Below the pieces are notes generated by a model. The model saw only the letters and a list, made by a program, of their open reading frames with translations. It searched no databases and had not been told where the DNA came from. A DNA stretch of 64,000 nucleotides from Methylovorus menthalis. Lineage in GTDB: Bacteria; Pseudomonadota; Gammaproteobacteria; Burkholderiales; Methylophilaceae. A program made the position numbers and the translations under genes. Positions 1-64,000 of this stretch are shown here, one piece after another. The DNA is taken from positions 62,001 to 126,000 of the forward strand of contig NZ_JAJAQH010000005.1 in the NCBI RefSeq assembly GCF_020523625.1. The letters are read 5' to 3'. Positions within the stretch are counted from its first letter, which is position 1. The number at the start of each line of letters is the position of its first letter.

Positions 1-2
1 AT

Positions 3-107
3 CTGAGCTCTGATGAATCGGTGAATTACGGTACGGTGGCCAAGGTCATGGCCGCTATCGAGCGGGCAGGGATTACCCGGCTGGCTGTATTAACCAACGC
101 AGAATAG
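3..107 (+). CDS. ExbD/TolR-like protein, C-terminal end (partial)
   Basis: Only the last 34 codons and the stop are inside the window. The readable tail (YGTVAKVMAAIERAGI then a short beta strand and a TAG stop) matches the C-terminal periplasmic domain of ExbD/TolR proteins, where a helix ending in 'AGI' precedes the final strand. ExbD works with ExbB and TonB to pass proton-motive force to outer-membrane receptors. It stops 13 bp before two ABC permease genes, and a TonB-dependent receptor lies about 8 kb downstream, so it may energise that receptor. The family call is moderately secure; the length and the upstream partner cannot be seen. Confidence 0.6.
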   Translation: MSSDESVNYGTVAKVMAAIERAGITRLAVLTNAE

Positions 108-120
108 CGGGCCCAGGCAA

Positions 121-927
121 ATGAGTATCGGTATTCGGGCCGCCATTGGCCTTAATCGTGTGGCCGGGCGCGTGCATTATCGCCAGCTCAAGCTGGCGGC
201 GTTTGTATCGCCCGTGCTGCTCTTGTTGGTGTGGGGCTGGGTCAGCCACCTGCAGCTGATCTCTCCGCAGTTGCTGGCATCGCCGCTGGAAGTGGCCGCC
301 ACGTTTGGCGAATTGCTGTCTTCGGGTGAGCTGCAGGAACATCTGACCAAAAGCCTGTCGCGGCTGACATTGGGCTACAGCATTGGTGCCTCTGCGGGCT
401 TGCTGTTTGGCATCCTGATGGCGCTCTCCCGAAACGTGGAAGCGCTGTGCGCGCCACTATTTCACGCCATACGCCAGATTCCCACTATCGCCTTGATCCC
501 AATTTTCATCCTGCTGCTGGGCGTGGATGAAAGCTTCAAGATCGCTATTGTCATCAAGGCCTCGTTCTTCACGGTGGCGCTGGCTGCCTATGAAGCCACC
601 AAGGGCGTGTCAGTGAACTACCTGGAAGTGGCGCGTGTGTACAAACTGCCCTGGACCACGCTGTATGGCAAGGTGATTATCCCGGCGATTTTCCCGCCGG
701 TGCTGACGGGTTTGCGCATTGCGTTTGCCCGCTCATGGACCGTGCTGGTCGCCGCCGAGTTGCTGGTGGCAGATAGTGGCCTGGGGCAGATGATGCAGAT
801 GGGCCGCGATATGTTCCGGCTGGATATTGTGCTGGTTGGGGTGGTGCTGACCGGGTTGATCGGTTTTTGCATTGATCGCAGTTTTAAGTGGGGTGAATCC
901 CATCTGGTGCGCTGGCGCGTTGCCTGA
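121..927 (+). CDS. ABC transporter permease, SsuC/TauC type
   Basis: Inner-membrane permease of 268 aa, the usual size for the nitrate/sulfonate/taurine permease family. About six hydrophobic segments can be read, starting near residues 25-45. The cytoplasmic EAA loop is present around residues 165-200 (EVARVYKLPW, then PAIFPPVLTGLRIAF), which contacts the ATPase subunit. The next gene is a second permease of the same family 13 bp downstream, so the pair could form a heterodimeric channel. No ATPase gene is visible; it is presumably upstream of the window. The surrounding genes point to an organosulfur substrate, but the substrate itself is an inference. Confidence 0.85.
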   Translation: MSIGIRAAIGLNRVAGRVHYRQLKLAAFVSPVLLLLVWGWVSHLQLISPQLLASPLEVAATFGELLSSGELQEHLTKSLSRLTLGYSIGASAGLLFGILMALSRNVEALCAPLFHAIRQIPTIALIPIFILLLGVDESFKIAIVIKASFFTVALAAYEATKGVSVNYLEVARVYKLPWTTLYGKVIIPAIFPPVLTGLRIAFARSWTVLVAAELLVADSGLGQMMQMGRDMFRLDIVLVGVVLTGLIGFCIDRSFKWGESHLVRWRVA

Positions 928-940
928 GGAGTTTGTAGTC

Positions 941-1735
941 ATGCGTTCAATTTCTTCTGTGTTGTCCAATCTGGGCCTGGGCCGTCGTGCGGTCGGACTT
1001 ATCTTGCCCATATTGCTGCTCTTGGGCTGGCAATATATGTCCACTCGTGGCGCCTCGTTTGCCTATGCCTTTTCGTCGATATCGCAAATGCAGGAGGCCC
1101 TGCGTGAGCTGATCGCCACTGGCGACCTGCAGGTCAATCTGGCGTCTAGTTTGCAGCGGGCACTGACCGGGCTCGCCATCGGCGGCACGTTTGGCCTGGT
1201 GCTGGGCGTTTCCATGGCCAGCTCCCGCATCATCGATACCTCGGTGGGGCCGCTGTACCATATCCTGCGTCAGGTGCCGCTCATGGGCCTGGTGCCGGTG
1301 TTCAGCCTGTGGCTGGGGAATGGCGATACCGCCAAGCTGTTTATTGTTTGCCTGTCGGCGTTTTTCCCGCTGGTGCTGGCCACCTATGAAAGCCTGCGCC
1401 AGGTTGATGGCAAATTTCTGGAAGTAGGCAATGTGCTCAAGTTGAGCCGTGCGCAGCAGTTCCGGCATATCCTGCTGCCCGCTGCCTTGCCCAATATCTT
1501 TACCGGCGTTTCGTTCGCGCTGGCCATGGCGTGGTTGTCTACCATCGGTAGCGAAATTCTGTTCAATGCCGGGGCTGGTCTGGGCAATCTGATGATGAAT
1601 GCCGAAATGGCCTCGCGCATGGATATCCTGGTGGTGGTGACCATACTGATCGGCGTGGTCGGATATCTGCTGACCTTTGTGCTGTATCGCATCACGGCCT
1701 ATCTTTTCCGCTGGCGCAAAGTCGCTAGCGAGTAG
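941..1735 (+). CDS. ABC transporter permease, SsuC/TauC type (second)
   Basis: Permease of 264 aa, paralogous to the preceding gene. The ATG at 941 is preferred because a GAGGA-type ribosome site lies just upstream, overlapping the stop region of the first permease; a longer reading would begin inside that gene. It has hydrophobic segments along its length and an EAA loop (EVGNVLKLSRAQQ, then LPAALPNIFTGVSFALA) near residues 155-190. The last 30 residues form a membrane segment followed by a basic tail. Two unequal permeases in one operon suggest a heterodimeric channel. Its likely role is import of a sulfonate or related sulfur compound. Confidence 0.85.
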   Translation: MRSISSVLSNLGLGRRAVGLILPILLLLGWQYMSTRGASFAYAFSSISQMQEALRELIATGDLQVNLASSLQRALTGLAIGGTFGLVLGVSMASSRIIDTSVGPLYHILRQVPLMGLVPVFSLWLGNGDTAKLFIVCLSAFFPLVLATYESLRQVDGKFLEVGNVLKLSRAQQFRHILLPAALPNIFTGVSFALAMAWLSTIGSEILFNAGAGLGNLMMNAEMASRMDILVVVTILIGVVGYLLTFVLYRITAYLFRWRKVASE

Positions 1736-1780
1736 GCCGCCTTCACAAGAACACCCGTCCCATAACAACAATAATTCGCC

Positions 1781-2812
1781 ATGACCTACACCACCGAGTT
1801 TACTTACACCCGCTCTCCTGTTCCCACGCCATTAGGGCTGGCGATACAACTGGGCCTGCTGGAGCGGGAGTTTGCCGGGGATATCCCACTGCGCTCGCTG
1901 ATTGAGTCGGACAAACCCTCTGACCTGGTCTCGCACTTTGACCACCGGCTGCCCAATCTCTTTCGTCAGGGCGGCAATACACCCGCCATCTGGGCCAAGG
2001 CCAATGGCAGTGACACCCGGGTGATCGGCATCAGCTGGACCGACGAATACCAGGCCATTATCACGCTCCCTGGCTCTGGCATACGTACCGCCAAGGATCT
2101 CAAAGGCCGCAAGGTTGGCATTCCCATCCACCAGATTGCCAGCGACTACAATCGCGCCGCGGCGCTACGGGCTTTTTATGTGGCGCTGGAGCAGGCAGGC
2201 CTGGGCCTGCGCGATATCGAGCTGGTTGAGCTGCCGGATTCTGCCTATATCACCGTGAATGATATTGATCGCCCCGGTGGCTGGGGCCATGCGCGACACG
2301 GCTATGTGAACGAAGTCTATGCCTTGGTGCGCGGGGAAGTGGAAGCCATCTACGTGAAGGATGTGCGGGGTGCCGAGATCACCCATCTCTTGGGCGCCCA
2401 TATCGTGTTTGATCTGGGCTTTCATCCCGACCCCTATATACGCGTGAGCAACTGCGCCCCGCGACCATTGACCGTCAATGCCGAGACCATTGAGCAATAT
2501 CCCGATGTGGTTGAGCGTTTTTTACGCCAGGTAGTGACTGCTGGCTTATGGGCAAAAAAGAACCGCGAAGAAAGCCTGCGCCTGATCGGTCATGAAACCG
2601 GCTGGTCTGAAGCCTGGCTTGATAAAGTGCTGGGCCCCGAGTTTCACCAGAACCTGGTGATTACCCTGAATCATCAGGTGATTGAAGGTCTCACGATTGC
2701 CAAGAAATTCCTGCTTGAGCATCACTTCATCGAGCAGGATATCGACATCGCTGCCTGGATTGACCCTCTGCCGCTGGAGCGGGCGCATGACAATGTACGA
2801 AGGATTGCCTGA
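1781..2812 (+). CDS. DszB/SsuA-like protein with Ser at the desulfinase Cys position
   Basis: A 343-aa protein of the periplasmic-binding-protein fold with no signal peptide, so it should be cytosolic. It aligns by eye with DszB, the 2'-hydroxybiphenyl-2-sulfinate desulfinase: YTRSPVPTP at residues 9-17, SHFDHRLPNLFRQGG at 51-65, and a C-terminal GLWAKK...FHQNL region. DszB uses Cys27, His60 and Arg70. Here the His (H52) and Arg (R62) are kept with the same spacing of ten, but the Cys is Ser12 (codon TCT). Replacing this Cys by Ser is known to inactivate DszB, so this copy may bind rather than cleave its ligand. It follows two SsuC-type permeases, and an automatic pipeline would probably call it a substrate-binding protein. 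Its paralogue at 3645-4670 has the Cys. Confidence 0.7.
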   Translation: MTYTTEFTYTRSPVPTPLGLAIQLGLLEREFAGDIPLRSLIESDKPSDLVSHFDHRLPNLFRQGGNTPAIWAKANGSDTRVIGISWTDEYQAIITLPGSGIRTAKDLKGRKVGIPIHQIASDYNRAAALRAFYVALEQAGLGLRDIELVELPDSAYITVNDIDRPGGWGHARHGYVNEVYALVRGEVEAIYVKDVRGAEITHLLGAHIVFDLGFHPDPYIRVSNCAPRPLTVNAETIEQYPDVVERFLRQVVTAGLWAKKNREESLRLIGHETGWSEAWLDKVLGPEFHQNLVITLNHQVIEGLTIAKKFLLEHHFIEQDIDIAAWIDPLPLERAHDNVRRIA

Positions 2813-2831
2813 TGGTGTAGAACATAAGTAA

Positions 2832-2862
2832 TAAAAAAGCCTGCATGTGCAGGCTTTTTTAT
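2832..2862. terminator. Bidirectional rho-independent terminator
   Basis: AAAAAAGCCTGCATGTGCAGGCTTTTTT is an almost perfect stem with A-runs on one side and T-runs on the other. It lies between the converging stops of the DszB-like gene and the peroxiredoxin gene, so it can end transcription from both. Confidence 0.85.
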
Positions 2863-2880
2863 TACCGGATGTAGCGTGTG

Positions 2881-3522
2881 TTATTTGTTGGGCTGTGGTG
2901 TCAGGCGCAGATAAGGTCTGACGGTTTTAAAGCCTTTGGGGAATTTGGCCTTGAGGATATCGGGGTCCGTGAGCGAAGGCACGATGACCACATCTTCGCC
3001 GTCTTTCCAGTTAGCGGGGGTTGCTACGCTATGGTATTCGGTCAGTTGCAGCGAATCGATCACGCGCAGGATTTCATCAAAGTTGCGGCCGGTGCTGGCG
3101 GGGTAGGTGATGGTGAGGCGTATCTTTTTATGCGGGTCGATGACGAATACCGAGCGCACGGTGGCGGTTGCGCTGGCATTGGGGTGAATAAGGTCGTACA
3201 GGGTGGACACCTTGCGATCGGCATCGGCCAGGATAGGGAAGTTGACCGTGGTGCCCTGGGTCTCGTTGATGTCCTTGATCCAGCCATGGTGAGATTCGAC
3301 TGGGTCAACGGAAAGCGCCAACACTTTGACATTGCGCTTCTTGAATTCTTCGGCGAGTTTGGCGGTGGCACCGAGTTCGGTGGTGCACACGGGGGTGTAA
3401 TCGGCCGGATGTGAAAAGAGGATGCCCCAGCTGTCGCCCAGCCATTCATGGAATGCGATGGGGCCTATGCTGGAGTCCTGCGTAAAGTCGGGGGCGGTAT
3501 CGCCCAGTTTGAGAGAAGCCAT
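2881..3522 (-). CDS. lsfA: 1-Cys peroxiredoxin (Prx6/LsfA type)
   Basis: Thiol peroxidase of 213 aa that reduces hydrogen peroxide and organic peroxides. The peroxidatic Cys is in PADYTPVCTTE near residue 46, followed by the Prx6-type sequence SVDPVESHHGWIKDI and a C-terminal domain (RVIDSLQLTEYHSVATPANW). There is no resolving Cys of the 2-Cys type. The start has an AGGAGG ribosome site. In pseudomonads the homologue LsfA is induced by sulfate starvation and lies near sulfonate genes, which fits its place between two DszB-like genes; flavin monooxygenases leak peroxide and would need such an enzyme. The family call is firm; the gene symbol rests on context. Confidence 0.88.
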   Translation of the reverse strand: MASLKLGDTAPDFTQDSSIGPIAFHEWLGDSWGILFSHPADYTPVCTTELGATAKLAEEFKKRNVKVLALSVDPVESHHGWIKDINETQGTTVNFPILADADRKVSTLYDLIHPNASATATVRSVFVIDPHKKIRLTITYPASTGRNFDEILRVIDSLQLTEYHSVATPANWKDGEDVVIVPSLTDPDILKAKFPKGFKTVRPYLRLTPQPNK

Positions 3523-3644
3523 TCATACCTCCTGATATTTTCAAGGTGAAACCGGCACCGCCCCGAAGGGCAAGTGCCAGATAAACTAACGGGATGATTA
3601 AATACAGTAATTCCGTATTGAATCGATATCAAGTGGAGTGTGGA

Positions 3645-4670
3645 TCATGCGGCTTTTTGCTTGCGGGTACGCAACAGTTCGTCCAGTGGACCAGGCGCGA
3701 TCCACTCTGTCACGTCAAAATTCGATTTTAGGTAGCCCCATTTGAACAGGAAATCCTTGTAGGCACTAAGGCCGGCAATGGAAAGATCATCCAGCGAGGT
3801 CCCTTGCTTGAGATGGATATCGTTGCCGTAGGCTTTGCGTACCCATTCGTCCTTCGAGTGGGATTCCTTGGCAATGTAGCTCACGGTGTCAGCTTCATGC
3901 GCGGCAGCCCAGTCGGCGACATCCAGAATCTTGCTGAGGAAGCGCACTACGAGGTCTGGGCGCTCTTGCAAGAGGGCGTTGTCGACGGTAATCGGACGCG
4001 GCGCGCTGTTGTTGGCACGGGCGATAGGATCGGGGTGGTTGCGTACATCATAGAGCGTGGTCACGCCATGCTTGTGGGCTTCTTCCACGCCGCGCGCGCC
4101 CTTGACGTAGATGGCATCGACCTTGCCGGCTTTCAGGGCTTCAAACTCGGTGGCATAAGGCGTGTGGTTGGATGTCCAGCCCACGCCAGCGCCGCCCTGT
4201 GGCACGGGTAGGTCTACAAATACGATATCGTCGGCGCTCAGGCCTGCGGCTTCGAGCGAAACGACAATGCCGCGCAGCGCGCTGGCGCGTTGATGGTCGA
4301 TGCTGATGTTGTTAAGTGGCAATGCAATGCGCTTGCCTTTCAGTTCGGCCACGCTGGTGATGCCGGAGTCGGGCAGGGTGACCACCAGCTGCGCTTCATC
4401 CACCCAGTTAAGGCCGATGACGCGGGTATCGGTGCCATTGGCACGCGCCCAGATGGCAGGCACGCTACCGCCCTGGCGGAAGGAGTGTGGCAGGCGATGG
4501 TCGTAGTGAGACTCGCGCAGATCGGCGTCCGTCACTTCCTGCAGGGTTTTGATGGTGATGTGGTCAGGGGCGAATTCCTGGGCAAACCAGTTTTCGCGCG
4601 CGGCCAGGCCCAGGGGGGTAGGCACCGGGCAGCGGGTGTACCAGATGCTATCGATAGCGGTAACAGACAT
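3645..4670 (-). CDS. DszB-like sulfinate desulfinase with intact Cys-His-Arg set
   Basis: A 341-aa protein without a signal peptide, related to the protein at 1781-2812 along its whole length. The N-terminal motif is YTRCPVPTP with Cys14, and the second motif is SHYDHRLPHSFRQGG with His55 and Arg65. These match DszB Cys27, His60 and Arg70, including the ten-residue spacing and the following GG. DszB hydrolyses an aryl sulfinate to a phenol and sulfite. A desulfinase reaction is therefore plausible here, but the substrate is unknown and the overall similarity is distant. It has a GAGGAG ribosome site and a possible sigma-54 promoter about 67 bp upstream, and the peroxiredoxin gene follows 122 bp downstream. 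The alternative reading is an SsuA-type binding protein, which the lack of a leader argues against. Confidence 0.7.
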   Translation of the reverse strand: MSVTAIDSIWYTRCPVPTPLGLAARENWFAQEFAPDHITIKTLQEVTDADLRESHYDHRLPHSFRQGGSVPAIWARANGTDTRVIGLNWVDEAQLVVTLPDSGITSVAELKGKRIALPLNNISIDHQRASALRGIVVSLEAAGLSADDIVFVDLPVPQGGAGVGWTSNHTPYATEFEALKAGKVDAIYVKGARGVEEAHKHGVTTLYDVRNHPDPIARANNSAPRPITVDNALLQERPDLVVRFLSKILDVADWAAAHEADTVSYIAKESHSKDEWVRKAYGNDIHLKQGTSLDDLSIAGLSAYKDFLFKWGYLKSNFDVTEWIAPGPLDELLRTRKQKAA

Positions 4671-4735
4671 GAGAGCTCCTCGTGATAAAGATGCGTAGTT
4701 AAAAGATCAATACATGGAAATACGTGACAGGTATT

Positions 4736-4751
4736 TGCAGTATCCATACCA
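4736..4751 (-). promoter_or_regulatory. Possible sigma-54 promoter (weak match)
   Basis: On the minus strand TGGTATGGATACTGCA has the invariant GG-N10-GC spacing but only part of the TGGCAC element. It would start a transcript about 55 nt upstream of the DszB-like gene. It is listed because three better matches occur in the same island. Confidence 0.35.
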
Positions 4752-4872
4752 GCGCGTGACAGGCCTAGCGTAAAAATATTGTCTATGTAAATCAATGTCT
4801 TGGTTTGAATTATTGGCGCATGCCGCTGTTGCAGTGACTCGCACTCAACAGGCGGCATGGCAGTTCTGCTTC

Positions 4873-6732
4873 CTAGGCAACAGAGCGCAAGCCGTCAGGC
4901 TCGGGTACTGAGGCTTCTTCATAAGCTTTATAGAGCTGACTATAGGCACCGCCCTTGGCGATCAGGGTGCTGTGGTTGCCGATTTCCTTCACTTCGCCAT
5001 TCCAGATCACGGCAATGCGGTCGGCATCGCGGATGGTGGCGAGACGGTGGGCAATCACAATGGCGGTGCGGCCTTCGCACAGGCGACGGAAGGCCACTTG
5101 CACGCGGCGTTCGGTATGAATGTCTACCGCCGAGGTGGCTTCATCCAGCACCAATACTGATGGGTTGCCCAGATAGGCGCGCACCAGGCACACCAGCTGA
5201 CGCTGGCCATGGCTGAGGAAGGTTCCGAGCGGCCCGACTTCGGTCTGGTAACCCTGTGGCAATCGTTCCAGCACTTCATCCGCCCCCAGATCACGGGCGG
5301 CCCGAATCAGGTCTTCATTGCTGAAGTCAGGCGCCGCCAGCCGCAGGTTGTGCAACACGCTGCCAGAAAACAGCACGTTATCCTGCAGCACAACGCCCAC
5401 CTTGCGACGCAATACCTGTTGCGGGTACTCGCGCACGTCCACATCGTCCAGCAAGACGGCACCGCCCTGTACTTCATAAAAGCGCGTCAGCAATTGCACC
5501 AGCGTGCTTTTGCCATGGCCGGTCGGGCCGACGATGGCCAGTACTTCACCTGCCGCCACCTGCAGGTTGAGATGGCGGATCACCGGGCGGCTGCCATCCT
5601 GCTGGTAGCCAAACAGCACATCGCGAAACTCCACGCTGCCGCGTGGCAGCAAGGGGTTGCGGGGGGTCGCCGGATCATTGATTTCGGGCTCGGTATCCAG
5701 CATGAGAAAAATCCGCTGGGCCGACGAGGCGCCCGAGGTGTAGCGTTCCAAGAGCTCATTCAGCTCCTGCAGAGGCCCCAGGAAAAGATGCACATAGAAC
5801 AGACTCTGGGCGAGCTGGCCCACTGTCATTTCGTGCTGGGCAATGCCCAGGCCACCGGCGAGCAGCAGGGCGGCCTGCCCCACGGTGCTGAGCAGCTGCG
5901 TGGTCGGCAGGAACCAGCCCGTGCGGATATTGCCCTTGACCAGCGTATGGTTGAAGTCATATACCAGCGCGCTGTAACGCGCTTCGTTGGCGTCTTCCTG
6001 TACCGTTTGCTTGATGATGCGCACGCCGGAAACAGTCTCCACCAAGTGCGCGGTAAACCGCGCGCGGGCTTCGGCCACACGCGCCCAGTTGTGTTCCGAA
6101 ATGCGCTTGAACAGCCAGGTGCCCAGGATCAGCAATGGCGTGATACTGGCGAGGGCCAGCAGCAGCTTGGGCGAAATCCACCACAGGGCAAACGCCGCGC
6201 CCACCAGGCGCAGCACCGCAGACAGCAGCTCGGGCGGCCCCTGAATCAGCAGAGGTTCCAGCGCATCCACATCGCGGTCGGCGCGCGAGATGATGCGCCC
6301 GGCCTTGGTGCTATCAAAGTAGCGGATGCTGAGCGCCTGAATATGACGGAACACCCGTACACGCAGGCCGTTCAGAATATGGATGGCCGTGGAACCCGCC
6401 AGGTATTGTGAAACGGCGGCGAAGGCAAAGCGCAGTGCCCAGGTCAGGCCCATGCCCAGTGCCATCCATACCAGCAGCGGTGTATTCAGTACCAGCCCTT
6501 TGGCCGTCTGGATAAAACCGTGATCGATGACTTGGCCAACAAACCATGGCCGCAAAAAGATAATGCCGACCAGCACCACCTCAATGCCGATAATGGCGGC
6601 GATACGGCCTTTATACGGTGCCAGCAGCGGTAACAAACGCCAGAACATATTGCGGTCCAGGCTCTTTTTGGCGAGCTTTTGCTCCAGCTCAATGTCATTC
6701 AGGGCGCGCTCTTGGCGCAGGGACTCAGCCAT
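4873..6732 (-). CDS. ABC transporter half with fused membrane and ATPase domains (catalytic half)
   Basis: A 619-aa inner-membrane protein. An exporter-fold membrane domain (about residues 30-340) is followed by a nucleotide-binding domain. The ATPase motifs are Walker A GPTGHGKST, Walker B VLVLDEATSA with the catalytic Glu, switch His in IAHRLAT, and a deviating signature LSHGQ in place of LSGGQ. The upstream gene overlaps by 8 bp and has the complementary defects, so the two should form a heterodimer with one hydrolysing site. The operon begins with a TonB-dependent receptor. YbtPQ/IrtAB-type importers share this fold, so import of the receptor's substrate is as possible as export of a product or drug. 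The name can only be general. Confidence 0.85.
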   Translation of the reverse strand: MAESLRQERALNDIELEQKLAKKSLDRNMFWRLLPLLAPYKGRIAAIIGIEVVLVGIIFLRPWFVGQVIDHGFIQTAKGLVLNTPLLVWMALGMGLTWALRFAFAAVSQYLAGSTAIHILNGLRVRVFRHIQALSIRYFDSTKAGRIISRADRDVDALEPLLIQGPPELLSAVLRLVGAAFALWWISPKLLLALASITPLLILGTWLFKRISEHNWARVAEARARFTAHLVETVSGVRIIKQTVQEDANEARYSALVYDFNHTLVKGNIRTGWFLPTTQLLSTVGQAALLLAGGLGIAQHEMTVGQLAQSLFYVHLFLGPLQELNELLERYTSGASSAQRIFLMLDTEPEINDPATPRNPLLPRGSVEFRDVLFGYQQDGSRPVIRHLNLQVAAGEVLAIVGPTGHGKSTLVQLLTRFYEVQGGAVLLDDVDVREYPQQVLRRKVGVVLQDNVLFSGSVLHNLRLAAPDFSNEDLIRAARDLGADEVLERLPQGYQTEVGPLGTFLSHGQRQLVCLVRAYLGNPSVLVLDEATSAVDIHTERRVQVAFRRLCEGRTAIVIAHRLATIRDADRIAVIWNGEVKEIGNHSTLIAKGGAYSQLYKAYEEASVPEPDGLRSVA

Positions 6733-8509
6733 GATGGACTCCTACCAGTTCGCGATATTCCGCATGATGTTCAAGCAAATGGGTGTGCTGGCCTTCGGCG
6801 ACGATACGGCCTTTGTCCAGCACGGCGACGCGGTCTGCCAGCAGAATGGTGGATAGCTTGCTGGCAATCAGCAGCACGGTCACGGCCTGGCCGCTGGCAT
6901 CGCGCAGACCGCGAATGTTATCCAGTACGCGGCGTTCGGTAAGCGCATCCAGTGCACTGGTGGAATCGTCCAGAATCAGGATGCTGGGGTGTGCCAGGAA
7001 GGCGCGGGCCAGGCTGATGCGCTGGCGCTGGCCGCCAGATAGCGTGATGCCCCGATCACCGATGCGGGTCTGCAAGCCATCCGTCAAGGATTCCAGCACA
7101 TCGCGGGCGGCCGCCAGCTCCAGCGCTTCCAGCAACTCTGCTTCGCTGGCATGGGGTCTTGCCAGACGCAGGTTGGCTTCCAGCGTGTCAGAAAACAGAA
7201 AACTTTCTTGCGGTACGACATGGATGCGTCGCCGCAACTCATCGAGCCGGAATTGGTGTACGTTTTGCCACCCGGACGATGCGGAGCCGATATCCACGCT
7301 GCCATGGTTTGCATCCAGCAGTCTTGGCAGCAGGGCGGCCAGCGTGCTTTTGCCCGAGCCGGTAATGCCAACCAGCGCCAGGATTTCCCCCGGGGCGGCA
7401 CTTAAATGGCAATGCTGCAAAATAGCGTTGCCACCGGCGGCTTGCACGGTGACATCTTGCAAACGGAAACCCAGGGCGGCCTTGGGCACGGAGCCCTCAC
7501 CGCCGACAATGGTGGGCGATTCGTCCAGCAGCTCCCAGATACGGCCGGCAGAAGAGCGGGCATCGGCAAATACCTGCATCACGCGACCAATAGGCTCAAT
7601 GCGAAAGATCAGGGTATTGGCAACCAGCAGGGAGGCAATGAGCGCACCGACTTCCAGCTGACCTTGCTGGATCAGCCAGGCACCAAAGCCCAGAATCCAG
7701 ACCTGGGAAAGCGCGACCAGCGTTTGCGGCAGTGGCGTGTGGACGGCGGCATAAGCCAGCGCGGTGTGGGCATGGCGCACAAAGGTCTGCACAAACCCTT
7801 CAAAAGCGCCAACACGCGAGGACTCCAGGGCAAACGCCTTGATCACGCGCACCCCGTTAATCCCCTCGCTCAACTCCTGGTTAACCTGGTCATACGCTTG
7901 GCCCACAGCGCGATCCAGCGTGACCAGTTGATCGGTCTGGCGAATGAAAATGGCAATGCCTGCCAGCACGAAAGTCAGCGTGCCCAGGCCCAGCCATACG
8001 TTGTAAAGGCAGAGCAGGCTGATCGATACCAGTATCCACACGCTGGCCTCAAATACCTGGCGCCAGAAGTTGATCAGCGCATCGCGCACCTTGTCGGCAT
8101 CGCGTGTGGTGCGGGTAACCATTTCACCTACGCCATGCTGCAGGTGATAGGCAAGGTCCAGGCGCTGCACCTGCACCAGAATACGCTCACGCAGCAGGGA
8201 CAGGAGATCCTGGCCGATGATCAGCGACAGCACTCCGGCAAAGTATTGCAGGATGCCGCGGCCAACGGCGACGGCGATGATGATGGCGATCCAGTGCCAG
8301 GCCACGGCAAGATCATAGCGACCATCCGGCAGGAGCTTGATCGCTGTACCGTCATGCACGGCCTGCACGGCTTGGCCAATCAGCCAGAGCTGCCATGCCA
8401 TGGCGGCATTCACCAGTAAAAACAGAATGGCGGTCAGGCTGAAGCGCCATGGCATGGTGCGATAAAGCCACAGGCAACGCAGCAGCGGGTGTGTGGGGGA
8501 GATGGACAT
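6725..8509 (-). CDS. ABC transporter half with fused membrane and ATPase domains (degenerate-site half)
   Basis: A 594-aa membrane-ATPase fusion. The ATG at 8509 is chosen because GAGG lies six bases upstream; an ATG at 8521 would add four residues. The signature is canonical (LSGGQRQR) and Walker A is intact (GITGSGKST). However, Walker B ends LILDDSTSA, with Asp in place of the catalytic Glu, and the switch region reads IASKLST, lacking His. Its own ATP site is therefore expected to bind but hardly hydrolyse ATP. Together with the LSHGQ of its partner, this is the standard asymmetry of heterodimeric ABC proteins. It lies 68 bp downstream of the TonB-dependent receptor gene, in the same direction. 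Confidence 0.85.
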   Translation of the reverse strand: MSISPTHPLLRCLWLYRTMPWRFSLTAILFLLVNAAMAWQLWLIGQAVQAVHDGTAIKLLPDGRYDLAVAWHWIAIIIAVAVGRGILQYFAGVLSLIIGQDLLSLLRERILVQVQRLDLAYHLQHGVGEMVTRTTRDADKVRDALINFWRQVFEASVWILVSISLLCLYNVWLGLGTLTFVLAGIAIFIRQTDQLVTLDRAVGQAYDQVNQELSEGINGVRVIKAFALESSRVGAFEGFVQTFVRHAHTALAYAAVHTPLPQTLVALSQVWILGFGAWLIQQGQLEVGALIASLLVANTLIFRIEPIGRVMQVFADARSSAGRIWELLDESPTIVGGEGSVPKAALGFRLQDVTVQAAGGNAILQHCHLSAAPGEILALVGITGSGKSTLAALLPRLLDANHGSVDIGSASSGWQNVHQFRLDELRRRIHVVPQESFLFSDTLEANLRLARPHASEAELLEALELAAARDVLESLTDGLQTRIGDRGITLSGGQRQRISLARAFLAHPSILILDDSTSALDALTERRVLDNIRGLRDASGQAVTVLLIASKLSTILLADRVAVLDKGRIVAEGQHTHLLEHHAEYRELVGVHHG

Positions 8510-8577
8510 AATGCCTCGCATAAACGTAAAAAGCGGATACCCGGCACGTGGCCGGATATCCGCTACAGGGGCTCTGT

Positions 8578-11031
8578 TTAGAAACGCAGTGTCAGCGATA
8601 CGCCAGCGGTACGGGGCGCGCCATAGATGGCGGTGGAACCGGTTGCAGGCGTAGCTGGCAGAGCATGCGCCAGGTATTCCTTGTCAAACAGGTTGTTCAC
8701 ATACCCGGTAATGGCCAAGCGATCACCCTTACTGCTCCAGGTGACGCGCGCATTGACGATGGAGTAGCCATCCTGGCTCAGCAGTTTGTAATATGTGTTC
8801 TGCGCGGTGTTCTGCGCATTCACAAAGTAATACTGCTCGCTGGTGTAGCGCCAATCCAGGCTGGTCACGATCTTGTTGTCGTTCGCCAATGGAATGCGAT
8901 AGTTGGCCGATAGCAAGGTGTTGAGGTTGGGGGTACGTACCAGGTCGTTGCCGTTGTAGTTGGTGGTGCTGTTTTGTACCTGCAACTTGTCAAACTCGCT
9001 CGACTGCAAGCCGATATTGCCAATCAGGCGCAGATTGCTGGTAGGCAATGCTTCCACTTCAAACTCCGCGCCCTTTACCGTCGCGCTGTCTGCATTCTGC
9101 AGGTACGACACGGTGGTGGTGGCGCCAGGTGGTAGACCCACCACGTTGACTTGCACATCCTTGTAGTCGTAGTAGAACAGGGTCGTGTTGAAGTTAAGGC
9201 GGCCATTTAACCACTCGGACTTGTAGCCGATTTCATAGGCATCCAGTTTTTCCGGCTTTACCGTGTTCAGTGCAGCTGTCGCTGTCGCGGCCGTGTTAAA
9301 GCCGCCAGACTTTTCACCGTGCGCATACTTGAAGAAAGTGCGGCTGGTGTCGCTGATCTTGTATTCCGGCGTGAAATCGTAGGTGAAGGAGTTCCAGCGT
9401 TTTTCCTGATGCGCATCGAAATTGGTCACGAGGCCCGTTGGGTTGTTGTAGCTGCCGATGTAACTATCCCACCATTGGCCGAGGTTGCCCCAGCTGGCGG
9501 CGGTAATGCCAGCGCCCGAGGCCGAGCGGCGGCTGATATCCACTTCTTTCTTCTCGGTAGACCAGCGGGCACCCAAGGTGGTCTTGAATGCCTCGGTCCA
9601 GTTGTAGGTGGTGCTGCCAAACAACGCAAAGCTGGAAGCCTTGTGGTCGTAATCGGTATAGCTGAAGTTGTTCAGCGCATTGGTGCTGGTGCCGATAAAC
9701 GCAGGCACGCTGCCATTCGGTAAACGGGCGGCGGCGCTGTAGGAGTTGATGTCCTCCTTGAAAAAATGCACGCCCGACAGCCAGTTCCATCGGTCTTCAC
9801 GTGGTGACGCGAAGCGGAACTCCTGCGAGTACTGCTTGCTGTCGGCCTTGGTGTAGCCTCGTGACAATTCCAGCGCGCTATTGTCGGCGTCGTTCAGCAC
9901 GGTTTGGTCCCAGTCTTCGTATGCCGAGATCGAAGTAAGCGAGTACTTGCCCAAGTCCCATTTCAGGGTCAGCGATGCGCCGTTCTGTGTCGAGTCGCCG
10001 CTGTTTTCGGCATTCGAGCTCACATCCTTGCGGCTAGTGCTGGGCACATAACCAAAGCGGAAAGCGCCACCCGGGCCAGCTCCAATGATGGTCTGAATGC
10101 TGCCATCGGTCGTATAGTCCCGACGGTGCACATTAAGCAGGGCTTCCAAGTTATCGGTCAGCTGAAACAGCAATTGACCACGCACGGCGGTGTCCTTTAT
10201 CGATCCATCACGTTGGCCGGTGAACTGGTTACGGAAATAGCCGTCACGGTCCTGATCATAGAAAGACAAACGGCCCGCCACGCGCTCGCTGACAATTTCG
10301 CCACCTACTGCCCCTTCAAAAATACGCGAGCCATAGTTGCCGATATCGGCTTTTACATAATTTTCACCGGTATTGAACGAAGGCTTCTTGCTGATGATAT
10401 TCACCGCGCCGCCGGTGGTGTTCTTGCCCCACAGGGTGCCTTGCGGGCCACGCAGAACTTCCACCCGATCCAGGTCAAACAGCGGGAAGCCGCTAGCGGT
10501 GGCATTGCTGATGTACACATCATCCAGGTAGATACCTACCGGGCTGGCCATGTCGATCTGTTGCTGGCCGGAACCCACACCGCGAATCCACCAGCGGGGG
10601 CGACCATTGAACTGCGTATTGGCAGACGCATTGGGTACGTAGTTGAGTACCTCACCTGCGGATTTGCCTATCCCCTTGTCCTGCAGTTCCTTGCCGCTTA
10701 ATACAGTAATGGCGGTGGGCACCTTTTGAGCCGTTTCTTCACGTTTGTTGGCAGTTACTACCACACTGCCCAGTGAGGCTTCGCTTTCACCCTGGTTGTT
10801 CACTGCGGCTGGCTGGGCAACCGTCGCGTTGGTACTGGTGTCGGTCGTCGCGGCTTCGGACGATGTGGTCTGTGCGGCAGATGCGTCATTGGACGATGCG
10901 TTTCCGGCGGCATAGGCCTGACTGATGACCAGGCTGCCGATGAAGACGCTGCTTACTGCACGCAGTAAAGGTTTAACGATAAAGCGCGCTTGCGCTGGCT
11001 GATCTGATGAGCTGCTTGTTGTTATGGGCAT
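8578..11031 (-). CDS. TonB-dependent outer-membrane receptor (organosulfur island)
   Basis: A protein of 817 aa starting at 11031, where AGGAAC precedes the ATG; an upstream ATG at 11070 lacks a site. A long N-terminal leader is followed by a Ser/Ala/Thr-rich linker. The TonB box region reads SLGSVVVTANKREE, the plug contains GIYLDDVYI and VEVLRGPQGTLWGKN, and the protein ends in a beta-barrel with a terminal Phe (SLTLRF). It imports a substrate into the periplasm using TonB energy; the ExbD tail at the start of the window may belong to that system. It has its own sigma-54-type promoter and heads an operon with a two-gene ABC transporter. A sulfate ester, sulfonate or a metal chelate are all possible substrates; context favours an organosulfur compound. 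Confidence 0.88.
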   Translation of the reverse strand: MPITTSSSSDQPAQARFIVKPLLRAVSSVFIGSLVISQAYAAGNASSNDASAAQTTSSEAATTDTSTNATVAQPAAVNNQGESEASLGSVVVTANKREETAQKVPTAITVLSGKELQDKGIGKSAGEVLNYVPNASANTQFNGRPRWWIRGVGSGQQQIDMASPVGIYLDDVYISNATASGFPLFDLDRVEVLRGPQGTLWGKNTTGGAVNIISKKPSFNTGENYVKADIGNYGSRIFEGAVGGEIVSERVAGRLSFYDQDRDGYFRNQFTGQRDGSIKDTAVRGQLLFQLTDNLEALLNVHRRDYTTDGSIQTIIGAGPGGAFRFGYVPSTSRKDVSSNAENSGDSTQNGASLTLKWDLGKYSLTSISAYEDWDQTVLNDADNSALELSRGYTKADSKQYSQEFRFASPREDRWNWLSGVHFFKEDINSYSAAARLPNGSVPAFIGTSTNALNNFSYTDYDHKASSFALFGSTTYNWTEAFKTTLGARWSTEKKEVDISRRSASGAGITAASWGNLGQWWDSYIGSYNNPTGLVTNFDAHQEKRWNSFTYDFTPEYKISDTSRTFFKYAHGEKSGGFNTAATATAALNTVKPEKLDAYEIGYKSEWLNGRLNFNTTLFYYDYKDVQVNVVGLPPGATTTVSYLQNADSATVKGAEFEVEALPTSNLRLIGNIGLQSSEFDKLQVQNSTTNYNGNDLVRTPNLNTLLSANYRIPLANDNKIVTSLDWRYTSEQYYFVNAQNTAQNTYYKLLSQDGYSIVNARVTWSSKGDRLAITGYVNNLFDKEYLAHALPATPATGSTAIYGAPRTAGVSLTLRF

Positions 11032-11077
11032 GTTGGTTCCTGTTGAATGCAAATAAATAAACGACGACATGGGCTAG

Positions 11078-11094
11078 CGCAGAATCTGTGCCAG
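11078..11094 (-). promoter_or_regulatory. Sigma-54-type promoter for the TonB receptor operon
   Basis: The minus strand reads TGGCACAGATTCTGC, with GG-N10-GC spacing and a full TGGCAC element. The predicted start is about 35 nt upstream of the receptor ATG at 11031. Confidence 0.6.
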
Positions 11095-11457
11095 TGATGA
11101 TTGGCGCTCTCGAATTAACGCTAACTGATTGTTGTAAAAAGATTTAAATTTGATGCTGTGTGGTTGCTGTCCGGCGGCTGCTGTTTTTGCAGCAACAATT
11201 TCTGGTGGGGCTGTTGCGTCTACTGTTGGCAGGGCAACAACAGCTCGCTACCCGTATGCGCGAAAGTCAGGTCAGGAAATAATGCGCGCTGTTGCTCCAG
11301 CATCAGCGTTGATGGCTGAAGTGTTGCGTGTGGTACAAGCCCGTGGAGTGAGCGCGAGTGAATAGCGATAAAAAATGAAGGAAGAAAGATAGCTAAAACA
11401 AGCTAATCGATTGAAAAATAAGAGATAGCTTTTGCGCAGCCATGGGAATGCCATGCG

Positions 11458-11474
11458 CTGGCACAGGCATTGCC
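11458..11474 (+). promoter_or_regulatory. Sigma-54-type promoter for the aldolase-like operon
   Basis: CTGGCACAGGCATTGCC matches TGGCAC-N5-TTGC with GG-N10-GC spacing, the best such site in the window. It is about 60 bp upstream of the ATG at 11535. Confidence 0.65.
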
Positions 11475-11534
11475 AATGCATAGGGGTCTGGCTATCAAGC
11501 CATTAACTGAAACCTCTTATTTAAGGAGACCCTG

Positions 11535-12227
11535 ATGTCGAACCCGCTTTCCGAGATTGACCTGATTTCGTACGTGGAAGATGCCAAGGCCGATGCCATT
11601 CATGCCTTTGGCATACTGAGCCGCAACGGTACCTTGTCTGCCAGTCTGACTTACCATGTCACCCACCTGGTGCCTGGGCACGATAAATTGCTGCATATCC
11701 GCTTCCCAGGCGGCCTGGCGCGTGATCAGTCGCCCAGCATCGCCATTACCGAGTTCTCCAAGCATCCCGACCATATCTTGCGTGAATCCCGACTGGACGC
11801 CGATACCGTCATCCATGCCCATACCAACTTCCTGTCGGCGTGGTCGCTGGCGCACAAGCCGTTTCCGATTTTGTATGTGGCCGCTGCCCGCCATCTGGCA
11901 GCCCGCGAGATTCCCAATCATCTTGATCGTACGCGCAGTGTTTACGATGTCATCAAGGAGCGGCTCGACCAGCATCCCGAACTGGCACCGCCGCCAGCAT
12001 TGCTGGAATCGAATGGTGGCGCCAATTTCTGGGGCAAGGGGATTATCAAAACCTCGGAGTTGATCCTGTTTATTGAGGAGGCCGCGCGCTATCAGGCGAT
12101 TGCCGAGCAGATCGGCGGCGCACAGCTGTATACCCCCGGGGCGCTGGAGTTGCAGTGGCAGCGTACTGGCCTGCTGGATAAAGCCAAGTCCTATACCGGG
12201 CGCTATCTGGCCGATATCGCTGGCTAA
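11535..12227 (+). CDS. Divergent class II aldolase/adducin-like protein
   Basis: A 230-aa cytosolic protein with the class II aldolase outline. It has an N-terminal SRNGTLSASLTYHV stretch, a central metal-binding VIHAHTNFLSAW with the His-X-His pair near residues 95-97, and a C-terminal helix after NGGANFWGKGI. In active members the third zinc ligand is the His of an 'NHG' turn; here that place reads NGG. The usual catalytic Glu in the 'PS-E' segment is also not evident. It may therefore catalyse something other than aldol cleavage, or not bind zinc normally. AAGGAG precedes the start, and a strong sigma-54-type promoter lies upstream. Its link with the nitroreductase-like and monooxygenase genes suggests a role in handling a carbon skeleton after desulfonation. 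Confidence 0.65.
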   Translation: MSNPLSEIDLISYVEDAKADAIHAFGILSRNGTLSASLTYHVTHLVPGHDKLLHIRFPGGLARDQSPSIAITEFSKHPDHILRESRLDADTVIHAHTNFLSAWSLAHKPFPILYVAAARHLAAREIPNHLDRTRSVYDVIKERLDQHPELAPPPALLESNGGANFWGKGIIKTSELILFIEEAARYQAIAEQIGGAQLYTPGALELQWQRTGLLDKAKSYTGRYLADIAG

Positions 12228-12290
12228 GTGCGGGGCCGGAGGCACACGCTCTGGCCCGTCATACACCTTGATAAGCATGAGAACAAGCAC

Positions 12291-12890
12291 ATGAGTAATT
12301 CCCGCAGTTCGACCTACCCGATTGAACCGGTTTTCCTGCAGCGCTGGTCGCCGCGCGCATTCACAGGCGAGGCTATCTCCGAAGATATCTTGTTGGCTCT
12401 GGTCGAGGCGGCGCGCTGGGCGCCCTCGGCCAATAATGCTCAGCCCTGGCGTTTTATATATCTGCTGCCGGATTCGCCGGATTGGCAGGCGCTGCTGAAT
12501 ACCCTGAATGAGAATAACCGGCGCTGGGCACCGCAGGCTTCGGCATTTCTGGTCCTGCTTTCCAAGACGACGCATATACGCCCTGGCGCCAGTGAGCCTA
12601 CCCATCTTTATAGCCATTCGCTGGATGCTGGTGCCGCCTGGGCTTATCTGGCCTTGCAGGCCGAGGCCAGCGGCTGGAGCACCCATCCGATCGGCGGCTA
12701 TGATCGTGCGGCCTTGCAGGTATTGCTCGGGGTGCCAGAGGACTATCAGCTGGAAACGCTGGTCGCGGTGGGCAAAAGGGGGCCTGCCGATGGTTTGCCA
12801 GACGATCTGCGCAGCCGGGAGCAACCCACGCCGCGCCGTCCACTGACGGAGATCGTGACCAAAGATCGCTTCAGCTTTCCCACGACCTAG
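12291..12890 (+). CDS. Nitroreductase-family flavoprotein
   Basis: A 199-aa FMN-dependent oxidoreductase. Family signs are RWSPRAFTGEAIS near residue 18, then WAPSANNAQPWRF near 40, and a C-terminal VAVGKRG. The ATG at 12291 is preferred to an upstream in-frame start because it gives the normal N-terminus (two residues of Ser/Asn then PIEPVFLQRWSPR). These proteins reduce nitro groups, quinones or enones, or dehalogenate, using NAD(P)H. Next to two monooxygenases of the two-component type, it might supply reduced flavin, although the dedicated SsuE/DszD flavin reductases belong to other families. It probably shares the transcript of the aldolase-like gene 63 bp upstream. Confidence 0.8.
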   Translation: MSNSRSSTYPIEPVFLQRWSPRAFTGEAISEDILLALVEAARWAPSANNAQPWRFIYLLPDSPDWQALLNTLNENNRRWAPQASAFLVLLSKTTHIRPGASEPTHLYSHSLDAGAAWAYLALQAEASGWSTHPIGGYDRAALQVLLGVPEDYQLETLVAVGKRGPADGLPDDLRSREQPTPRRPLTEIVTKDRFSFPTT

Positions 12891-12926
12891 CGTGAACAGG
12901 CCTGGCCAACGCGACAGTTGGTCAGG

Positions 12927-12978
12927 CAACAGTCCGTTGTTGTAGCAGCAGCTGGCGTGTTGCCACAGCACCAGCTGC
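12927..12978. promoter_or_regulatory. Inverted repeats upstream of the monooxygenase operon
   Basis: CAACA-N6-TGTTG at 12927-12942 and GCAGCTGG/CCAGCTGC at 12948-12955 and 12971-12978. They lie 70-120 bp upstream of a sigma-54-type promoter, the usual distance for activator sites, and resemble the TGTTG-N6-CAACA repeat at 11224-11239. Confidence 0.35.
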
Positions 12979-13047
12979 CCACGCACTGCTGATTTTAAAA
13001 CAGTAATAAGTTCATGGTTTTTATGTGTTTTTATTGGCGTGCGAGGG

Positions 13048-13064
13048 CGGGCACGCATCCTGCA
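13048..13064 (+). promoter_or_regulatory. Sigma-54-type promoter for the monooxygenase operon
   Basis: CGGGCACGCATCCTGCA has GG-N10-GC spacing and GGCACG in the upstream element. The predicted start falls about 37 nt before the ATG at 13112. Confidence 0.5.
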
Positions 13065-13111
13065 ATATCCAGTTGTCGACCATAGCGTCAACTTTTAATA
13101 AGGAAACCGAC

Positions 13112-14173
13112 ATGACTATCCAGTTTTACTGGCACGTGCCTACGCGCGGCGATGGGCGTTTGGCGGACGCTGCCGTCAAGCTGCGCGGCGAGCGTAACGA
13201 TGAGCAACCCTATTTCACGGCAGGCGTGACGGACCCGCGTGGCCGCAAATTCAATTATTACGATCATCTGCATCAGATTGGCAAGGCGGCGGAGCTGGCA
13301 GGATTTGATGGCTTGTTGGTGCCCAACGACCCGGAGGGCGAAGAGTCCTGGATCGTGGCCGGCTATCTGACGCGCAATACACGCCGCGTCAAGGTATTGG
13401 CTACGTTTGATTCCGCACGAGGTTCTGCCGTGTATGCCGCCAAAAATGCCGTGAGTTACCAGCGCTTCAGCAATGGACGTTTTGCCTGGCAGATTGCCAC
13501 ATCGGCGAATGTGGCAGAGCGCCGTGCCAATGGTGATTTTATTGAAGATGCGGATATTCCACAGCGCACCGAGGAGTTTGTGACGGTGGCGCGGCATGTC
13601 ATCACCGAGACAGGCTATAGCTTCAAGGGACGTTTTTTTGAAGTGCTCGAAGGCGGTTTCAAAGGCCCGCTTTCCGGCCAGGCGGTGCCGCAGGTTTTCC
13701 TGACCGGGCAGACCGAGGCTGATCTTGCGGTATCGGCCAAGCTGGCTGATGTACATGTGTTTGAGGCGCTGCCACTGGCGGATTTGCAACCATATCTTGA
13801 GCGCTTGCAGGAGCTCTCCGCCAAGGCCGGCCGGCCGGTGCAGGCGGCGTTGCGCATTGATCTGCTGGTGCGCGAAACCGCCGCAGAGGCCGTGCACGAT
13901 GCCGCGCGTCAGGCGCGGCAGCAAGGGCAAACGGCGCTGCCAGACAAAGCCGGTCTGTGGGCTTTGCAAACGCCGGGGGCAGGCGCGGCACGCGCCACCC
14001 TGGTAGGCGATGCCGATCAGGTCACTGCTGCCCTGGAAGAGTATGCCTCTGCCGGCATTACCGTGTTCCAGCTGGGCGCTGTGCCCGCGCTGGAAGAAGC
14101 TTACCGCATAGGCGAACAGGTGCTGCCCGCCCTGCGTGCACGCCTTGGTTTATCTCAACAACAGGCCGCCTAA
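13112..14173 (+). CDS. SsuD-family flavin-dependent monooxygenase (LLM class), 353 aa
   Basis: TIM-barrel flavin monooxygenase of the bacterial-luciferase class that uses reduced FMN and oxygen to cleave C-S bonds in sulfonates and sulfones. The start ATG at 13112 has an AAGGAA site. Family signs are the N-terminal FYWHVPTRGDGR, the barrel strand GFDGLLVPNDP, the VSYQRFSNGRFAWQI block, and the C-terminal ITVFQLGAVPALEEAYRIGE. At 353 aa it is near the SsuD length. It is related to, but clearly different from, the next gene. It has no flavin-reductase domain, so it needs a partner reductase; none of the SsuE type is visible nearby. The substrate is not known. Confidence 0.85.
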   Translation: MTIQFYWHVPTRGDGRLADAAVKLRGERNDEQPYFTAGVTDPRGRKFNYYDHLHQIGKAAELAGFDGLLVPNDPEGEESWIVAGYLTRNTRRVKVLATFDSARGSAVYAAKNAVSYQRFSNGRFAWQIATSANVAERRANGDFIEDADIPQRTEEFVTVARHVITETGYSFKGRFFEVLEGGFKGPLSGQAVPQVFLTGQTEADLAVSAKLADVHVFEALPLADLQPYLERLQELSAKAGRPVQAALRIDLLVRETAAEAVHDAARQARQQGQTALPDKAGLWALQTPGAGAARATLVGDADQVTAALEEYASAGITVFQLGAVPALEEAYRIGEQVLPALRARLGLSQQQAA

Positions 14174-14183
14174 GGAGACGATG

Positions 14184-15356
14184 ATGGCGATTGATATTTT
14201 CTGGCGTATTCCTACGCATGGCGAGCCCAGCTCGCTTCGCAACAAACTTCACCATCGTGGCGATTGGTCGCAGCAGGAGGGTGATCACATTGTGCATCGC
14301 GGTCTTGCAGGCGGCGGTGGCGATGGTTTCAATAGCCTGGACTACATTGCCGAAGTGGCACGCGCAGCTGAAATCTCCGGCTTCCATGGTGGCTTGATTC
14401 CCTCATTCCCCATGACCGATGAGCCTTGGGCGATTTCGTCTTTCCTCGCGCGCGAAACCAGCACGTTCCGCTTCATGATCGCCTTTCAGCCGGGCTTCCT
14501 CAATCCGGTGACGGCCGCCCGCATGACGGCCAGTCTGCAACGCGCCAGCAATGGGCGTGGACTGTTCAACATCATCACTGGTGGCGGTGGTCCAGCCCAG
14601 CTGTGGTGGGGCGATGTGGCGCCGCATGATGACCGTTACGCGCGGACAACCGAGTTCTTGGATGTGCTGCGCAGCTTGTGGAAAGGTGGCAGCTACTCCC
14701 ATCAAGGCAAGTTCTACCAGCTGGAAAATGCGGCGCTGCCAGAACAGTTGCTGGGGCAGGATTTCCCGGAAATCTATTTTTCCGGTTCATCGGATGCTGC
14801 CTTGGTCTCTGCCTCCCAGCACGCTGACTTTTATCTCTCCTGGCTGGAGCCTTTTGACCAGCTCAAGGAGAAGTTTGACAAGGTAAAAGAGAAAACCGAC
14901 AAGCTGGGTCGCAAGGTCAAATGCGCTGTGCGGGTGGATATCGTGGCACGCGCCACGGAAGAAGAAGCCTGGCGCGAAGTCCGCCGTGGCTTTGAAAACC
15001 TGAGTGATGCCGACAAAGACCGCTATGCGCGCTTTGCCCAGCAGACAGGGGATTCGGTCGGCGCCAACCGGCAGCGCAGCAATGCCCCGAAGAATCTGGA
15101 CAATTACCAGGACTTTATCCTGCACCCTAACGTCTGGTCCGGCTTCAGCCTGCTGCGTGGCGGGCAGACCAACGGTATTGTCGGCAGCTACGAGCAGGTT
15201 GCCGAGCGGCTGGATGATCTGGTGAGACTGGGTGCCGATTCTTTTATTCTCGCCAGCACGCCACATCTGGAAGAAGCTTACCGGGTGGGCGAAGAGGTGC
15301 TGCCGCTGGTACAAGGCCATAGTGCCAGAAACTCGGTATTGCGCGCCGTAGGCTGA
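14184..15356 (+). CDS. SsuD-family flavin-dependent monooxygenase (LLM class), 390 aa
   Basis: Second luciferase-class monooxygenase, closer to SsuD in layout. It has FWRIPTHGEP at the start, LQRASNGRGLFNIITGGGG near residue 130, IYFSGSSDAALVSASQHAD near 200, the DSVGANRQRS segment corresponding to the conserved Arg region of SsuD, and ADSFILASTPHLEEAYRVGE near the end. Two ATGs lie side by side at 14181 and 14184; the second is preferred because AAGGAG is then six bases away. The SsuD active-site Cys ('RSCEDAW') is not kept here (FPMTDEPW). It follows the sister gene by 10 bp, so the two are co-expressed and may act on different sulfonates or on successive steps. Confidence 0.87.
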   Translation: MAIDIFWRIPTHGEPSSLRNKLHHRGDWSQQEGDHIVHRGLAGGGGDGFNSLDYIAEVARAAEISGFHGGLIPSFPMTDEPWAISSFLARETSTFRFMIAFQPGFLNPVTAARMTASLQRASNGRGLFNIITGGGGPAQLWWGDVAPHDDRYARTTEFLDVLRSLWKGGSYSHQGKFYQLENAALPEQLLGQDFPEIYFSGSSDAALVSASQHADFYLSWLEPFDQLKEKFDKVKEKTDKLGRKVKCAVRVDIVARATEEEAWREVRRGFENLSDADKDRYARFAQQTGDSVGANRQRSNAPKNLDNYQDFILHPNVWSGFSLLRGGQTNGIVGSYEQVAERLDDLVRLGADSFILASTPHLEEAYRVGEEVLPLVQGHSARNSVLRAVG

Positions 15357-15421
15357 TAGTCTGCGGCAGGCAGTGTGGAGATATTGTTCTCTGAACCATA
15401 AACATGCCCTGAACAATCAAT

Positions 15422-15448
15422 AAAGCCCAGTCTAGACTGGGCTTTTTG
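15422..15448. terminator. Rho-independent terminator
   Basis: AAAGCCCAGTCTAGACTGGGCTTTTT forms a perfect stem ending in T's, 65 bp after the second monooxygenase stop. Confidence 0.85.
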
Positions 15449-15775
15449 CTGGGAGCAGCGGTTATATGTTGGTGCTTTGGCGGTGTTGCAGAACTTTCAG
15501 GTTATGCAACATCCACATCTCACCATCACATGTGGTGTTATCTGAGCGCTTGGGATATTTTTCTGTTTAGTTAAGTAACTAGATCAGCATTCCGGGGTCT
15601 GAACAAGTGAAGGTTGGCTGATGGATATCAGCCACGGTGTTCCCCCCGGTGAGCATGCGGAGTGACAAGTCATGTTTCTTGGTCGCTATCTGTGCTTCCG
15701 TCTTTGTTGTGGCGTTGTGCCACAACGCTTTTTAGTCCTTTTTTTAGTCCGCATTTAGTGCATGATGAAGTCTCT
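15449..15775. other. Intergenic region, no gene seen
   Basis: About 330 bp between the terminator and the likely GGDEF start. I see only a weak CCACAT/ATGTGG hairpin near 15511-15533. An in-frame GTG at 15662 could extend the GGDEF protein by 38 residues, but that extension is hydrophobic and unlike the family. Confidence 0.4.
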
Positions 15776-17182
15776 ATGGAAATAAAATCCCACGATCTCC
15801 TGGCAAGCTTCATGGATCTGCTGATGGATGCTGTCCTGGCGGTGGATACCGATGGCAAGATTGTCGTGGCAAGTGCGGCATGTGAACGTGTGTTCGGCTA
15901 CACCCCGCAAGAAATGGTGGGCAGGAATATCTTTGCCATGGTGGTTGCGGAAGACCTTGATCGCACGACGCAGACTGCGCGTGATGTCATGTCCGGCAAC
16001 CCATTGTTGTATTTCGAAAATCGTTATGTCCGCAAGGATGGGCAAATTGTCGACATCATGTGGACGGCACGCTGGTCTCCCGAAGACCAACTGCGCATCG
16101 GCGTGGCGCGTGACATCACGGAGCGCAAGCGGGCCGAGGCGCTGCAGGCAGCACTTTATGCCATTTCAGAGGCCGCGTATGCCGCGGAGGACCTGATCTC
16201 GCTGTTTCAGCGTATCCATCATATTGTTGGCGCATTGCTTCCCGCAGACTGTTTTTCCGTCACGTTATATGACAACGAGACCGATCAGTTAAGTTTTCCG
16301 TATCTGTTCGATAAGCTGGAGTGGACTGAGCAGCCGTCCAAGCCCGCTGCCGGTACGCTGTGCGCCGAGATTATCCAGAGTGGGCAGCCGCTGCTGCTGA
16401 CCCAGGAAGAAATCGCTGAGGGACGCGCATTACTGCAAAACGCGCTTGATCCGCATGTGCTCAGCTGGCTCGGCGTCCCGCTCAAGTCGCATAAAGGCAT
16501 GATTGGTGTGCTTACGGTAAAGCGCTATCTCGGTGGCGTGAGCTATAACCAGAAGGATCTGGAGCTATTGCAGTTTGTCTCGACGCAAATCGCCACGGCG
16601 ATTGAGCGTCAGCAGATGCAGGCGCGGCTACAACATCTTGCGCAGTATGATCAGCTTACAACGCTACCCAATCGTGAGTTTCTGACGCATCGTCTGGATG
16701 TCGCGCTGACATCCGCACAGCGCGAGCAAAGGCGCTTGTCGCTGCTTTATCTGGATCTGGACAAATTCAAACAGGTAAACGACACCCTGGGGCATGATGC
16801 GGGGGATCGCCTGCTGCAGGAAGTCGCTAACCGCCTCAAGCTCTGCATGCGAGAAACAGACATCGTGGCCCGCCTGGGTGGGGATGAGTTTGTGGTGTTG
16901 TTGCAAGACATTTCCATGCCGGAGCAGGCGGCCATGGTGGTGGAAAAAATACGCGGTGTCCTTTGCCAGCCGTTTACCATTGAAGGTCGCACCCTCACTA
17001 TTCGTCCAAGCATTGGTATTGCTCTCTATCCTGACCATGGGGATGACAGACATCAGTTGCTCAAACACGCAGATAAAGCCATGTATATCGAGAAGCAAAC
17101 GGAACAGCGTTTGAAGATGCCGCTGGAAACAGGCGATGCGGCGGGCGAGGCTGCCATTCTTGGCGATACTGATGCGCGCTGA
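15776..17182 (+). CDS. PAS-GAF-GGDEF diguanylate cyclase
   Basis: A 468-aa signalling protein with a PAS domain (residues about 5-115, ending GVARDITERKRAE), a GAF domain (about 140-285) and a GGDEF domain (about 295-455). The active-site motif RLGGDEFVVLL is intact, so it should make cyclic di-GMP from two GTP. The inhibitory I-site RETD lies exactly five residues upstream of GGDEF, so product feedback is expected. No EAL domain follows. The ATG at 15776 opens a normal PAS N-terminus. It is monocistronic, between two terminators. The PAS and GAF ligands cannot be told from sequence. Confidence 0.88.
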   Translation: MEIKSHDLLASFMDLLMDAVLAVDTDGKIVVASAACERVFGYTPQEMVGRNIFAMVVAEDLDRTTQTARDVMSGNPLLYFENRYVRKDGQIVDIMWTARWSPEDQLRIGVARDITERKRAEALQAALYAISEAAYAAEDLISLFQRIHHIVGALLPADCFSVTLYDNETDQLSFPYLFDKLEWTEQPSKPAAGTLCAEIIQSGQPLLLTQEEIAEGRALLQNALDPHVLSWLGVPLKSHKGMIGVLTVKRYLGGVSYNQKDLELLQFVSTQIATAIERQQMQARLQHLAQYDQLTTLPNREFLTHRLDVALTSAQREQRRLSLLYLDLDKFKQVNDTLGHDAGDRLLQEVANRLKLCMRETDIVARLGGDEFVVLLQDISMPEQAAMVVEKIRGVLCQPFTIEGRTLTIRPSIGIALYPDHGDDRHQLLKHADKAMYIEKQTEQRLKMPLETGDAAGEAAILGDTDAR

Positions 17183-17255
17183 TGCCGTTTAGTTGATGGG
17201 AAGAGGAAGCGGCCTTGAGCGATAACGCCAAAAGATAAAACGAGAAAGCCATAAC

Positions 17256-17287
17256 AAAAAGCCCAGCACGATGGCTGGGCTTTTTGT
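17256..17287. terminator. Bidirectional rho-independent terminator
   Basis: AAAAAGCCCAGC-acgatg-GCTGGGCTTTTT lies between the GGDEF gene and the oppositely oriented tRNA gene and can serve both. Confidence 0.85.
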
Positions 17288-17298
17288 TTGAATCTAAT

Positions 17299-17374
<76 letters not shown>

Positions 17375-17525
17375 AGCGTTTTTGAGCACTTGGCTCGCAA
17401 ACAAGACGCGCATTATAGCAAACTTATTTCAGCTGTGTCATTGCCAATCTGTGCTCACGTAAAGAATTTAAGATATTTTGCCGCCCTGCCATTAAAATGA
17501 TGCCAACTCATTGTTAGCTGTTCTT

Positions 17526-18569
17526 ATGCAAATTCCTGATATTCAAGCGCTAGACCGCGGCCTTTCTGCGGCCATCCAGCACAAGATTGACCATAAAACC
17601 AAGCCGCTGGGCGCCTTGGGCCGGCTGGAAGGGCTCGCCATGCAGCTGGGGCTGATCCAGCAGAGCCTTGATCCTGTGTTGCGTAAGCCGGTGATGATGG
17701 TGTTTGCGGCCGACCATGGCATTGTCGCCGCAGGCGTCAGCCCTTATCCGCAGGCTGTGACCATGCAGATGGTGTTGAATTTTCTGCAGGGTGGGGCGGC
17801 GATTAACGTGTTTGCCCGGCAGGTGGGGATGGAAATCCGCGTGGTGGATGCCGGGGTGAATCATGATTTTGCGCCGCATCCCATGCTGCTCTCGCACAAG
17901 GTGGCGATGGGTACGCAGAACATGCTGCAAGCGCCCGCGATGTCCGAAGCTGAATGTGAAAAGGCCATGAATACAGGCCGGCAACTGGCGCATGCCGAGA
18001 TTACCAAAGGCAGCAATGTGCTGGCGTTTGGCGAAATGGGCATAGGCAATACCACAGCGGCGGCTGCCCTGATGGCGGCGCTTTGCCAGCTGTCTGCCCA
18101 GACATGCGTTGGCCGGGGTACCGGGCTCGATGATGCTGGCCTGCAACGTAAAGTAGCGGTTGTGGAACAGGTGCTGCAATATCACGCCCAGCATCTGCAT
18201 AGTCCTTTGTCCGCCCTGCAGCATGTGGGCGGGCTGGAAATCGCCATGATGGCAGGCGCCATGTTGGGTGCGGCAGAAAAGCAGGCCGTGATTCTTGTCG
18301 ATGGCTTTATCTGTACCGCTGCCATGCTGGTGGCAAGTCGCATAGCCCCGGCTGTCCTACAATACGCCGTGTTTACCCATTGCTCCGGCGAGCAAGGCCA
18401 CCGGTGTCTGCTGCAAGCCCTGCAAGCCGAGCCTTTGCTCGATATTGGCATGCGACTGGGTGAAGGCACAGGGGCTGCGCTGGCGTATCCGCTGTTGCAG
18501 GCCGCGGCCAATTTCATGAGTGAGATGGCGTCGTTTGAATCCGCCGGTGTGGATGGCAAGAGCACTTAA
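17526..18569 (+). CDS. cobT: Nicotinate-nucleotide--dimethylbenzimidazole phosphoribosyltransferase
   Basis: A 347-aa cytosolic enzyme that makes alpha-ribazole phosphate from nicotinate mononucleotide and 5,6-dimethylbenzimidazole for the lower loop of cobalamin. Recognisable parts are IDHKTKPLGALGRLE near the N-terminus, FAADHGIVAAGVSPYPQ, LAFGEMGIGNTTAAAAL, GTGLDDAGLQRK, and the C-terminal GEGTGAALAYPLLQAA bearing the catalytic Glu. The ATG at 17526 is chosen over a TTG at 17511. It opens a cobT-cobS-cobC run; its base substrate would come from BluB at 29281-29928. Confidence 0.95.
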   Translation: MQIPDIQALDRGLSAAIQHKIDHKTKPLGALGRLEGLAMQLGLIQQSLDPVLRKPVMMVFAADHGIVAAGVSPYPQAVTMQMVLNFLQGGAAINVFARQVGMEIRVVDAGVNHDFAPHPMLLSHKVAMGTQNMLQAPAMSEAECEKAMNTGRQLAHAEITKGSNVLAFGEMGIGNTTAAAALMAALCQLSAQTCVGRGTGLDDAGLQRKVAVVEQVLQYHAQHLHSPLSALQHVGGLEIAMMAGAMLGAAEKQAVILVDGFICTAAMLVASRIAPAVLQYAVFTHCSGEQGHRCLLQALQAEPLLDIGMRLGEGTGAALAYPLLQAAANFMSEMASFESAGVDGKST

Positions 18570-18575
18570 ATCGCC

Positions 18576-19337
18576 GTGAAGTTCATCCATCCATTTTTGC
18601 TGGCGCTCGGTTTTTTCAGCCGCATTCCCGTCCCTCCCAAGCCAGATTTCAAGCCTGCCGATATGGCCGGCATTTCCGCATACTTTCCGCTGGTGGGTTG
18701 GATCATCAGTGCTGTAATGGGCGTTGTGTATATCGCCTTGCATCAGCTCCTGCCGCATGGCGTCAGCATTCTTTGCATGCTGGCAGTGGGCCTGTGGCTG
18801 ACCGGAGCCCTGCATGAAGATGGCTTGGCGGATACGGTAGATGGTCTGGGTGGCGGGCTGGATCGAGAGCGTGCGCTCACCATCATGCACGATTCGCGGG
18901 TGGGCAGTTACGGTGTGCTGGCGCTGGGCATGATGCTATTGCTTAAATTCAGCACTTTGTCCGGCATGTCTACAGGGGGGATGCTGTGGGCCGTGTTTGC
19001 CGGGCATAGCCTGAGCCGCCTGGCGGGCGTGTGGCTGATGCAAACCCTGGATTATGTGCGTCCGCAAGGCAAGGGCGGTGGCATGACCCAGCCACTCGGC
19101 AAGCGAGCGCTGGCATTTGCGATGCTTACCGGCTTGCTGCCTTTGCTGGGCGCGGCCTGGTTTATTCCACCGTGGTCGTTGCCATTGGTGCTGCTGGCGG
19201 TGGCCTTGGTGTGGTGGTGGTTTCGCGCCATGTTGCAGCGCCGTTTGGGTGGTTACACCGGAGATTGCGTTGGTGCCATGCAGCAATTGACTGAAGTCAT
19301 GTTTTATCTGGGAGTATTGGCATGCTTAAGCCAGTGA
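18576..19337 (+). CDS. cobS: Adenosylcobinamide-GDP ribazoletransferase (cobalamin synthase)
   Basis: A 253-aa integral membrane enzyme that joins alpha-ribazole (phosphate) to adenosylcobinamide-GDP, the last assembly step. It has FFSRIPVP at the start, LPHG-rich hydrophobic helices, the conserved GALHEDGLADTVDGLGGG near residue 70, and GGYTGDCVGAMQQLTEV near the end. The start codon is GTG, six bases after the cobT stop. Its stop overlaps the start of cobC as TGATG, so translation is probably coupled. Confidence 0.93.
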   Translation: MKFIHPFLLALGFFSRIPVPPKPDFKPADMAGISAYFPLVGWIISAVMGVVYIALHQLLPHGVSILCMLAVGLWLTGALHEDGLADTVDGLGGGLDRERALTIMHDSRVGSYGVLALGMMLLLKFSTLSGMSTGGMLWAVFAGHSLSRLAGVWLMQTLDYVRPQGKGGGMTQPLGKRALAFAMLTGLLPLLGAAWFIPPWSLPLVLLAVALVWWWFRAMLQRRLGGYTGDCVGAMQQLTEVMFYLGVLACLSQ

Positions 19338-19918
19338 TGGAGCTGTATCTGGTGCGGCATACCACGCCGGACATTGCCCCGGGGATCTGTTACGGACAAT
19401 CGGATATTGGCGTCAAACATACCTTTGAAGAAGAGGTGGCGGCGCTACGTCCTAAAATTGCCCATATTGAAGCCGCCTCGTTCCACAGCAGCCCATTGCA
19501 GCGTTGCCTGCTGCTGGCGCAAGCCGTGGCCGGTGGCCAGCATGAAATTCAGCAGGATGCCCGTCTCAAGGAGCTCAACTTTGGCGATTGGGAGCTGCAA
19601 TCCTGGGACGACATCCCGCGTGGCCTGCTGGATGAATGGGCCGATGAACATGTCAAGCTTGCACCGCCCAATGGCGAATCTTTCCATGATCTCTCGCTAC
19701 GTGTGCAAGCCTTTGTTGAGCAGCTGACGCACCAAGGCGCAGGTGTGCATGTTGCCTTCACGCATGCCGGGGTGATACGCGCGCTCACCGGATTTGCGCT
19801 GGGTTTACCCCTCAGTAACGTGTTTAGACTGCATGTCGACTATGCTAGTGTCACGAAACTGATAATTGATATTGATCGTGACCGGCCGCTGATGCGCGTC
19901 GGGTTTGTTAACCGCTGA
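19337..19918 (+). CDS. cobC: Alpha-ribazole phosphatase (histidine phosphatase family)
   Basis: A 193-aa protein of the phosphoglycerate-mutase-like family. The catalytic His is in LYLVRHTTPD near the N-terminus and the second one in VAFTHAGVIRAL. It removes phosphate from alpha-ribazole 5'-phosphate or from adenosylcobalamin phosphate. The ATG at 19337 overlaps the cobS stop; an ATG at 19322 would add five residues. Position directly after cobT and cobS makes the pathway assignment much stronger than sequence alone would. Confidence 0.85.
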   Translation: MELYLVRHTTPDIAPGICYGQSDIGVKHTFEEEVAALRPKIAHIEAASFHSSPLQRCLLLAQAVAGGQHEIQQDARLKELNFGDWELQSWDDIPRGLLDEWADEHVKLAPPNGESFHDLSLRVQAFVEQLTHQGAGVHVAFTHAGVIRALTGFALGLPLSNVFRLHVDYASVTKLIIDIDRDRPLMRVGFVNR

Positions 19919-19931
19919 GCCCCGTAACCTT

Positions 19932-21452
19932 ATGTCTACTTCGTCCACCCCATCCAATCAGAAAAAAAACGCCGGGGCGGGCGAGCTGGCGAGTCTGGTA
20001 AAACGCGCTGATCAGGCACTGGCACAGGGGCATTACAAACTTGCGCTTGAACAGTACAACCACATGCTCGCCCTGCAAGCGGACAATCTGGCGGCGCTGG
20101 TGGGCTGTGGGCGCGCACTAACTTCCCTCAAGCAATACGAATTTGCCATCGCGCATCTGGATTATGCGCTGGCTGCCGCGCCGCAAGACGCTGCTATTCA
20201 TCATTATCGCGGGCTCGCCCTGCAAAAGGCGCGTCGCTTTGATGAAGCCATCGTGGCCTTGCAAACCGCGATTGAACTGCAACCCGATCAGCCTGCGCTT
20301 TACCTTAATCTCGCCAATACCTTGGCAGATGCAGGAGATGTCGAGCTGGCCCTGGCGTTTTACGACCAGATCATTGCGCAATACCCCTCGGCGCTGGCCT
20401 TCAATAATCGCGGTAATCTGCATCTTGATCAGGGCCGCTTTGCCCTTGCCATGCAGGATTTTACTGAGGCCATTACCCGCCAACCCGATCAGCCCCGGTT
20501 TTTCTGGAACAAAGCCCTGCTGCATCTGCTGCTGGGCGAATATGCCCAAGGCTGGGCGCTATATGAATACGGTTTTCATACCGAAGGCGAAGCACGTGGC
20601 CTGATGCGCCGGTTTGATCAGCCGCGCTGGCTCGGCGATACCCCGTTGGCGGGCAAGCGCTTGCTGCTGTGGGCCGAGCAGGGCTATGGCGACACCATCC
20701 AGTTTTGCCGATACGCACTGGATGCCATGGCCCAAGGGGCTGAGGTGATACTCGAAGTGCAAGCACCATTAAAGGCGCTCATGCACTCATTGCATCCAGC
20801 GGTGCAGGTCGTGGCAGCGGGTGAACACTTGCCCGCATTTGACTTGCATAGCCCCTTGCTCAGCATGCCGCTGGCATGGATAAAGGCTGGGGTCTCTACT
20901 TTGCCCACGCATACGGCCTATTTAAAAGCGGATAAAACCCGCAAGGCAACATTTCAGCTCGCGCCCCCTGGCAAGCTGCGAGTGGGAGTGGTGTGGTCTG
21001 GCTCTACTACGCATAGCAATGATCACCGCCGCAGCCTGCTGTTGCAAAACCTGCAAGCCTGGCGTGATTTATCGATAGAACTGCATTGCTTGCAGCTTGA
21101 CGTGCGCGAGGTTGATTTGCCAACCCTGGCCGACTGGCCCGAGATGCATCTGCATACCGGGGCCCTGAAAGATTTTAGCGATACCGCGGCCCTGATCAGC
21201 GCCATGGATGTGGTGATTTCGGTTGATACTTCGGTCGCGCATCTGGCAGGCGCATTGGGCAAGCCGGTGTGGGTCTTGTTACCCTGGATTCCGGATTTCC
21301 GCTGGCTGCTGGATCGTGTAGATAGCCCCTGGTATCCCACTGCACGCCTGTATCGGCAACCGGTTGCCGGGGACTGGGCCAGTGTGGTGCAGCAAGTGAT
21401 GCTTGATCTGCAAGCTCTGGGCAGTCAACCAGAAGCGCCCACACAAGAATGA
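19932..21452 (+). CDS. TPR protein with C-terminal glycosyltransferase-like domain
   Basis: A 506-aa protein with about five tetratricopeptide repeats (residues about 20-200; for example ALEQYNHMLALQADNLAAL and AIHHYRGLALQKARRFDEA). A glycosyltransferase-B-like C-terminal half follows: LRVGVVWSGS near residue 340, DFSDTAALISAMDVVISVDT, SVAHLAGALGKPVWVLLPW, and SPWYPTARLYRQ. The layout recalls GT41/GT9-type enzymes that glycosylate proteins or glycans. It sits between cobC and the remaining cob genes, next to a 640-aa paralogue, but has no obvious part in cobalamin synthesis. Acceptor and donor are unknown. Confidence 0.75.
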   Translation: MSTSSTPSNQKKNAGAGELASLVKRADQALAQGHYKLALEQYNHMLALQADNLAALVGCGRALTSLKQYEFAIAHLDYALAAAPQDAAIHHYRGLALQKARRFDEAIVALQTAIELQPDQPALYLNLANTLADAGDVELALAFYDQIIAQYPSALAFNNRGNLHLDQGRFALAMQDFTEAITRQPDQPRFFWNKALLHLLLGEYAQGWALYEYGFHTEGEARGLMRRFDQPRWLGDTPLAGKRLLLWAEQGYGDTIQFCRYALDAMAQGAEVILEVQAPLKALMHSLHPAVQVVAAGEHLPAFDLHSPLLSMPLAWIKAGVSTLPTHTAYLKADKTRKATFQLAPPGKLRVGVVWSGSTTHSNDHRRSLLLQNLQAWRDLSIELHCLQLDVREVDLPTLADWPEMHLHTGALKDFSDTAALISAMDVVISVDTSVAHLAGALGKPVWVLLPWIPDFRWLLDRVDSPWYPTARLYRQPVAGDWASVVQQVMLDLQALGSQPEAPTQE

Positions 21453-21501
21453 ATAAGGATGCAGCCGGCAAGCGGCTTGCTGAGAACATGGAGTTAATGG
21501 C

Positions 21502-23424
21502 ATGAAAAATAAACGGCCTGCTGCGCCCCCGCACAAACAACCCCATGCCGGTGTCGAGCCGCTGGAAGTTGGCTTGCGCCGTGGCATGCAGCTGCAAACC
21601 GCGCATGACTGGCAAGCTGCCGAAGCGGTTTATCAGCAACTGCTCACTCGCTTTCCGGAGGATGGCCGGTTGCTCACCTTACTGGCGAGCCTCTATTTGC
21701 AGACGCAGCGTCATGAGCCATGCATAGACTTCTGCATGCGGCTTTTGAGCGCCAATCCTGAGCAGGCCGATGTCTGGGCCATGATAGGCGAGGCCTGTTA
21801 TGCGTTGGGGCGCTATGAAGAAGCACTTACTGCGCTGGAAAGTGTATTGCAGCTGCGTGAGGCCGATGCCGCCAGTGCTTTCCTGGCGGGCAATACCTGC
21901 ATGATGCTGGGCCGCGCTGAATCAGCCCAGGCCTATTACCAGCGTGCCTTGCAATATCGTCCCGACCACGCCGAGGCCTACCATAATCTTGGCATTATCC
22001 TGAACCAGCGGCTGCTATGGCAGGATGCGCTCAGCTTCTTCAACAAAGCGATTGATCTGAAGCCAGACTATCTGGAAGCCTATACCAGCTGCGGCAATGC
22101 CCTGATTGAGCTGGGCAAGCACGATTTTGCCATTGCCCATTTTGATCATGTGTTGCAAGTGCAGCCGCAAAATCCGTTGGCGTTGAATGGACGCGGCGTT
22201 GCACTCAAGCATCTGCGTCAGCATGCGCAGGCACTGGCGAGTTTTGATGCTGCTCTGGCCGCGCGCCCTGAGTTTGCCGAAGCGACATTGAATCGCGCCA
22301 ATGCGCTGCTGGCGCTAGACCGGCATGATGAGGCGCTGCAGGCTTACGGTGCCGCACTTGCCCTGACGCCACGCAATCCGCAAGTGTATTCCAACCGCGG
22401 CAATGCCTATCTGGATCTGGGGCAGTATGATGCTGCCCTGCAGGATTATGATCAGGCATTACAGCTGGAGCCGGATAATGCCACCGTGTTGTGGAACAAG
22501 GCATTGATTTGCCTGGTGCGTGGCGACTTTGAGCAAGGTTGGCATCTGTTTGAACACGGCTGGGAGGCAGAAGGCCCACCACGTGGCTATCGCCGGGTCT
22601 GCGCGCAACCGCTGTGGCTGGGCGATGCCCCCATTGCAGGTAAGCGCCTGCTGCTTACCGCCGAGCAGGGCCTGGGCGATACAGTGCAGTTTGTGCGCTA
22701 TGCCAGGCTTGCGGCAAATGCCGGGGCTCAGGTGACGCTTGAGGCACCGCCAGCCTTGGTAGATCTGCTCAAGACCATGGGCCCGGACTTTGCCGTGGTA
22801 GAGCGGGGTACGGGGTTTGAGGCTTATGATCTTTATTGCCCTTACATGAGCCTGCCGCTGGCGTTTGAAACTACACTCGCCACCATTCCTGCCGACATTC
22901 CATACCTGCGCGTGCCACAAACCGCGCATCGATTTGAGTTCCCTGTAGTGGCAGGCCAACCGAAGCAGCTGAAGGTTGGGCTGGTCTGGTCTGGCTCCGC
23001 CACACACATGCGCGATGCCAAACGCAGCATTCCGCTGCAAAGCCTGGCGCCGCTGATGGCGCTCCCGGTCGAATTTCATTGCCTGCAAAAAGAGCTGCGG
23101 CCGGCTGACGAAGGTGTGATGGCGGAGCTGCCGATACAGGATCACCGTGCCGCGCTCAACCAGTTTGCCGATACCGCAGCCTTGATTGATGCCATGGATG
23201 TGGTGATTACTGTGGATACCTCCGTGGCGCACGTGGCAGGTGCCATGGGCAAGCCAGTATGGGTATTGCTGCCCTTTGTGCCGGATTATCGATGGTTGCT
23301 GGCGCGGGAAGATAGCCCCTGGTATCCCACCGCCAGATTGTTCCGTCAGGCCCAGCGGGGTGACTGGTCGGCAGTGGTTGCTCGCGTGGGTGAAGGCTTA
23401 GAGGCCTTGTTGGACGCGGATTGA
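21502..23424 (+). CDS. TPR protein with C-terminal glycosyltransferase-like domain (longer paralogue)
   Basis: A 640-aa paralogue of the preceding gene with a longer repeat region (about nine TPRs over residues 25-330; for example NPQVYSNRGNAYLDLGQYD). It has the same C-terminal half: LKVGLVWSGSATHMRDAKRS, DTAALIDAMDVVITVDT, SVAHVAGAMGKPVWVLLPF and SPWYPTARLFRQ. The two genes, 49 bp apart, arose by duplication with change in repeat number. Extended TPR arms in such proteins usually recognise the acceptor, so the two may modify different targets. No acceptor gene is visible nearby. Confidence 0.75.
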   Translation: MKNKRPAAPPHKQPHAGVEPLEVGLRRGMQLQTAHDWQAAEAVYQQLLTRFPEDGRLLTLLASLYLQTQRHEPCIDFCMRLLSANPEQADVWAMIGEACYALGRYEEALTALESVLQLREADAASAFLAGNTCMMLGRAESAQAYYQRALQYRPDHAEAYHNLGIILNQRLLWQDALSFFNKAIDLKPDYLEAYTSCGNALIELGKHDFAIAHFDHVLQVQPQNPLALNGRGVALKHLRQHAQALASFDAALAARPEFAEATLNRANALLALDRHDEALQAYGAALALTPRNPQVYSNRGNAYLDLGQYDAALQDYDQALQLEPDNATVLWNKALICLVRGDFEQGWHLFEHGWEAEGPPRGYRRVCAQPLWLGDAPIAGKRLLLTAEQGLGDTVQFVRYARLAANAGAQVTLEAPPALVDLLKTMGPDFAVVERGTGFEAYDLYCPYMSLPLAFETTLATIPADIPYLRVPQTAHRFEFPVVAGQPKQLKVGLVWSGSATHMRDAKRSIPLQSLAPLMALPVEFHCLQKELRPADEGVMAELPIQDHRAALNQFADTAALIDAMDVVITVDTSVAHVAGAMGKPVWVLLPFVPDYRWLLAREDSPWYPTARLFRQAQRGDWSAVVARVGEGLEALLDAD

Positions 23425-23512
23425 GGTTGAAATGGTGAGAGGCACTGCACCTTCAGGGTTGCAGGCTATCGCTCAGTTGAGTAATGAAGTAAGTCTGCGC
23501 TAGGCCTTGTCA

Positions 23513-24493
23513 TTACTTATCTACCCAAGCGTGCAGTGCTTGTTTCAGTATGTCCCAGCTTTCAGGTGGCGGCAGCCCAAGCCGTATAGCCGATGGTTGG
23601 GAAAATCGCCGCGTCCAGATGCTGTGCTGCGCCAGATGGGCATGCAGCTCAGCCGCACGCGGGTCTTGCCAGTAGCTGAAGAGTGCCGTGCTGCCAGTGG
23701 GCGCGATACCCGCCGCCTGCAATATGGCATTCAGCTTCTGCATATCCTGCTGCAAGCGACTGCGCTGCACACGCTGCCAGTCAGCGTCCGCCATGGCTGC
23801 CGTGGCGATCTGGCGCGCTGGGCCGGTTAGTGTCCAAGGCCCCAGCCATTCCCTTAGTTGATCCAGTAGTTCCGGCGCGGCGAGCACCACGCCCACACGC
23901 GCCCCGGCCAAGCCAAAAAATTTACCCAGCGAACGCAGCAGTATCATTCCAGGTTCTGCGGCTTGCGCGCTGATGCTGTGCTCCGGCGTTGCGTCCATAA
24001 ACGCTTCATCCACAATCAGCCAGCCGCCCGGCGCCAAGGCTTGCCGCCATGCATGTAATTGTGCAGGCGAGCACAGGCGGCCAGTCGGGTTATTTGGGTT
24101 GCACACTACCAGCACGTCGATGTCGTGCAGCTCGCGCGCATCGGGTAAGGTATCGCGCTCAGTGACGGTATGCCCGTGTTGGCGCCAGGCATGGGCATGC
24201 TCGGCATAAGCGGGAGTGAGTACCAATACACGGCTGGATGGGCGTAAATGAGGCAGCGCCTGAATGGCGGCTTGCGAGCCTGCCACGGCCAGTACATGCT
24301 CTTGCTGGTAATAGTGGCGTGCGGTGTCCAGCAGCGCATCGTTTTCTATCGGCAGTCGGTGCCAGAGTGCAGGGTTGATGGATGGAATCGGGTAGACGTA
24401 TGGGCTGATGCCGGTGGAGAGGTCCAGCCAGGCTTCCAGCGGGCGATCGTAGTCTATGCAGGCTTGTTGCAGGTTGCCGCCATGTTCAAGCAT
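23513..24493 (-). CDS. cobD: Threonine-phosphate decarboxylase (cobalamin pathway)
   Basis: A 326-aa PLP enzyme of the class I/II aminotransferase fold. It makes (R)-1-amino-2-propanol phosphate, the linker that CbiB attaches to cobyric acid. Visible parts are LDLSTGISPYVYPIP at the N-terminus, VVCNPNNPTGRL, DEAFMDATPE, and the PLP-lysine motif SLGKFFGLAGARVG. Histidinol-phosphate aminotransferase is the nearest relative, but the 'LSTGISPYVYP' start and the 8-bp overlap with cbiB support the cobalamin role. The same enzyme is called CobC in the Pseudomonas naming. Confidence 0.9.
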   Translation of the reverse strand: MLEHGGNLQQACIDYDRPLEAWLDLSTGISPYVYPIPSINPALWHRLPIENDALLDTARHYYQQEHVLAVAGSQAAIQALPHLRPSSRVLVLTPAYAEHAHAWRQHGHTVTERDTLPDARELHDIDVLVVCNPNNPTGRLCSPAQLHAWRQALAPGGWLIVDEAFMDATPEHSISAQAAEPGMILLRSLGKFFGLAGARVGVVLAAPELLDQLREWLGPWTLTGPARQIATAAMADADWQRVQRSRLQQDMQKLNAILQAAGIAPTGSTALFSYWQDPRAAELHAHLAQHSIWTRRFSQPSAIRLGLPPPESWDILKQALHAWVDK

Positions 24494-25421
24494 GCAGCAG
24501 TTTCCAGATCAGCCAGGCAACTAAAACGCCCACGCACCACAGCATCATGCTGCGTTTGATCAAGGTCAGTGCTGCCGGAATATGGGCCGCCTCCGCTGCT
24601 GCTCCCAGCCCTAGTGTTGGGCGGTCTTTCCATACGCCATGGTAGGGCGCGCGGCCACCCAGTTTGACTCTTAACGCGCCAGCGCCTGCCGCCATTACCG
24701 GCCCGGCGTTGGGGCTGTACCAGGTGCGCGCCTGGGTGAACCAGCATTTGAGCCCTGACCAGGTGTGGCCGCAAAGCGCATAGGCCAGCGCTGTCAGCCG
24801 CGCCGGAATCAAATTGAACACATCATCGAGCCGGGCGGCGGCCCAGCCAAAATAGCGGTAGCGCGGCGTGCGGTAACCCCACATGGCATCCAGCGTGTTA
24901 GCGAGCCGGTAAGCTACTACGCCTGGCCCACCCAGCAGCGCAAACCAGAAAATGGCGGCAAATATCGCGTCATTGCCATTTTCCAGCACGGATTCCACCG
25001 TGGCCGAGGCAATCTGGCCACGACTCAGTTTTTTGCTATCGCGGCTGACCATCATGCCGACGGCTTCGCGTGCACGCACCATGTCGCGCGCCTGCAAGGC
25101 CTCAAAAACCCGCATGGCATGCAGGTGCAGGCTGCGCGCGCCGATGGCGAGGTAAAGCAGGAGCACATCGATCAGCCAACCCAGCGGATGCCAGGTGATT
25201 AGGATGGCGACCAGCACCGCAGGCACCAGCAGTATGAGCCACGCCAGCAAGCCCGCGATGCGACCAGAAAACGCACCTTGCAGATGATTCATGGCGCGCT
25301 CCAGTCGTGCTGCCAGCGTGCCAAAGCCCACCAGGGGATGCCAGCGGGTGGGCTCGCCCAGCCGCCAATCCAGCAGGCAGGCGGCGATAATCAATAGGGC
25401 TGGGGTTGGCAGCCAACTCAT
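24486..25421 (-). CDS. cbiB: Adenosylcobinamide-phosphate synthase
   Basis: A 311-aa membrane enzyme that joins cobyric acid to aminopropanol (phosphate). It has the typical [17 protein letters not shown] near residue 20, [24 protein letters not shown] split over residues 125-150, [13 protein letters not shown], and [20 protein letters not shown] near the C-terminus. The ATG at 25421 is preferred; longer readings would overlap the divergent cobQ start, leaving only 14 bp between the two genes now. It overlaps cobD by 8 bp. The Pseudomonas name is CobD. Confidence 0.92.
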
Positions 25422-25435
25422 GGAATAATGGACCA

Positions 25436-26908
25436 ATGGCATCCGTTCAAACATTCATGGTTCAGGGTACGACTTCCGATGCGGGCAAAAGCACGCTGGT
25501 CGCGGGATTGTGCCGGGTATTGTATCGCAGGGGCGTGCGAGTCGCGCCGTTCAAGCCGCAAAACATGGCGCTCAATTCGGCCGTGACGGTGGATGGCGGC
25601 GAGATAGGCCGTGCACAAGCCGTGCAGGCCCAGGCCTGTGGCCTGCCCCCGCATACTGATATGAACCCCGTGCTGCTCAAGCCCAATAGCGATACGGGCT
25701 GCCAGGTGATCATTCACGGCCGCGTGGTTGGCAATCAGGAGGCCACGCGCTATCACGATTACAAACCCACGGCCATGAAGGCGGTGATGGCCTCGTGGCA
25801 ACGCCTGTGCCAGCAATATGAACGTGTGGTGGTGGAGGGCGCGGGCAGCCCGGCCGAAATCAATCTGCGCCAGAACGATATTGCCAACATGGGCTTTGCC
25901 GAGGCGGCGGATTGTCCGGTGCTGCTGGTGGCGGATATTGATCGCGGTGGCGTATTTGCCCACATCGTTGGCACGCTGGCCTTGCTCAGCGAATCTGAAC
26001 GCCAGCGTGTTATCGGCTTTGTCATCAACCGCTTTCGCGGCGATATTGCCTTGCTGCAACCCGGCCTGGACTGGCTGGAGCAGGAGACCGGCAAGCCTGT
26101 CCTGGGCGTGCTGCCTTATCTGCATCAACTGCATATCGAGGCAGAAGATGCCGTGCCGCGCGAAGTCGCGCTCAAGGACGACATCCGCCTGCGGGTGATC
26201 GCGCCCGTGCTGCCGCATGTGAGCAACCACACGGATATGGATGCCCTGCGCCTGCATCCGCATGTGCATTTCGAATTCATCAGCATGGGCGAGCCGGTGC
26301 CACCGGCGGACCTGATTATTCTCCCCGGCAGTAAAAACGTGCGCGGCGATCTGCAGACGCTGAAAGCGCATGGCTGGGAGGCCGCTCTGGCGCGCCATTT
26401 GCGCTACGGCGGTAAAGTGCTGGGCATTTGCGGCGGCTTCCAGATGCTGGGGCAGCAGATTCACGACCCGCACGGGCTGGAAGGCGATGCTGGCTCAGAC
26501 CCAGGTTTTGGCTGGTTTGACATGCAAACCACGCTGCACACGCATAAAAAACTGGCGCAAGTGGCAGGGCGCTTCAGCTTCGGGAATCAGGCGGAAGTCA
26601 CGGGCTATGAAATCCACATGGGCGTCAGCGAAGGCCCGGCCATGCAACAGCCCATGTTGTATATCGGCGATGCGCCAGAAGGCGCCATGTCAGTGGATAG
26701 CCAGATAGCAGGCACTTACCTGCATGGCCTGTTTGACCAGGCCTCGGCGACCAGCGCCCTGTTGCAATGGGCAGGGCTCCCCGATCTGGAAGCGCATAAA
26801 ACCGTGCTGGAATACGACTATATGCAATTGCGGGAAGATGGCCTGAACCGCCTGGCTGATGCGCTCGAACAGCATCTGGATTGGGCGCGGCTCGCGCCCT
26901 ATTTGTAG
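25436..26908 (+). CDS. cobQ: Cobyric acid synthase
   Basis: A 490-aa glutamine-dependent amidotransferase that adds amides b, d, e and g to adenosylcobyrinic acid a,c-diamide. The N-terminal ATPase domain starts [17 protein letters not shown]. The middle contains [14 protein letters not shown] and [14 protein letters not shown]. The C-terminal glutaminase domain has the nucleophile in [11 protein letters not shown] and a late His in GTYLHGLF. It is the only gene on the plus strand between cbiB and the S4 gene, divergent from cbiB. Also known as CbiP. Confidence 0.95.
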
Positions 26909-26940
26909 TACCCGCTCAGCATGCGCGGCGGGTAATTCTA

Positions 26941-27159
26941 TCAAGCCGGGTCTGCCGCCAGCACCTGTATGGTCTGCTCCATGCATTCCACCACCTGGCC
27001 CGCGCGTATCTTCGCGGTCTTGCGGCTTTCCGGCTTGCCATCCACCGTTACCAGACCATCGGCCACCATGGCCTTGCCCTGGCCGCCAGAGTCGGCGATG
27101 CCGGTCAGTTTCAGCAGGTTGCAAAGCTCAATGAACTCGCCCTTGAGTGTAAATTCCAT
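26941..27159 (-). CDS. S4-domain RNA-binding protein (YbcJ-like)
   Basis: A 72-aa single S4 domain. LCNLLKLTGIADSGGQGKA is followed by VADGLVTVDGKPESRK, the usual helix-turn that contacts structured RNA. Such proteins bind ribosomal or transfer RNA in the cytosol. It lies two bases after the cobU stop and probably shares its transcript, although no link with cobalamin is known. Confidence 0.85.
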   Translation of the reverse strand: MEFTLKGEFIELCNLLKLTGIADSGGQGKAMVADGLVTVDGKPESRKTAKIRAGQVVECMEQTIQVLAADPA

Positions 27160-27161
27160 GA

Positions 27162-27689
27162 TTATCCTTTTAATGTAAGTGGCAGCCCGGCGGCGACAAA
27201 GGTCACCCGGGGCGCAATGGCGGCAATGGCCTGGTTCAGCCTGCCCTGTTCATCCTGAAACTGGCGGTTGATCTCGCCCAGCGGCACGATGCCCATGCCC
27301 ACTTCATTGCTCACCAGCAAAATTTCGCCAGGCAATGTCGGCAGGGTTTCCAGCAACGCTTGTTTCTCCTGCTGCCAGTCTACGCCTTCAGGTGGCGCGC
27401 AGTCCGGGCATATGCATTGGGCCAGCCACAAGGTCAGGCAATCCACCATCAGGCAGCGGTCCGCCGCCGCGTGTTCGCGCAAGGTAGCCGCCAGGCCAAA
27501 CGGCTTTTCCACCGTTGGCCAGTGCGCCGGGCGCTGTTTGCGATGATGCGCGACGCGCTCGCCAAATTCGCTGTCATATACCTGAGCGGTAGCGATATAA
27601 ATCACCGTCTTGCCGCTTTGCTCCGCCAGCTTTTCGGCATACAGGCTTTTGCCAGAGCGGGCACCGCCGAGGATCAGATGAGTAGACAT
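27162..27689 (-). CDS. cobU: Adenosylcobinamide kinase / adenosylcobinamide-phosphate guanylyltransferase
   Basis: A 175-aa bifunctional enzyme that phosphorylates adenosylcobinamide and transfers GMP. P-loop GGARSGKS lies at residues 8-15, then YIATAQVYDSEFGERVAHH, DCLTLWL, and LVSNEVGMGIVPLG, all characteristic. The ATG at 27689 places the P-loop at its normal distance from the N-terminus. An insert with CICPDC is present near residue 105. The upstream gene encodes a BtuF-like protein two bases away. Confidence 0.93.
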   Translation of the reverse strand: MSTHLILGGARSGKSLYAEKLAEQSGKTVIYIATAQVYDSEFGERVAHHRKQRPAHWPTVEKPFGLAATLREHAAADRCLMVDCLTLWLAQCICPDCAPPEGVDWQQEKQALLETLPTLPGEILLVSNEVGMGIVPLGEINRQFQDEQGRLNQAIAAIAPRVTFVAAGLPLTLKG

Positions 27690-27691
27690 GC

Positions 27692-28501
27692 TTAACTCCA
27701 ATGCTTTTGATGGGCCTGCCGTGCACCCCATTGCTGAATGATCTCCTGCAACTGCCGCAAACCATGTTGAATCAGGCTGGGGCCGGGCTGCAGAATATCC
27801 GCTGATTTTATCTCACGCAGCCAGCCCTGCTGTACGGCAGGGATAGTATCCCACCCTGGCCGTGCCATCATTTGTTCCGGCTGGAATTTTTTACCGCACC
27901 ACGAGCCGATGATGATATCCGGCTGCCGCTCCACCACTTGCTGCGGGTCCGCAATAATCCTGTCCTTGGCGGAGGGAAACTGCGCCAGCTCGGCAAAGGC
28001 ATCCTCGCCCCCCGCCAGCGCAATCAACTCGCCTACCCAGCGTATGCCGCTCATCATGGGCGCATCCCACTCCTCAAAATACACCCGCGGCTTGCGCGGC
28101 AGATAATCCGCCGTCTCGCGTACCGCATCCATCTCCTGCTGCAAGCGCGCCACCAGCGCCTGCGCCTCGGCGGCCTTGTCCACCAACACACCCAGGCTCA
28201 AGATCATCTGCAACACCTGCGCCAGCGAGCGCTGGTTATACACATGCACCTCCACCCCCGCCCGTATCAGCGCCGCTGCAATATCCGCCTGCAGGTTGGA
28301 AAAGCCGATCACCAGATCCGGCTCCAGCGCCAGTATCTTGTCCAGCTTGGCACTGGTAAACGCCGACACCTTGGGCTTTTCGCGCCGCGCCGCCGCTGGC
28401 CGCGTGGTAAAGCCGGAAATGCCGACAATACGATCCTGCGCGCCTAACAGGTAAAGCGTTTCAACGGTTTCAGTGGTGAGGCAGACGATGCGGTGGTACA
28501 T
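27692..28501 (-). CDS. BtuF-like cobalamin-binding protein without signal peptide
   Basis: A 269-aa protein of the type III periplasmic binding fold. It has RIVCLTTETVETLYLLGAQDRIVGIS at the start (split here over residues 4-29), LALEPDLVIGFSNLQADIA, YFEEWDAPMMSGIRWVGELI, and ERQPDIIIGSWCGKKF. BtuF binds cobalamin for the BtuCD importer. This copy begins directly with the first strand and has no leader, and no btuC or btuD gene is visible. It could be a cytosolic corrinoid carrier, or its leader may have been lost. It precedes cobU in the same operon. Confidence 0.75.
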   Translation of the reverse strand: MYHRIVCLTTETVETLYLLGAQDRIVGISGFTTRPAAARREKPKVSAFTSAKLDKILALEPDLVIGFSNLQADIAAALIRAGVEVHVYNQRSLAQVLQMILSLGVLVDKAAEAQALVARLQQEMDAVRETADYLPRKPRVYFEEWDAPMMSGIRWVGELIALAGGEDAFAELAQFPSAKDRIIADPQQVVERQPDIIIGSWCGKKFQPEQMMARPGWDTIPAVQQGWLREIKSADILQPGPSLIQHGLRQLQEIIQQWGARQAHQKHWS

Positions 28502-28592
28502 GGGAGTTCCAAGTCTGTAAGTAGTTTAGAGCTTAATTGCATCACTATATTTTTGTGTATATTGATCAATAAATAACTGAAGCGATATTTAT

Positions 28593-29273
28593 ATGAAATA
28601 TAAAACCTCAATTTTTGCTATAGGGATTTTCATATTGTGTATTTGGTTTTTACTGCCACTTGCTCTTTATGTTTATTCTTTTGGTATACAAATCTCCAAT
28701 GATCATGAGCGTTGGGCTGAGTTTGGTTCTGCGATGGGTGGAATTTACTCCCCATTACTTGCAGTATGTACCTTAGTTGTTTTAGGAGCTCAAGTCACAC
28801 TCCAAAGGCGCCAAACAGCTTTACAGCAACAGATTAATACGCATGAGTACGATCAAGCCTTTTTGTTACAGTCGCGATCAGATATTGAATTTTATGGCTC
28901 AAAAATGAATGAGGTAATGAGCGTTCAAGTATTGCCAGGTATTCCAATTAAATTATTTTTAAAAAGCAATTTTACGAATTTAACGAAGGAGGATTTAGAT
29001 TCACCATCCAAGAGAGAGTTGGCTGCCAATCTGCATGCGTCTACTCCAATGGCTTATGATTTGTGGGCTGCTGTTTATCCAATTCTAGCTGGAATGGCCC
29101 ACCCAGTTGATAAGCCAATGTATGAGCTAGGATTTGTTGCATCATCCCAAAAGCTAATCGCATTGCTTGGTTTTGAAATGTGTGTGGCTCTGGATAACTT
29201 GCACCGAGTTCAATCCGAAAATAGGACATGTGTGGATTATTTATTTAGCCCGTTACTTAGGGCTGCTGAATGA
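28593..29273 (+). CDS. Membrane protein of unknown function, Abi-like, probably acquired
   Basis: A 226-aa protein with two N-terminal membrane helices (residues about 8-30 and 50-68). They are separated by an 'ERWAEFGSAMGGIYSPLLAV' stretch and followed by a Gln-rich coiled segment (TLQRRQTALQQQINTHEYDQ) and a soluble domain. The pattern of W-x-E-F-G, GG and a Q-rich helix recalls membrane proteins annotated as putative phage abortive infection proteins, but I do not recognise a definite family. The gene and its upstream 90 bp are clearly more AT-rich than the flanking cob genes and run against them, splitting the bluB-to-btuF series. This suggests horizontal arrival. Confidence 0.55.
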   Translation: MKYKTSIFAIGIFILCIWFLLPLALYVYSFGIQISNDHERWAEFGSAMGGIYSPLLAVCTLVVLGAQVTLQRRQTALQQQINTHEYDQAFLLQSRSDIEFYGSKMNEVMSVQVLPGIPIKLFLKSNFTNLTKEDLDSPSKRELAANLHASTPMAYDLWAAVYPILAGMAHPVDKPMYELGFVASSQKLIALLGFEMCVALDNLHRVQSENRTCVDYLFSPLLRAAE

Positions 29274-29280
29274 ATCCTTC

Positions 29281-29928
29281 TTAAGAATCTTTCCACCAAT
29301 CCTCCATCACCATCTCACTCAATGGCTTCGCTTCCGCCCATCCCTCTTCAATTAGCATGGGTTGCGCATAAAACGCGGGCACATGGCCCAGGCATAGCAC
29401 GGCTACTGGCTTAGCGCCTTCTGGCATATTAAGCAGTCTTGCGAGTTGCTCGGGGTCGAAGATAGAGACCCAGCCCATGCCGAGGCCTTCAGCGCGGGCG
29501 GCGAGCCAGATGTTCTGGATGGCGCAGGAGACGGAGGCGAGGTCCATCTCGGGCAGGGTGCGGCGGCCGAAGACGTAGCGTTCGCGGCCATCGCACAGAG
29601 CGGCAACGATGACTTCGCCGCATTGCAGAATGCCTTCCACTTTCAAGCGTAAAAATTCGGCTTCGCGTTCGCCCAGGGCATGCGCGGTTTGCTGGCGCTC
29701 TTGCTCCACTAGCGCGTGTATCTGCTGGCGTAAGGCGGGCTGGGTGATGCGGATAAAGCGCCAGGGTTGCATGAGGCCAACGCTGGGGGCGTGGTGCGCG
29801 GCATTGAGCAGGCGTTGCAGGGTGGCGGGGTCTACCGGGTCTGGCAAAAAATGGCGCATGTCGCGCCGCTCGGCGATGGCGCGGTAGATGGCGGCGCGCT
29901 CTTCATCGCTGTAACGAAAGTCGCTCAT
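29281..29928 (-). CDS. bluB: 5,6-dimethylbenzimidazole synthase
   Basis: A 215-aa nitroreductase-fold enzyme that breaks down reduced FMN with oxygen to give 5,6-dimethylbenzimidazole, the lower ligand base. Distinctive BluB features are ERRDMRHFLPDPVD with the conserved Asp near residue 23, HHAPSVGLMQPWRF, and GRRTLPEMDLASVSCAIQN with the conserved Ser. It ends the minus-strand operon that starts at btuB. The start overlaps the stop of the DUF2149 gene by 4 bp. Confidence 0.92.
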   Translation of the reverse strand: MSDFRYSDEERAAIYRAIAERRDMRHFLPDPVDPATLQRLLNAAHHAPSVGLMQPWRFIRITQPALRQQIHALVEQERQQTAHALGEREAEFLRLKVEGILQCGEVIVAALCDGRERYVFGRRTLPEMDLASVSCAIQNIWLAARAEGLGMGWVSIFDPEQLARLLNMPEGAKPVAVLCLGHVPAFYAQPMLIEEGWAEAKPLSEMVMEDWWKDS

Positions 29929-30308
29929 TTTGCGGTTCCTTGCGCTGAGGCTGAGGGTTGGGCTGGGGCGGATGGGTTGGCTTGCTCGATCAGCAGCAGT
30001 TTGCCGGTTTTTTCATCGCGATAAACCTGGCCGACTGATTGATAGCCGCTGCCAGGGTTGCCGGAAACACTGGGTGGCGCGGCGATTTCGCGGCCGCGCT
30101 CCAGTTCCTTGGCGGGTTTGATCATGGCCTGGCCACCGGCGCTGAGCGCGGCTAGCAGACCGCAGGCGAATACCAGCATGACATCCACCAGATTGACCAG
30201 GCTGGCGCGTGGGTCTTCATCGTCGTGGTCAAAGCGGCTGTGCAGGCGGCGTTTGGCCGGGCGCGGTGCGACGGCCGCTTCCGTATTCATGTTATGGCTT
30301 GTTTTCAT
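29925..30308 (-). CDS. DUF2149 single-pass membrane protein
   Basis: A 127-aa protein with a basic N-terminus, an acidic DHDDEDPRASLVNLVDVMLVF stretch (split over residues about 28-48) running into one membrane helix, and a Pro/Ala/Ser-rich tail. DUF2149 proteins are found beside CobN homologues and MotA/TolQ/ExbB-like proteins. The position of the helix right after an Asp resembles ExbD/TolR, where such an Asp takes part in proton movement; this likeness is my inference. It may be the ExbD-like partner of the gene at 30336-30764. Confidence 0.7.
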   Translation of the reverse strand: MKTSHNMNTEAAVAPRPAKRRLHSRFDHDDEDPRASLVNLVDVMLVFACGLLAALSAGGQAMIKPAKELERGREIAAPPSVSGNPGSGYQSVGQVYRDEKTGKLLLIEQANPSAPAQPSASAQGTAK

Positions 30309-30335
30309 GGCTTAGCTTTTTTCATGACATGGCCT

Positions 30336-30764
30336 TCAGCTTTCCAGCGATTCCAGCACATCTTCATACCAGCGGCGGCGCAGCTTGCCGATCACGAGGC
30401 CGGCAATACCGGCGATCAGGCCCAGCACGGTGGCATCAAACGCGGTGGTGACGGCTTGCGCGAGTTGCGCCGGGTTGCCTTGCCCCAGCGCAGCGAGGCC
30501 AGGCCCGAGGGGAATGATGGTTGCCATCAGCCCAAGCATGGGCGGAATGCGCGCCAGCAGATCGGCGCGTTCCAGCCGGTGGCGGGCAGTTTTGATCACG
30601 GCATCGCTCGCCGACTGGCGCATCTGGCGCAGACCAAACAGCCGCTCGCCGATGGCAATGCCGGATTCCAGCACGGCGAAGGCGACCGAGGCGATCAGAA
30701 TGGCGATCACCGGGGTGAGCAGGCTGGTAATGGCCGCGTGCAGATTGTTCATGTCAAACAGCAT
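30336..30764 (-). CDS. MotA/TolQ/ExbB-like proton channel protein
   Basis: A 142-aa membrane protein with a helix near residues 15-35, a basic cytoplasmic loop, and two further helices. The central ARIPPMLGLMATIIPLGPGL followed by AALGQGN and TTAFDATVLGLIAGIAG is the signature of the MotA/TolQ/ExbB channel. Such proteins use proton flow with an ExbD/TolR partner to move another protein. It is immediately downstream of the membrane-anchored CobN and upstream of DUF2149, suggesting a proton-driven corrinoid machine. It has an AAGGA site. Confidence 0.82.
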   Translation of the reverse strand: MLFDMNNLHAAITSLLTPVIAILIASVAFAVLESGIAIGERLFGLRQMRQSASDAVIKTARHRLERADLLARIPPMLGLMATIIPLGPGLAALGQGNPAQLAQAVTTAFDATVLGLIAGIAGLVIGKLRRRWYEDVLESLES

Positions 30765-30867
30765 AAATCGTCCTTTTTACAATGTGATGCCGGGATGGGC
30801 TGCCACGGTATGGCGCATCCTGCATTGCAGGGTCGCCATCATCAGCGGGCGTTGTATATCGCACCGA

Positions 30868-33800
30868 TCAAGCCTGCGGTTGCTTGCGCATGCCCAGCCA
30901 GATACCCAGGCCCAGTGCAGGCAGTAGGGCCAGCAGCCACCACCCCAGATGCATTTGCACGGATTTCACCGCGACTTCATACATGGTGGGTGCTGCTTGC
31001 ACCGGCGTTGGGGGTGTTTTGGCCGCGGGCGTCGGTTTTTGCGCGGCCTTGCTGGCGGGTTTGTTGGCATGCACTGGCTCGGGTTCTGGCGTCGCATCAG
31101 GCAGATGGGGAGCGTTGGCCTCAGGCTGGGCAGTGGGGCCATAGGCATTCAGGCCGTCACCGCGCGCTTTGGATAATACCTGCTGCAAGACTTGGTTATC
31201 CTGGCTGCTTAGGTGGCCGGCGAGCCACGACCACATGGGGTGATTGGGCGCGGTATGGCCGCTGCCGGGCAGGCCATTCTTGCTGACCAGTTGCGCGAGT
31301 TGGCTGCCGAGCTGGCGCACAGTGGCATCATCGGCATGCCAGTAGCCTTTTTGCGCGGCGACCAGCATGATCGCCAGCATCTGTGCTTTCACATGCGCGT
31401 TGTGCTTGTCCTCCAGGAATTTATCCAGCCCCAGTCCGAGGCCATCGTCTACATATACCCGCTTTACTTCGTCCCAGGCCCAGTCCTTGATGATATCTGG
31501 CCGCGTGACTTGCCAGCCCCACAGGTTTTCCATGAACTCGGTACCCATGGTGCGTGCACCGGCATAGCCATGGTCCATCAGCGGCCGTATCCAGTTCGGG
31601 TTCAGGTAGCGGCCGCGCATTTCCATCAGCAGGGCGGTTTCCAGTGGGTCATCACTCACATTGTTCGGGTCGCTGTGGTTAAGTATGCGCGCCGCCGGAC
31701 GCTGGCCGGTGACCTGCTCGGTAGCGAGGGAGAGGCCGCCCAGGTAATCAAACGCATCGTTGTTATCCATCAGGCCATAGAGGTTGGATGCGCGGCCATG
31801 GTAGGTGTTGGCAATGCTGCCCAGTGCGGTGGAAAACACGGCATGGGCAGGCTGGCCCTGCGCATCCAGCCCGTAGGCGTGGCCCATGCGGGTGAGGTAG
31901 GCATTGCCCAGCTCGCTACGATCTTTCCAGCTGCCGGAGCGCTCGGTCAGGCGGTTGATGCCGGTGCCATAGGCGCCGGGGGCATCGCCAAAGATACGCC
32001 AGGCGGCTTCACGCCCGGCTTGCGCCAGCGGCATGCCCTGGGTTGCCAGTGCCTGGGTGCGGCGCAGCCAGTGCAACGCCACGCCATTGCTCTCCAGCGA
32101 TTCATCGGCTTCCTGCCGGCCTTCGCCCAGCGGAGTCAGGGCGGCATCCAGCGCATCGCTGAGTTCAGGGTGCTGCTGGCGTATGCGTGTGGCTGAGGCG
32201 GCGAGCGCCATGCGGCCTGCGGTGTCTATCCATTGCATGAGGTTGGGGTAAAGATCACGAAACAGCCCCGAGGTGGTGACGATGACATCGTGCCGCGGCA
32301 CGCCGGGGGTGAGCTGCATTTTTTGCACAATGCCGCGTGCATTCCACTCCGGCTCCGTGCCCATCAGTCGCAGGATAAAGCTCACGATCACGCCTTCATC
32401 GCGTACCGCATCGGATGCCCAGAGAATCACGCCTTCGCTATCCTTGATGCTGTCGCGTTGCTTGACCTTGTCAGCCATGGCGGCCCCCATCTGAAAGCCA
32501 AGCCGGGTAGGCAATACATCGCCATCCAGCGCATGAAAATTGCGGCCTGTGGGCAATGATTCAGGCGAGCGCAGCGGGTCGTTACCCTTGCCGGGGGCAA
32601 TAAACCCGCCCTCCAGCGCATGCAAAAAGGCATGCATTTCCAGCCCTGGCGAGGCGGCGAGCGCATCGCGCGTGGCCTCACTCACCTTGTGTTCCTGGCC
32701 GCGGCCCATGGAGTCCAGCATCAGCTGCAAGGACGCCTCTGACCAGGGGCGGCCAAAGATATGCAGGCCGTGAGGCATGAACTTCTCCTGCAGCTTGGTC
32801 AGGTAATGGCCGACTTCATGTGCCAGCAAATCATCGTCCGTCTGCTCAAAGCCGATGCCGCGTACCTGCAGCACATCGGCCATGCTGGCTTCCAGCTCCG
32901 AGCGCAGTTGCAGGGCCTCCACCAGCCGCCGCATTTCACGTGCGGCTTCCAGTTTCATGGTGTCCGAGCTGGAGGATTCGTAGGTTTCCACTACCTGCCG
33001 CAGCTCCAGCAAGCGGTCATACAGCGGCGTGGCGGTCAGCGGCGGTGTCAGGTGGTCTATCATCACCGCGAGGCCGCGGCGCTTGGATTGCGTGCCCTCG
33101 CCTACGCCATCGACGATATACGGATAAATGCCGGGCAGATCGCCCGCGATCAGGCGCGAATAATCACTGGCCGAGAGGCCCACCGCCTTGCCGGGCAGGA
33201 ATTCATAGGTGGAATGGCGGCCGATGTGCACCAGCGCATCGGCACCGAAATCGGCTTGCAGCCAGTGGTAAAACCCTAGGTACTGGTGCGGTGGCGGAAT
33301 GGTGGTGTTGGCATGCAGCAATTCTTCATCCACCTCCCAGCCGCGTGGCGGTTGCGGGCCGATGAAAATATTGCCGAAGCGGATGCCGGGAATCAGCATA
33401 TTGCCGTTATGCACCATGACCTTGCCCGGCGGCTGGCCCCAGCCGCGCAGGCCTTCAATGCCCAGTGCGGCGAGGCGGGATTTGTCTTGGGTGAGCTTGT
33501 TGCAATCGGTGTGTTGATCCAGGCATTGCTCGTAGCCCGTTTGCAGTGCGGCAAGCTGGCGCAGCGCTTCATTGCGCTTGGGGTGGTCTGCGCCTTCCAG
33601 CAGGTGGCGCAGCTCATGCATGGCTTTATCGAGGCGGGTGCGGCCAATGGCGATTTCTCCGGCTTGTTGCGCCGCGACGATATCCGCATGTAGCCTGCCG
33701 AGTGGACCTTCCGTCATCTCGCCGCGCACGGCGGCGGGTAGCGTGGCAAACCAGCGCTGATAGCTTGCCGCATCCATATTGGTGACGTGCTGCTGCATCT

Positions 33801-35214
33801 CCGCCAGGGCGCCGTTGTCTTCCGGCAGGTTAACGCCGCGTTGCTGCATGATGTCGAGCAGCGCCTCGGGCGAAGCTGGCAGCTCGCCGGTGGTGTAGCC
33901 CGCTTGTTGCAGCGCGTGCAGCATGTCGAACAGGCTGGCGGGTACATCAAGATTATCGGCCCCAATGTTCTGGCGACCTGGCGGGTGGTTGTAGTAAATC
34001 AGCGCGACTTTCTTGTCGGCATTCGGTTTGTCGCGCAGCGTTTGCCAGCGTATTGCCCTCGTTACCAGCGAGCCAACTTCGGCAGGCAGCATCTGCGGCA
34101 GTTTGAGCTCCACGCCGGTTTGTTTGTCCAGTGTGGCGGGGCCAGCGGCTGCGACTACGATAGGCTGCGAGCTGCCTTGAATCTCTGGCATGGCCACGCG
34201 GTATTGCACCGAGTTGATCGGCAGGCCATCTTCGGAAAGCTGCCAGGCCGAGGCGGTGCGGTCGGTGAGGCGTATGGCCTTGTAGACCGGCACATCAAGC
34301 TGCGATAGCAGGCTGGTGACGGCCTCACGCCCTTCGGCGGCACCAACCACAAAATCCTGCAGCACTACCAGCCCGGCGGGCATGGCCGGGGCGACCAGGG
34401 TTTTCAGCTGCGCGATGGCGTCACGCGAGCTTTCTCCCCAGCGCGCCATCACGACCAGGCATTGCAGCTTGCGGCGCGCGCTGTCGGCGCAAATGGCATC
34501 GGCGGGTTGCGGATCGCTGGTGTTAAGGTCCAGCACCACCAGTACCGGCGCTGCATTTAGACGCAGGGCGGTGTGCGGGATTTCCTTGCCTTGCATGCGA
34601 AATGCCATGGCGGGCTGTGGTTTGGGTAATGGCGCTGTGCCACGCGGGTGCAGCCAGTAGCGGATGAAGGCCGCCTGGTTTTCAGTGCCACCGGCTTGCC
34701 ACAGGTCGTGCATGGCCAGCCATTGCCCGGCGGCCGGATGGTTGCGCGCGGCGCTGGCAATCTCCGGGGCGAGGTTATTTTGGGTGAGTGTCAGCGCTGC
34801 CGCATCCTTGAAGCGGCTGACGGGCTCACCAGCAAAGCGGCTGCGCATGGAAAGGCCGCTTTCGCCATTGATGGCGATGAAGTTGCGGATATTGCCACTG
34901 CCAGCCCGATCCAGCCGGATTTGCAGGCGTTGCGCGGCTTCGCCGTATACGGCGATGGCCATCACTGCATCCGCATTTTTCAGCCAGCGATCCAGTGTTT
35001 TGTCGTCCGCCGCCAGCACTTGCGATTGCGTGCGCAGCAGGATTTTATCTTTGCCGTTATTGGCGAGCACCACATGCGCCGCATTGGCCACTGCCGGGGC
35101 GGTGCGATCGGAGACAATGCCGAACAGCGTGGCGGCGGAGGCGGGCAGGCTGGAAAATGTGAATGCCGCAAGCAGCAGGCCGCCAAGGGTAGAAGCAGGC
35201 AGCCGGGACATCAT
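30868..35214 (-). CDS. cobN: CobN-like protein with signal peptide and C-terminal membrane anchor
   Basis: A 1448-aa homologue of the large subunit of cobaltochelatase, which inserts cobalt into the corrin ring in the aerobic pathway. The core motifs are readable: HNGNMLIPGIRFGNIFIGPQ near residue 605, the HIGRHSTYEFLPGKAVGLS motif, GVGEGTQSKRRGLAVMIDHL, and DYLGGLSLA near the end. Unlike ordinary CobN it begins with a signal peptide (residues 1-28, ending ASA). It ends with a Pro/Ala-rich linker, one membrane helix (LGWWLLALLPALGLGIWLG) and a basic tail, which puts the body in the periplasm. The chelatase partners CobS and CobT (AAA+ type) are not visible. ExbB-like and DUF2149 genes follow. 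It may load, unload or pass on metal or corrinoid rather than act as a normal chelatase. Confidence 0.85.
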   Translation of the reverse strand: MMSRLPASTLGGLLLAAFTFSSLPASAATLFGIVSDRTAPAVANAAHVVLANNGKDKILLRTQSQVLAADDKTLDRWLKNADAVMAIAVYGEAAQRLQIRLDRAGSGNIRNFIAINGESGLSMRSRFAGEPVSRFKDAAALTLTQNNLAPEIASAARNHPAAGQWLAMHDLWQAGGTENQAAFIRYWLHPRGTAPLPKPQPAMAFRMQGKEIPHTALRLNAAPVLVVLDLNTSDPQPADAICADSARRKLQCLVVMARWGESSRDAIAQLKTLVAPAMPAGLVVLQDFVVGAAEGREAVTSLLSQLDVPVYKAIRLTDRTASAWQLSEDGLPINSVQYRVAMPEIQGSSQPIVVAAAGPATLDKQTGVELKLPQMLPAEVGSLVTRAIRWQTLRDKPNADKKVALIYYNHPPGRQNIGADNLDVPASLFDMLHALQQAGYTTGELPASPEALLDIMQQRGVNLPEDNGALAEMQQHVTNMDAASYQRWFATLPAAVRGEMTEGPLGRLHADIVAAQQAGEIAIGRTRLDKAMHELRHLLEGADHPKRNEALRQLAALQTGYEQCLDQHTDCNKLTQDKSRLAALGIEGLRGWGQPPGKVMVHNGNMLIPGIRFGNIFIGPQPPRGWEVDEELLHANTTIPPPHQYLGFYHWLQADFGADALVHIGRHSTYEFLPGKAVGLSASDYSRLIAGDLPGIYPYIVDGVGEGTQSKRRGLAVMIDHLTPPLTATPLYDRLLELRQVVETYESSSSDTMKLEAAREMRRLVEALQLRSELEASMADVLQVRGIGFEQTDDDLLAHEVGHYLTKLQEKFMPHGLHIFGRPWSEASLQLMLDSMGRGQEHKVSEATRDALAASPGLEMHAFLHALEGGFIAPGKGNDPLRSPESLPTGRNFHALDGDVLPTRLGFQMGAAMADKVKQRDSIKDSEGVILWASDAVRDEGVIVSFILRLMGTEPEWNARGIVQKMQLTPGVPRHDVIVTTSGLFRDLYPNLMQWIDTAGRMALAASATRIRQQHPELSDALDAALTPLGEGRQEADESLESNGVALHWLRRTQALATQGMPLAQAGREAAWRIFGDAPGAYGTGINRLTERSGSWKDRSELGNAYLTRMGHAYGLDAQGQPAHAVFSTALGSIANTYHGRASNLYGLMDNNDAFDYLGGLSLATEQVTGQRPAARILNHSDPNNVSDDPLETALLMEMRGRYLNPNWIRPLMDHGYAGARTMGTEFMENLWGWQVTRPDIIKDWAWDEVKRVYVDDGLGLGLDKFLEDKHNAHVKAQMLAIMLVAAQKGYWHADDATVRQLGSQLAQLVSKNGLPGSGHTAPNHPMWSWLAGHLSSQDNQVLQQVLSKARGDGLNAYGPTAQPEANAPHLPDATPEPEPVHANKPASKAAQKPTPAAKTPPTPVQAAPTMYEVAVKSVQMHLGWWLLALLPALGLGIWLGMRKQPQA

Positions 35215-36500
35215 GCGGTGAAGAGGGCGGCGGCCGCTTGCGGGTTGGAGGGGAAGTAAAAGTGCAGATAGCTCGCGGTCAGGCTGCCATGGCGGTAGAT
35301 GGCTTCGCCGGGTTTGCCGCGTTGGGTAGTGGCGATGTGCATGGGCGGCAAGGTGGTTTCCATGCGGGAATAATGAAAGGTGTGGGCGTTGAGGCGGCCA
35401 TCGGTAAAATCGGCAAACTGCACGCCCAGGCCCTGAAAGCGCGACTGCATGCTGGTGCTGCCGGGCAGCAGGCCAAACATTGGCGTGGTATCAATCGCTG
35501 CACTGAGCGCCATCATGCCGCCGCATTCGGCCAGCATGGGCGTGCCTGCTTGCCAGGCTAGTTGCAATGCCTGGCGCATGGCTTGGTTGGCGCTGAGCGT
35601 GGCAGCGTGGATTTCCGGATAGCCGCCGGGAAACCATAGGGCATCGGCCACGGGCAGCGCCTGGTCTTGCAGCGGCGAGAAAAATTCGAGCTTGGCGCCC
35701 AGCTCGCGCAGGCAATCGAGATTGGCGGGGTAAATAAAACAGAAGGCCGCATCGCGTGCGATGGCGATGGTTTTGCCCGCCAGCGGACGGAAGGTGTCGG
35801 CTGGGGTGTGGGCGGGTGCAGCGAAGTCGGTAGCTGGGGGTAGCGGTAGTTTGCCATCGGGCTGCGAGGCCAGCAGGGCCTGTGCCGCAGCGCTGATGCG
35901 TTGCTCCAGATCGTCAATCTCATCGGCGCGATGCAGGCCGAGGTGGCGTTCTGGCAATGAAAAGTTGTCGGATTTTGGCAAGGCGCCCAGCCATGGAATA
36001 TCGGCTGGCAGGCTCTGACGCAATAAATCCGCATGGTGGCTGCTGCCGGTGCGGTTGCCGATGACACCCGCCGGAATCAGCGCCGGGCGATAGCGATAAA
36101 GCCCGGCTGCCAGTGCGCCAAAAGTCTGCGCCATGCCAGCAGCATCTACGGTCAGGGCGACGGGGATACGAAATCGCTCGGCGATATCGGCGCTGGATGG
36201 TGCGCCATCGTATAGCCCCATGACGCCTTCAATGATGATCACATCGGCGTCGAGCGCGGCCTGATGCAACCTGGTCTGGATGTCGGCCTCGCCATTCATG
36301 GCCAGGTCGAGGTTGTAAACGGGATGACCGGTGGCGGTTGCCAGGATCATGGGGTCAAGAAAGTCGGGGCCACACTTGAAGCCACGCACCCGCAAGCCGC
36401 TATCGCGCCAGGCGCGGGCCAGGGCGGCGGTGACCAGGGTTTTGCCTTGATTGGATGCCGGGGCGGAAACCAGCAGGGCCGGGCAGGCCGCCGCTACCAC
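35211..36500 (-). CDS. cobB: Cobyrinate / hydrogenobyrinate a,c-diamide synthase
   Basis: A 429-aa glutamine amidotransferase that amidates the a and c carboxylates. The N-terminal ATP-binding domain begins VSAPASNQGKTLVTAAL and continues RGFKCGPDFLDPMI; EGVMGLYDG is also present. The C-terminal glutaminase domain has PMLAECGGMMALSAAI with the nucleophilic Cys. It starts with GTG inside the last codons of cobO, and its stop overlaps the cobN start as ATGA, so translation is tightly coupled. Whether the substrate is cobyrinate or hydrogenobyrinate cannot be told. The alternative name is CbiA. Confidence 0.92.
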   Translation of the reverse strand: MVAAACPALLVSAPASNQGKTLVTAALARAWRDSGLRVRGFKCGPDFLDPMILATATGHPVYNLDLAMNGEADIQTRLHQAALDADVIIIEGVMGLYDGAPSSADIAERFRIPVALTVDAAGMAQTFGALAAGLYRYRPALIPAGVIGNRTGSSHHADLLRQSLPADIPWLGALPKSDNFSLPERHLGLHRADEIDDLEQRISAAAQALLASQPDGKLPLPPATDFAAPAHTPADTFRPLAGKTIAIARDAAFCFIYPANLDCLRELGAKLEFFSPLQDQALPVADALWFPGGYPEIHAATLSANQAMRQALQLAWQAGTPMLAECGGMMALSAAIDTTPMFGLLPGSTSMQSRFQGLGVQFADFTDGRLNAHTFHYSRMETTLPPMHIATTQRGKPGEAIYRHGSLTASYLHFYFPSNPQAAAALFTA

Positions 36501-37105
36501 TCCACCCCCGGCATGGCTTGCACGCCATTTTTAAAGGCATGCTTGACCATATTCATTTCGGTGACGGTATCGGCTTGCTCTATCAGCTCTGGCGGGGCGG
36601 CACGGCCGGTGACGACCACGTGCTGCATGGCCGGCCGAGCGGCAATGTCCGCCAGCACATCGGCCAGCTCCAGGTAATGGTATTTGAGCACGATATTGAG
36701 CTCGTCCAGAATCACCACGCTGACACTGCTATCCTGCATGGCTTGCTGCGCTTGGGCCCAACCTTGTTTGGCTGCAGCAATATCGCGATCGCGGTTCTGC
36801 GTTTCCCAGGTAAAACCTTCGCCCATGACATGCCAGGTGACATTTGGCTGGCTGCGGTAAAAGGCTTCTTCGCCTGTATCCGAGCGGCCTTTGACAAATT
36901 GCACCACCACCGCACGTTGCCCATGCCCCAGTGCGCGTGCCAGGAGGCCAAAGGCTGCGGTGGATTTACCTTTGCCATTGCCGGTATTCACCAGCAACAG
37001 GCCGCGCTCAACCCGGGCGGCCTCAATCTTGGCATCCACCACCGCTTTTTTGCGCGCCATGCGATCAGCATGGCGCTGGTTCAGCCCCTGGTCTTGCTCA
37101 CTCAT
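36494..37105 (-). CDS. cobO: Cob(I)yrinic acid a,c-diamide adenosyltransferase
   Basis: A 203-aa CobA-type adenosyltransferase. The P-loop is VNTGNGKGKSTAAFG near residue 40, followed by VVVQFVKGRSDTGEE and VILDELNIVLKYHYLE. The N-terminal helix region (RHADRMARKKAVVDAKI) is typical of the CobO/BtuR group. It moves the 5'-deoxyadenosyl group from ATP to Co(I) in corrinoids and also serves salvage. It overlaps both its upstream (btuM) and downstream (cobB) neighbours by a few bases. Confidence 0.95.
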   Translation of the reverse strand: MSEQDQGLNQRHADRMARKKAVVDAKIEAARVERGLLLVNTGNGKGKSTAAFGLLARALGHGQRAVVVQFVKGRSDTGEEAFYRSQPNVTWHVMGEGFTWETQNRDRDIAAAKQGWAQAQQAMQDSSVSVVILDELNIVLKYHYLELADVLADIAARPAMQHVVVTGRAAPPELIEQADTVTEMNMVKHAFKNGVQAMPGVEW

Positions 37106-37671
37106 GCGGCTTGCTTGGCATCAGCGCGCACCAGCTTGATCACGATATGAATGATGGCGGCGGTGGCGATGTAAAACGCCAGGGTTTGCAGGGAGGATGG
37201 ATAGTATTTGGTCAGGCGTGGCAGGAATTCCATCAGTGATGGATCGGCATAGCGACCGGAGAAGAAGTAGAAACCGCCGCTGGAGAACAGGTGGCAGATA
37301 AAGCTACTGACCAGCACAGCGCCGCTCAATGTGAACAGGGACTTGATGGCAAAACTGTAATGCTTGGCAAACCAGCGACCACCCAGCCACAGGGTGCCAT
37401 AAGCGGGTACCAGGAAACCATAGGCCGGGCTGGTGCAGAAATCACTGCCGCCACTGGCGCTCACCGAGGCAAAGTCCAGCCCGGCGGCGATGCCCATGAA
37501 CAAAGGAAACACCCACATTGGGCGCAAGTAGACACCCAGCATGAAAAAGACAGCCCAGGATGCGCTGGGCAGATGGTTGATGCTGGCAAAGTGATTGCCA
37601 CGCGTCATGATCATGAGTGCTGCGAGTAGCAAGCCGACGATAAGCTGTTGCTGTTTGGTGAGGTTAAGCAT
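37102..37671 (-). CDS. btuM: BtuM-family cobalamin transporter
   Basis: A 189-aa integral membrane protein with about six helices, resembling the S-components of ECF transporters. The segment SDFCTSPAYGFLVPAYG contains Cys79. In BtuM of Thiobacillus denitrificans a Cys at nearly the same position binds cobalt and decyanates vitamin B12, and the protein works without an ECF module. The ATG at 37671 is preferred (AAGG upstream); this also gives the BtuM-like MLNLT start. It lies between btuB and cobO in the riboswitch-led operon. No BtuC or BtuD is seen, so BtuM probably supplies inner-membrane uptake. Confidence 0.82.
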   Translation of the reverse strand: MLNLTKQQQLIVGLLLAALMIMTRGNHFASINHLPSASWAVFFMLGVYLRPMWVFPLFMGIAAGLDFASVSASGGSDFCTSPAYGFLVPAYGTLWLGGRWFAKHYSFAIKSLFTLSGAVLVSSFICHLFSSGGFYFFSGRYADPSLMEFLPRLTKYYPSSLQTLAFYIATAAIIHIVIKLVRADAKQAA

Positions 37672-37706
37672 GAGAGATTGCCTTATGGTTAAAGTATTTA
37701 AGAAAC

Positions 37707-37738
37707 GGAACATTTCAATATTTTAAATGAAATGTTCC
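37707..37738. repeat. Perfect inverted repeat between btuB and btuM
   Basis: GGAACATTTCA at 37707-37717 and TGAAATGTTCC at 37728-37738, an 11-bp perfect stem with a 10-nt AT-rich loop. On the minus strand it is followed by GTTTCTT, only a weak U-tract. It may be an attenuator or mRNA processing/stability stem between the receptor and the synthesis genes, or a protein binding site. Confidence 0.6.
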
Positions 37739-37791
37739 CTTAACATTGCCTCTTGCATGGTCTATTGTCTTGCCGCTGCTATTTGCCCGCC

Positions 37792-39666
37792 TTACATCGC
37801 GGGCGAATAGCGCAGCGTGACGAACAGGTTGGTGCCAAAGGTTCCGTAGTTCTGTGCCAACTCGTACTCGCGGTCAAACAGATTGTTCACACGTGCATTC
37901 AATGACCAGTCCTGGTTGAGGCGGTAATTGGTAAACACATTCACCAGGGTGTAGCCGCGCAGGCGTAGGGTATTGGCCGCATCATCAAAACGATGGCCGG
38001 AGCTTTCGATTTCGCTGCCAAATTGCCAGTCGCCCCACGTTTGGGTAAGTCCCAAGGTACCGTGGTCGCGTGCACGGCGCGGCAACCAGTTTCCGGTTTC
38101 GGCATCTTCGGCGCGCTGAAAATCTGCATTGCCATATACCTGGGTGCGGTCCCATGCGCCGTTGTAGCTCAGGGTCAGGCCCTTCAGCTCGGCTTCATTG
38201 ACATTCAGTGGCGTTAACAATGTCCCGACACGGGTGTTGACGATCAGGTTATCCACATTGTTTCTGTAATAAATGGCCCCCAGGCGATGGTTGCCATTGG
38301 TATATTGCAGACCCACTTCACGGTTCTCGGCTTCTTCAGGCTTGAGGTTGGCATTGCCAGAAAAGCCAAATTGCAATGGGCTGTAAAGTTGATTGAATGT
38401 TGGTGCGCTGAACGCGGTGCCATACGATGCGTGCGCACGCCATTCCGGGGTAATCTGATAGCCATAGGCCAGACTGCCGGTGGTTTTATCGCCAAATTGC
38501 GAATTCTGGTCGAGGCGCGTGTTGGCCTGGAATTGATGGCTGCCGAGCTTGTACTGCCAGCCCGCGAGATAGGATTGAATATTGCGTTCATCCTTGGCAA
38601 AGGTGGTGGTTCCTTCTACTTTTTGCTCGCGGCGCTCTGCGCCCAGGTTGAATAATCCGACTGGGGTGGTGATGTCGTTTTGCCATGCATACTGGGTTTG
38701 CGTGGTCTTGATCAACGAGCGGACTTTCAGTGTATTCGCTGTGTTGGGGGTGAATGACTCGAGATTGTCTTCACTCTGGCCGACGCTGAAATTGCTCAGC
38801 CAGTTATCCGTGAACTGGTTTTTGCTATAAACCGAGATCAGGCTCTGGCGGCGATTGCCATAATAATCAAAGCGGTTTGTTGGATTGGCTGCTGGACTAA
38901 AGGTGCCACCATCGTAATGGTTGGTGCCCTCATTCAGCCAGCCCTGGATGCCGAGTTCATGGTTCTCGGTGAAATGCTGAGCCAGTTTCAATGACACATT
39001 TCTGTTGTTATAGCCATCGTCATCCGGGTTGTAATTTCTTAATGTTTTATTGGCAATGGCCGAGACGCCATTGGTGGAGCTGGCGCCGGCCTGCACGCTG
39101 AAGCTGGTGTTTTCTACACGCCCGGCGACGCCTGCGGTAGCGCTGCTGCTGCCATAGGTGCCCAGACCCACACTCGCATTCAGGCGAGGTTTGCCTTTGC
39201 CGCTCTTGGTAAAAATCTGGATGACGCCTCCGATGGCGTCTGCGCCATACAAGCTGCTGGCCGGGCCGCGCAGGATTTCCACGCGCTCAATCTGGTCGAG
39301 CGGGATATTTTCAAGCGCTGTGGTACCGGTAGTGGCGGAGCTGACGCGCAGGCCGTCTATCAGTACCAGCGTATGCGTGGCATTGGCACCACGGATAAAG
39401 ACATCGGAAGATTTGCCGGTGCCGCCATTCTGTACGATCTGCACGCCAGGCTGCATGGCCAGCAGTTGTACCAGCGAAGTCTGGCCGGCTTTCTGAATCT
39501 GATCTTGTGTAATGACGGAGATATCGCCCAGCGCATCGCTGACTTTTTGTTCAGTGCGGGCGGCTGTAACGACGATGTCGGACAGCGTGGTATCCGCCGC
39601 CAGAATGTGGGATGAATGGGCAAACAAAGGTGCAAGCGCAATGGCGAGTGCAGAACGGCGAAGCAT
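37792..39666 (-). CDS. btuB: TonB-dependent vitamin B12 receptor
   Basis: A 624-aa outer-membrane receptor. It has a signal peptide (residues 1-24), TonB box DTTLSDIVVTAARTEQ, a plug domain with QIERVEILRGPASSLYGADA (residue about 125) and a barrel ending NLFVTLRYSPAM. The size and the plug sequence GSSLYG/DAIGGVIQI match BtuB. A cobalamin riboswitch precedes it, so it should be shut off when cobalamin is plentiful. It heads an operon with btuM, cobO, cobB, cobN and onward. A paralogue with its own riboswitch is at 40875-42791. Confidence 0.92.
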   Translation of the reverse strand: MLRRSALAIALAPLFAHSSHILAADTTLSDIVVTAARTEQKVSDALGDISVITQDQIQKAGQTSLVQLLAMQPGVQIVQNGGTGKSSDVFIRGANATHTLVLIDGLRVSSATTGTTALENIPLDQIERVEILRGPASSLYGADAIGGVIQIFTKSGKGKPRLNASVGLGTYGSSSATAGVAGRVENTSFSVQAGASSTNGVSAIANKTLRNYNPDDDGYNNRNVSLKLAQHFTENHELGIQGWLNEGTNHYDGGTFSPAANPTNRFDYYGNRRQSLISVYSKNQFTDNWLSNFSVGQSEDNLESFTPNTANTLKVRSLIKTTQTQYAWQNDITTPVGLFNLGAERREQKVEGTTTFAKDERNIQSYLAGWQYKLGSHQFQANTRLDQNSQFGDKTTGSLAYGYQITPEWRAHASYGTAFSAPTFNQLYSPLQFGFSGNANLKPEEAENREVGLQYTNGNHRLGAIYYRNNVDNLIVNTRVGTLLTPLNVNEAELKGLTLSYNGAWDRTQVYGNADFQRAEDAETGNWLPRRARDHGTLGLTQTWGDWQFGSEIESSGHRFDDAANTLRLRGYTLVNVFTNYRLNQDWSLNARVNNLFDREYELAQNYGTFGTNLFVTLRYSPAM

Positions 39667-39756
39667 GGAATTTTCCTTATGCTGTTCCCGGCAACGCTTG
39701 CGCCTGTGGCGTGGTAATCAAGACAGAGTGGAGAACAGCTGAAGCGAGTCTGGTGA

Positions 39757-39965
39757 CGCTGCAACCCCGCAGCAATCCCTTGAATCATCAGGCCGGTCTC
39801 CGGGCTCATACGTTTTGTTAATCCGCCTTCCCATGGCATATGCCACAGTGGCGTGTAGGATCAACCACACGTAATTACCGTTGCGGGGGCAGCACAGGGT
39901 TAGTTTGTAAAAACGCACCTGTTTCCCAGTTTCACCTCATCACAGAATAGCGACTTCGGCACCTG
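39757..39965 (-). promoter_or_regulatory. Cobalamin riboswitch upstream of btuB
   Basis: Reading the minus strand from 39965, the order is GGTGCC, then CTGGGAAACAGGTG, CTGCCCCCGCAACGG (loop L5), the B12 box GCCACTGT, GGGAAGGCG, and GGAGACCGGCC. The hairpin GCTGCGGGGTTGCAGC at 39759-39774 exposes GCGGGG, which can pair with CCCCGC of L5, the known kissing interaction. The start codon of btuB is 90 nt further on. The rest of the 519-bp gap (39966-40185) holds no gene that I can see. Confidence 0.93.
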
Positions 39966-40185
39966 AACAACTGCGTGAATTATATGCGATGTCGCCGAAA
40001 ATAAACAGGCGTAGAAAGATGCATGACGTTACTTTTCAGGCAGGAGGGCACGGTACGACTGGCAGGCACAGGGAGGTTCACTTTTTGCCAGGCCAAATGC
40101 ATTCAGCCCAGCAGCTTGCCGGGCGGAGAAGGTGTTCACTGCTGGTTGACATGATTCTTAACCAGCCAAGAACTTAACAAAGAGA

Positions 40186-40749
40186 TTAAAGCGATATGCT
40201 GCTGGGGGCGGCAATCCGCAATTTGAAAAAACGGGCTGCCAACCAGCCAATGCCCACATACATCAACGCATAGCCGATATAAGGCGTGTAGTACTTCGCC
40301 ACGCGGACGCTAAACTCGGTAATAGTCAGGCTATCCACTTTGTCTGAAAACGCGAACCAGAAGGCATTGGACACCACGAACGCAATGCTGGTGGAAATCC
40401 ATGCAAACAAGGTAAATGGCAAGATGGCAAAAGGCTTGTCACTGTCCGCCAGTAGTCGTCCAGCGCCCCATACCAGGCCATAGGTCGGAATCAATCCCCA
40501 ATAGCCAGGCGACATGCAGTAATCCGACACGCCTTGCCAGCCCATGGCGTAGCCATCCATGCCAAACGCAGCAATCAGCGCCAGCCCCAGCCAGCTCGTA
40601 TTCGGGATCAGCAAGCCGCCCATGAACAGCACTGCCAGCGTAGCGTCTGGCACGTAAACCTCATTACCGAAATGCTGGGTGCGAGTGGCAATGATCAAGA
40701 GGATCAGGATAGCACCCACCCACAAAGACTGTTTGTTGTGCTGCGGCAT
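40186..40749 (-). CDS. BtuM-family cobalamin transporter (second copy)
   Basis: A 187-aa membrane protein paralogous to the btuM at 37102-37671. SDYCMSPGYWGLIPTYGLVW matches SDFCTSPAYGFLVPAYG of the first copy, with the metal-binding Cys at residue 78. Hydrophobic helices fill most of the length. The two copies are clearly diverged outside the Cys motif, so they may prefer different corrinoids. It follows the second riboswitch-led receptor by 125 bp, but a terminator lies between, so read-through or its own promoter is needed. Confidence 0.78.
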   Translation of the reverse strand: MPQHNKQSLWVGAILILLIIATRTQHFGNEVYVPDATLAVLFMGGLLIPNTSWLGLALIAAFGMDGYAMGWQGVSDYCMSPGYWGLIPTYGLVWGAGRLLADSDKPFAILPFTLFAWISTSIAFVVSNAFWFAFSDKVDSLTITEFSVRVAKYYTPYIGYALMYVGIGWLAARFFKLRIAAPSSISL

Positions 40750-40817
40750 TTCGTCAAAACTCCGTTGTGCTTGCTTAGTGCCTTGGATTGTAACTGTTTA
40801 AATCAAAATCCCCAAAA

Positions 40818-40854
40818 GCAAAAAGCCGCCATATACATTCAAGTATGTGGCGGC
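40818..40854 (-). terminator. Rho-independent terminator after the second receptor
   Basis: On the minus strand GCCGCCACATAC/GTATATGGCGGC forms a 12-bp stem (one G-U pair) with a 6-nt loop, followed by TTTTTGCTTTT. It lies 20 bp after the receptor stop. Confidence 0.85.
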
Positions 40855-40874
40855 CATATGAGCTTTAAGGTGTA

Positions 40875-42791
40875 TTAAAAATCAGCTTTCATGCCAACTC
40901 GCCATGTACGTGAGAAATCGACTGGGTAGATGGCATCGTCACGTACCTGTATGGAGTTCTTGTGCTCAAAAATGTTATTAAGCGCTGTGAATAACTGCAC
41001 GTTCTTGATTTTATAGCTCAATGCAAGGTTGGTAGATTCATAGCTGTTTTGTTTCTGCGTCAAGTTGTTGGCAAAGTCATCCGCAGAGTATGTGGATGAG
41101 CGCCATACATGGCTAAGATTCAGGTAGGCATTTTCATAAAAACGATACCCAAGATTAGCTACTACGCCATTACGCGATACTCCAGGGAGTTCTTTACCAT
41201 TAAACGTTCCATTTCCATCAGCTTCTCTATCGATAATTGCCCGTGTGTATGTGTAAATCAAGGACGTGCTGATGTTATCTGTCACTTGAAACTGATCTTG
41301 AAACTCAAGGCCATATTTATGTGATTTATCTATATTCGTGTTAGTGAACGTGCTGGCGTTGTAATAGATTTCATCATCCAATCTGCTTTGGAAAAGAGTG
41401 ATCTTCAAGCGATTTTTTTCAACAACATGATTGAACCCTACGTTTAAAGTTCTAGCGCGAGCAGGTGTAATGAAACTGTTAAACGTGCCGAAGAATGTGA
41501 AAAAGCGATCAATATCGGGCGCTTGGTATGCCTTGTTGTAGTTGGCAAATACGCTGGCTTGCTGGTTAAAGCGATAATTCATCCCCAGATCCCATGCACC
41601 AAGTTTGTCCGAATCATCTAAACCGGCTGCTCCCGTTGGCTTGTAATCATATTCCACCTTTTCTCGGCGAGTCCCTGCTGAAAGCGTAAGCGCCTCAAGA
41701 TGAAGTTCTGTTTGGATGAAGGCAGCCGTATTGTCTTTAGTGGTTCTATCACTAGCGCCTCGGCGCTCACCTTCAAAGGTTTGCAACCCTCCTACAACGC
41801 TGAAAAGGTCACTTTGATATGTAAGTGTCACGTCATGAGAAAGGTAGTCGTAGTCGAACTTCGAGCCAAAGTTGATGAACTCAGAGCGCTTATCTTCCCG
41901 GGTTCGATTGGCATTGAACTTCCAGTGATTGTTGAGTTGATACTCAACGCCCACTCGCCATTGGTCAGAGTCCAGCCCCTGATGGGTGTATGCTGAACCA
42001 CTGCCGTTTTGACGGGGGTCATCTCTAAACTGAGCGCGTGTCAGTGAATTGACATAGCGGATGTCGGTGCGCGAGCTGGTGCCCTCCACATTGAAGCGAA
42101 GGCCATCCATAGGCTTGATGCCCAGCTTGATGTTCTGGGCTGTGCTGGCATAACTGTCTTTTTTGCCGGTACTATCTTTTTTGCTGTATCCATCGTTGCT
42201 GTCGTCTGATGCGCTGGCAGATAAATCAAAGTATTGCTCAGAAATGCCCGCGGAAATATTGCCTGTTTTGCTACCGAAATTGCCCACAGAAGCGCTGACA
42301 GAAACGCCAGTCCGTGTTTTTGTATAAATCTGGATAGTGCCAGCCATGGCGCCATCGCCATAAACAACCGAACCACTGCCTTTGGTAATTTCAATGCGAT
42401 CAATATTGTTGAGCGGAATCCCGCCAATCAATTGCGGTGAGCTATCAATGTTATTCAGGCGTTGACCATCGACTGACACGACGATGTTTTGATAGCCGTT
42501 AGCGTTGCCATAGCCACGCATATCAATCGAAGGCGTCGCTTTGTTCCCGAAGTTTGGGAGTGTGGTGATTGACGTATGCTGGGCAAGATAATCGTAGAGG
42601 TTGGTAGCACCGGAAGCCTGAATCATCTCTTGAGTGTGTACTTCGGATGCGTAGGTGGTTTCGGTATCTTTCCGCTCAAGCCGGTTGGCTGTGACGATCA
42701 CCGTGTCAATATCCACGCTTTTTTCTTCTTCCGCGTAGACGCTCGTCGTAAACAGCAAGCCTATTGTGCTTGCCAGGATGGTTTTGTTCAT
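40875..42791 (-). CDS. TonB-dependent receptor, second BtuB-like, riboswitch controlled
   Basis: A 638-aa receptor with a signal peptide (residues 1-20, ending VYA), a TonB box region VDIDTVIVTANRLERKD, plug motifs MRGYGNANGYQNIVVSVDGQ and RIEITKGSGSVVYGDGAMAG, and a barrel ending TWRVGMKADF. It is only distantly similar to the btuB at 37792 and visibly more AT-rich than its neighbours, so it may have a separate origin. The cobalamin riboswitch in front shows that it serves corrinoids; it might take cobinamide or another cobamide. Confidence 0.85.
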   Translation of the reverse strand: MNKTILASTIGLLFTTSVYAEEEKSVDIDTVIVTANRLERKDTETTYASEVHTQEMIQASGATNLYDYLAQHTSITTLPNFGNKATPSIDMRGYGNANGYQNIVVSVDGQRLNNIDSSPQLIGGIPLNNIDRIEITKGSGSVVYGDGAMAGTIQIYTKTRTGVSVSASVGNFGSKTGNISAGISEQYFDLSASASDDSNDGYSKKDSTGKKDSYASTAQNIKLGIKPMDGLRFNVEGTSSRTDIRYVNSLTRAQFRDDPRQNGSGSAYTHQGLDSDQWRVGVEYQLNNHWKFNANRTREDKRSEFINFGSKFDYDYLSHDVTLTYQSDLFSVVGGLQTFEGERRGASDRTTKDNTAAFIQTELHLEALTLSAGTRREKVEYDYKPTGAAGLDDSDKLGAWDLGMNYRFNQQASVFANYNKAYQAPDIDRFFTFFGTFNSFITPARARTLNVGFNHVVEKNRLKITLFQSRLDDEIYYNASTFTNTNIDKSHKYGLEFQDQFQVTDNISTSLIYTYTRAIIDREADGNGTFNGKELPGVSRNGVVANLGYRFYENAYLNLSHVWRSSTYSADDFANNLTQKQNSYESTNLALSYKIKNVQLFTALNNIFEHKNSIQVRDDAIYPVDFSRTWRVGMKADF

Positions 42792-42914
42792 GAATACCCC
42801 TTTGTGTGCATGCGACCCCGCATGCGAGAAATAAAAAGGGAATACCGTAAGGATTTAGTCTGAGAACTATCCGGAACGAAGGCGCGAGGAATAATAATGT
42901 GCGACTCGCTGCGA

Positions 42915-43137
42915 AAACCGTCACCCCGCGGTATTGCCTGCTTGTGAGATATCGGGCCGGTCTCCGGGCTTATACGTTTTGTTCATTCGCCTTCCCATGC
43001 ATGGGCACAGTGGCTTGTTGAATGAACCGCACGTAATTACCGTTGCGGGGGCAGCACAGGAATAGTTGCTCGATTAATCGTCAACGCACCTGTTTCCCAG
43101 TTTCACCCGGTTTGCAGAGCAGCAAATCGGGCACCAG
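42915..43137 (-). promoter_or_regulatory. Cobalamin riboswitch upstream of the second receptor
   Basis: Minus strand from 43137: GGTGCCCGATTTGC, then CTGGGAAACAGGTGCG, CTGCCCCCGCAACGG, GCCACTGTGCCC (B12 box), GGGAAGGCGAATG and GGAGACCGGCCC. A downstream hairpin with loop CGGGGTG near 42917-42931 can pair with the CCCCCGC loop. The core is almost the same as the riboswitch at 39757-39965, while the variable arms differ. The receptor ATG is at 42791. Confidence 0.93.
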
Positions 43138-43233
43138 ATAACGTGCATCGGATTATACGTGATGCAAAAAAATTCACCAAAGTGAGATTAAAACTTAACG
43201 TCTTGTAATACTTTCAAAATTGCTCGTTAGCAG

Positions 43234-43263
43234 TTGACCATGCAAGCTTTTTACAATTATAGT
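43234..43263 (+). promoter_or_regulatory. Sigma-70-type promoter for the coiled-coil/zapA operon
   Basis: TTGACC at 43234-43239 and TATAGT at 43258-43263 with an 18-bp spacer. The expected start would fall at about the ATG at 43270, which would give a leaderless or very short-leader message. Confidence 0.5.
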
Positions 43264-43269
43264 GCCGAT

Positions 43270-43470
43270 ATGGAATCCGATCTGAAAGCCCTCGAAGACA
43301 AGGTAGGTGAGCTGGTGAAGCTTTACCATGCCGTGCGTTCGGAGAATCTGCAATTGCGTCAGGAGCTTGCCCAAAGCCGTGACGAGTCGCGGCTTTTGAA
43401 AGAGCAAATGTCTAAGGCTGGCAGCCGGATCGAGGCTCTGCTAAGCCAATTGCCAGAAGGTAGCCTATGA
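43270..43470 (+). CDS. Small coiled-coil protein upstream of zapA (TIGR02449-like)
   Basis: A 66-aa protein that is almost all coiled coil, with heptads through LKALEDKVGELVKLYHAV and LQLRQELAQSRDESRLLKEQ. Small proteins of this kind are regularly encoded just before zapA and resemble ZapB in build. An alternative start at 43240 would add ten residues but overlaps the predicted promoter. The stop overlaps the zapA start as ATGA, so the two proteins are likely made in step and may act together at the division ring. Confidence 0.75.
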   Translation: MESDLKALEDKVGELVKLYHAVRSENLQLRQELAQSRDESRLLKEQMSKAGSRIEALLSQLPEGSL

Positions 43471-43772
43471 GCGAAGTGCGTGCAGTTGATGTCAACATCA
43501 TGGGCCGGGAGTTCAAGGTTTCCTGTACGGATGATGAGCGTGAAGGCCTGATTTCGGCAGTCACCTATCTGGATCGCAAGATGCGCGAAATTCGCGATAC
43601 CGGCAAGGTAATTGGCATTGAGCGCATTGCAGTGATGGCAGCCCTCAACATGGCGCATGAGCTTTTGACCACCCGTAGCGGCGGCTTTGACATCGGGGAT
43701 TTGAAGCGTAGAATGATGTCCATGCAGGAACAGATTGACGAGGCTATCGCCGAGCAAAACAAGTTGTTCTGA
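43467..43772 (+). CDS. zapA: Cell division protein ZapA
   Basis: A 101-aa cytosolic protein that bundles FtsZ filaments at the division site. VDVNIMGREFKVSCTDDER at the N-terminus forms the globular head. YLDRKMREIRDTGKVIGIER and AALNMAHELL follow, and the C-terminal helix (DLKRRMMSMQEQIDEAIAEQ) dimerises. It is followed by 6S RNA, an arrangement shared by many proteobacteria. Confidence 0.93.
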   Translation: MSEVRAVDVNIMGREFKVSCTDDEREGLISAVTYLDRKMREIRDTGKVIGIERIAVMAALNMAHELLTTRSGGFDIGDLKRRMMSMQEQIDEAIAEQNKLF

Positions 43773-43807
43773 TCGAATTTTTTCTTTTGCCATGTCTGTC
43801 ATGGCGC

Positions 43808-43996
43808 CAGTTTGTTCCCTGCGGTATTGTTTAGGTCATAAATTCCTTGAACTAGTCTTTGGCATCGGTTTCGGTGTGTTGATTCACTGTTGAGCGCGCT
43901 CCTAATGTGGGTGTACCTGATGTGTTCCACGCTGTTACCACTTGAACCTTTTGGTTCAGGATGCTGGCCTGGGTGATGCTTGCGGGGAACTCCCAC
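43808..43996 (+). ncRNA. ssrS: 6S RNA
   Basis: A ~185-nt region directly behind zapA. The closing stem pairs GTTCCCTGCGG at 43814-43824 with GCGGGGAAC at 43982-43990. The 3' half contains the conserved hairpin CTTGAACCTTTTGGTTCAGG followed by GGCCTGGGTGATGCTTGCGG, like the E. coli 6S sequence. 6S RNA mimics an open promoter and holds housekeeping RNA polymerase in stationary phase. The ends are approximate. The synteny and fold are both strong. Confidence 0.88.
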
Positions 43997-44001
43997 ATTG
44001 C

Positions 44002-44040
44002 AAAAAGCACGCGATTCCATTGGAACCGCGTGCTTTTTTT
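44002..44040 (+). terminator. Rho-independent terminator after 6S RNA
   Basis: AAAAGCACGCG and CGCGTGCTTTTTTT form the stem, with an inner TTCCATTGGAA hairpin as the loop. Confidence 0.88.
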
Positions 44041-44065
44041 ATGACTATGCCCTGCTGATTTGGGG

Positions 44066-44425
44066 TTATCGCAGTTCGTGATATTTCAAATCGCCCAGGC
44101 TTACAATCTCCAGCGCACGTTCGTGCGTGGCTTCCAGAATCACGGGTGGGGCAAACCCCGCTTCTGCTGCCTCATGCCAGCGGGCCGCACATAAACACCA
44201 GCGATCGCCGGGCTTCAATCCCTCAAAGCCATATTCGGGACGTGGTGTGCTGAGATCGTTTCCCCGGGATTGGGAGAACACCAGAAACTCTTCGGTGACT
44301 TGCGCGCAGACCGTATGGCTGCCTGTGTCTTCGGGGCCGGTTTCGCAGCAGCCGTTACGGGTGAAGCCGGTCAATGGTTGGGTGCTGCATGATTGCAGTG
44401 GGGTGCCTAACACGTTTTTTGCCAT
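44066..44425 (-). CDS. DUF2237 family protein
   Basis: A 119-aa protein rich in Cys and Trp. The family signature is LTGFTRNGCCETGPEDTGSH, then VCAQVTEEFLVFSQSRGNDL, PEYGFEGLKPGDRWCLCAAR and ATHERALEIV. Function is not known. The Cys pair (CC, and CLC) could bind metal. It is divergent from the EVE-domain gene, and the shared 138-bp gap must hold both promoters. Confidence 0.85.
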   Translation of the reverse strand: MAKNVLGTPLQSCSTQPLTGFTRNGCCETGPEDTGSHTVCAQVTEEFLVFSQSRGNDLSTPRPEYGFEGLKPGDRWCLCAARWHEAAEAGFAPPVILEATHERALEIVSLGDLKYHELR

Positions 44426-44563
44426 GGTGCAGTTCCTGTATCAGTGCTTGAGTGAGTATGCTCCTCGATCTTGAGGTGCAAAACCGAGAAGCTGGCTGGG
44501 CTTTGACGTTACGCCATTGAGTTGGATTATCATACGTAAAACTGAACGTCATAGAGAAGAAAA

Positions 44564-45025
44564 ATGCGATATTGGTTAATGAAGTCTGAACCTGGTGATG
44601 TGTCGATTGATGATCTCGCGGGGTTTCCCAATCAAACCGTGGACTGGTATGGTGTCCGCAACTATCAGGCACGCAATTTCATGCGCGATCAGATGAAGGT
44701 TGGTGATGGCGTGCTGTTTTACCATTCCAATTGTGCCGAGCCCGGCATTGTCGGCATCGCCGAGGTGAGCAAGCTGGCCTATCCTGACCGTTTGCAATTT
44801 GTGGAGGGGCATAAATATTATGACCCCAAGGCGACGCCGGAAAATCCCCGATGGTTTAATGTGGACGTCAAGCTGGTGCGTAAAACCCGCTTGCTAAGCC
44901 TGAAGGAAATGCGCGAAACCCCTGAGCTGGAAAGCCTGCGCATTCTGCAGCGTGGCAATCGTCTCTCCATTACCCCGGTAGACCCGCGTGAATGGAATGT
45001 CATCGTGAAGCTTCTGGAAGCCTAG
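44564..45025 (+). CDS. EVE-domain protein (thymocyte nuclear protein 1 homologue)
   Basis: A 153-aa PUA-like protein: YWLMKSEPGDVSIDDL at the N-terminus, DWYGVRNYQARNFMRDQMKV, GDGVLFYHSNCAEPGIVGIA and HKYYDPKATPENPRWFNVDV. EVE domains read modified bases in DNA or RNA, and the human relative binds modified cytosine. The aromatic cage residues (W, Y, F) are kept. It is followed one base later by a flavin-binding protein gene. Confidence 0.9.
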   Translation: MRYWLMKSEPGDVSIDDLAGFPNQTVDWYGVRNYQARNFMRDQMKVGDGVLFYHSNCAEPGIVGIAEVSKLAYPDRLQFVEGHKYYDPKATPENPRWFNVDVKLVRKTRLLSLKEMRETPELESLRILQRGNRLSITPVDPREWNVIVKLLEA

Positions 45026-45026
45026 T

Positions 45027-45590
45027 ATGAGCAAGCAGTTCGATGCACTTGGCCAGGAGCATATGGAGTTCATCTGGCAGCAGCCCATGTTTTTTGTGGC
45101 GACGGCGGCTGCCGAAGGCCGGGTTAACCTCTCGCCCAAGGGCTTGGATTCATTGCGCGTGCTGGATGCCAACACCGTTGCCTGGCTGAATGTGACGGGC
45201 AGCGGGAATGAAACGGCTGCGCATCTGCTGGAAAACCCGCGCATGACCCTGATGTTTTGTGCGTTTGAAGGCAAGCCGCTGATTTTGCGTCTGTATGGGC
45301 AAGCGCAAGTGGTGCATCCGCATGATCGGGCCTGGAGCGAGTGGGCCGCACGCTTTGAGCAATTGCCAGGAGCGCGGCAGATTTTTATATTGAAAGTCGA
45401 TCTGGTACAGACTTCATGTGGCATGGCAGTGCCGCTGCTCAGTTATCAGGGACAGCGCACGCAGCTTACCCAATGGGCGGAGAAACAGGGGGAGGCTGGC
45501 ATGCGTCGCTACTGGCAGGACAAGAATCAGCGTAGTCTGGATGGCAAGCCAACCGGGATTTTTGGTCCGGACCTGTTTGATACGGTTTAG
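45027..45590 (+). CDS. Pyridoxamine 5'-phosphate oxidase family protein
   Basis: A 187-aa split-barrel flavin-binding protein. HMEFIWQQPMFFVATAAAEG leads into GRVNLSPKGLDSLRVLD, followed by WLNVTGSGNETAAHLLENPR and MTLMFCAFEGKPLILRLYGQ. It does not look like PdxH itself; members of this group bind FMN, F420 or haem, and the substrate is unknown. It starts one base after the EVE gene stop, so the two are co-transcribed and end at a common terminator. Confidence 0.82.
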   Translation: MSKQFDALGQEHMEFIWQQPMFFVATAAAEGRVNLSPKGLDSLRVLDANTVAWLNVTGSGNETAAHLLENPRMTLMFCAFEGKPLILRLYGQAQVVHPHDRAWSEWAARFEQLPGARQIFILKVDLVQTSCGMAVPLLSYQGQRTQLTQWAEKQGEAGMRRYWQDKNQRSLDGKPTGIFGPDLFDTV

Positions 45591-45634
45591 CCAGTTTCAT
45601 CGGCATGCACAGAGTGATGTGCCAATGCGCGATA

Positions 45635-45664
45635 CAAAAAAGCCCGCAAGTGCGGGCTTTTTTG
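45635..45664. terminator. Bidirectional rho-independent terminator
   Basis: AAAAAAGCCCGCAAGTGCGGGCTTTTTT between the converging oxidase-family and beta-propeller genes. Confidence 0.88.
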
Positions 45665-45695
45665 TTGATAGGCGCTGAATTAATTCACTGATGCA

Positions 45696-46769
45696 TTAAT
45701 TAGGCTGATCCAGGCTACCCATGGATTTAGGGTAAGTGACCAGGCCCCAAGGCATATCCTTGTCAGTCACGCGTTTGACGACATCCAGCGTCGTCGCATC
45801 AAACACGACCACTTCGTTGGATTTGCCGCATGCCAGCAGAATCTGCTTGTCATCGGGTGTGAAGCTGAAGTGCCAGCAACGATCACCCGTGGTAACAGAC
45901 TTCACCTTGCTGTAGGTCTTGGCATCGTAGACTTCCAGAGCTTTTTCCTTGGAGGTGGCGACATAGATGTGCTTGCCATCGCGGTCATAGGCGATGCCGT
46001 ATGGGCCCTTGCCGGTATCCACGGTCTTTAACACCTTGAACTTGTCATTCAGCACGACAAACTTGTTGCCGAACTCCAGTGTGGCGACATAGGTTTTGCC
46101 GTCCGGCGAGATTTTGATGCCGCGTGGGCGCTCGCCGTATTGCTTGGTCTTGACGGTTTTTAGCAGCTTGCCCGTGGCAATGTTATGCACGGTAATCGTG
46201 TTGTCAGCTTCGTTGGTGATGATCAGCTTTTTGCCATCCTTGGAGAATTCGATGCCTTCGGTTTCCGGGCCGCCGACGATCTCGCGGATTTTCTTGCCTT
46301 GCTTCAGATCAATGATGGCAATGCGTGCGGGTTCGTCATCATCGTCATCATCTTCCTTGGCTGCAGGTTCACCTGGCTTGGGTGGTGGGCCGCCTTTGGA
46401 ACTGGGCTCAAACGAGACAAATGCAAAGTCGCCCTTGATACGTACAAATTCGGGATTCTTGCCGATTTCAATGTGCTGCACCAGCTTGCTGGTGGCGGTA
46501 TCAATCACGGAGATATTGCCGTTTTCCTTGTTGGCCGTGATCAGCAATTTGCCGTCGGCGGTTACGCCCAAACCGCGGGGGGCCTTGCCTTGGATGTCGA
46601 TGGTTCTGCTGGTTTCCAGGGTATCCAGATTGATCACGCTGACACCGGCATCCTGATTGGTCACATACGCGATACCTTTGTCCGCCATTGCCGCATGGCT
46701 CGCCAGCAAGCCGCTGGCTGCCAGGATCAAGGTGGCGCTAAACCTCATGATGAGGGGGGTAGATTTCAT
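45696..46769 (-). CDS. Periplasmic YVTN beta-propeller protein
   Basis: A 357-aa exported protein (signal peptide residues 1-29, ending AMA) built of seven-blade propeller repeats. Each has the pattern YVTNQDAGVSVINLDTL / GKAPRGLGVTADGKLLITAN, as in the proteins associated with PQQ-dependent oxidation in methylotrophs. Between the second and third blades is an insert (residues about 122-147) with Pro-rich and poly-Asp runs (KPGEP, then seven acidic residues). It has a good AAGGAGA site. It may bind a partner dehydrogenase or metal; the function is not known. Confidence 0.82.
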   Translation of the reverse strand: MKSTPLIMRFSATLILAASGLLASHAAMADKGIAYVTNQDAGVSVINLDTLETSRTIDIQGKAPRGLGVTADGKLLITANKENGNISVIDTATSKLVQHIEIGKNPEFVRIKGDFAFVSFEPSSKGGPPPKPGEPAAKEDDDDDDEPARIAIIDLKQGKKIREIVGGPETEGIEFSKDGKKLIITNEADNTITVHNIATGKLLKTVKTKQYGERPRGIKISPDGKTYVATLEFGNKFVVLNDKFKVLKTVDTGKGPYGIAYDRDGKHIYVATSKEKALEVYDAKTYSKVKSVTTGDRCWHFSFTPDDKQILLACGKSNEVVVFDATTLDVVKRVTDKDMPWGLVTYPKSMGSLDQPN

Positions 46770-46964
46770 GCTGACTCTCTCCTTCTTACGTGGTTGTTGA
46801 CGTGCTTTTTATGATCTGTTGTAGGCAACGTCATTTTGCATAGGTTCATTGCCGTGCAGCCCGATTTAGTCGCTTGCACGGCGATGTTGAAGCGCATGCA
46901 ATATTCATGCTGAAAAATAAAATTTATCTATTTCAATGGCTTGGGAGTTATGCGGATGCCGGTC

Positions 46965-47004
46965 TGGCTGTATGCAACCACCACTTTGGTTGCATACAGC
47001 CAGC
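46965..47004. repeat. Long perfect inverted repeat after ilvA
   Basis: CTGGCTGTATGCAACCA at 46965-46981 and its exact complement at 46988-47004, a 17-bp stem with a 6-nt loop, starting three bases past the ilvA stop. No U-run follows on the minus strand, so it is not a standard terminator. The remaining ilvA-propeller gap (46770-46964) shows no gene. Confidence 0.65.
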
Positions 47005-47007
47005 GAC

Positions 47008-48519
47008 CTAGCCTAAAAATAATTCGTAGGCAGGGTTGTGGCTTTCGTTCCAGTGCGGATACCCCAGGTTTTGCAAGAAGTCCGCGAATGCCTGCTGATC
47101 TTCAGGCGGTACTTGCATGCCGACCAGCACGCGGCCGAAGTCTGCGCCGTGGTTGCGGTAGTGAAACAGGCTGATGTTCCAGTTATGCCCCATGGTGTCG
47201 AGGAAATTCGTCAACGCACCGGGTTTTTCGGGGAATTCGAAACGGAACACACATTCATGCTCGGCTTGCGGGGCATGGCCGCCCACCAGATGGCGAAGAT
47301 GCAGCTTGGCTACTTCATTATCCGTCAGATCCAGCGTGGCCAGGCCATGCGCCTGTAGCATCTCGACCAGCGCACGCGACTCGGCGGGATCCTGAATGGC
47401 GATGCCGACATAGATATGCGCCGCCAGCGGATCAGAATAGCGATAATTGAATTCGGTAATGCTGCGGCCACCCAGCAGGCGGCAGAAGGTTTTGAACGAA
47501 CCCGGCTTTTCCGGAATCGTCACGGCCAGCACTGCTTCGCGTTTTTCGCCGATTTCGGCACGCTCGGCGACAAATCGCAAGCGGTCAAAATTGATATTGG
47601 CACCAGAGGCAATGCCAATCAGCGTTTTGCCATGCAGTTGGTTGCGTTTGGCGTATTCCTTAAGCCCGGCTGTTGCGAGTGCACCGGCAGGTTCCAGGAT
47701 CGAGCGTGTGTCTTCAAACACATCCTTGATGGCCGCGCAAATGGCGTCGTTATCGACCAGGATCATTTCATCCACATACTCACGCGCCAGGCGGAAGGTT
47801 TCTTCGCCGACCTGCTTGACGGCGGCACCATCGGCAAACAGCCCGACCTGATCCAGCATCACACGCTGGCCTTGATCCAGCGAAAGCTGCATGGCGTTGG
47901 CATCGCTTGCCTCTACGCCAATGATCTTGATCTCCGGGCGCACCTGTTTGACATAGGCGGCAATGCCGGCAATCAGGCCGCCACCGCCTACGCAGCAGAA
48001 AATAGCCTCGATGGGTTCGGGATGCGCATCCAGAATTTCCATGGCAATGGTACCTTGACCTGCAATGACATAGGGGTCATCGAAAGGATGAACAAAGGTC
48101 AGGCCTTGCTCCTGCTCCAGCTTGAGCGCGTAGGCATAGGCGTCCGAGTAGGAGTCGCCTTGCAGCACGACTTCAGCGCCGCGATTTTTGACCGCATTGA
48201 TCTTGATCATGGGCGTGGTGGTGGGCATCACGATCACGGCACGGCAATTCAGCTTTTGCGCGGCGAGTGCGACCCCTTGGGCATGGTTACCTGCAGAGGC
48301 GGTGATGACACCACGCTGCAGCGCATCAGCGCTGAGATGTGCCATTTTGTTATAGGCACCACGCAGCTTGAAGGAAAAAACCGGCTGCATGTCCTCGCGC
48401 TTGAGCAAAACCCGGTTGCCAATTCTGGCAGAAAGATTGGGCTGCAATTCCAGTGCGGTTTTGCTGGCAACGTCATAGACGCGCGCAGAGCGAATTTTTT
48501 CCAGGTAGTCGTTTTTCAT
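47008..48519 (-). CDS. ilvA: Threonine ammonia-lyase, biosynthetic
   Basis: A 503-aa PLP enzyme that deaminates threonine to 2-oxobutanoate, the first step to isoleucine. The PLP Lys is Lys51 in VFSFKLRGAYNKM. SAGNHAQGVALAAQ and GGGGLIAGIAAYVK bind phosphate. Two ACT-like regulatory domains occupy residues about 330-500 (AVLAVTIPEKPGSFKTF and FRFEFPEKPGALTNFLDTMG), as in the isoleucine-inhibited biosynthetic form. The ATG at 48519 gives the family start; no clear ribosome site precedes it. Divergent from rpiA. Confidence 0.94.
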   Translation of the reverse strand: MKNDYLEKIRSARVYDVASKTALELQPNLSARIGNRVLLKREDMQPVFSFKLRGAYNKMAHLSADALQRGVITASAGNHAQGVALAAQKLNCRAVIVMPTTTPMIKINAVKNRGAEVVLQGDSYSDAYAYALKLEQEQGLTFVHPFDDPYVIAGQGTIAMEILDAHPEPIEAIFCCVGGGGLIAGIAAYVKQVRPEIKIIGVEASDANAMQLSLDQGQRVMLDQVGLFADGAAVKQVGEETFRLAREYVDEMILVDNDAICAAIKDVFEDTRSILEPAGALATAGLKEYAKRNQLHGKTLIGIASGANINFDRLRFVAERAEIGEKREAVLAVTIPEKPGSFKTFCRLLGGRSITEFNYRYSDPLAAHIYVGIAIQDPAESRALVEMLQAHGLATLDLTDNEVAKLHLRHLVGGHAPQAEHECVFRFEFPEKPGALTNFLDTMGHNWNISLFHYRNHGADFGRVLVGMQVPPEDQQAFADFLQNLGYPHWNESHNPAYELFLG

Positions 48520-48587
48520 TAGGGGGCCGGGCGTGTATGATTCAAGTTTGGACGTGATTATAAAGAAAACAGGTAGGTAAAAGTAAA

Positions 48588-49244
48588 ATGGCAACACAAG
48601 ACGAATTGAAACAACAAGTAGCGAAGGCCGCGGTTGAATACGTTAAGGGCGGCATTATTGGGGTAGGCACCGGTTCTACTGCCAACTTTTTTATCGACGA
48701 ATTGGCCAAGGTCAAAAGCAAGATTGATGGCGCTGTTGCGAGTTCTGAAGCCACTGCACAGCGTTTGCGTGCACATGGTATTGAGGTATTTGACCTCAAC
48801 AGCGTCGATGGCATGGAAATCTATGTGGATGGCGCCGATGAAATCACCGAGCACATGCACATGCTGAAAGGCGGCGGCGGCGCGTTGACCCGCGAAAAAA
48901 TCGTTGCAGCCTGTGCCAAGACCTTCATTTGTATCTGTGATGCCAGCAAGTACGTGCCCGTGCTCGGCAAGTTCCCGCTGCCAGTCGAAGTGTTACCTAT
49001 GGCCCGCAGCCATGTGGCACGCGAATTGACCAAACTGGGTGGGCAACCCAAGCTGCGTGACTTTACGACCGATAACGGCAACCTGATTCTGGATGTACAT
49101 GGTCTTGAGATCCTCAATCCGGTTGAGATGGAAGCCAAGATCAACCAGATCGTGGGTGTCGTTACCAATGGCCTGTTTGCCGCGCGTCCAGCAGATGTAT
49201 TGCTGCTGGCGACTCCGGAAGGCGTAAAGACTTACAAGCGCTAA
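48588..49244 (+). CDS. rpiA: Ribose-5-phosphate isomerase A
   Basis: A 218-aa enzyme that interconverts ribose 5-phosphate and ribulose 5-phosphate, which also feeds the ribulose monophosphate cycle in methylotrophs. Motifs are [15 protein letters not shown] near residue 25, the catalytic [20 protein letters not shown] and the C-terminal [15 protein letters not shown]. Length is normal. It is divergent from ilvA with 68 bp between starts. Confidence 0.95.
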
Positions 49245-49425
49245 TTATCGGCCGCTGATGAGCTGATCTGGTTTTGTAATCCGGATCACTCAGGCCGATA
49301 AATCGGGAAGAAGAAGCGGTTGGGGTTGTGCGGGCAGACATCAAACTGTCACATTCGCTGATTACACTACAGCGCTCACTTGATGACTGACCTGCGCTCT
49401 ACATACTGAATAAAGGATCTGCGCT

Positions 49426-50133
49426 ATGCAATTTGAACATACTTTCAAGCAATACGATGCCGAACTGGAAGCCGTCCGCGCCAAAGTGCTCCAAATGGGT
49501 GGCCTGGTTGAGCAGCAGATCGTCAATGCGCTGGATGCACTGGTAAACGCCAATGCCAGTCTTGCCGAAAGCGTCATTGCCAATGATCACCGCGTCAATG
49601 GCCTCGAAGTCCAGGTGGATGAAGACTGCAGTCATATCATTGCCCGTCGCCAGCCCGCTGCCGGCGATTTGCGCATGATCATGATGATGGTCAAAACCAT
49701 TACCGATCTCGAGCGTATTGGTGACGAGGCAACCAAGATTGCCCGCGTTGCCCAGAAAATCTACGAGTCCGACCGCATGTACACGCCACGTTTTGCTGAA
49801 ATCAAAACCATGGTGGGTCTGGTGCGTGAAATGCTGCGCACTTCGCTGGATGCGTTTGCCCGTCTGGATGTCAGCAAGACCGTGGATGTAGCTCGTCAGG
49901 ATGAACAAGTGGATGAGCAATTCCGTGCCGCCATGCGTCAGCTGATCACCTTCATGCTGGAAGATCCCCGTACCATCTCCATGTCACTGGAAGTGCTGTT
50001 CGTGGCCAAGGCTGTGGAGCGTATCGGTGACCATGCCAAGAACATCGCTGAATATGTGGTGTACATGGTCAAGGGCAAGGATGTGCGCCATACCAGCATG
50101 GAAGAAATGGAACGCGAAACCCTGCAGTCCTGA
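49426..50133 (+). CDS. phoU: Phosphate signalling protein PhoU
   Basis: A 235-aa protein with two three-helix PhoU repeats, each ending in a metal-site helix: DLERIGDEATKIARVAQ near residue 90 and AVERIGDHAKNIAEYVVYM near 195. PhoU restrains the Pst transporter and the PhoR kinase. Here it lies next to ppx and ppk1 and not in a pst operon, linking it to polyphosphate control. A terminator follows. Confidence 0.94.
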   Translation: MQFEHTFKQYDAELEAVRAKVLQMGGLVEQQIVNALDALVNANASLAESVIANDHRVNGLEVQVDEDCSHIIARRQPAAGDLRMIMMMVKTITDLERIGDEATKIARVAQKIYESDRMYTPRFAEIKTMVGLVREMLRTSLDAFARLDVSKTVDVARQDEQVDEQFRAAMRQLITFMLEDPRTISMSLEVLFVAKAVERIGDHAKNIAEYVVYMVKGKDVRHTSMEEMERETLQS

Positions 50134-50152
50134 TTCCGGGAGCCTGCACAGC

Positions 50153-50191
50153 AAACCCCGTCTCTCCAGATCACCGGAAGACGGGGTTTTT
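50153..50191 (+). terminator. Rho-independent terminator after phoU
   Basis: AAACCCCGTCT and AGACGGGGTTT form an 11-bp stem, followed by TTG TCTT, just behind the phoU stop. Confidence 0.8.
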
Positions 50192-50265
50192 GTCTTGAGG
50201 TGCGCCAATCGGGCATTTCAGGATTTATACTAAGAATTCATCACCTCATATTCCCAAAGGTTGTT

Positions 50266-51756
50266 TTGGCTACACAAATACCGGCACCTACTGAAATTGC
50301 CGCAGTAGATCTAGGCTCCAACAGTTTCCGTCTGCAATTGGCCAAAGTGGTCGATGGCCATCTTATTTTTCATGACTCCCTGCGTGAAGCGGTGCGCTTG
50401 GGTGCGGGCTTGGGTAAAGACAAGCGCCTGGATGAAGATGCGCAGCGTCGCGCGATTGAATGCCTGAAGCGATTTGGCGAGCGCCTGCGTGGTTTGCCTC
50501 CGCATGCCGTCAGGGCCGTGGCGACCAATACCTTTCGTGTTGCCAAAAATGCACCACAGTTGCTGAAAGAAGCCGAAGCGGCGTTAGGGTTCCCGATTGA
50601 AATCATCGCCGGGCGCGAAGAGGCGCGCATGATTTTTGTGGGCGTCAGCCATTGCCTGCCGCTGTGTGAGCACAAGCGGCTGGTGATTGATATTGGCGGC
50701 GGTTCCACTGAGTTTATTGTGGGCGAAGGTGTTGAGCCTATCCAGATGGAAAGCCTCTATATGGGCTGTGTCAGTTACAGCTTGCGGTTTTTCCCGGAGG
50801 GCCGCCTGACTGAAGATAGCTTTGAACAGGCTCGCATCGCTGCCGCGACTGAAATTCAGGCAATCCGCAAAAACTTCTCTTCATCCAACTGGCAGGAAGC
50901 AGTGGGCTCATCTGGCACGGCGCGCTCCTTGGGTGAAATTATTCGCCTGAATGGCTTGAGCGATGGCAGCATCACCTATGAGGGATTGCGTTTTATTCGA
51001 CAGCAGCTGATCAAGGCGCGCGATATCAAGAAAATCGAGCTGGCGGGAGTCAGTGCCGATCGCGCCGCCGTATTGCCGGGCGGCCTTTCCATCATGCTGG
51101 CCGCCTTTGAGGCCCTGAACATAGACCAGATGACGACAGCAGACACTGCGCTTCGCGAAGGCGTGCTGTATGAGCTGCTAGGGCGCATACACCATCATGA
51201 CACGCGGGAAGCGACGGTGAGCAGCTTCATGCGGCGTTACCATGTGGATGCCGCCCAGGCCAAGCGCGTGCACAAACTGGCGCTGGATTTGCTGGCGCAG
51301 GTGAATGACCAGTTGCGTATGGAAGTGGGCAAGGCAGAAAACTATCTGACCTGGGCTGCCAAGTTGCACGAGATTGGCATTTCCATCGCGCATAGCGGCT
51401 ATCACAAGCATTCGGCGTATGTGATTGAGAATGCGGATATGCCGGGCTTTTCCAAAATGGACCAGGAAACACTGGGCTTTCTGGTGCGGGCGCAACGCCG
51501 GTCGCTCGCCAAGCTGGCGGTGCCCATGTTGTCGGATGACCATTGCCTGCTGGTGCTGATTTTGCGCCTGGCGGTGCTGTTCCATCGCAGTCGTCTGAGC
51601 GACAGGCAACCCAAGCTGGGGTTGAAAGGTCACGGCCAACGGTTTGAATTGTCGGTAGAGCCTGGCTGGCTGAGTGAAAATCCGCTCACGGATGCCGAAT
51701 TGCGCAACGAGGTGGATTACTGGCGCGAGATTGGTATTAGCCTGACTCTGGTGTGA
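50266..51756 (+). CDS. ppx: Exopolyphosphatase (Ppx/GppA family)
   Basis: A 496-aa enzyme that removes terminal phosphates from polyphosphate and may act on pppGpp. It has two actin-like ATPase domains: AAVDLGSNSFRLQLAKV at the N-terminus and LVIDIGGGSTEFIVGEG near residue 145. A C-terminal HD-like helical domain contains AKLHEIGISIAHSGYHKH. No ATG fits the family start. TTG at 50266 with AAAGG five bases before is the best choice and gives the usual 'ATQIPAPTEIAAVDLG' beginning. It converges on ppk1. Confidence 0.9.
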   Translation: MATQIPAPTEIAAVDLGSNSFRLQLAKVVDGHLIFHDSLREAVRLGAGLGKDKRLDEDAQRRAIECLKRFGERLRGLPPHAVRAVATNTFRVAKNAPQLLKEAEAALGFPIEIIAGREEARMIFVGVSHCLPLCEHKRLVIDIGGGSTEFIVGEGVEPIQMESLYMGCVSYSLRFFPEGRLTEDSFEQARIAAATEIQAIRKNFSSSNWQEAVGSSGTARSLGEIIRLNGLSDGSITYEGLRFIRQQLIKARDIKKIELAGVSADRAAVLPGGLSIMLAAFEALNIDQMTTADTALREGVLYELLGRIHHHDTREATVSSFMRRYHVDAAQAKRVHKLALDLLAQVNDQLRMEVGKAENYLTWAAKLHEIGISIAHSGYHKHSAYVIENADMPGFSKMDQETLGFLVRAQRRSLAKLAVPMLSDDHCLLVLILRLAVLFHRSRLSDRQPKLGLKGHGQRFELSVEPGWLSENPLTDAELRNEVDYWREIGISLTLV

Positions 51757-51845
51757 TGAGCAGTCGACTGGCTTGACTTGGCGTTTAAGCTTGCAAGATT
51801 GGGCTGCTTTGAGCGCAGCGCCTTGAGCTTAAGCTGAGGAAATTC

Positions 51846-51882
51846 AATATGCCCGGCAAGGTAATTCCTTGCCGGGCATATT
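51846..51882. terminator. Strong hairpin between ppx and ppk1
   Basis: ATATGCCCGGCAAGG and CCTTGCCGGGCATAT form a 15-bp perfect stem with a 5-nt loop between the convergent stops. The U-tracts are weak on both sides, so it may act as a terminator or as a 3' end stabiliser. Confidence 0.65.
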
Positions 51883-51885
51883 GCT

Positions 51886-53970
51886 TTAAATCTCCGGAGG
51901 CAGATCCTGCCCCAACTCCTGGATCAGGAAGTTTTGCGCGCTGAACGCAGTTCCGCGGCGTGCCGGACGCAGCTTGTATGTGCCGTCTGGCAGCATTTCC
52001 CAGGCGTTCATATTGTCTTTCAGATAAGGCTCCAGGCCTTCTCGAATGACGCGTTTTTTCACCTTGGCGTCCAGTATCGGCAGGCATACTTCAATCCGGC
52101 GGAAGAAGTTGCGGTACATCCAGTCGGCACTGGCGAGGTACAGATCCTCAGCCCGGTTATTGTAGAAGTAGAAAATGCGGGTGTGTTCCAGAAAGCGCCC
52201 GACAATCGAGCGCACGCGGATATTGTCGGATACACCGGGGATGCCCGGTTTCAGCGCGCAAACGCCGCGTACGATCAGGTCAATTTCCACGCCAGCTGCC
52301 GAGGCGTCATACAACGCGCGGATGATGTCCGAATCCAGCAAGGCATTCATCTTGGCGATAATGCGGGCCTTCTTGCCGGATTTTGCGATCTCGGTTTCGT
52401 TCTGGATGGCTTTGATCAGCCGCTGATGCAGGGTGAATGGCGATTGCCACAGGTGGCGCAGCTTGCTGGCCTTGCCTAATCCTGTCAGTTGGGCAAACAC
52501 ATCATTCACGTCTTCGCAGATTTCTTCCTGGCAGGTCAGCAGGCCAAAATCGGTATACAAACGGGCGGTGCGCTGGTGGTAATTGCCAGTCGACAAGTGC
52601 ACATAGCGACGCAGCTTGTCGTCCTCGCGGCGGACTACCATGGCCATCTTGGCGTGCGTCTTGTGGCCAACCACGCCATAGATCACATGCGCACCAGCGT
52701 TTTCCAGTTTGGCAGCCCAGTTGATGTTGGCCTCTTCGTCGAAACGCGCCAGCAGTTCCACCACGACGGTGACTTCCTTGCCGCGCCGGGCCGCCTCAAT
52801 CAGCGATTGCATCAGGGTTGAATCAGCACTGGTGCGGTAAAAGGTCTGCTTGATCGCAAGTACAGTGGGGTCTTCTGAGGCCTGCTTGATGAACTCGATG
52901 ACTGGGTTGAACGACTGGAAAGGGTGGTGCAGCAGCACGTCGCCCTTGCGGATCACCTTAAATATGTCGGCTTCCTTAGCGAACTCTTTGGGTGCGCTGG
53001 GGGTGTAGCGGGCAAACTTCAGCTCTGGGCGGTCCACCCAGTCTGGCACTTGCATCAATCGCACCAGATTGACGAGGCCATTTACCTGATACAGGTCTTC
53101 TGGCCCCAGGCCAAACTGGCCCAACAGAAAGGAAGACATGGCCGGTGGGCAGCTGTCGGCGACTTCGAGGCGGACGGCATCGCCATACTGACGATGCGAA
53201 AGCTCGCCTTGCAGCGCAATGCGCAAGTCCTTGGTTTCTTCGTCGTCCAGGTTGAGGTCGCTATCGCGCGTTACGCGGAACTGGTAGCAGCCTTTGACCT
53301 GCATGCCGGAGAACAACTCATCAACATGCGCATGCAAGATGGAGGACAGGAAGACAAAGCCGTATTCGCAACCGGCAATGTCGCTAGGCAGGCGGATCAC
53401 CCGCGGCAGGGCGCGCGGCGCTTGTACCACGGCAACGCCTGAGTTACGGCCAAAGGCATCTTTGCCTTCCAGTTCTACCGCAAAGTTAAGGCTCTTGTTG
53501 AGTACGCGCGGAAACGGGTGCGACGGATCCAGCCCGATCGGCGTAAGGATCGGCATCAGCTCGCGGAAGAAATAATTGCGTATCCATTCACGCTGTGTAT
53601 CGTTCCAGTGCCCACGGCGCAGAAAGCGGATATCCAGCTGGGCCAATTGTGGCAGCACGATGTTATTCAGGATGTTGTACTGGTGATCAACCAGTTCATG
53701 CGATTCGCTGCTGATTTTTTCAAATGCCTGCTTGGGCATCAGGCCATCCGGGCCTACATGCAGCGAGTTGTATTTGATCTGTTCCTTGAGACCGGCCACG
53801 CGGACTTCAAAGAATTCGTCCATGTTGCTGCTGAAAATACAAAGGAATTTGAGGCGCTCAAGCAAAGGGACACGTTCATCTTCGGCTTGGGCCAGCACGC
53901 GGCGGTTAAAGGCAAGTATGCCGAGTTCGCGATTTACAAAGTATTCTGGGCTCAATTTGAGTGGGAACAA
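51886..53970 (-). CDS. ppk1: Polyphosphate kinase 1
   Basis: A 694-aa enzyme that builds polyphosphate from ATP. The four PPK1 domains are all present: N-terminal SPEYFVNRELGILAFNRRVL and SNMDEFFEVRVAGLK; middle KGDVLLHHPFQSFNPVIEF; catalytic GHKTHAKMAMV with the phosphorylated His near 439; and HLSTGNYHQRTARLYTDFG. It starts with TTG at 53970 (GAGG about nine bases before). It converges on ppx, so the making and breaking enzymes share a terminator region. Confidence 0.95.
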   Translation of the reverse strand: MFPLKLSPEYFVNRELGILAFNRRVLAQAEDERVPLLERLKFLCIFSSNMDEFFEVRVAGLKEQIKYNSLHVGPDGLMPKQAFEKISSESHELVDHQYNILNNIVLPQLAQLDIRFLRRGHWNDTQREWIRNYFFRELMPILTPIGLDPSHPFPRVLNKSLNFAVELEGKDAFGRNSGVAVVQAPRALPRVIRLPSDIAGCEYGFVFLSSILHAHVDELFSGMQVKGCYQFRVTRDSDLNLDDEETKDLRIALQGELSHRQYGDAVRLEVADSCPPAMSSFLLGQFGLGPEDLYQVNGLVNLVRLMQVPDWVDRPELKFARYTPSAPKEFAKEADIFKVIRKGDVLLHHPFQSFNPVIEFIKQASEDPTVLAIKQTFYRTSADSTLMQSLIEAARRGKEVTVVVELLARFDEEANINWAAKLENAGAHVIYGVVGHKTHAKMAMVVRREDDKLRRYVHLSTGNYHQRTARLYTDFGLLTCQEEICEDVNDVFAQLTGLGKASKLRHLWQSPFTLHQRLIKAIQNETEIAKSGKKARIIAKMNALLDSDIIRALYDASAAGVEIDLIVRGVCALKPGIPGVSDNIRVRSIVGRFLEHTRIFYFYNNRAEDLYLASADWMYRNFFRRIEVCLPILDAKVKKRVIREGLEPYLKDNMNAWEMLPDGTYKLRPARRGTAFSAQNFLIQELGQDLPPEI

Positions 53971-54070
53971 AATTAAAACCTCACTCTACTGATGCAATAT
54001 GACAAAAGGATGACTCATGTGAAGGTTTTGCGAAGCACATGGGTCATCACTCGATGAGGGGCGTTATTAA

Positions 54071-54343
54071 TTAATCTTTTGGCGGCACATAGCCAGAAGC
54101 GGTATCTGCTCCACCACCGAAAAAGTAGGCTTCGGTTTGCTGTGAAAGATACTTGCGCGCCTGAGGATCAGCCAGGCTCAGGCGGTTTTCATTCACCAGC
54201 ATTGTTTGCTGCTTCAGCCAACCTGCCCAAGCTTCTTTGGATACGTTTTCATAAATACGTTTACCGAGCTCGCCAGGGTAAGGGGGGAAATCCAGGCCTT
54301 CCGCGTCATGTCCCAATTTAACGCAATGTACAGTCCGTGCCAT
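54071..54343 (-). CDS. yggX: Probable Fe(2+)-trafficking protein
   Basis: A 90-aa protein of the YggX family, which protects iron-sulfur clusters from oxidants. [20 protein letters not shown] bears the conserved Cys near residue 7. [20 protein letters not shown], then [20 protein letters not shown] and [16 protein letters not shown] follow. Length is normal. It lies between ppk1 and the zinc-receptor operon. Confidence 0.93.
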
Positions 54344-54482
54344 AAGTGTTCTATCTCGCAAAAGCCAAAACGACATGATAACGCATGGGGTATGCCGGGG
54401 GTAGCTCTGCTTGGGCCTGGTAAAACGCTGGATGTATGGAAAGAGAAGGCGTGGAGCATATGCAGCCCCACGCCCGGTGCGG

Positions 54483-56552
54483 CTAGAACGCGCCGCGCAA
54501 GCCGACCATGATGGAGCGGCCGCCCATGGGGGCAATGTCCTTCAGGTAGGAGGTGTGGTCACGAATCTCTTCGTTCAACAAGTTGTAGGCCTTGGCAAAG
54601 GCTTCCAGATAAAACTGCGAAGGAATACGGTAGGTCGCTGTCAGGTTGACCTGGGTGTAGCCATTGGTGGCCAGTTCAGCATCTGCCGTGCGGTCTTGCT
54701 TGAACGCATGTAGCACATCCAGCTTGGAGCCAAAGCGATCGAGTTGATACAAAAAGCCGAAGCCCAGCTTGAGCGGTGCAATGCGTGGCAATGGTTCACC
54801 GGTATCGCGATTGGTGGCGCGCACATAGTCACCACGCAAGGTCAGGTCAAGGTCGCCCGTGCCTTCGTATACGCGGAATTTGCCTTCGCCTTCCAGGCCC
54901 TTGAAAATGGCGGGCACTTGCAGAATTTGTGCCTCGGTAAGATCACCGCCTACCACACCATCTTCATCCACTTGCCGCCCGGTATTGTTGAGCGTGATGA
55001 AATTGTTGAAGCGGGTGTAGAAGGCGCCCACGCTGAAACTGTTTTTGCCCTCTTTCCAGCGCAATTGGGTATCCACGCCATTCGAGCGTTCCACATCCAG
55101 ATTGCTGTTACCGATTTCGTATTGTGCGGTGGCGACGTGAGCACCGTTGGCATACAGCTCGTTGTAGCTGGGGGCGCGTTCGTTATGCGAGAGGTTGCCC
55201 ACCAGCGACCATGTGGGTGTCAGGGTGTACAAGGCGCCAAATGCGGCGCTGCGCGGTGCAAAATCACGCGAAACTGCCGGGCCAAATTTTCCGCCGCCGT
55301 TTGAATCCACATCCACTTGCTCAGCGCGGCCGCCCAGGCTTAATTTCAATGCATCCAGTGGCAGCTCCTCGTATACATACAAGGCTTTGCTATCGGTGCT
55401 GTTTTTGGGAATGAAGGCTTCTTCGCCCAAGGCCTGGAAGCGGGAGTTTTGCAGTTGCAGACCCACCACGCCAGACAGCGGACCGATGTTGCCGTGACGC
55501 GCTTCAATCGCGGTTTCCAGACCACGGTTACGGAAGGTCGTACCTACTGCGCCATCTTCGATTTCCTGGTGCTGGTAATCGGTATGCGCCATCTTCACCT
55601 TGACCGCCTGCACGATATTGCCGAGATCGCGGAATTCGGAAGCGAAATCCCAGCGCTGGCTATCCATGTCAATACGGACGTCTTTTTCAGCCACCGTGCC
55701 GTAATTGCTGTTGTAGTCGGAGAACGAAAGCCCGGCATAGCCATTACCGAAATTGACCGAAGCGCCCAATGCACCGCCATCCGAGCGTGCGCCGCTGTTG
55801 ACCAGACGACCACTGTCTTCGCGCGCTGTGCCATCGGCCTCGCTTTTGCGACGTGAGACGGCATAGCCGGGGATATCCAGATCATCGGTTTTGCGTTCGT
55901 AGGCATCGGCGTGCAATGTCAGAACGCCATTGCCCGCATCAATGACCGCGGCACCGCTTTTCTGGTTATCAGCGCCGCCGAGGCGGACTTCGCCACGCCC
56001 CGTCACGCCATCAATCGCTTCTTTAGGGATGCGGTGATCAATGGCATTTACCACGCCACCAACGGCGCTACCGCCATACAGCAATGCTGCCGGGCCGCGT
56101 ACCACATCGATTTGCTCAATGACTAAGGGATCTAATGCCACGGCGTGGTCTGGACTCAATGCTGAGGCATCCAGAATACCGACCCCGTTTTGCATGATAC
56201 GAACGCGGTCATTGTCCAGGCCGCGTATCACGGGACGCGAAGCATTCGGCCCAAAGTAACTTGAGCTGACGCCCGGGATGGATTTCAAGGTTTCACCCAG
56301 TGTACTTTCCCGTTGAAGGGATAATTCGCGGCCGCTCAGCACGGAGACTGGCGTTACCAGGGCATCGGAATCCACGCCCAAGGGATTGGCCGTAACGGCG
56401 ACGGGCGCTAATTGCAGAGTAGTGGAAGATTTTGTGGTGTCATCTGCGGCATGGGCGTGGGTTGCAGACAAGGCAGGACTAAACGCCAGGGCGATAGCCA
56501 TGAATAGTTTTTTGCGTGCGTCAGGGCGCGCGGCAGGGGAGATCGGCAGCAT
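54483..56552 (-). CDS. TonB-dependent receptor, ZnuD-like
   Basis: A 689-aa outer-membrane receptor with a signal peptide (residues about 1-36, ending AHA) and a TonB box region [17 protein letters not shown]. The plug contains [39 protein letters not shown] and [20 protein letters not shown], typical of ZnuD zinc receptors. The barrel ends IMVGLRGAF. The upstream gene encodes a small exported His/Cys-rich protein. Zinc import is the favoured role, but no clear Zur site was found. Confidence 0.82.
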
Positions 56553-56616
56553 GGGTAAACCTCAATTGCATAACATGAGATGAGTGTCGGAAATTAACCG
56601 GCACAGCGAACAATGG

Positions 56617-56922
56617 TTATGCGATGGAGGGCGGGGCGCGAGCAGAGAAGTGGCTGGAAAATGCAGGATGGAACGGGGTGCTTTGGTCGCGCCAGGCTGA
56701 TTGCGAAAATGGCACTACGGGGATGGCATGGATGGTAGGCTGAAGGCCTGCTGCAAGCTCGCCAAAACTCAAGCATTTGTCACAGAACCCGCCGTGAGGA
56801 GAGGCGTCCTGCTTCTGCGACAGGATATCCGTGTAGTGGGATATTTCGTGCACGGCGGCGCTCTGTTGGCCAAAGGCAAACAGGAAAACGAGCGAAACCG
56901 TGAGAAATATGCGACGCAACAT
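56617..56922 (-). CDS. Small exported protein with His/Cys metal-ligand motifs
   Basis: A 101-aa protein with a signal peptide (residues 1-23). The mature N-terminus has HEISH (His25, His29), then His43 and CDKC (Cys47, Cys50), a cluster suited to zinc or copper. The C-terminal third is Pro/Ser/His-rich. HEISH matches HExxH, but the protein is far too small to be a metalloprotease. It lies 64 bp upstream of the ZnuD-like receptor on the same strand, so it may be a periplasmic zinc acceptor. I do not recognise a named family with certainty. Confidence 0.65.
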   Translation of the reverse strand: MLRRIFLTVSLVFLFAFGQQSAAVHEISHYTDILSQKQDASPHGGFCDKCLSFGELAAGLQPTIHAIPVVPFSQSAWRDQSTPFHPAFSSHFSARAPPSIA

Positions 56923-57000
56923 AGTTGCAAGTTTAGCAGAAATTTACACTGTACGGATAGGCGCCAAGAATGCCATACATTTATGACAGCCAAAAAACAA

Positions 57001-57025
57001 AAGGCCGCTATTGCGGCCTTTTTCT
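57001..57025 (-). terminator. Rho-independent terminator after sodB
   Basis: AAGGCCGC-tatt-GCGGCCTT with A/T runs on both sides, 17 bp past the sodB stop. Confidence 0.85.
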
Positions 57026-57041
57026 CTGCTAGCTTAAGTCC

Positions 57042-57626
57042 TTAAGCTGCGAAGTTTGCTGACGCAAAATCCCAGTTTGCAAGAGAAGCCAGGAAGGTCT
57101 CAACGAACTTGGGACGCGCATTGCGGTAATCGATGTAGTAAGCATGTTCCCATACGTCGATGGTCAGCAGCGCTTTGTCGCCAGTAGTCAGTGGGGTGCC
57201 AGCAGCGCCCATGTTGACGATATCCACGCTACCGTCAGCCTTCTTGACCAGCCAGGTCCAGCCGGAGCCGAAATTGCCAACAGCAGAAGCCTGGAAAGCT
57301 TTTTTGAACTCGTCAAATGAGCCCCATTTTGCATTGATGGCATCAGCCAGTGGGCCTGTAGGAGCGCCCCCGCCATTTGGCTTCATGCTGCTCCAGAAGA
57401 AGGTGTGGTTCCAGATTTGCGCGGAGTTGTTGTAGATACCGGCTTTGGAATTCTTGATGATGTCTTCCAGGCTGCTGTTTTCGAATTCAGTACCTTTGAT
57501 CAGGTTGTTCAGGTTGGTGACATAGGCTTGGTGATGCTTGCCGTAGTGAAACTCAAGGGTTTCTTCAGAAATGTATGGAGCAAGCGCGTTTTTGGCATAA
57601 GGTAAAGCAGGTAATTGATGTTCCAT
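57042..57626 (-). CDS. sodB: Superoxide dismutase, iron type
   Basis: A 194-aa cytosolic enzyme. The metal ligands are in [18 protein letters not shown] (first His), QIWNHTFFW (second His) and [11 protein letters not shown] (Asp and last His). [13 protein letters not shown] and the [16 protein letters not shown] segment are typical of FeSOD. Length is normal. Fur-box-like palindromes lie 70-100 bp upstream, so iron control is likely. Confidence 0.94.
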
Positions 57627-57693
57627 TGAGAATTCCTTTGAATAAATGAGGGAGGTGTGACGAAGCTTAGAGTTTTATTCTGCCATAAGAATT

Positions 57694-57723
57694 CGAGAAT
57701 TCTCGTGCTGAGAATGATTCTCA
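57694..57723. promoter_or_regulatory. Fur-box-like palindromes upstream of sodB
   Basis: TGAGAATGATTCTCA at 57709-57723 is a perfect 7-1-7 palindrome close to the Fur consensus TGATAATNATTATCA. A second palindrome, CGAGAATTCTCG, is at 57694-57705. They sit about 70-100 bp upstream of the sodB start. Confidence 0.6.
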
Positions 57724-57790
57724 AAAATGGCGAAGCGCGAGCTGAACAATGGTTGCCATACAGTATGTCATTCACAAAAAGCAGCTTGCC

Positions 57791-57908
57791 GCCTGTTGCG
57801 GTGGAGACTCATGTCAGCAGGGCTGACGTGGTGTCGTAGCCAAAATCCAGACCTTACTTTTTACGTGCACGTGGGTGTGCCGAATCGTAAACTTTGGCGA
57901 GATGGTGA
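57791..57908. repeat. Direct repeat copy A (xerC 3' end plus downstream region)
   Basis: A 118-bp unit matching copy B (57925-58043) with many scattered differences. It includes a hairpin GTCAGC-agg-GCTGAC. The corresponding stem in copy B is GCCAGC-aag-GCTGGC, a paired change that keeps pairing. Confidence 0.9.
57854..57907 (-). pseudogene. Remnant of a second xerC 3' end
   Basis: On the minus strand these 18 codons read HHLAKVYDSAHPRARKK-stop, identical in protein to the end of the intact xerC. Six codons differ in DNA (TCG/TCA, GCA/GCT, CAC/CAT, GCA/GCC, CGT/CGC, AAA/AAG) and all six are silent. The upstream part is missing. The pattern shows that both copies diverged while coding, so they came from two xerC alleles and not from a recent copying event. 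Confidence 0.8.
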
Positions 57909-57924
57909 CAACAGGCAGGCTACG

Positions 57925-58043
57925 GCCTGTTGCGGTGGAGACTCATGCCAGCAAGGCTGGCGTGATGTCGTAACCAAAATCCAGAATTTTACTTCTTGCG
58001 GGCACGTGGATGAGCTGAATCGTAAACTTTGGCGAGATGGTGA
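57925..58043. repeat. Direct repeat copy B (end of the intact xerC)
   Basis: A 119-bp unit containing the last 18 codons of xerC and its downstream stem-loop. It is separated from copy A by 16 bp; AACAGGC at 57910-57916 can pair with GCCTGTT at 57925-57931, so the junction itself forms a hairpin. Confidence 0.9.
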
Positions 58044-58867
58044 AAATCCAGATGCGTATACACCTGCGTAGTACTGATGTTGGCATGCCCCAGCATTTCC
58101 TGCACGGCGCGCAGGTCGCCACTGGATTGCAGTACATGACTGGCAAAGCTGTGCCTGAGCATATGGGGATGCACGCGAATATTGATGCCTTGCCGGATAG
58201 CCCATTGCTGCAGGCGATATTGCACGGCACGCCGGCTCAAACGCTTGCCAAGACGGGACAGGAAAAGCGCCGACGCGTCCTGAACCGGTAACCCTGATCG
58301 TATGGCAAGCCAGGCTTGCAGGGCATTCATGGCATGTTGCCCTACGGGAACGATGCGCGTTTTGTTGCCTTTGCCGGTGACGGTGATGGTACCTTCGCCC
58401 AGATTCAGTGCATCAAGATTCAGGTTCACCAGTTCGGCCAGGCGCAGGCCGGAGGAGTAAAACAGCTCCAGCATGGCATGGTCACGCTGGGCCAGGGTGT
58501 CTTCATCGTCTATGGAGACGAGTTGTACCGCCTGATCTGGTGATAAGGCATGCGGTAATGATTTGGGGGATTTTGGTGCGCGAATGCCCTGGCATGGATT
58601 GGCAGAAAAACCATGGCGCTGAATAAGAAACTCGAAAAATCCGCGCCATGCAGAGAGCATGCGGGCAATGGATCTGCCACCCAGGCTGCGGCCATGGAGG
58701 GTGGCTACATACCGGCGAACATGCGCCCCGGTCATTTCATTCAAGGGAAGCTCGCCATGCAATTCCAGCAAGGTCCGCAGATCGCGCTGGTAGTTTTCGC
58801 GCGTTAATGGGCTTAAGCGGCGCTCATGGCTCAGATGGTCGAGATATTGGGCAAGGTAATCGACCAT
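57989..58867 (-). CDS. xerC: Tyrosine recombinase XerC
   Basis: A 292-aa site-specific recombinase that resolves chromosome dimers at dif together with XerD. The N-terminal SAM-like domain covers residues 1-90. The catalytic residues are Arg in YSSGLRLAELVNL, Lys in VTGKGNKTRIVPVG, His and Arg in HPHMLRHSFASHVL, His in LGHANISTTQ and the nucleophile Tyr in QVYTHLDF. The C-terminal tail is followed by a diverged repeat of the same tail. The order xerC-DUF484-dapF is common in proteobacteria. Confidence 0.94.
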   Translation of the reverse strand: MVDYLAQYLDHLSHERRLSPLTRENYQRDLRTLLELHGELPLNEMTGAHVRRYVATLHGRSLGGRSIARMLSAWRGFFEFLIQRHGFSANPCQGIRAPKSPKSLPHALSPDQAVQLVSIDDEDTLAQRDHAMLELFYSSGLRLAELVNLNLDALNLGEGTITVTGKGNKTRIVPVGQHAMNALQAWLAIRSGLPVQDASALFLSRLGKRLSRRAVQYRLQQWAIRQGINIRVHPHMLRHSFASHVLQSSGDLRAVQEMLGHANISTTQVYTHLDFHHLAKVYDSAHPRARKK

Positions 58868-58886
58868 CTGGGTTTAGCTATGCAAT

Positions 58887-59564
58887 CTAGCTGAGCGTGA
58901 CATGACGTAGCAGGGCGGCACTGACCAACTCGCCGATACGCTTCAGGAAGAGTGTGCCCATTTCGGGATAAAAGCGATTGGCATCGTCAGAAGCCAATGC
59001 CAGCAAACCAAATGCATGTTCGCTACGCAAGGCAATCAAGGCATAAGACTGCGGTGCCGTATCCGCGCCAAACCACGTGCCAAGATCCAGTCCAGGCTGT
59101 TTGCCGCAATAAGGGGTCAGTAGGTTTTGTGTCCATTGGCTGAGCTCGGCATCCACTTGCTGGTAGGCATCGTGCGCCGCATGTGTCAGTTGTTGCGGCG
59201 TTGCCCACAGGCGAACCGCAACGTGTGGTACCTGAAAGTCTTCGCGCAGGCTATGAACAAGCAGTTGCAGCAGAATGTCAAACTCTTGGGCAGCTAGCAG
59301 GCCCAAGCTCAGGCGATGGACCTTCTCGCTGATGTTGTCGTTTTCCTTGCCATAGCTGAGAAGCTCCGCCATGCGGGACTCAAGTACTCGAATCTTGTCG
59401 CGTTGTGCAAGTTGTTGACGTTCCGCTAAGGAGACAGTGCCGATGCCATGCGGGCTGGGCAGGTACATATCCGCGAGCAACATGGGGTGGCGTTCAAAAA
59501 ACTGCGGATTTTTTTGCAGATATTCAGCGACCTGATCGTCTGAAACTTGCAGCGTGACTTCCAT
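58887..59564 (-). CDS. DUF484 family protein
   Basis: A 225-aa protein with an N-terminal helical segment (VAEYLQKNPQFFERHPMLLA), a short coiled coil (SLAERQQLAQRDKIRVLESR) and a GAF-like domain (residues about 90-225, including ALIALRSEHAFGLLALASDD). DUF484 proteins are almost always encoded between dapF and xerC, but their role is not known. It overlaps neither neighbour; the xerC start is 19 bp downstream. Confidence 0.9.
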   Translation of the reverse strand: MEVTLQVSDDQVAEYLQKNPQFFERHPMLLADMYLPSPHGIGTVSLAERQQLAQRDKIRVLESRMAELLSYGKENDNISEKVHRLSLGLLAAQEFDILLQLLVHSLREDFQVPHVAVRLWATPQQLTHAAHDAYQQVDAELSQWTQNLLTPYCGKQPGLDLGTWFGADTAPQSYALIALRSEHAFGLLALASDDANRFYPEMGTLFLKRIGELVSAALLRHVTLS

Positions 59565-59613
59565 GTAAATTCCTTGTACTTGGTGGAGAGGGCGGATGAG
59601 ATCCGCCCCTGAT

Positions 59614-60444
59614 TTATAGATGAATAGCGCCTGTAAATACCGTGGCTGCAGGCCCTGTCATCCAGACCGGGCTATCGCCACCCGCCCATGCGATATTCAA
59701 CTCCCCGCCATGAGTGCTGACCCTGACCGGGGATTCAAGATGCCCTAACCGTATACCGGATACGACAGCGGCGCAAGCCCCGGTGCCGCAGGCCAAGGTC
59801 TCGCCACTGCCTCGTTCAAATACACGCAGCCTGATGTGATGAACATCGATAATCTGCATGAATCCGGCATTCACCCGCTTGGGAAAACGTGGGTGAGATT
59901 CAATTTGTGGCCCTTGTTCGGCGACTGGCGCAGTGTCTACATTAGCCACCAGTTGAACGGCATGCGGGTTGCCCATGGAGGCGATGGCCACTTCAACGGT
60001 TTCATGTGCCAACTTCAGGGGATATAGCGACTCTGTTGCCTCGGCTTCAAAGGGTAGATCGGCGGGCAAGAAGCTGGGTGGCCCCATGTTGACGGTGACT
60101 TCGCCATTTTCCTCCAGGCGAGGATAAATCAAACCGCGTGCGGTTTCGACGCAAATCTCGCGTTGCTTGGTCAGGCCCTGGTCATGCACGAACTTCACGA
60201 AACAGCGTGCACCATTGCCGCATTGCTCCACTTCGCCGCCATCTGCATTGAAGATGCGATAGCGAAAAGCCGCGTCAGGCGTGGTGGAGCGTTCGACGAT
60301 CAGCAGCTGGTCGCAGCCCACGCCAAAGTGCCGGTCAGAAATCGCGCGGATTTGATCAGGTGTGAGGGATACGGGCCTGGAGTAGGCATCAATCACGACA
60401 AAGTCATTGCCGATGCCCTGCATCTTGGTAAATTCAAGTTTCAT
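59614..60444 (-). CDS. dapF: Diaminopimelate epimerase
   Basis: A 276-aa enzyme that converts LL- to meso-diaminopimelate for lysine and peptidoglycan. The two active-site Cys are in [14 protein letters not shown] and [15 protein letters not shown]. The N-terminal [17 protein letters not shown] is standard. Two adjacent ATGs (60447 and 60444) are possible starts; the second is used here without strong evidence. Confidence 0.95.
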
Positions 60445-60516
60445 CATGGGTTGCCGTTGCTAAGTGTAAGCAGGGGAATAACCTGCATTATAAGTAGAGT
60501 CGCTGTTTGCCCCTAA

Positions 60517-61380
60517 TTATGGGGCCGGTGTTGCGCTGGTAGGCTCTGCTTTTCGCGACTGTGGTTGCTTGAAGCGCCGATAGCTCCATAAATATTGTGC
60601 AGGATATTGTCGAACAAGTTGTTCAATTGCATCGTTAATACGTTGGGGTGATGCGTCGCCTTGCAAGGGGGTAATATGAATGGCAAATCCGCGTCCCCAT
60701 GAAAGGCGCTCTCCAAAGGCCATGAGTACAACGGCACCGGTGGCTTCTTGCAGTTTGCTGACCAGTGTCATGGTGTAAGCGGGATGATTGAAAAACTGTG
60801 CCCAAACGCCTTCGCCATGCTCGGGCACCTGATCGGGAAGTATGCCTACGGCCTCGCCTTTTTTAAGGGCTTTAAGCAGGCTGCGTACGCCGCTTAAGGT
60901 AGTGGGTGCTAGCTTCATCTGGTCATGCAGTCGACCTTGCTCCAGCACGCCAGATAGCCACGACTGGCGAGATGGGCGGAACAGGATGGTGATGGGATGC
61001 AATGTGGCATAAAAGCGGGCGGTGATTTCATAGCAGCCCAGATGCGGCGTGAGAAAAATAATGCCTTTGCCGCTGGCGAGCGCCTGGTCAACATGCTCCC
61101 ATCCATGTTGGCGTTTGACCCAGCGCAGCATCGCGGGGCGAGAACGCCCCCAGAGGGACAGGGTCTCAAGGATGGATTTGCCGGTTTCGGCAATATTCCG
61201 GCGCAGCAGATGCCGGAAATGATAAGAAGTGCTGGTCAGTTCGACCATCTTGAGGTTTTTACGGGTGCGACGCGAGAATTTTTTGTCCGTCCAGAAGGTG
61301 ATCCAGCCTGCCACAACACCGACAAGATGCAGCAATGGCAAGGGCCATGCAGCGAGAAAACGGAGTAGTACGTTGAGCAT
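60517..61380 (-). CDS. Lipid A acyltransferase (LpxL/HtrB family)
   Basis: A 287-aa inner-membrane acyltransferase with one N-terminal membrane helix (residues 5-27). The catalytic HX4E motif is in FLTPHLGCYEITAR near residue 120, and GVRSLLKALKKGEAVGILPD and QVPEHGEGVWAQFF follow. It transfers a secondary acyl chain to lipid A. LpxL and LpxM cannot be told apart from the sequence alone. It is divergent from metK. Confidence 0.88.
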   Translation of the reverse strand: MLNVLLRFLAAWPLPLLHLVGVVAGWITFWTDKKFSRRTRKNLKMVELTSTSYHFRHLLRRNIAETGKSILETLSLWGRSRPAMLRWVKRQHGWEHVDQALASGKGIIFLTPHLGCYEITARFYATLHPITILFRPSRQSWLSGVLEQGRLHDQMKLAPTTLSGVRSLLKALKKGEAVGILPDQVPEHGEGVWAQFFNHPAYTMTLVSKLQEATGAVVLMAFGERLSWGRGFAIHITPLQGDASPQRINDAIEQLVRQYPAQYLWSYRRFKQPQSRKAEPTSATPAP

Positions 61381-61489
61381 GTATTTCTTTTTGAACCAAA
61401 GGGATTTTTGCTATTCTAGCAATCTTTTGTCGTCTAGCCTGTGACGACTTCAATCTTAAAAAAATATCCACTATATAAACCGAGAAGCG

Positions 61490-62647
61490 ATGAGCGAATA
61501 TCTTTTTACCTCCGAATCCGTATCTGAAGGCCATCCTGATAAAGTGGCTGACCAGATTTCAGACAGCATCCTGGATGCTATTCTCGAGCAGGACCCTACG
61601 GCACGTGTCGCGGCAGAAACGCTCACCAACACCGGCCTGGTTGTGCTGGCTGGCGAAATCTCCACGTCTGCCAATGTGGATTACATCAAGGTAGCGCGTG
61701 AAACCATCAAGCGCATTGGTTACGACAATACCGACTATGGCATCGACTATAAAGGTTGTGCCGTGCTGGTGGCTTACGACAAGCAGTCTCCCGATATTGC
61801 ACAAGGTGTCGACAATGCCAATGATGATCCGCTGGATCAGGGCGCTGGCGACCAAGGCTTGATGTTCGGCTATGCCTGCGATGAAACTCCGCAGTTGATG
61901 CCATTGCCGATATGGCTGTCACACCGCCTGATGGAGCGCCAGTCGCAACTGCGCAAGGATGGTCGCTTGCCTTGGCTGCGTCCAGATGCCAAAAGCCAGG
62001 TGACGGTGCAATACGTAGATGGCAAGCCGCACAAGATTGATACCGTGTTGATCTCGACCCAGCATGCGCCAGAAAAGTCGCTGGATGAAATTCGTGAAGC
62101 CGTGATCGAAGAGATCATCAAGCCGACCTTGCCTGCGGAACTGATCAAAGGCGAAATCAAGTTTCTGGTAAACCCTACCGGTCGCTTTGTGATTGGCGGC
62201 CCTCAGGGTGATTGCGGTCTGACGGGGCGCAAGATTATTGTGGATACCTATGGCGGTGCTGCGCCGCATGGCGGCGGTGCATTCTCTGGCAAGGATCCTT
62301 CCAAGGTAGACCGCTCTGCTGCCTATGCCGGTCGTTATGTGGCCAAGAATATCGTGGCGGCGGGCCTTGCTTCGCGTTGCCTGGTGCAGGTTTCCTACGC
62401 TATTGGCGTGGCGCGTCCGACCAGTGTCATGGTGGAAACCTACGGCACAGGCAAAGTGCCGAATGAAGTATTGACCCAGCTGGTGCTGGATCATTTTGAT
62501 CTGCGCCCCAAGGGTATTGTGAAGATGCTGGATCTGTTGCGGCCGATTTACGCCAAAACGGCTGCCTACGGCCATTTTGGTCGCGATGAACCGGAATTCA
62601 GCTGGGAGTCTGTAGACAAGGCGGCTGCCTTGCGCGCTGCTGTGTAA
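61490..62647 (+). CDS. metK: S-adenosylmethionine synthase
   Basis: A 385-aa enzyme that makes S-adenosylmethionine from methionine and ATP. Signatures are [20 protein letters not shown] at the N-terminus, [15 protein letters not shown], and [20 protein letters not shown]. It has the normal bacterial length. A ribosome site GAGAAG precedes the ATG. No SAM or SAH riboswitch is apparent in the 109-bp upstream gap. Confidence 0.97.
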
Positions 62648-62707
62648 TTTTCAACGATTAACAAATAATAAACACGCTCAACATCTAGCCATCTTTAGAA
62701 AGCCATT

Positions 62708-63961
62708 ATGTTAAAGCGTATTGCTGTTACCCAGGTACGCCTGGGCATGTATATCCAGGAGCTGGGAGGCTCCTGGATCGACCATCCATTCTGGCGCAAG
62801 TCTTTCAAGCTTGAAGACCCCGTCATGCTGAAAACCTTGCAGGCAAGTCCGGTAAAGGATCTTGTCATTGATGTCAGCAAAGGGCTGGATGTGTTGCACG
62901 AGGCCGGGAGTGTCCAGGCGAGTGAGGTGGGTGAGGCTGCGCTGGTTCGTCCAAAAGAAGATGAGGGCCTGCCCTCCAGTGCGGAACCCCAGCCCTCTTC
63001 GCCGACACCTGCTATCAAGCGAATCAGCGCCGAGCAGGAAAGGGCGCAGGCAAAAAAACTACTGAAGGCTTCCAAGCAGGCCATTACCTCGATGTTTAAT
63101 GAAGTGCGCATGGGCCAGGCAGTTAACGCGGTCGATGCGATGCCATTGGTCGAAGAGATTACTGCTTCTGTGTCTCGAAATGAAGGGACACTCATCAGTC
63201 TGGTGCGGCTCAAGCATAAAGACGATTACACCTATATGCACTCGGTGGCTGTCTGTGCTTTGATGGTCGCCTTGTCCAGACAGCTCGGCATGGATGACAA
63301 GCAAACCAAACAGGCGGGCCTTGCCGGTTTGCTGCACGATATCGGCAAGTCTGCCATTCCACTCGAAATACTTAACAAGCCAGGAAAGCTGACGGATGAA
63401 GAGTTTGATGTTGTACGTGGCCATCCAAAGGCGGGGCATGACATTTTGCTGGCATCAAATGGTGTGGATGAGGTCGCTCTGGATGTCTGTCTGCATCACC
63501 ATGAGAAGGTGGATGGCACGGGGTATCCCTATAAATTGCCAAGCGAAGGAATAAGCATCTTTGCCAAAATGGGTGCGGTGTGTGATGTCTACGATGCCGT
63601 CACTTCCAATCGGCCTTATAAAGAGGGCTGGGAGCCGGGTGTTTCGCTGCAGCGCATGGCGCAGTGGAGCAAAACACATTTTGATGACCGGGTATTCAAG
63701 GCATTTGTTAAAAGTGTGGGTATTTACCCGATAGGCTCCATGGTCATGCTGCAGTCCGGGCGCCTGGGTGTTGTGGTTGACCAGAATCCGGTTTCGCTGC
63801 TCAAACCTCTGGTGAAAGTGTTCTTTTCCACCAAATCCCGCACGCGTATTCCTGTAGAGGTGTTGGACTTGTCCAAGCCTTCGGCACAAGACAAGATCAT
63901 GGGGCACGAAGATCCACTGCTGTGGGGCGTAGAAGATATCCACGAGCTATGGAGTCAGTAA
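62708..63961 (+). CDS. HD-GYP domain protein (cyclic di-GMP phosphodiesterase)
   Basis: A 417-aa signalling protein. The N-terminal DUF3391-type region (residues about 1-130: MLKRIAVTQVRLGMYIQEL) is followed by an HD-GYP domain. Motifs are intact: HSVAVCALMVALSRQLG, AGLLHDIGKSAIPLEIL (HD), HHEKVDGTGYPYKLP (GYP) and DVYDAVTSNRPYKEG. It is expected to break down cyclic di-GMP, opposing the GGDEF protein at 15776-17182. It follows metK by 60 bp but may have its own promoter. Confidence 0.92.
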   Translation: MLKRIAVTQVRLGMYIQELGGSWIDHPFWRKSFKLEDPVMLKTLQASPVKDLVIDVSKGLDVLHEAGSVQASEVGEAALVRPKEDEGLPSSAEPQPSSPTPAIKRISAEQERAQAKKLLKASKQAITSMFNEVRMGQAVNAVDAMPLVEEITASVSRNEGTLISLVRLKHKDDYTYMHSVAVCALMVALSRQLGMDDKQTKQAGLAGLLHDIGKSAIPLEILNKPGKLTDEEFDVVRGHPKAGHDILLASNGVDEVALDVCLHHHEKVDGTGYPYKLPSEGISIFAKMGAVCDVYDAVTSNRPYKEGWEPGVSLQRMAQWSKTHFDDRVFKAFVKSVGIYPIGSMVMLQSGRLGVVVDQNPVSLLKPLVKVFFSTKSRTRIPVEVLDLSKPSAQDKIMGHEDPLLWGVEDIHELWSQ

Positions 63962-63962
63962 C

Positions 63963-63990
63963 TTGTTAACTAGCGAATACCGCGTATAAT
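63963..63990 (+). promoter_or_regulatory. Possible sigma-70 promoter at the window end
   Basis: TTGTTA at 63963-63968 and a perfect TATAAT at 63985-63990 with a 16-bp spacer, reading towards a gene beyond the window. Confidence 0.45.
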
Positions 63991-64000
63991 CGCGAGAATT

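Follow-up and report, generated by a model that had tools for sequence, protein, structure and literature searches.

A natural serine counterpart of the DszB C27S mutant encoded at the end of a predicted organosulfur uptake operon in Methylovorus menthalis

Here we describe a protein of Methylovorus menthalis, a methanol-eating bacterium, in which the catalytic cysteine of the desulfinase DszB is replaced by a conserved serine, so that nature has made the change known from the laboratory mutant C27S and has kept it. The protein, P0001, is encoded in the window (the whole stretch of DNA analysed, 64,000 nucleotides; Table 1) and, as judged from its sequence, is a cytosolic member of the DszB family whose gene comes last in an operon for organosulfur uptake. 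The reading we prefer, with less than even confidence, is that P0001 is a cytosolic sulfinate- or sulfonate-binding pseudoenzyme without DszB chemistry, most plausibly one that reports to the importer; an enzyme whose catalytic cysteine has been relocated is nearly as likely. The family and the fold are known, as is C27S as a laboratory mutant, and in the literature searched we found no description of a natural Cys-less DszB, of a conserved natural counterpart of C27S, of repeated independent replacements of this cysteine, of a subfamily-specific second cysteine or of the P0001 gene cluster. In the biodesulfurisation of fuel, DszB catalyses the slow step. The recurrence of cysteine replacement beside Cys-bearing paralogues offers material for testing how an enzyme with the fold of a binding protein reverts to a binder, whether a sulfonate importer can be tuned by a binder in the cytosol and whether the site of a catalytic thiol can shift, and it cautions that matches to DszB-like or "ABC substrate-binding" proteins are not all desulfinases or periplasmic proteins.

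Table 1. Positions of P0001, its site codons and neighbouring features (window positions, or positions on the upstream contig L032 where so marked)
Feature	Position	Strand	Remark
SsuC-type ABC permease 1	121..927	+	Pfam BPD_transp_1 E 9e-22; best NCBIfam match SsuC, 147 bits, under its 347 cut-off
SsuC-type ABC permease 2	941..1735	+	Pfam BPD_transp_1 E 1e-24; NCBIfam SsuC/SaoP-like, under cut-offs
P0001, DszB-family protein, Ser12 for catalytic Cys	1781..2812	+	343 aa
Codon 12, TCT (Ser)	1814..1816	+	Aligned with DszB Cys27
Codon 52 (His)	1934..1936	+	Aligned with DszB His60
Codon 62 (Arg, RxGG motif)	1964..1966	+	Aligned with DszB Arg70
Codon 225, TGC, only cysteine of P0001	2453..2455	+	Three residues before return hinge strand 228-233 (model)
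Strong hairpin between convergent genes	2827..2866	.	MFE -24.6 kcal/mol, z -7.2
Peroxiredoxin resembling 1-Cys LsfA type	2881..3522	-	Sequence reading
P0002, DszB-family paralogue, Cys at catalytic position	3645..4670	-	Divergent paralogue
Class II aldolase-like protein	11535..12227	+	Same cluster; Pfam Aldolase_II E 2e-8
Luciferase-like (SsuD/SfnG-type) monooxygenase 1	13112..14173	+	Pfam Bac_luciferase E 5e-36
Luciferase-like (SsuD-type) monooxygenase 2	14181..15356	+	Pfam Bac_luciferase E 2e-57
Third paralogue, Cys at catalytic position	L032:12764-13807		About 5 kb upstream of the window
Importer ATPase	L032:15193-16053		Separate gene, unfused to P0001

Relationship of P0001 to DszB and conservation of the serine

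P0001 matched DszB (2'-hydroxybiphenyl-2-sulfinate desulfinase; PDB entries 2DE2 and 2DE3) over its full length in a search of PDB sequences (phmmer E = 3e-16; E = 3e-42 with the family profile), at about 25% identity. The AlphaFold2 model, built with 64 family rows (pLDDT 93.8, pTM 0.91), has the type II binding-protein fold, and its best PDB match was 2DE3, the C27S form of DszB with substrate (Z 33, rmsd 2.7 over 310 residues), followed by DszB and then by 3UIF, SsuA and TauA (Z 20-26), with Thi5 and the cytosolic regulatory domains of NrtC and CmpC appearing near Z 19. Alignment confirmed, coordinates included, what the first-pass annotation had noticed, namely that codon 12 (TCT) encodes Ser where the paralogue and DszB have Cys, with His52 and Arg62 kept. 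This serine, which lies in the N-terminal stretch MTYTTEFTYTRS12PVPT (start of the reading frame: MTYTTEFTYTRSPVPT), also aligns with Ser27 of the C27S mutant chain, and it takes the place of the catalytic cysteine in P0001 and in every orthologue. The counterparts of DszB His60 and Arg70 are both present, the arginine within an RxGG motif that reads R62-Q-G-G. DszB Ser25, which modulates His60, corresponds to Thr10 in P0001, as in nearly all Proteobacterial members, and P0001 has in addition a cysteine at position 225. Other likenesses to DszB are the lack of a signal peptide and the SsuD/SfnG-type luciferase-like monooxygenases encoded nearby, the second of which scored 274 bits, under the cut-off, against the NCBIfam alkanesulfonate monooxygenase model.

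The first-pass annotation had left it to orthologues to decide whether the serine is conserved, and it is: a search of 150 Methylophilaceae genomes yielded five orthologues including P0001 itself (the others being 95, 95, 76 and 66% identical to it; three of the five belong to the genus of Methylovorus mays), all with Ser12 and none with Cys. The codons are TCT, TCC, TCT, TCA and TCA, and these three TCN codons imply synonymous turnover while the serine persisted. Values of dN/dS among three congeners ranged between 0.037 and 0.050 (about 0.045), similar to those of the Cys paralogue (0.03-0.05). Because the serine is present in five genomes under three codons, with intact frames and purifying selection on the gene, we rule out sequencing error and gene decay; nothing that we found favoured error, a recent mutation or a pseudogene, and the chance of any of these is negligible.

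Repeated replacement of the cysteine in the family

To place Ser12 in the history of the family we used a set of about 180 aligned sequences, drawn from one scan of GTDB genomes and from local searches, in which the residue at the catalytic position is Cys in 149, Ser in 25, Gly in 3, Arg in 2 and Pro in 1. The serine rows form three separate clades in the tree, these being P0001 and its kin, a Burkholderiales/Jeongeupia group with the motif ARSPVPT, and a Pseudomonas copy with THSPVPT; the glycine copies are from Duganella, and the arginine and proline copies come from kin of Massilia and Paraburkholderia, respectively. A single clade joining P0001 with the ARS rows was rejected by the AU test (p-AU = 5e-7), which rules out one shared origin for all serine copies, and the sequences point to repeated replacement of the cysteine, three times by Ser and also by Gly, Arg and Pro. 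Since DszB and the deep branches of the family have Cys and the serine rows sit in nested clades, Ser12 is most simply derived from Cys within the P0001 lineage. The same distribution bears on the suggestion, made in the first-pass annotation, that P0001 could be a binder ancestral to the enzyme. The fold, which is that of sulfonate-binding proteins, agrees with a serine form older than the Cys enzyme, but the deep cysteines, the separate origins and the rejected common clade run against it; the simplest history is one of cysteine loss, though parsimony leaves part of the P0001 subfamily ambiguous between losses and regains. We consider this ancestral order very improbable.

At the active site P0001 differs by the loss of the cysteine alone, with Thr10 and His52 retained, whereas in the ARS clade Thr10 is gone from 16 of 16 members and His52 from 14 of 16. 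Members of the latter clade (L045-L057, L062, L044, L049, L120) nearly always keep RxGG, and in Burkholderia the gene adjoins an exported binding protein and permeases. Pseudomonas-type loci (L078, L081, L131-L136) carry, in every locus sampled, tandem DszB-like genes with WYTRCPVPT and WYTHSPVPT, an independent natural Cys/Ser pair whose serine copy has also changed Asn224 to Ile.

The gene cluster itself was seen again in genomes ranging from Methylophilaceae to Burkholderia, Massilia and Jeongeupia, where often one of its copies lacks the Cys. It comprises a sigma-54 activator, luciferase-like monooxygenases, two or three DszB-like genes, a binding protein, permeases, an ATPase and a class II aldolase, to which TonB/ExbBD and a TonB-dependent receptor are often added. 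The PLSDB record that covers the Burkholderia arboris locus has no annotation there. In Methylovorus, Burkholderia/Paraburkholderia and Duganella, non-Cys copies repeatedly have a same-strand transporter gene as neighbour. When the sequences were thinned to 85% identity, with related rows that are not independent, such a neighbour was found for 6 of 12 non-Cys copies and for 14 of 68 Cys copies, so that linkage to transporters is a tendency of the non-Cys copies and not unique to them.

The operon and the predicted location of P0001

Read from the upstream contig into the window, the gene order is sigma-54 activator, class II aldolase-like gene, Cys paralogue, exported binding protein, ATPase, TonB, ExbB, ExbD, two permeases and P0001. 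The gene stands directly after the two SsuC-type permeases, as had been noted at first reading, starting 45 bp past the second (which was searched as a longer TTG frame, 872-1735, with homology starting within 941-1735). The hairpin that follows P0001 was listed on the minus strand by the scan and has a T run on the plus strand too; it probably terminates transcription in both directions and marks the end of the operon, which on this sequence evidence consists of the ATPase, TonB-ExbB-ExbD, the two permeases, P0001 and the terminator. A dedicated TonB-ExbB-ExbD set inside a sulfonate importer operon (L032:16050-18000 to window position 106) and TonB-dependent receptors nearby (window 8578-11070) together suggest active outer-membrane uptake of an organosulfur compound. 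Sigma-54-like (-24/-12) motifs were observed in the intergenic regions that precede the genes for the aldolase, the divergent activator and the ATPase (L032:11934, 11974 and 15117); by motif count the pattern is overall no commoner than chance.

That P0001 lacks a signal peptide follows from its frame, in which just two codons, neither of them a start, separate an in-frame stop from the ATG, and from its N-terminus (MTYTTEFTYTRS), which is not hydrophobic. Signal peptides are also absent, as judged by eye, from the non-Cys copies elsewhere. Another gene of the importer operon codes for an exported binding protein, an orthologue (E = 1.4e-136) of PDB 3UIF, a structure solved as periplasmic SsuA of Methylobacillus flagellatus. 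The absence of a signal peptide and the presence of this other protein led us to reject P0001 as the importer's periplasmic carrier; the first-pass annotation had suggested a ligand sensor or carrier. P0001 thus shares with SsuA and TauA (2X26, 6SSY, 3UIF) the fold and a sulfonate-type ABC importer neighbourhood, but differs from them in having no signal peptide and in scoring 84.3 bits against the SsuA_fam model of NCBIfam, about half of its 163.5-bit cut-off.

Proposed binding without DszB chemistry, or another chemistry

The C27S mutant of DszB is reported to be inactive, with a computed barrier that rises from 31.4 to 37.4 kcal/mol, and its crystal structure holds the substrate near His60 and Arg70 (PMC6100217), in agreement with the first-pass annotation, which stated that the change kills catalysis and keeps ligand binding. 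By analogy, loss of DszB-type catalysis is plausible in P0001, and we infer that Arg62 and His52 would still hold a sulfinate or sulfonate in the cleft between the domains and that the protein would carry out no DszB reaction at residue 12. The family profile match and the closeness of the model to 2DE3 argue for this binder, as do the conserved serine under purifying selection and the cytosolic location indicated by the absent signal peptide in an operon that has its own exported binding protein. The Burkholderiales non-Cys clade, having lost Thr10 and usually His52, looks as pseudoenzymes are expected to look, and the recurrence of non-Cys copies beside same-strand transporter genes points the same way, although such adjacency is not special to them.

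Encoded last in the importer unit, P0001 may inform the importer of the substrate or product present inside the cell, a role suggested by NrtC and CmpC, whose cytosolic binding-protein-like domains are thought to act in this way. P0001 resembles these regulatory domains in its fold, its cytosolic side and its association with an importer, but it is a separate protein whereas they are fused to the ATPase. Truncation of NrtC abolishes the ammonium inhibition of uptake (PMC6603209).

The difficulty for the binder is that a site conserved in all its remaining DszB residues, with a new conserved cysteine added, fits a working enzyme equally well. Ser12 could then serve another reaction or substrate in an enzyme that has been neofunctionalised and works without a thiol, as the conserved site, the strong purifying selection and the varied chemistry of enzymes on this fold among the structural matches (Thi5, MqnD and a decarboxylase) would allow. 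However, in the columns that we inspected Cys225 is the only conspicuous candidate for a conserved replacement residue, and C27S kills DszB, so that we regard such an enzyme as unlikely.

Cys225 and a possible relocation of the thiol

Cys225, in the context SNCAPRP, is invariant in all Methylophilaceae orthologues of P0001 and occurs in every Duganella Gly12 copy; it coexists with Cys12 in sister sequences from four Niveispirillum-family genomes and one Caulobacter, and all other aligned family members have Gly, Ala, Ser or, once, Gln at this position. Its segment aligns with the CCCFC motif of the HMP-phosphate synthase Thi5 (NMT1), reported to be essential (PMC10512395), and with TauA Gly200, four to five residues ahead of Leu204 and Asp205, which contact the ligand (PMC6906117). 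From the hinge-strand position and these counterparts Cys225 plausibly faces the cleft. Thi5 is likewise an enzyme on the binding-protein fold, but P0001 has a single cysteine in place of the CCCFC motif and the sequence similarity between them is marginal.

As a conserved novelty of the subfamily, Cys225 raises the prospect that catalysis has moved and not vanished. P0001 would then still be desulfinase-like, with Cys225 giving the proton or nucleophile once supplied by Cys12, and its ancestors would have had both cysteines before Cys12 became Ser in Methylovorus and its kin and Gly in Duganella. Cys225 being the sole cysteine, its subfamily-specific retention, also in the two-Cys sisters and the Gly12 copies, the cleft position of the segment in relatives and the retention of all other catalytic residues make this a possibility to be taken seriously, if not the one we favour. 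Against it, L185, a Duganella relative, combines Cys12 with Ser225, the Pro12 clade has Gly225, the other serine lineages lost Cys12 without having Cys225, and an independent-pairs test, for which there were too few independent pairs, did not support the idea that Cys12 loss and Cys225 are coupled. The full evolutionary sequence, in which a second cysteine was gained elsewhere on the cleft, extant two-Cys intermediates survive in Niveispirillum and Caulobacter, and Cys12 was lost to Ser in Methylovorus with a parallel change to Gly in Duganella, would mean that a catalytic cysteine has been relocated in nature, and we hold it to be rather doubtful.

Other genes in the neighbourhood

The peroxiredoxin encoded after the terminator adjoins the Cys paralogue in Methylophilus (L064) and lies between both copies in Methylovorus mays (L034). 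On its other side P0002 is adjoined by two ABC exporter half-transporters and a TonB-dependent receptor (window 4873-8521), an arrangement that recurs in Methylovorus and Methylophilus, the ABC pair being present also in Methyloversatilis. Farther along, between 17511 and 39666, the translations read as CobT-, CobS-, CbiB-, CobQ- and CobB-like cobalamin-type proteins, a CobN-like protein and TonB-dependent receptors.
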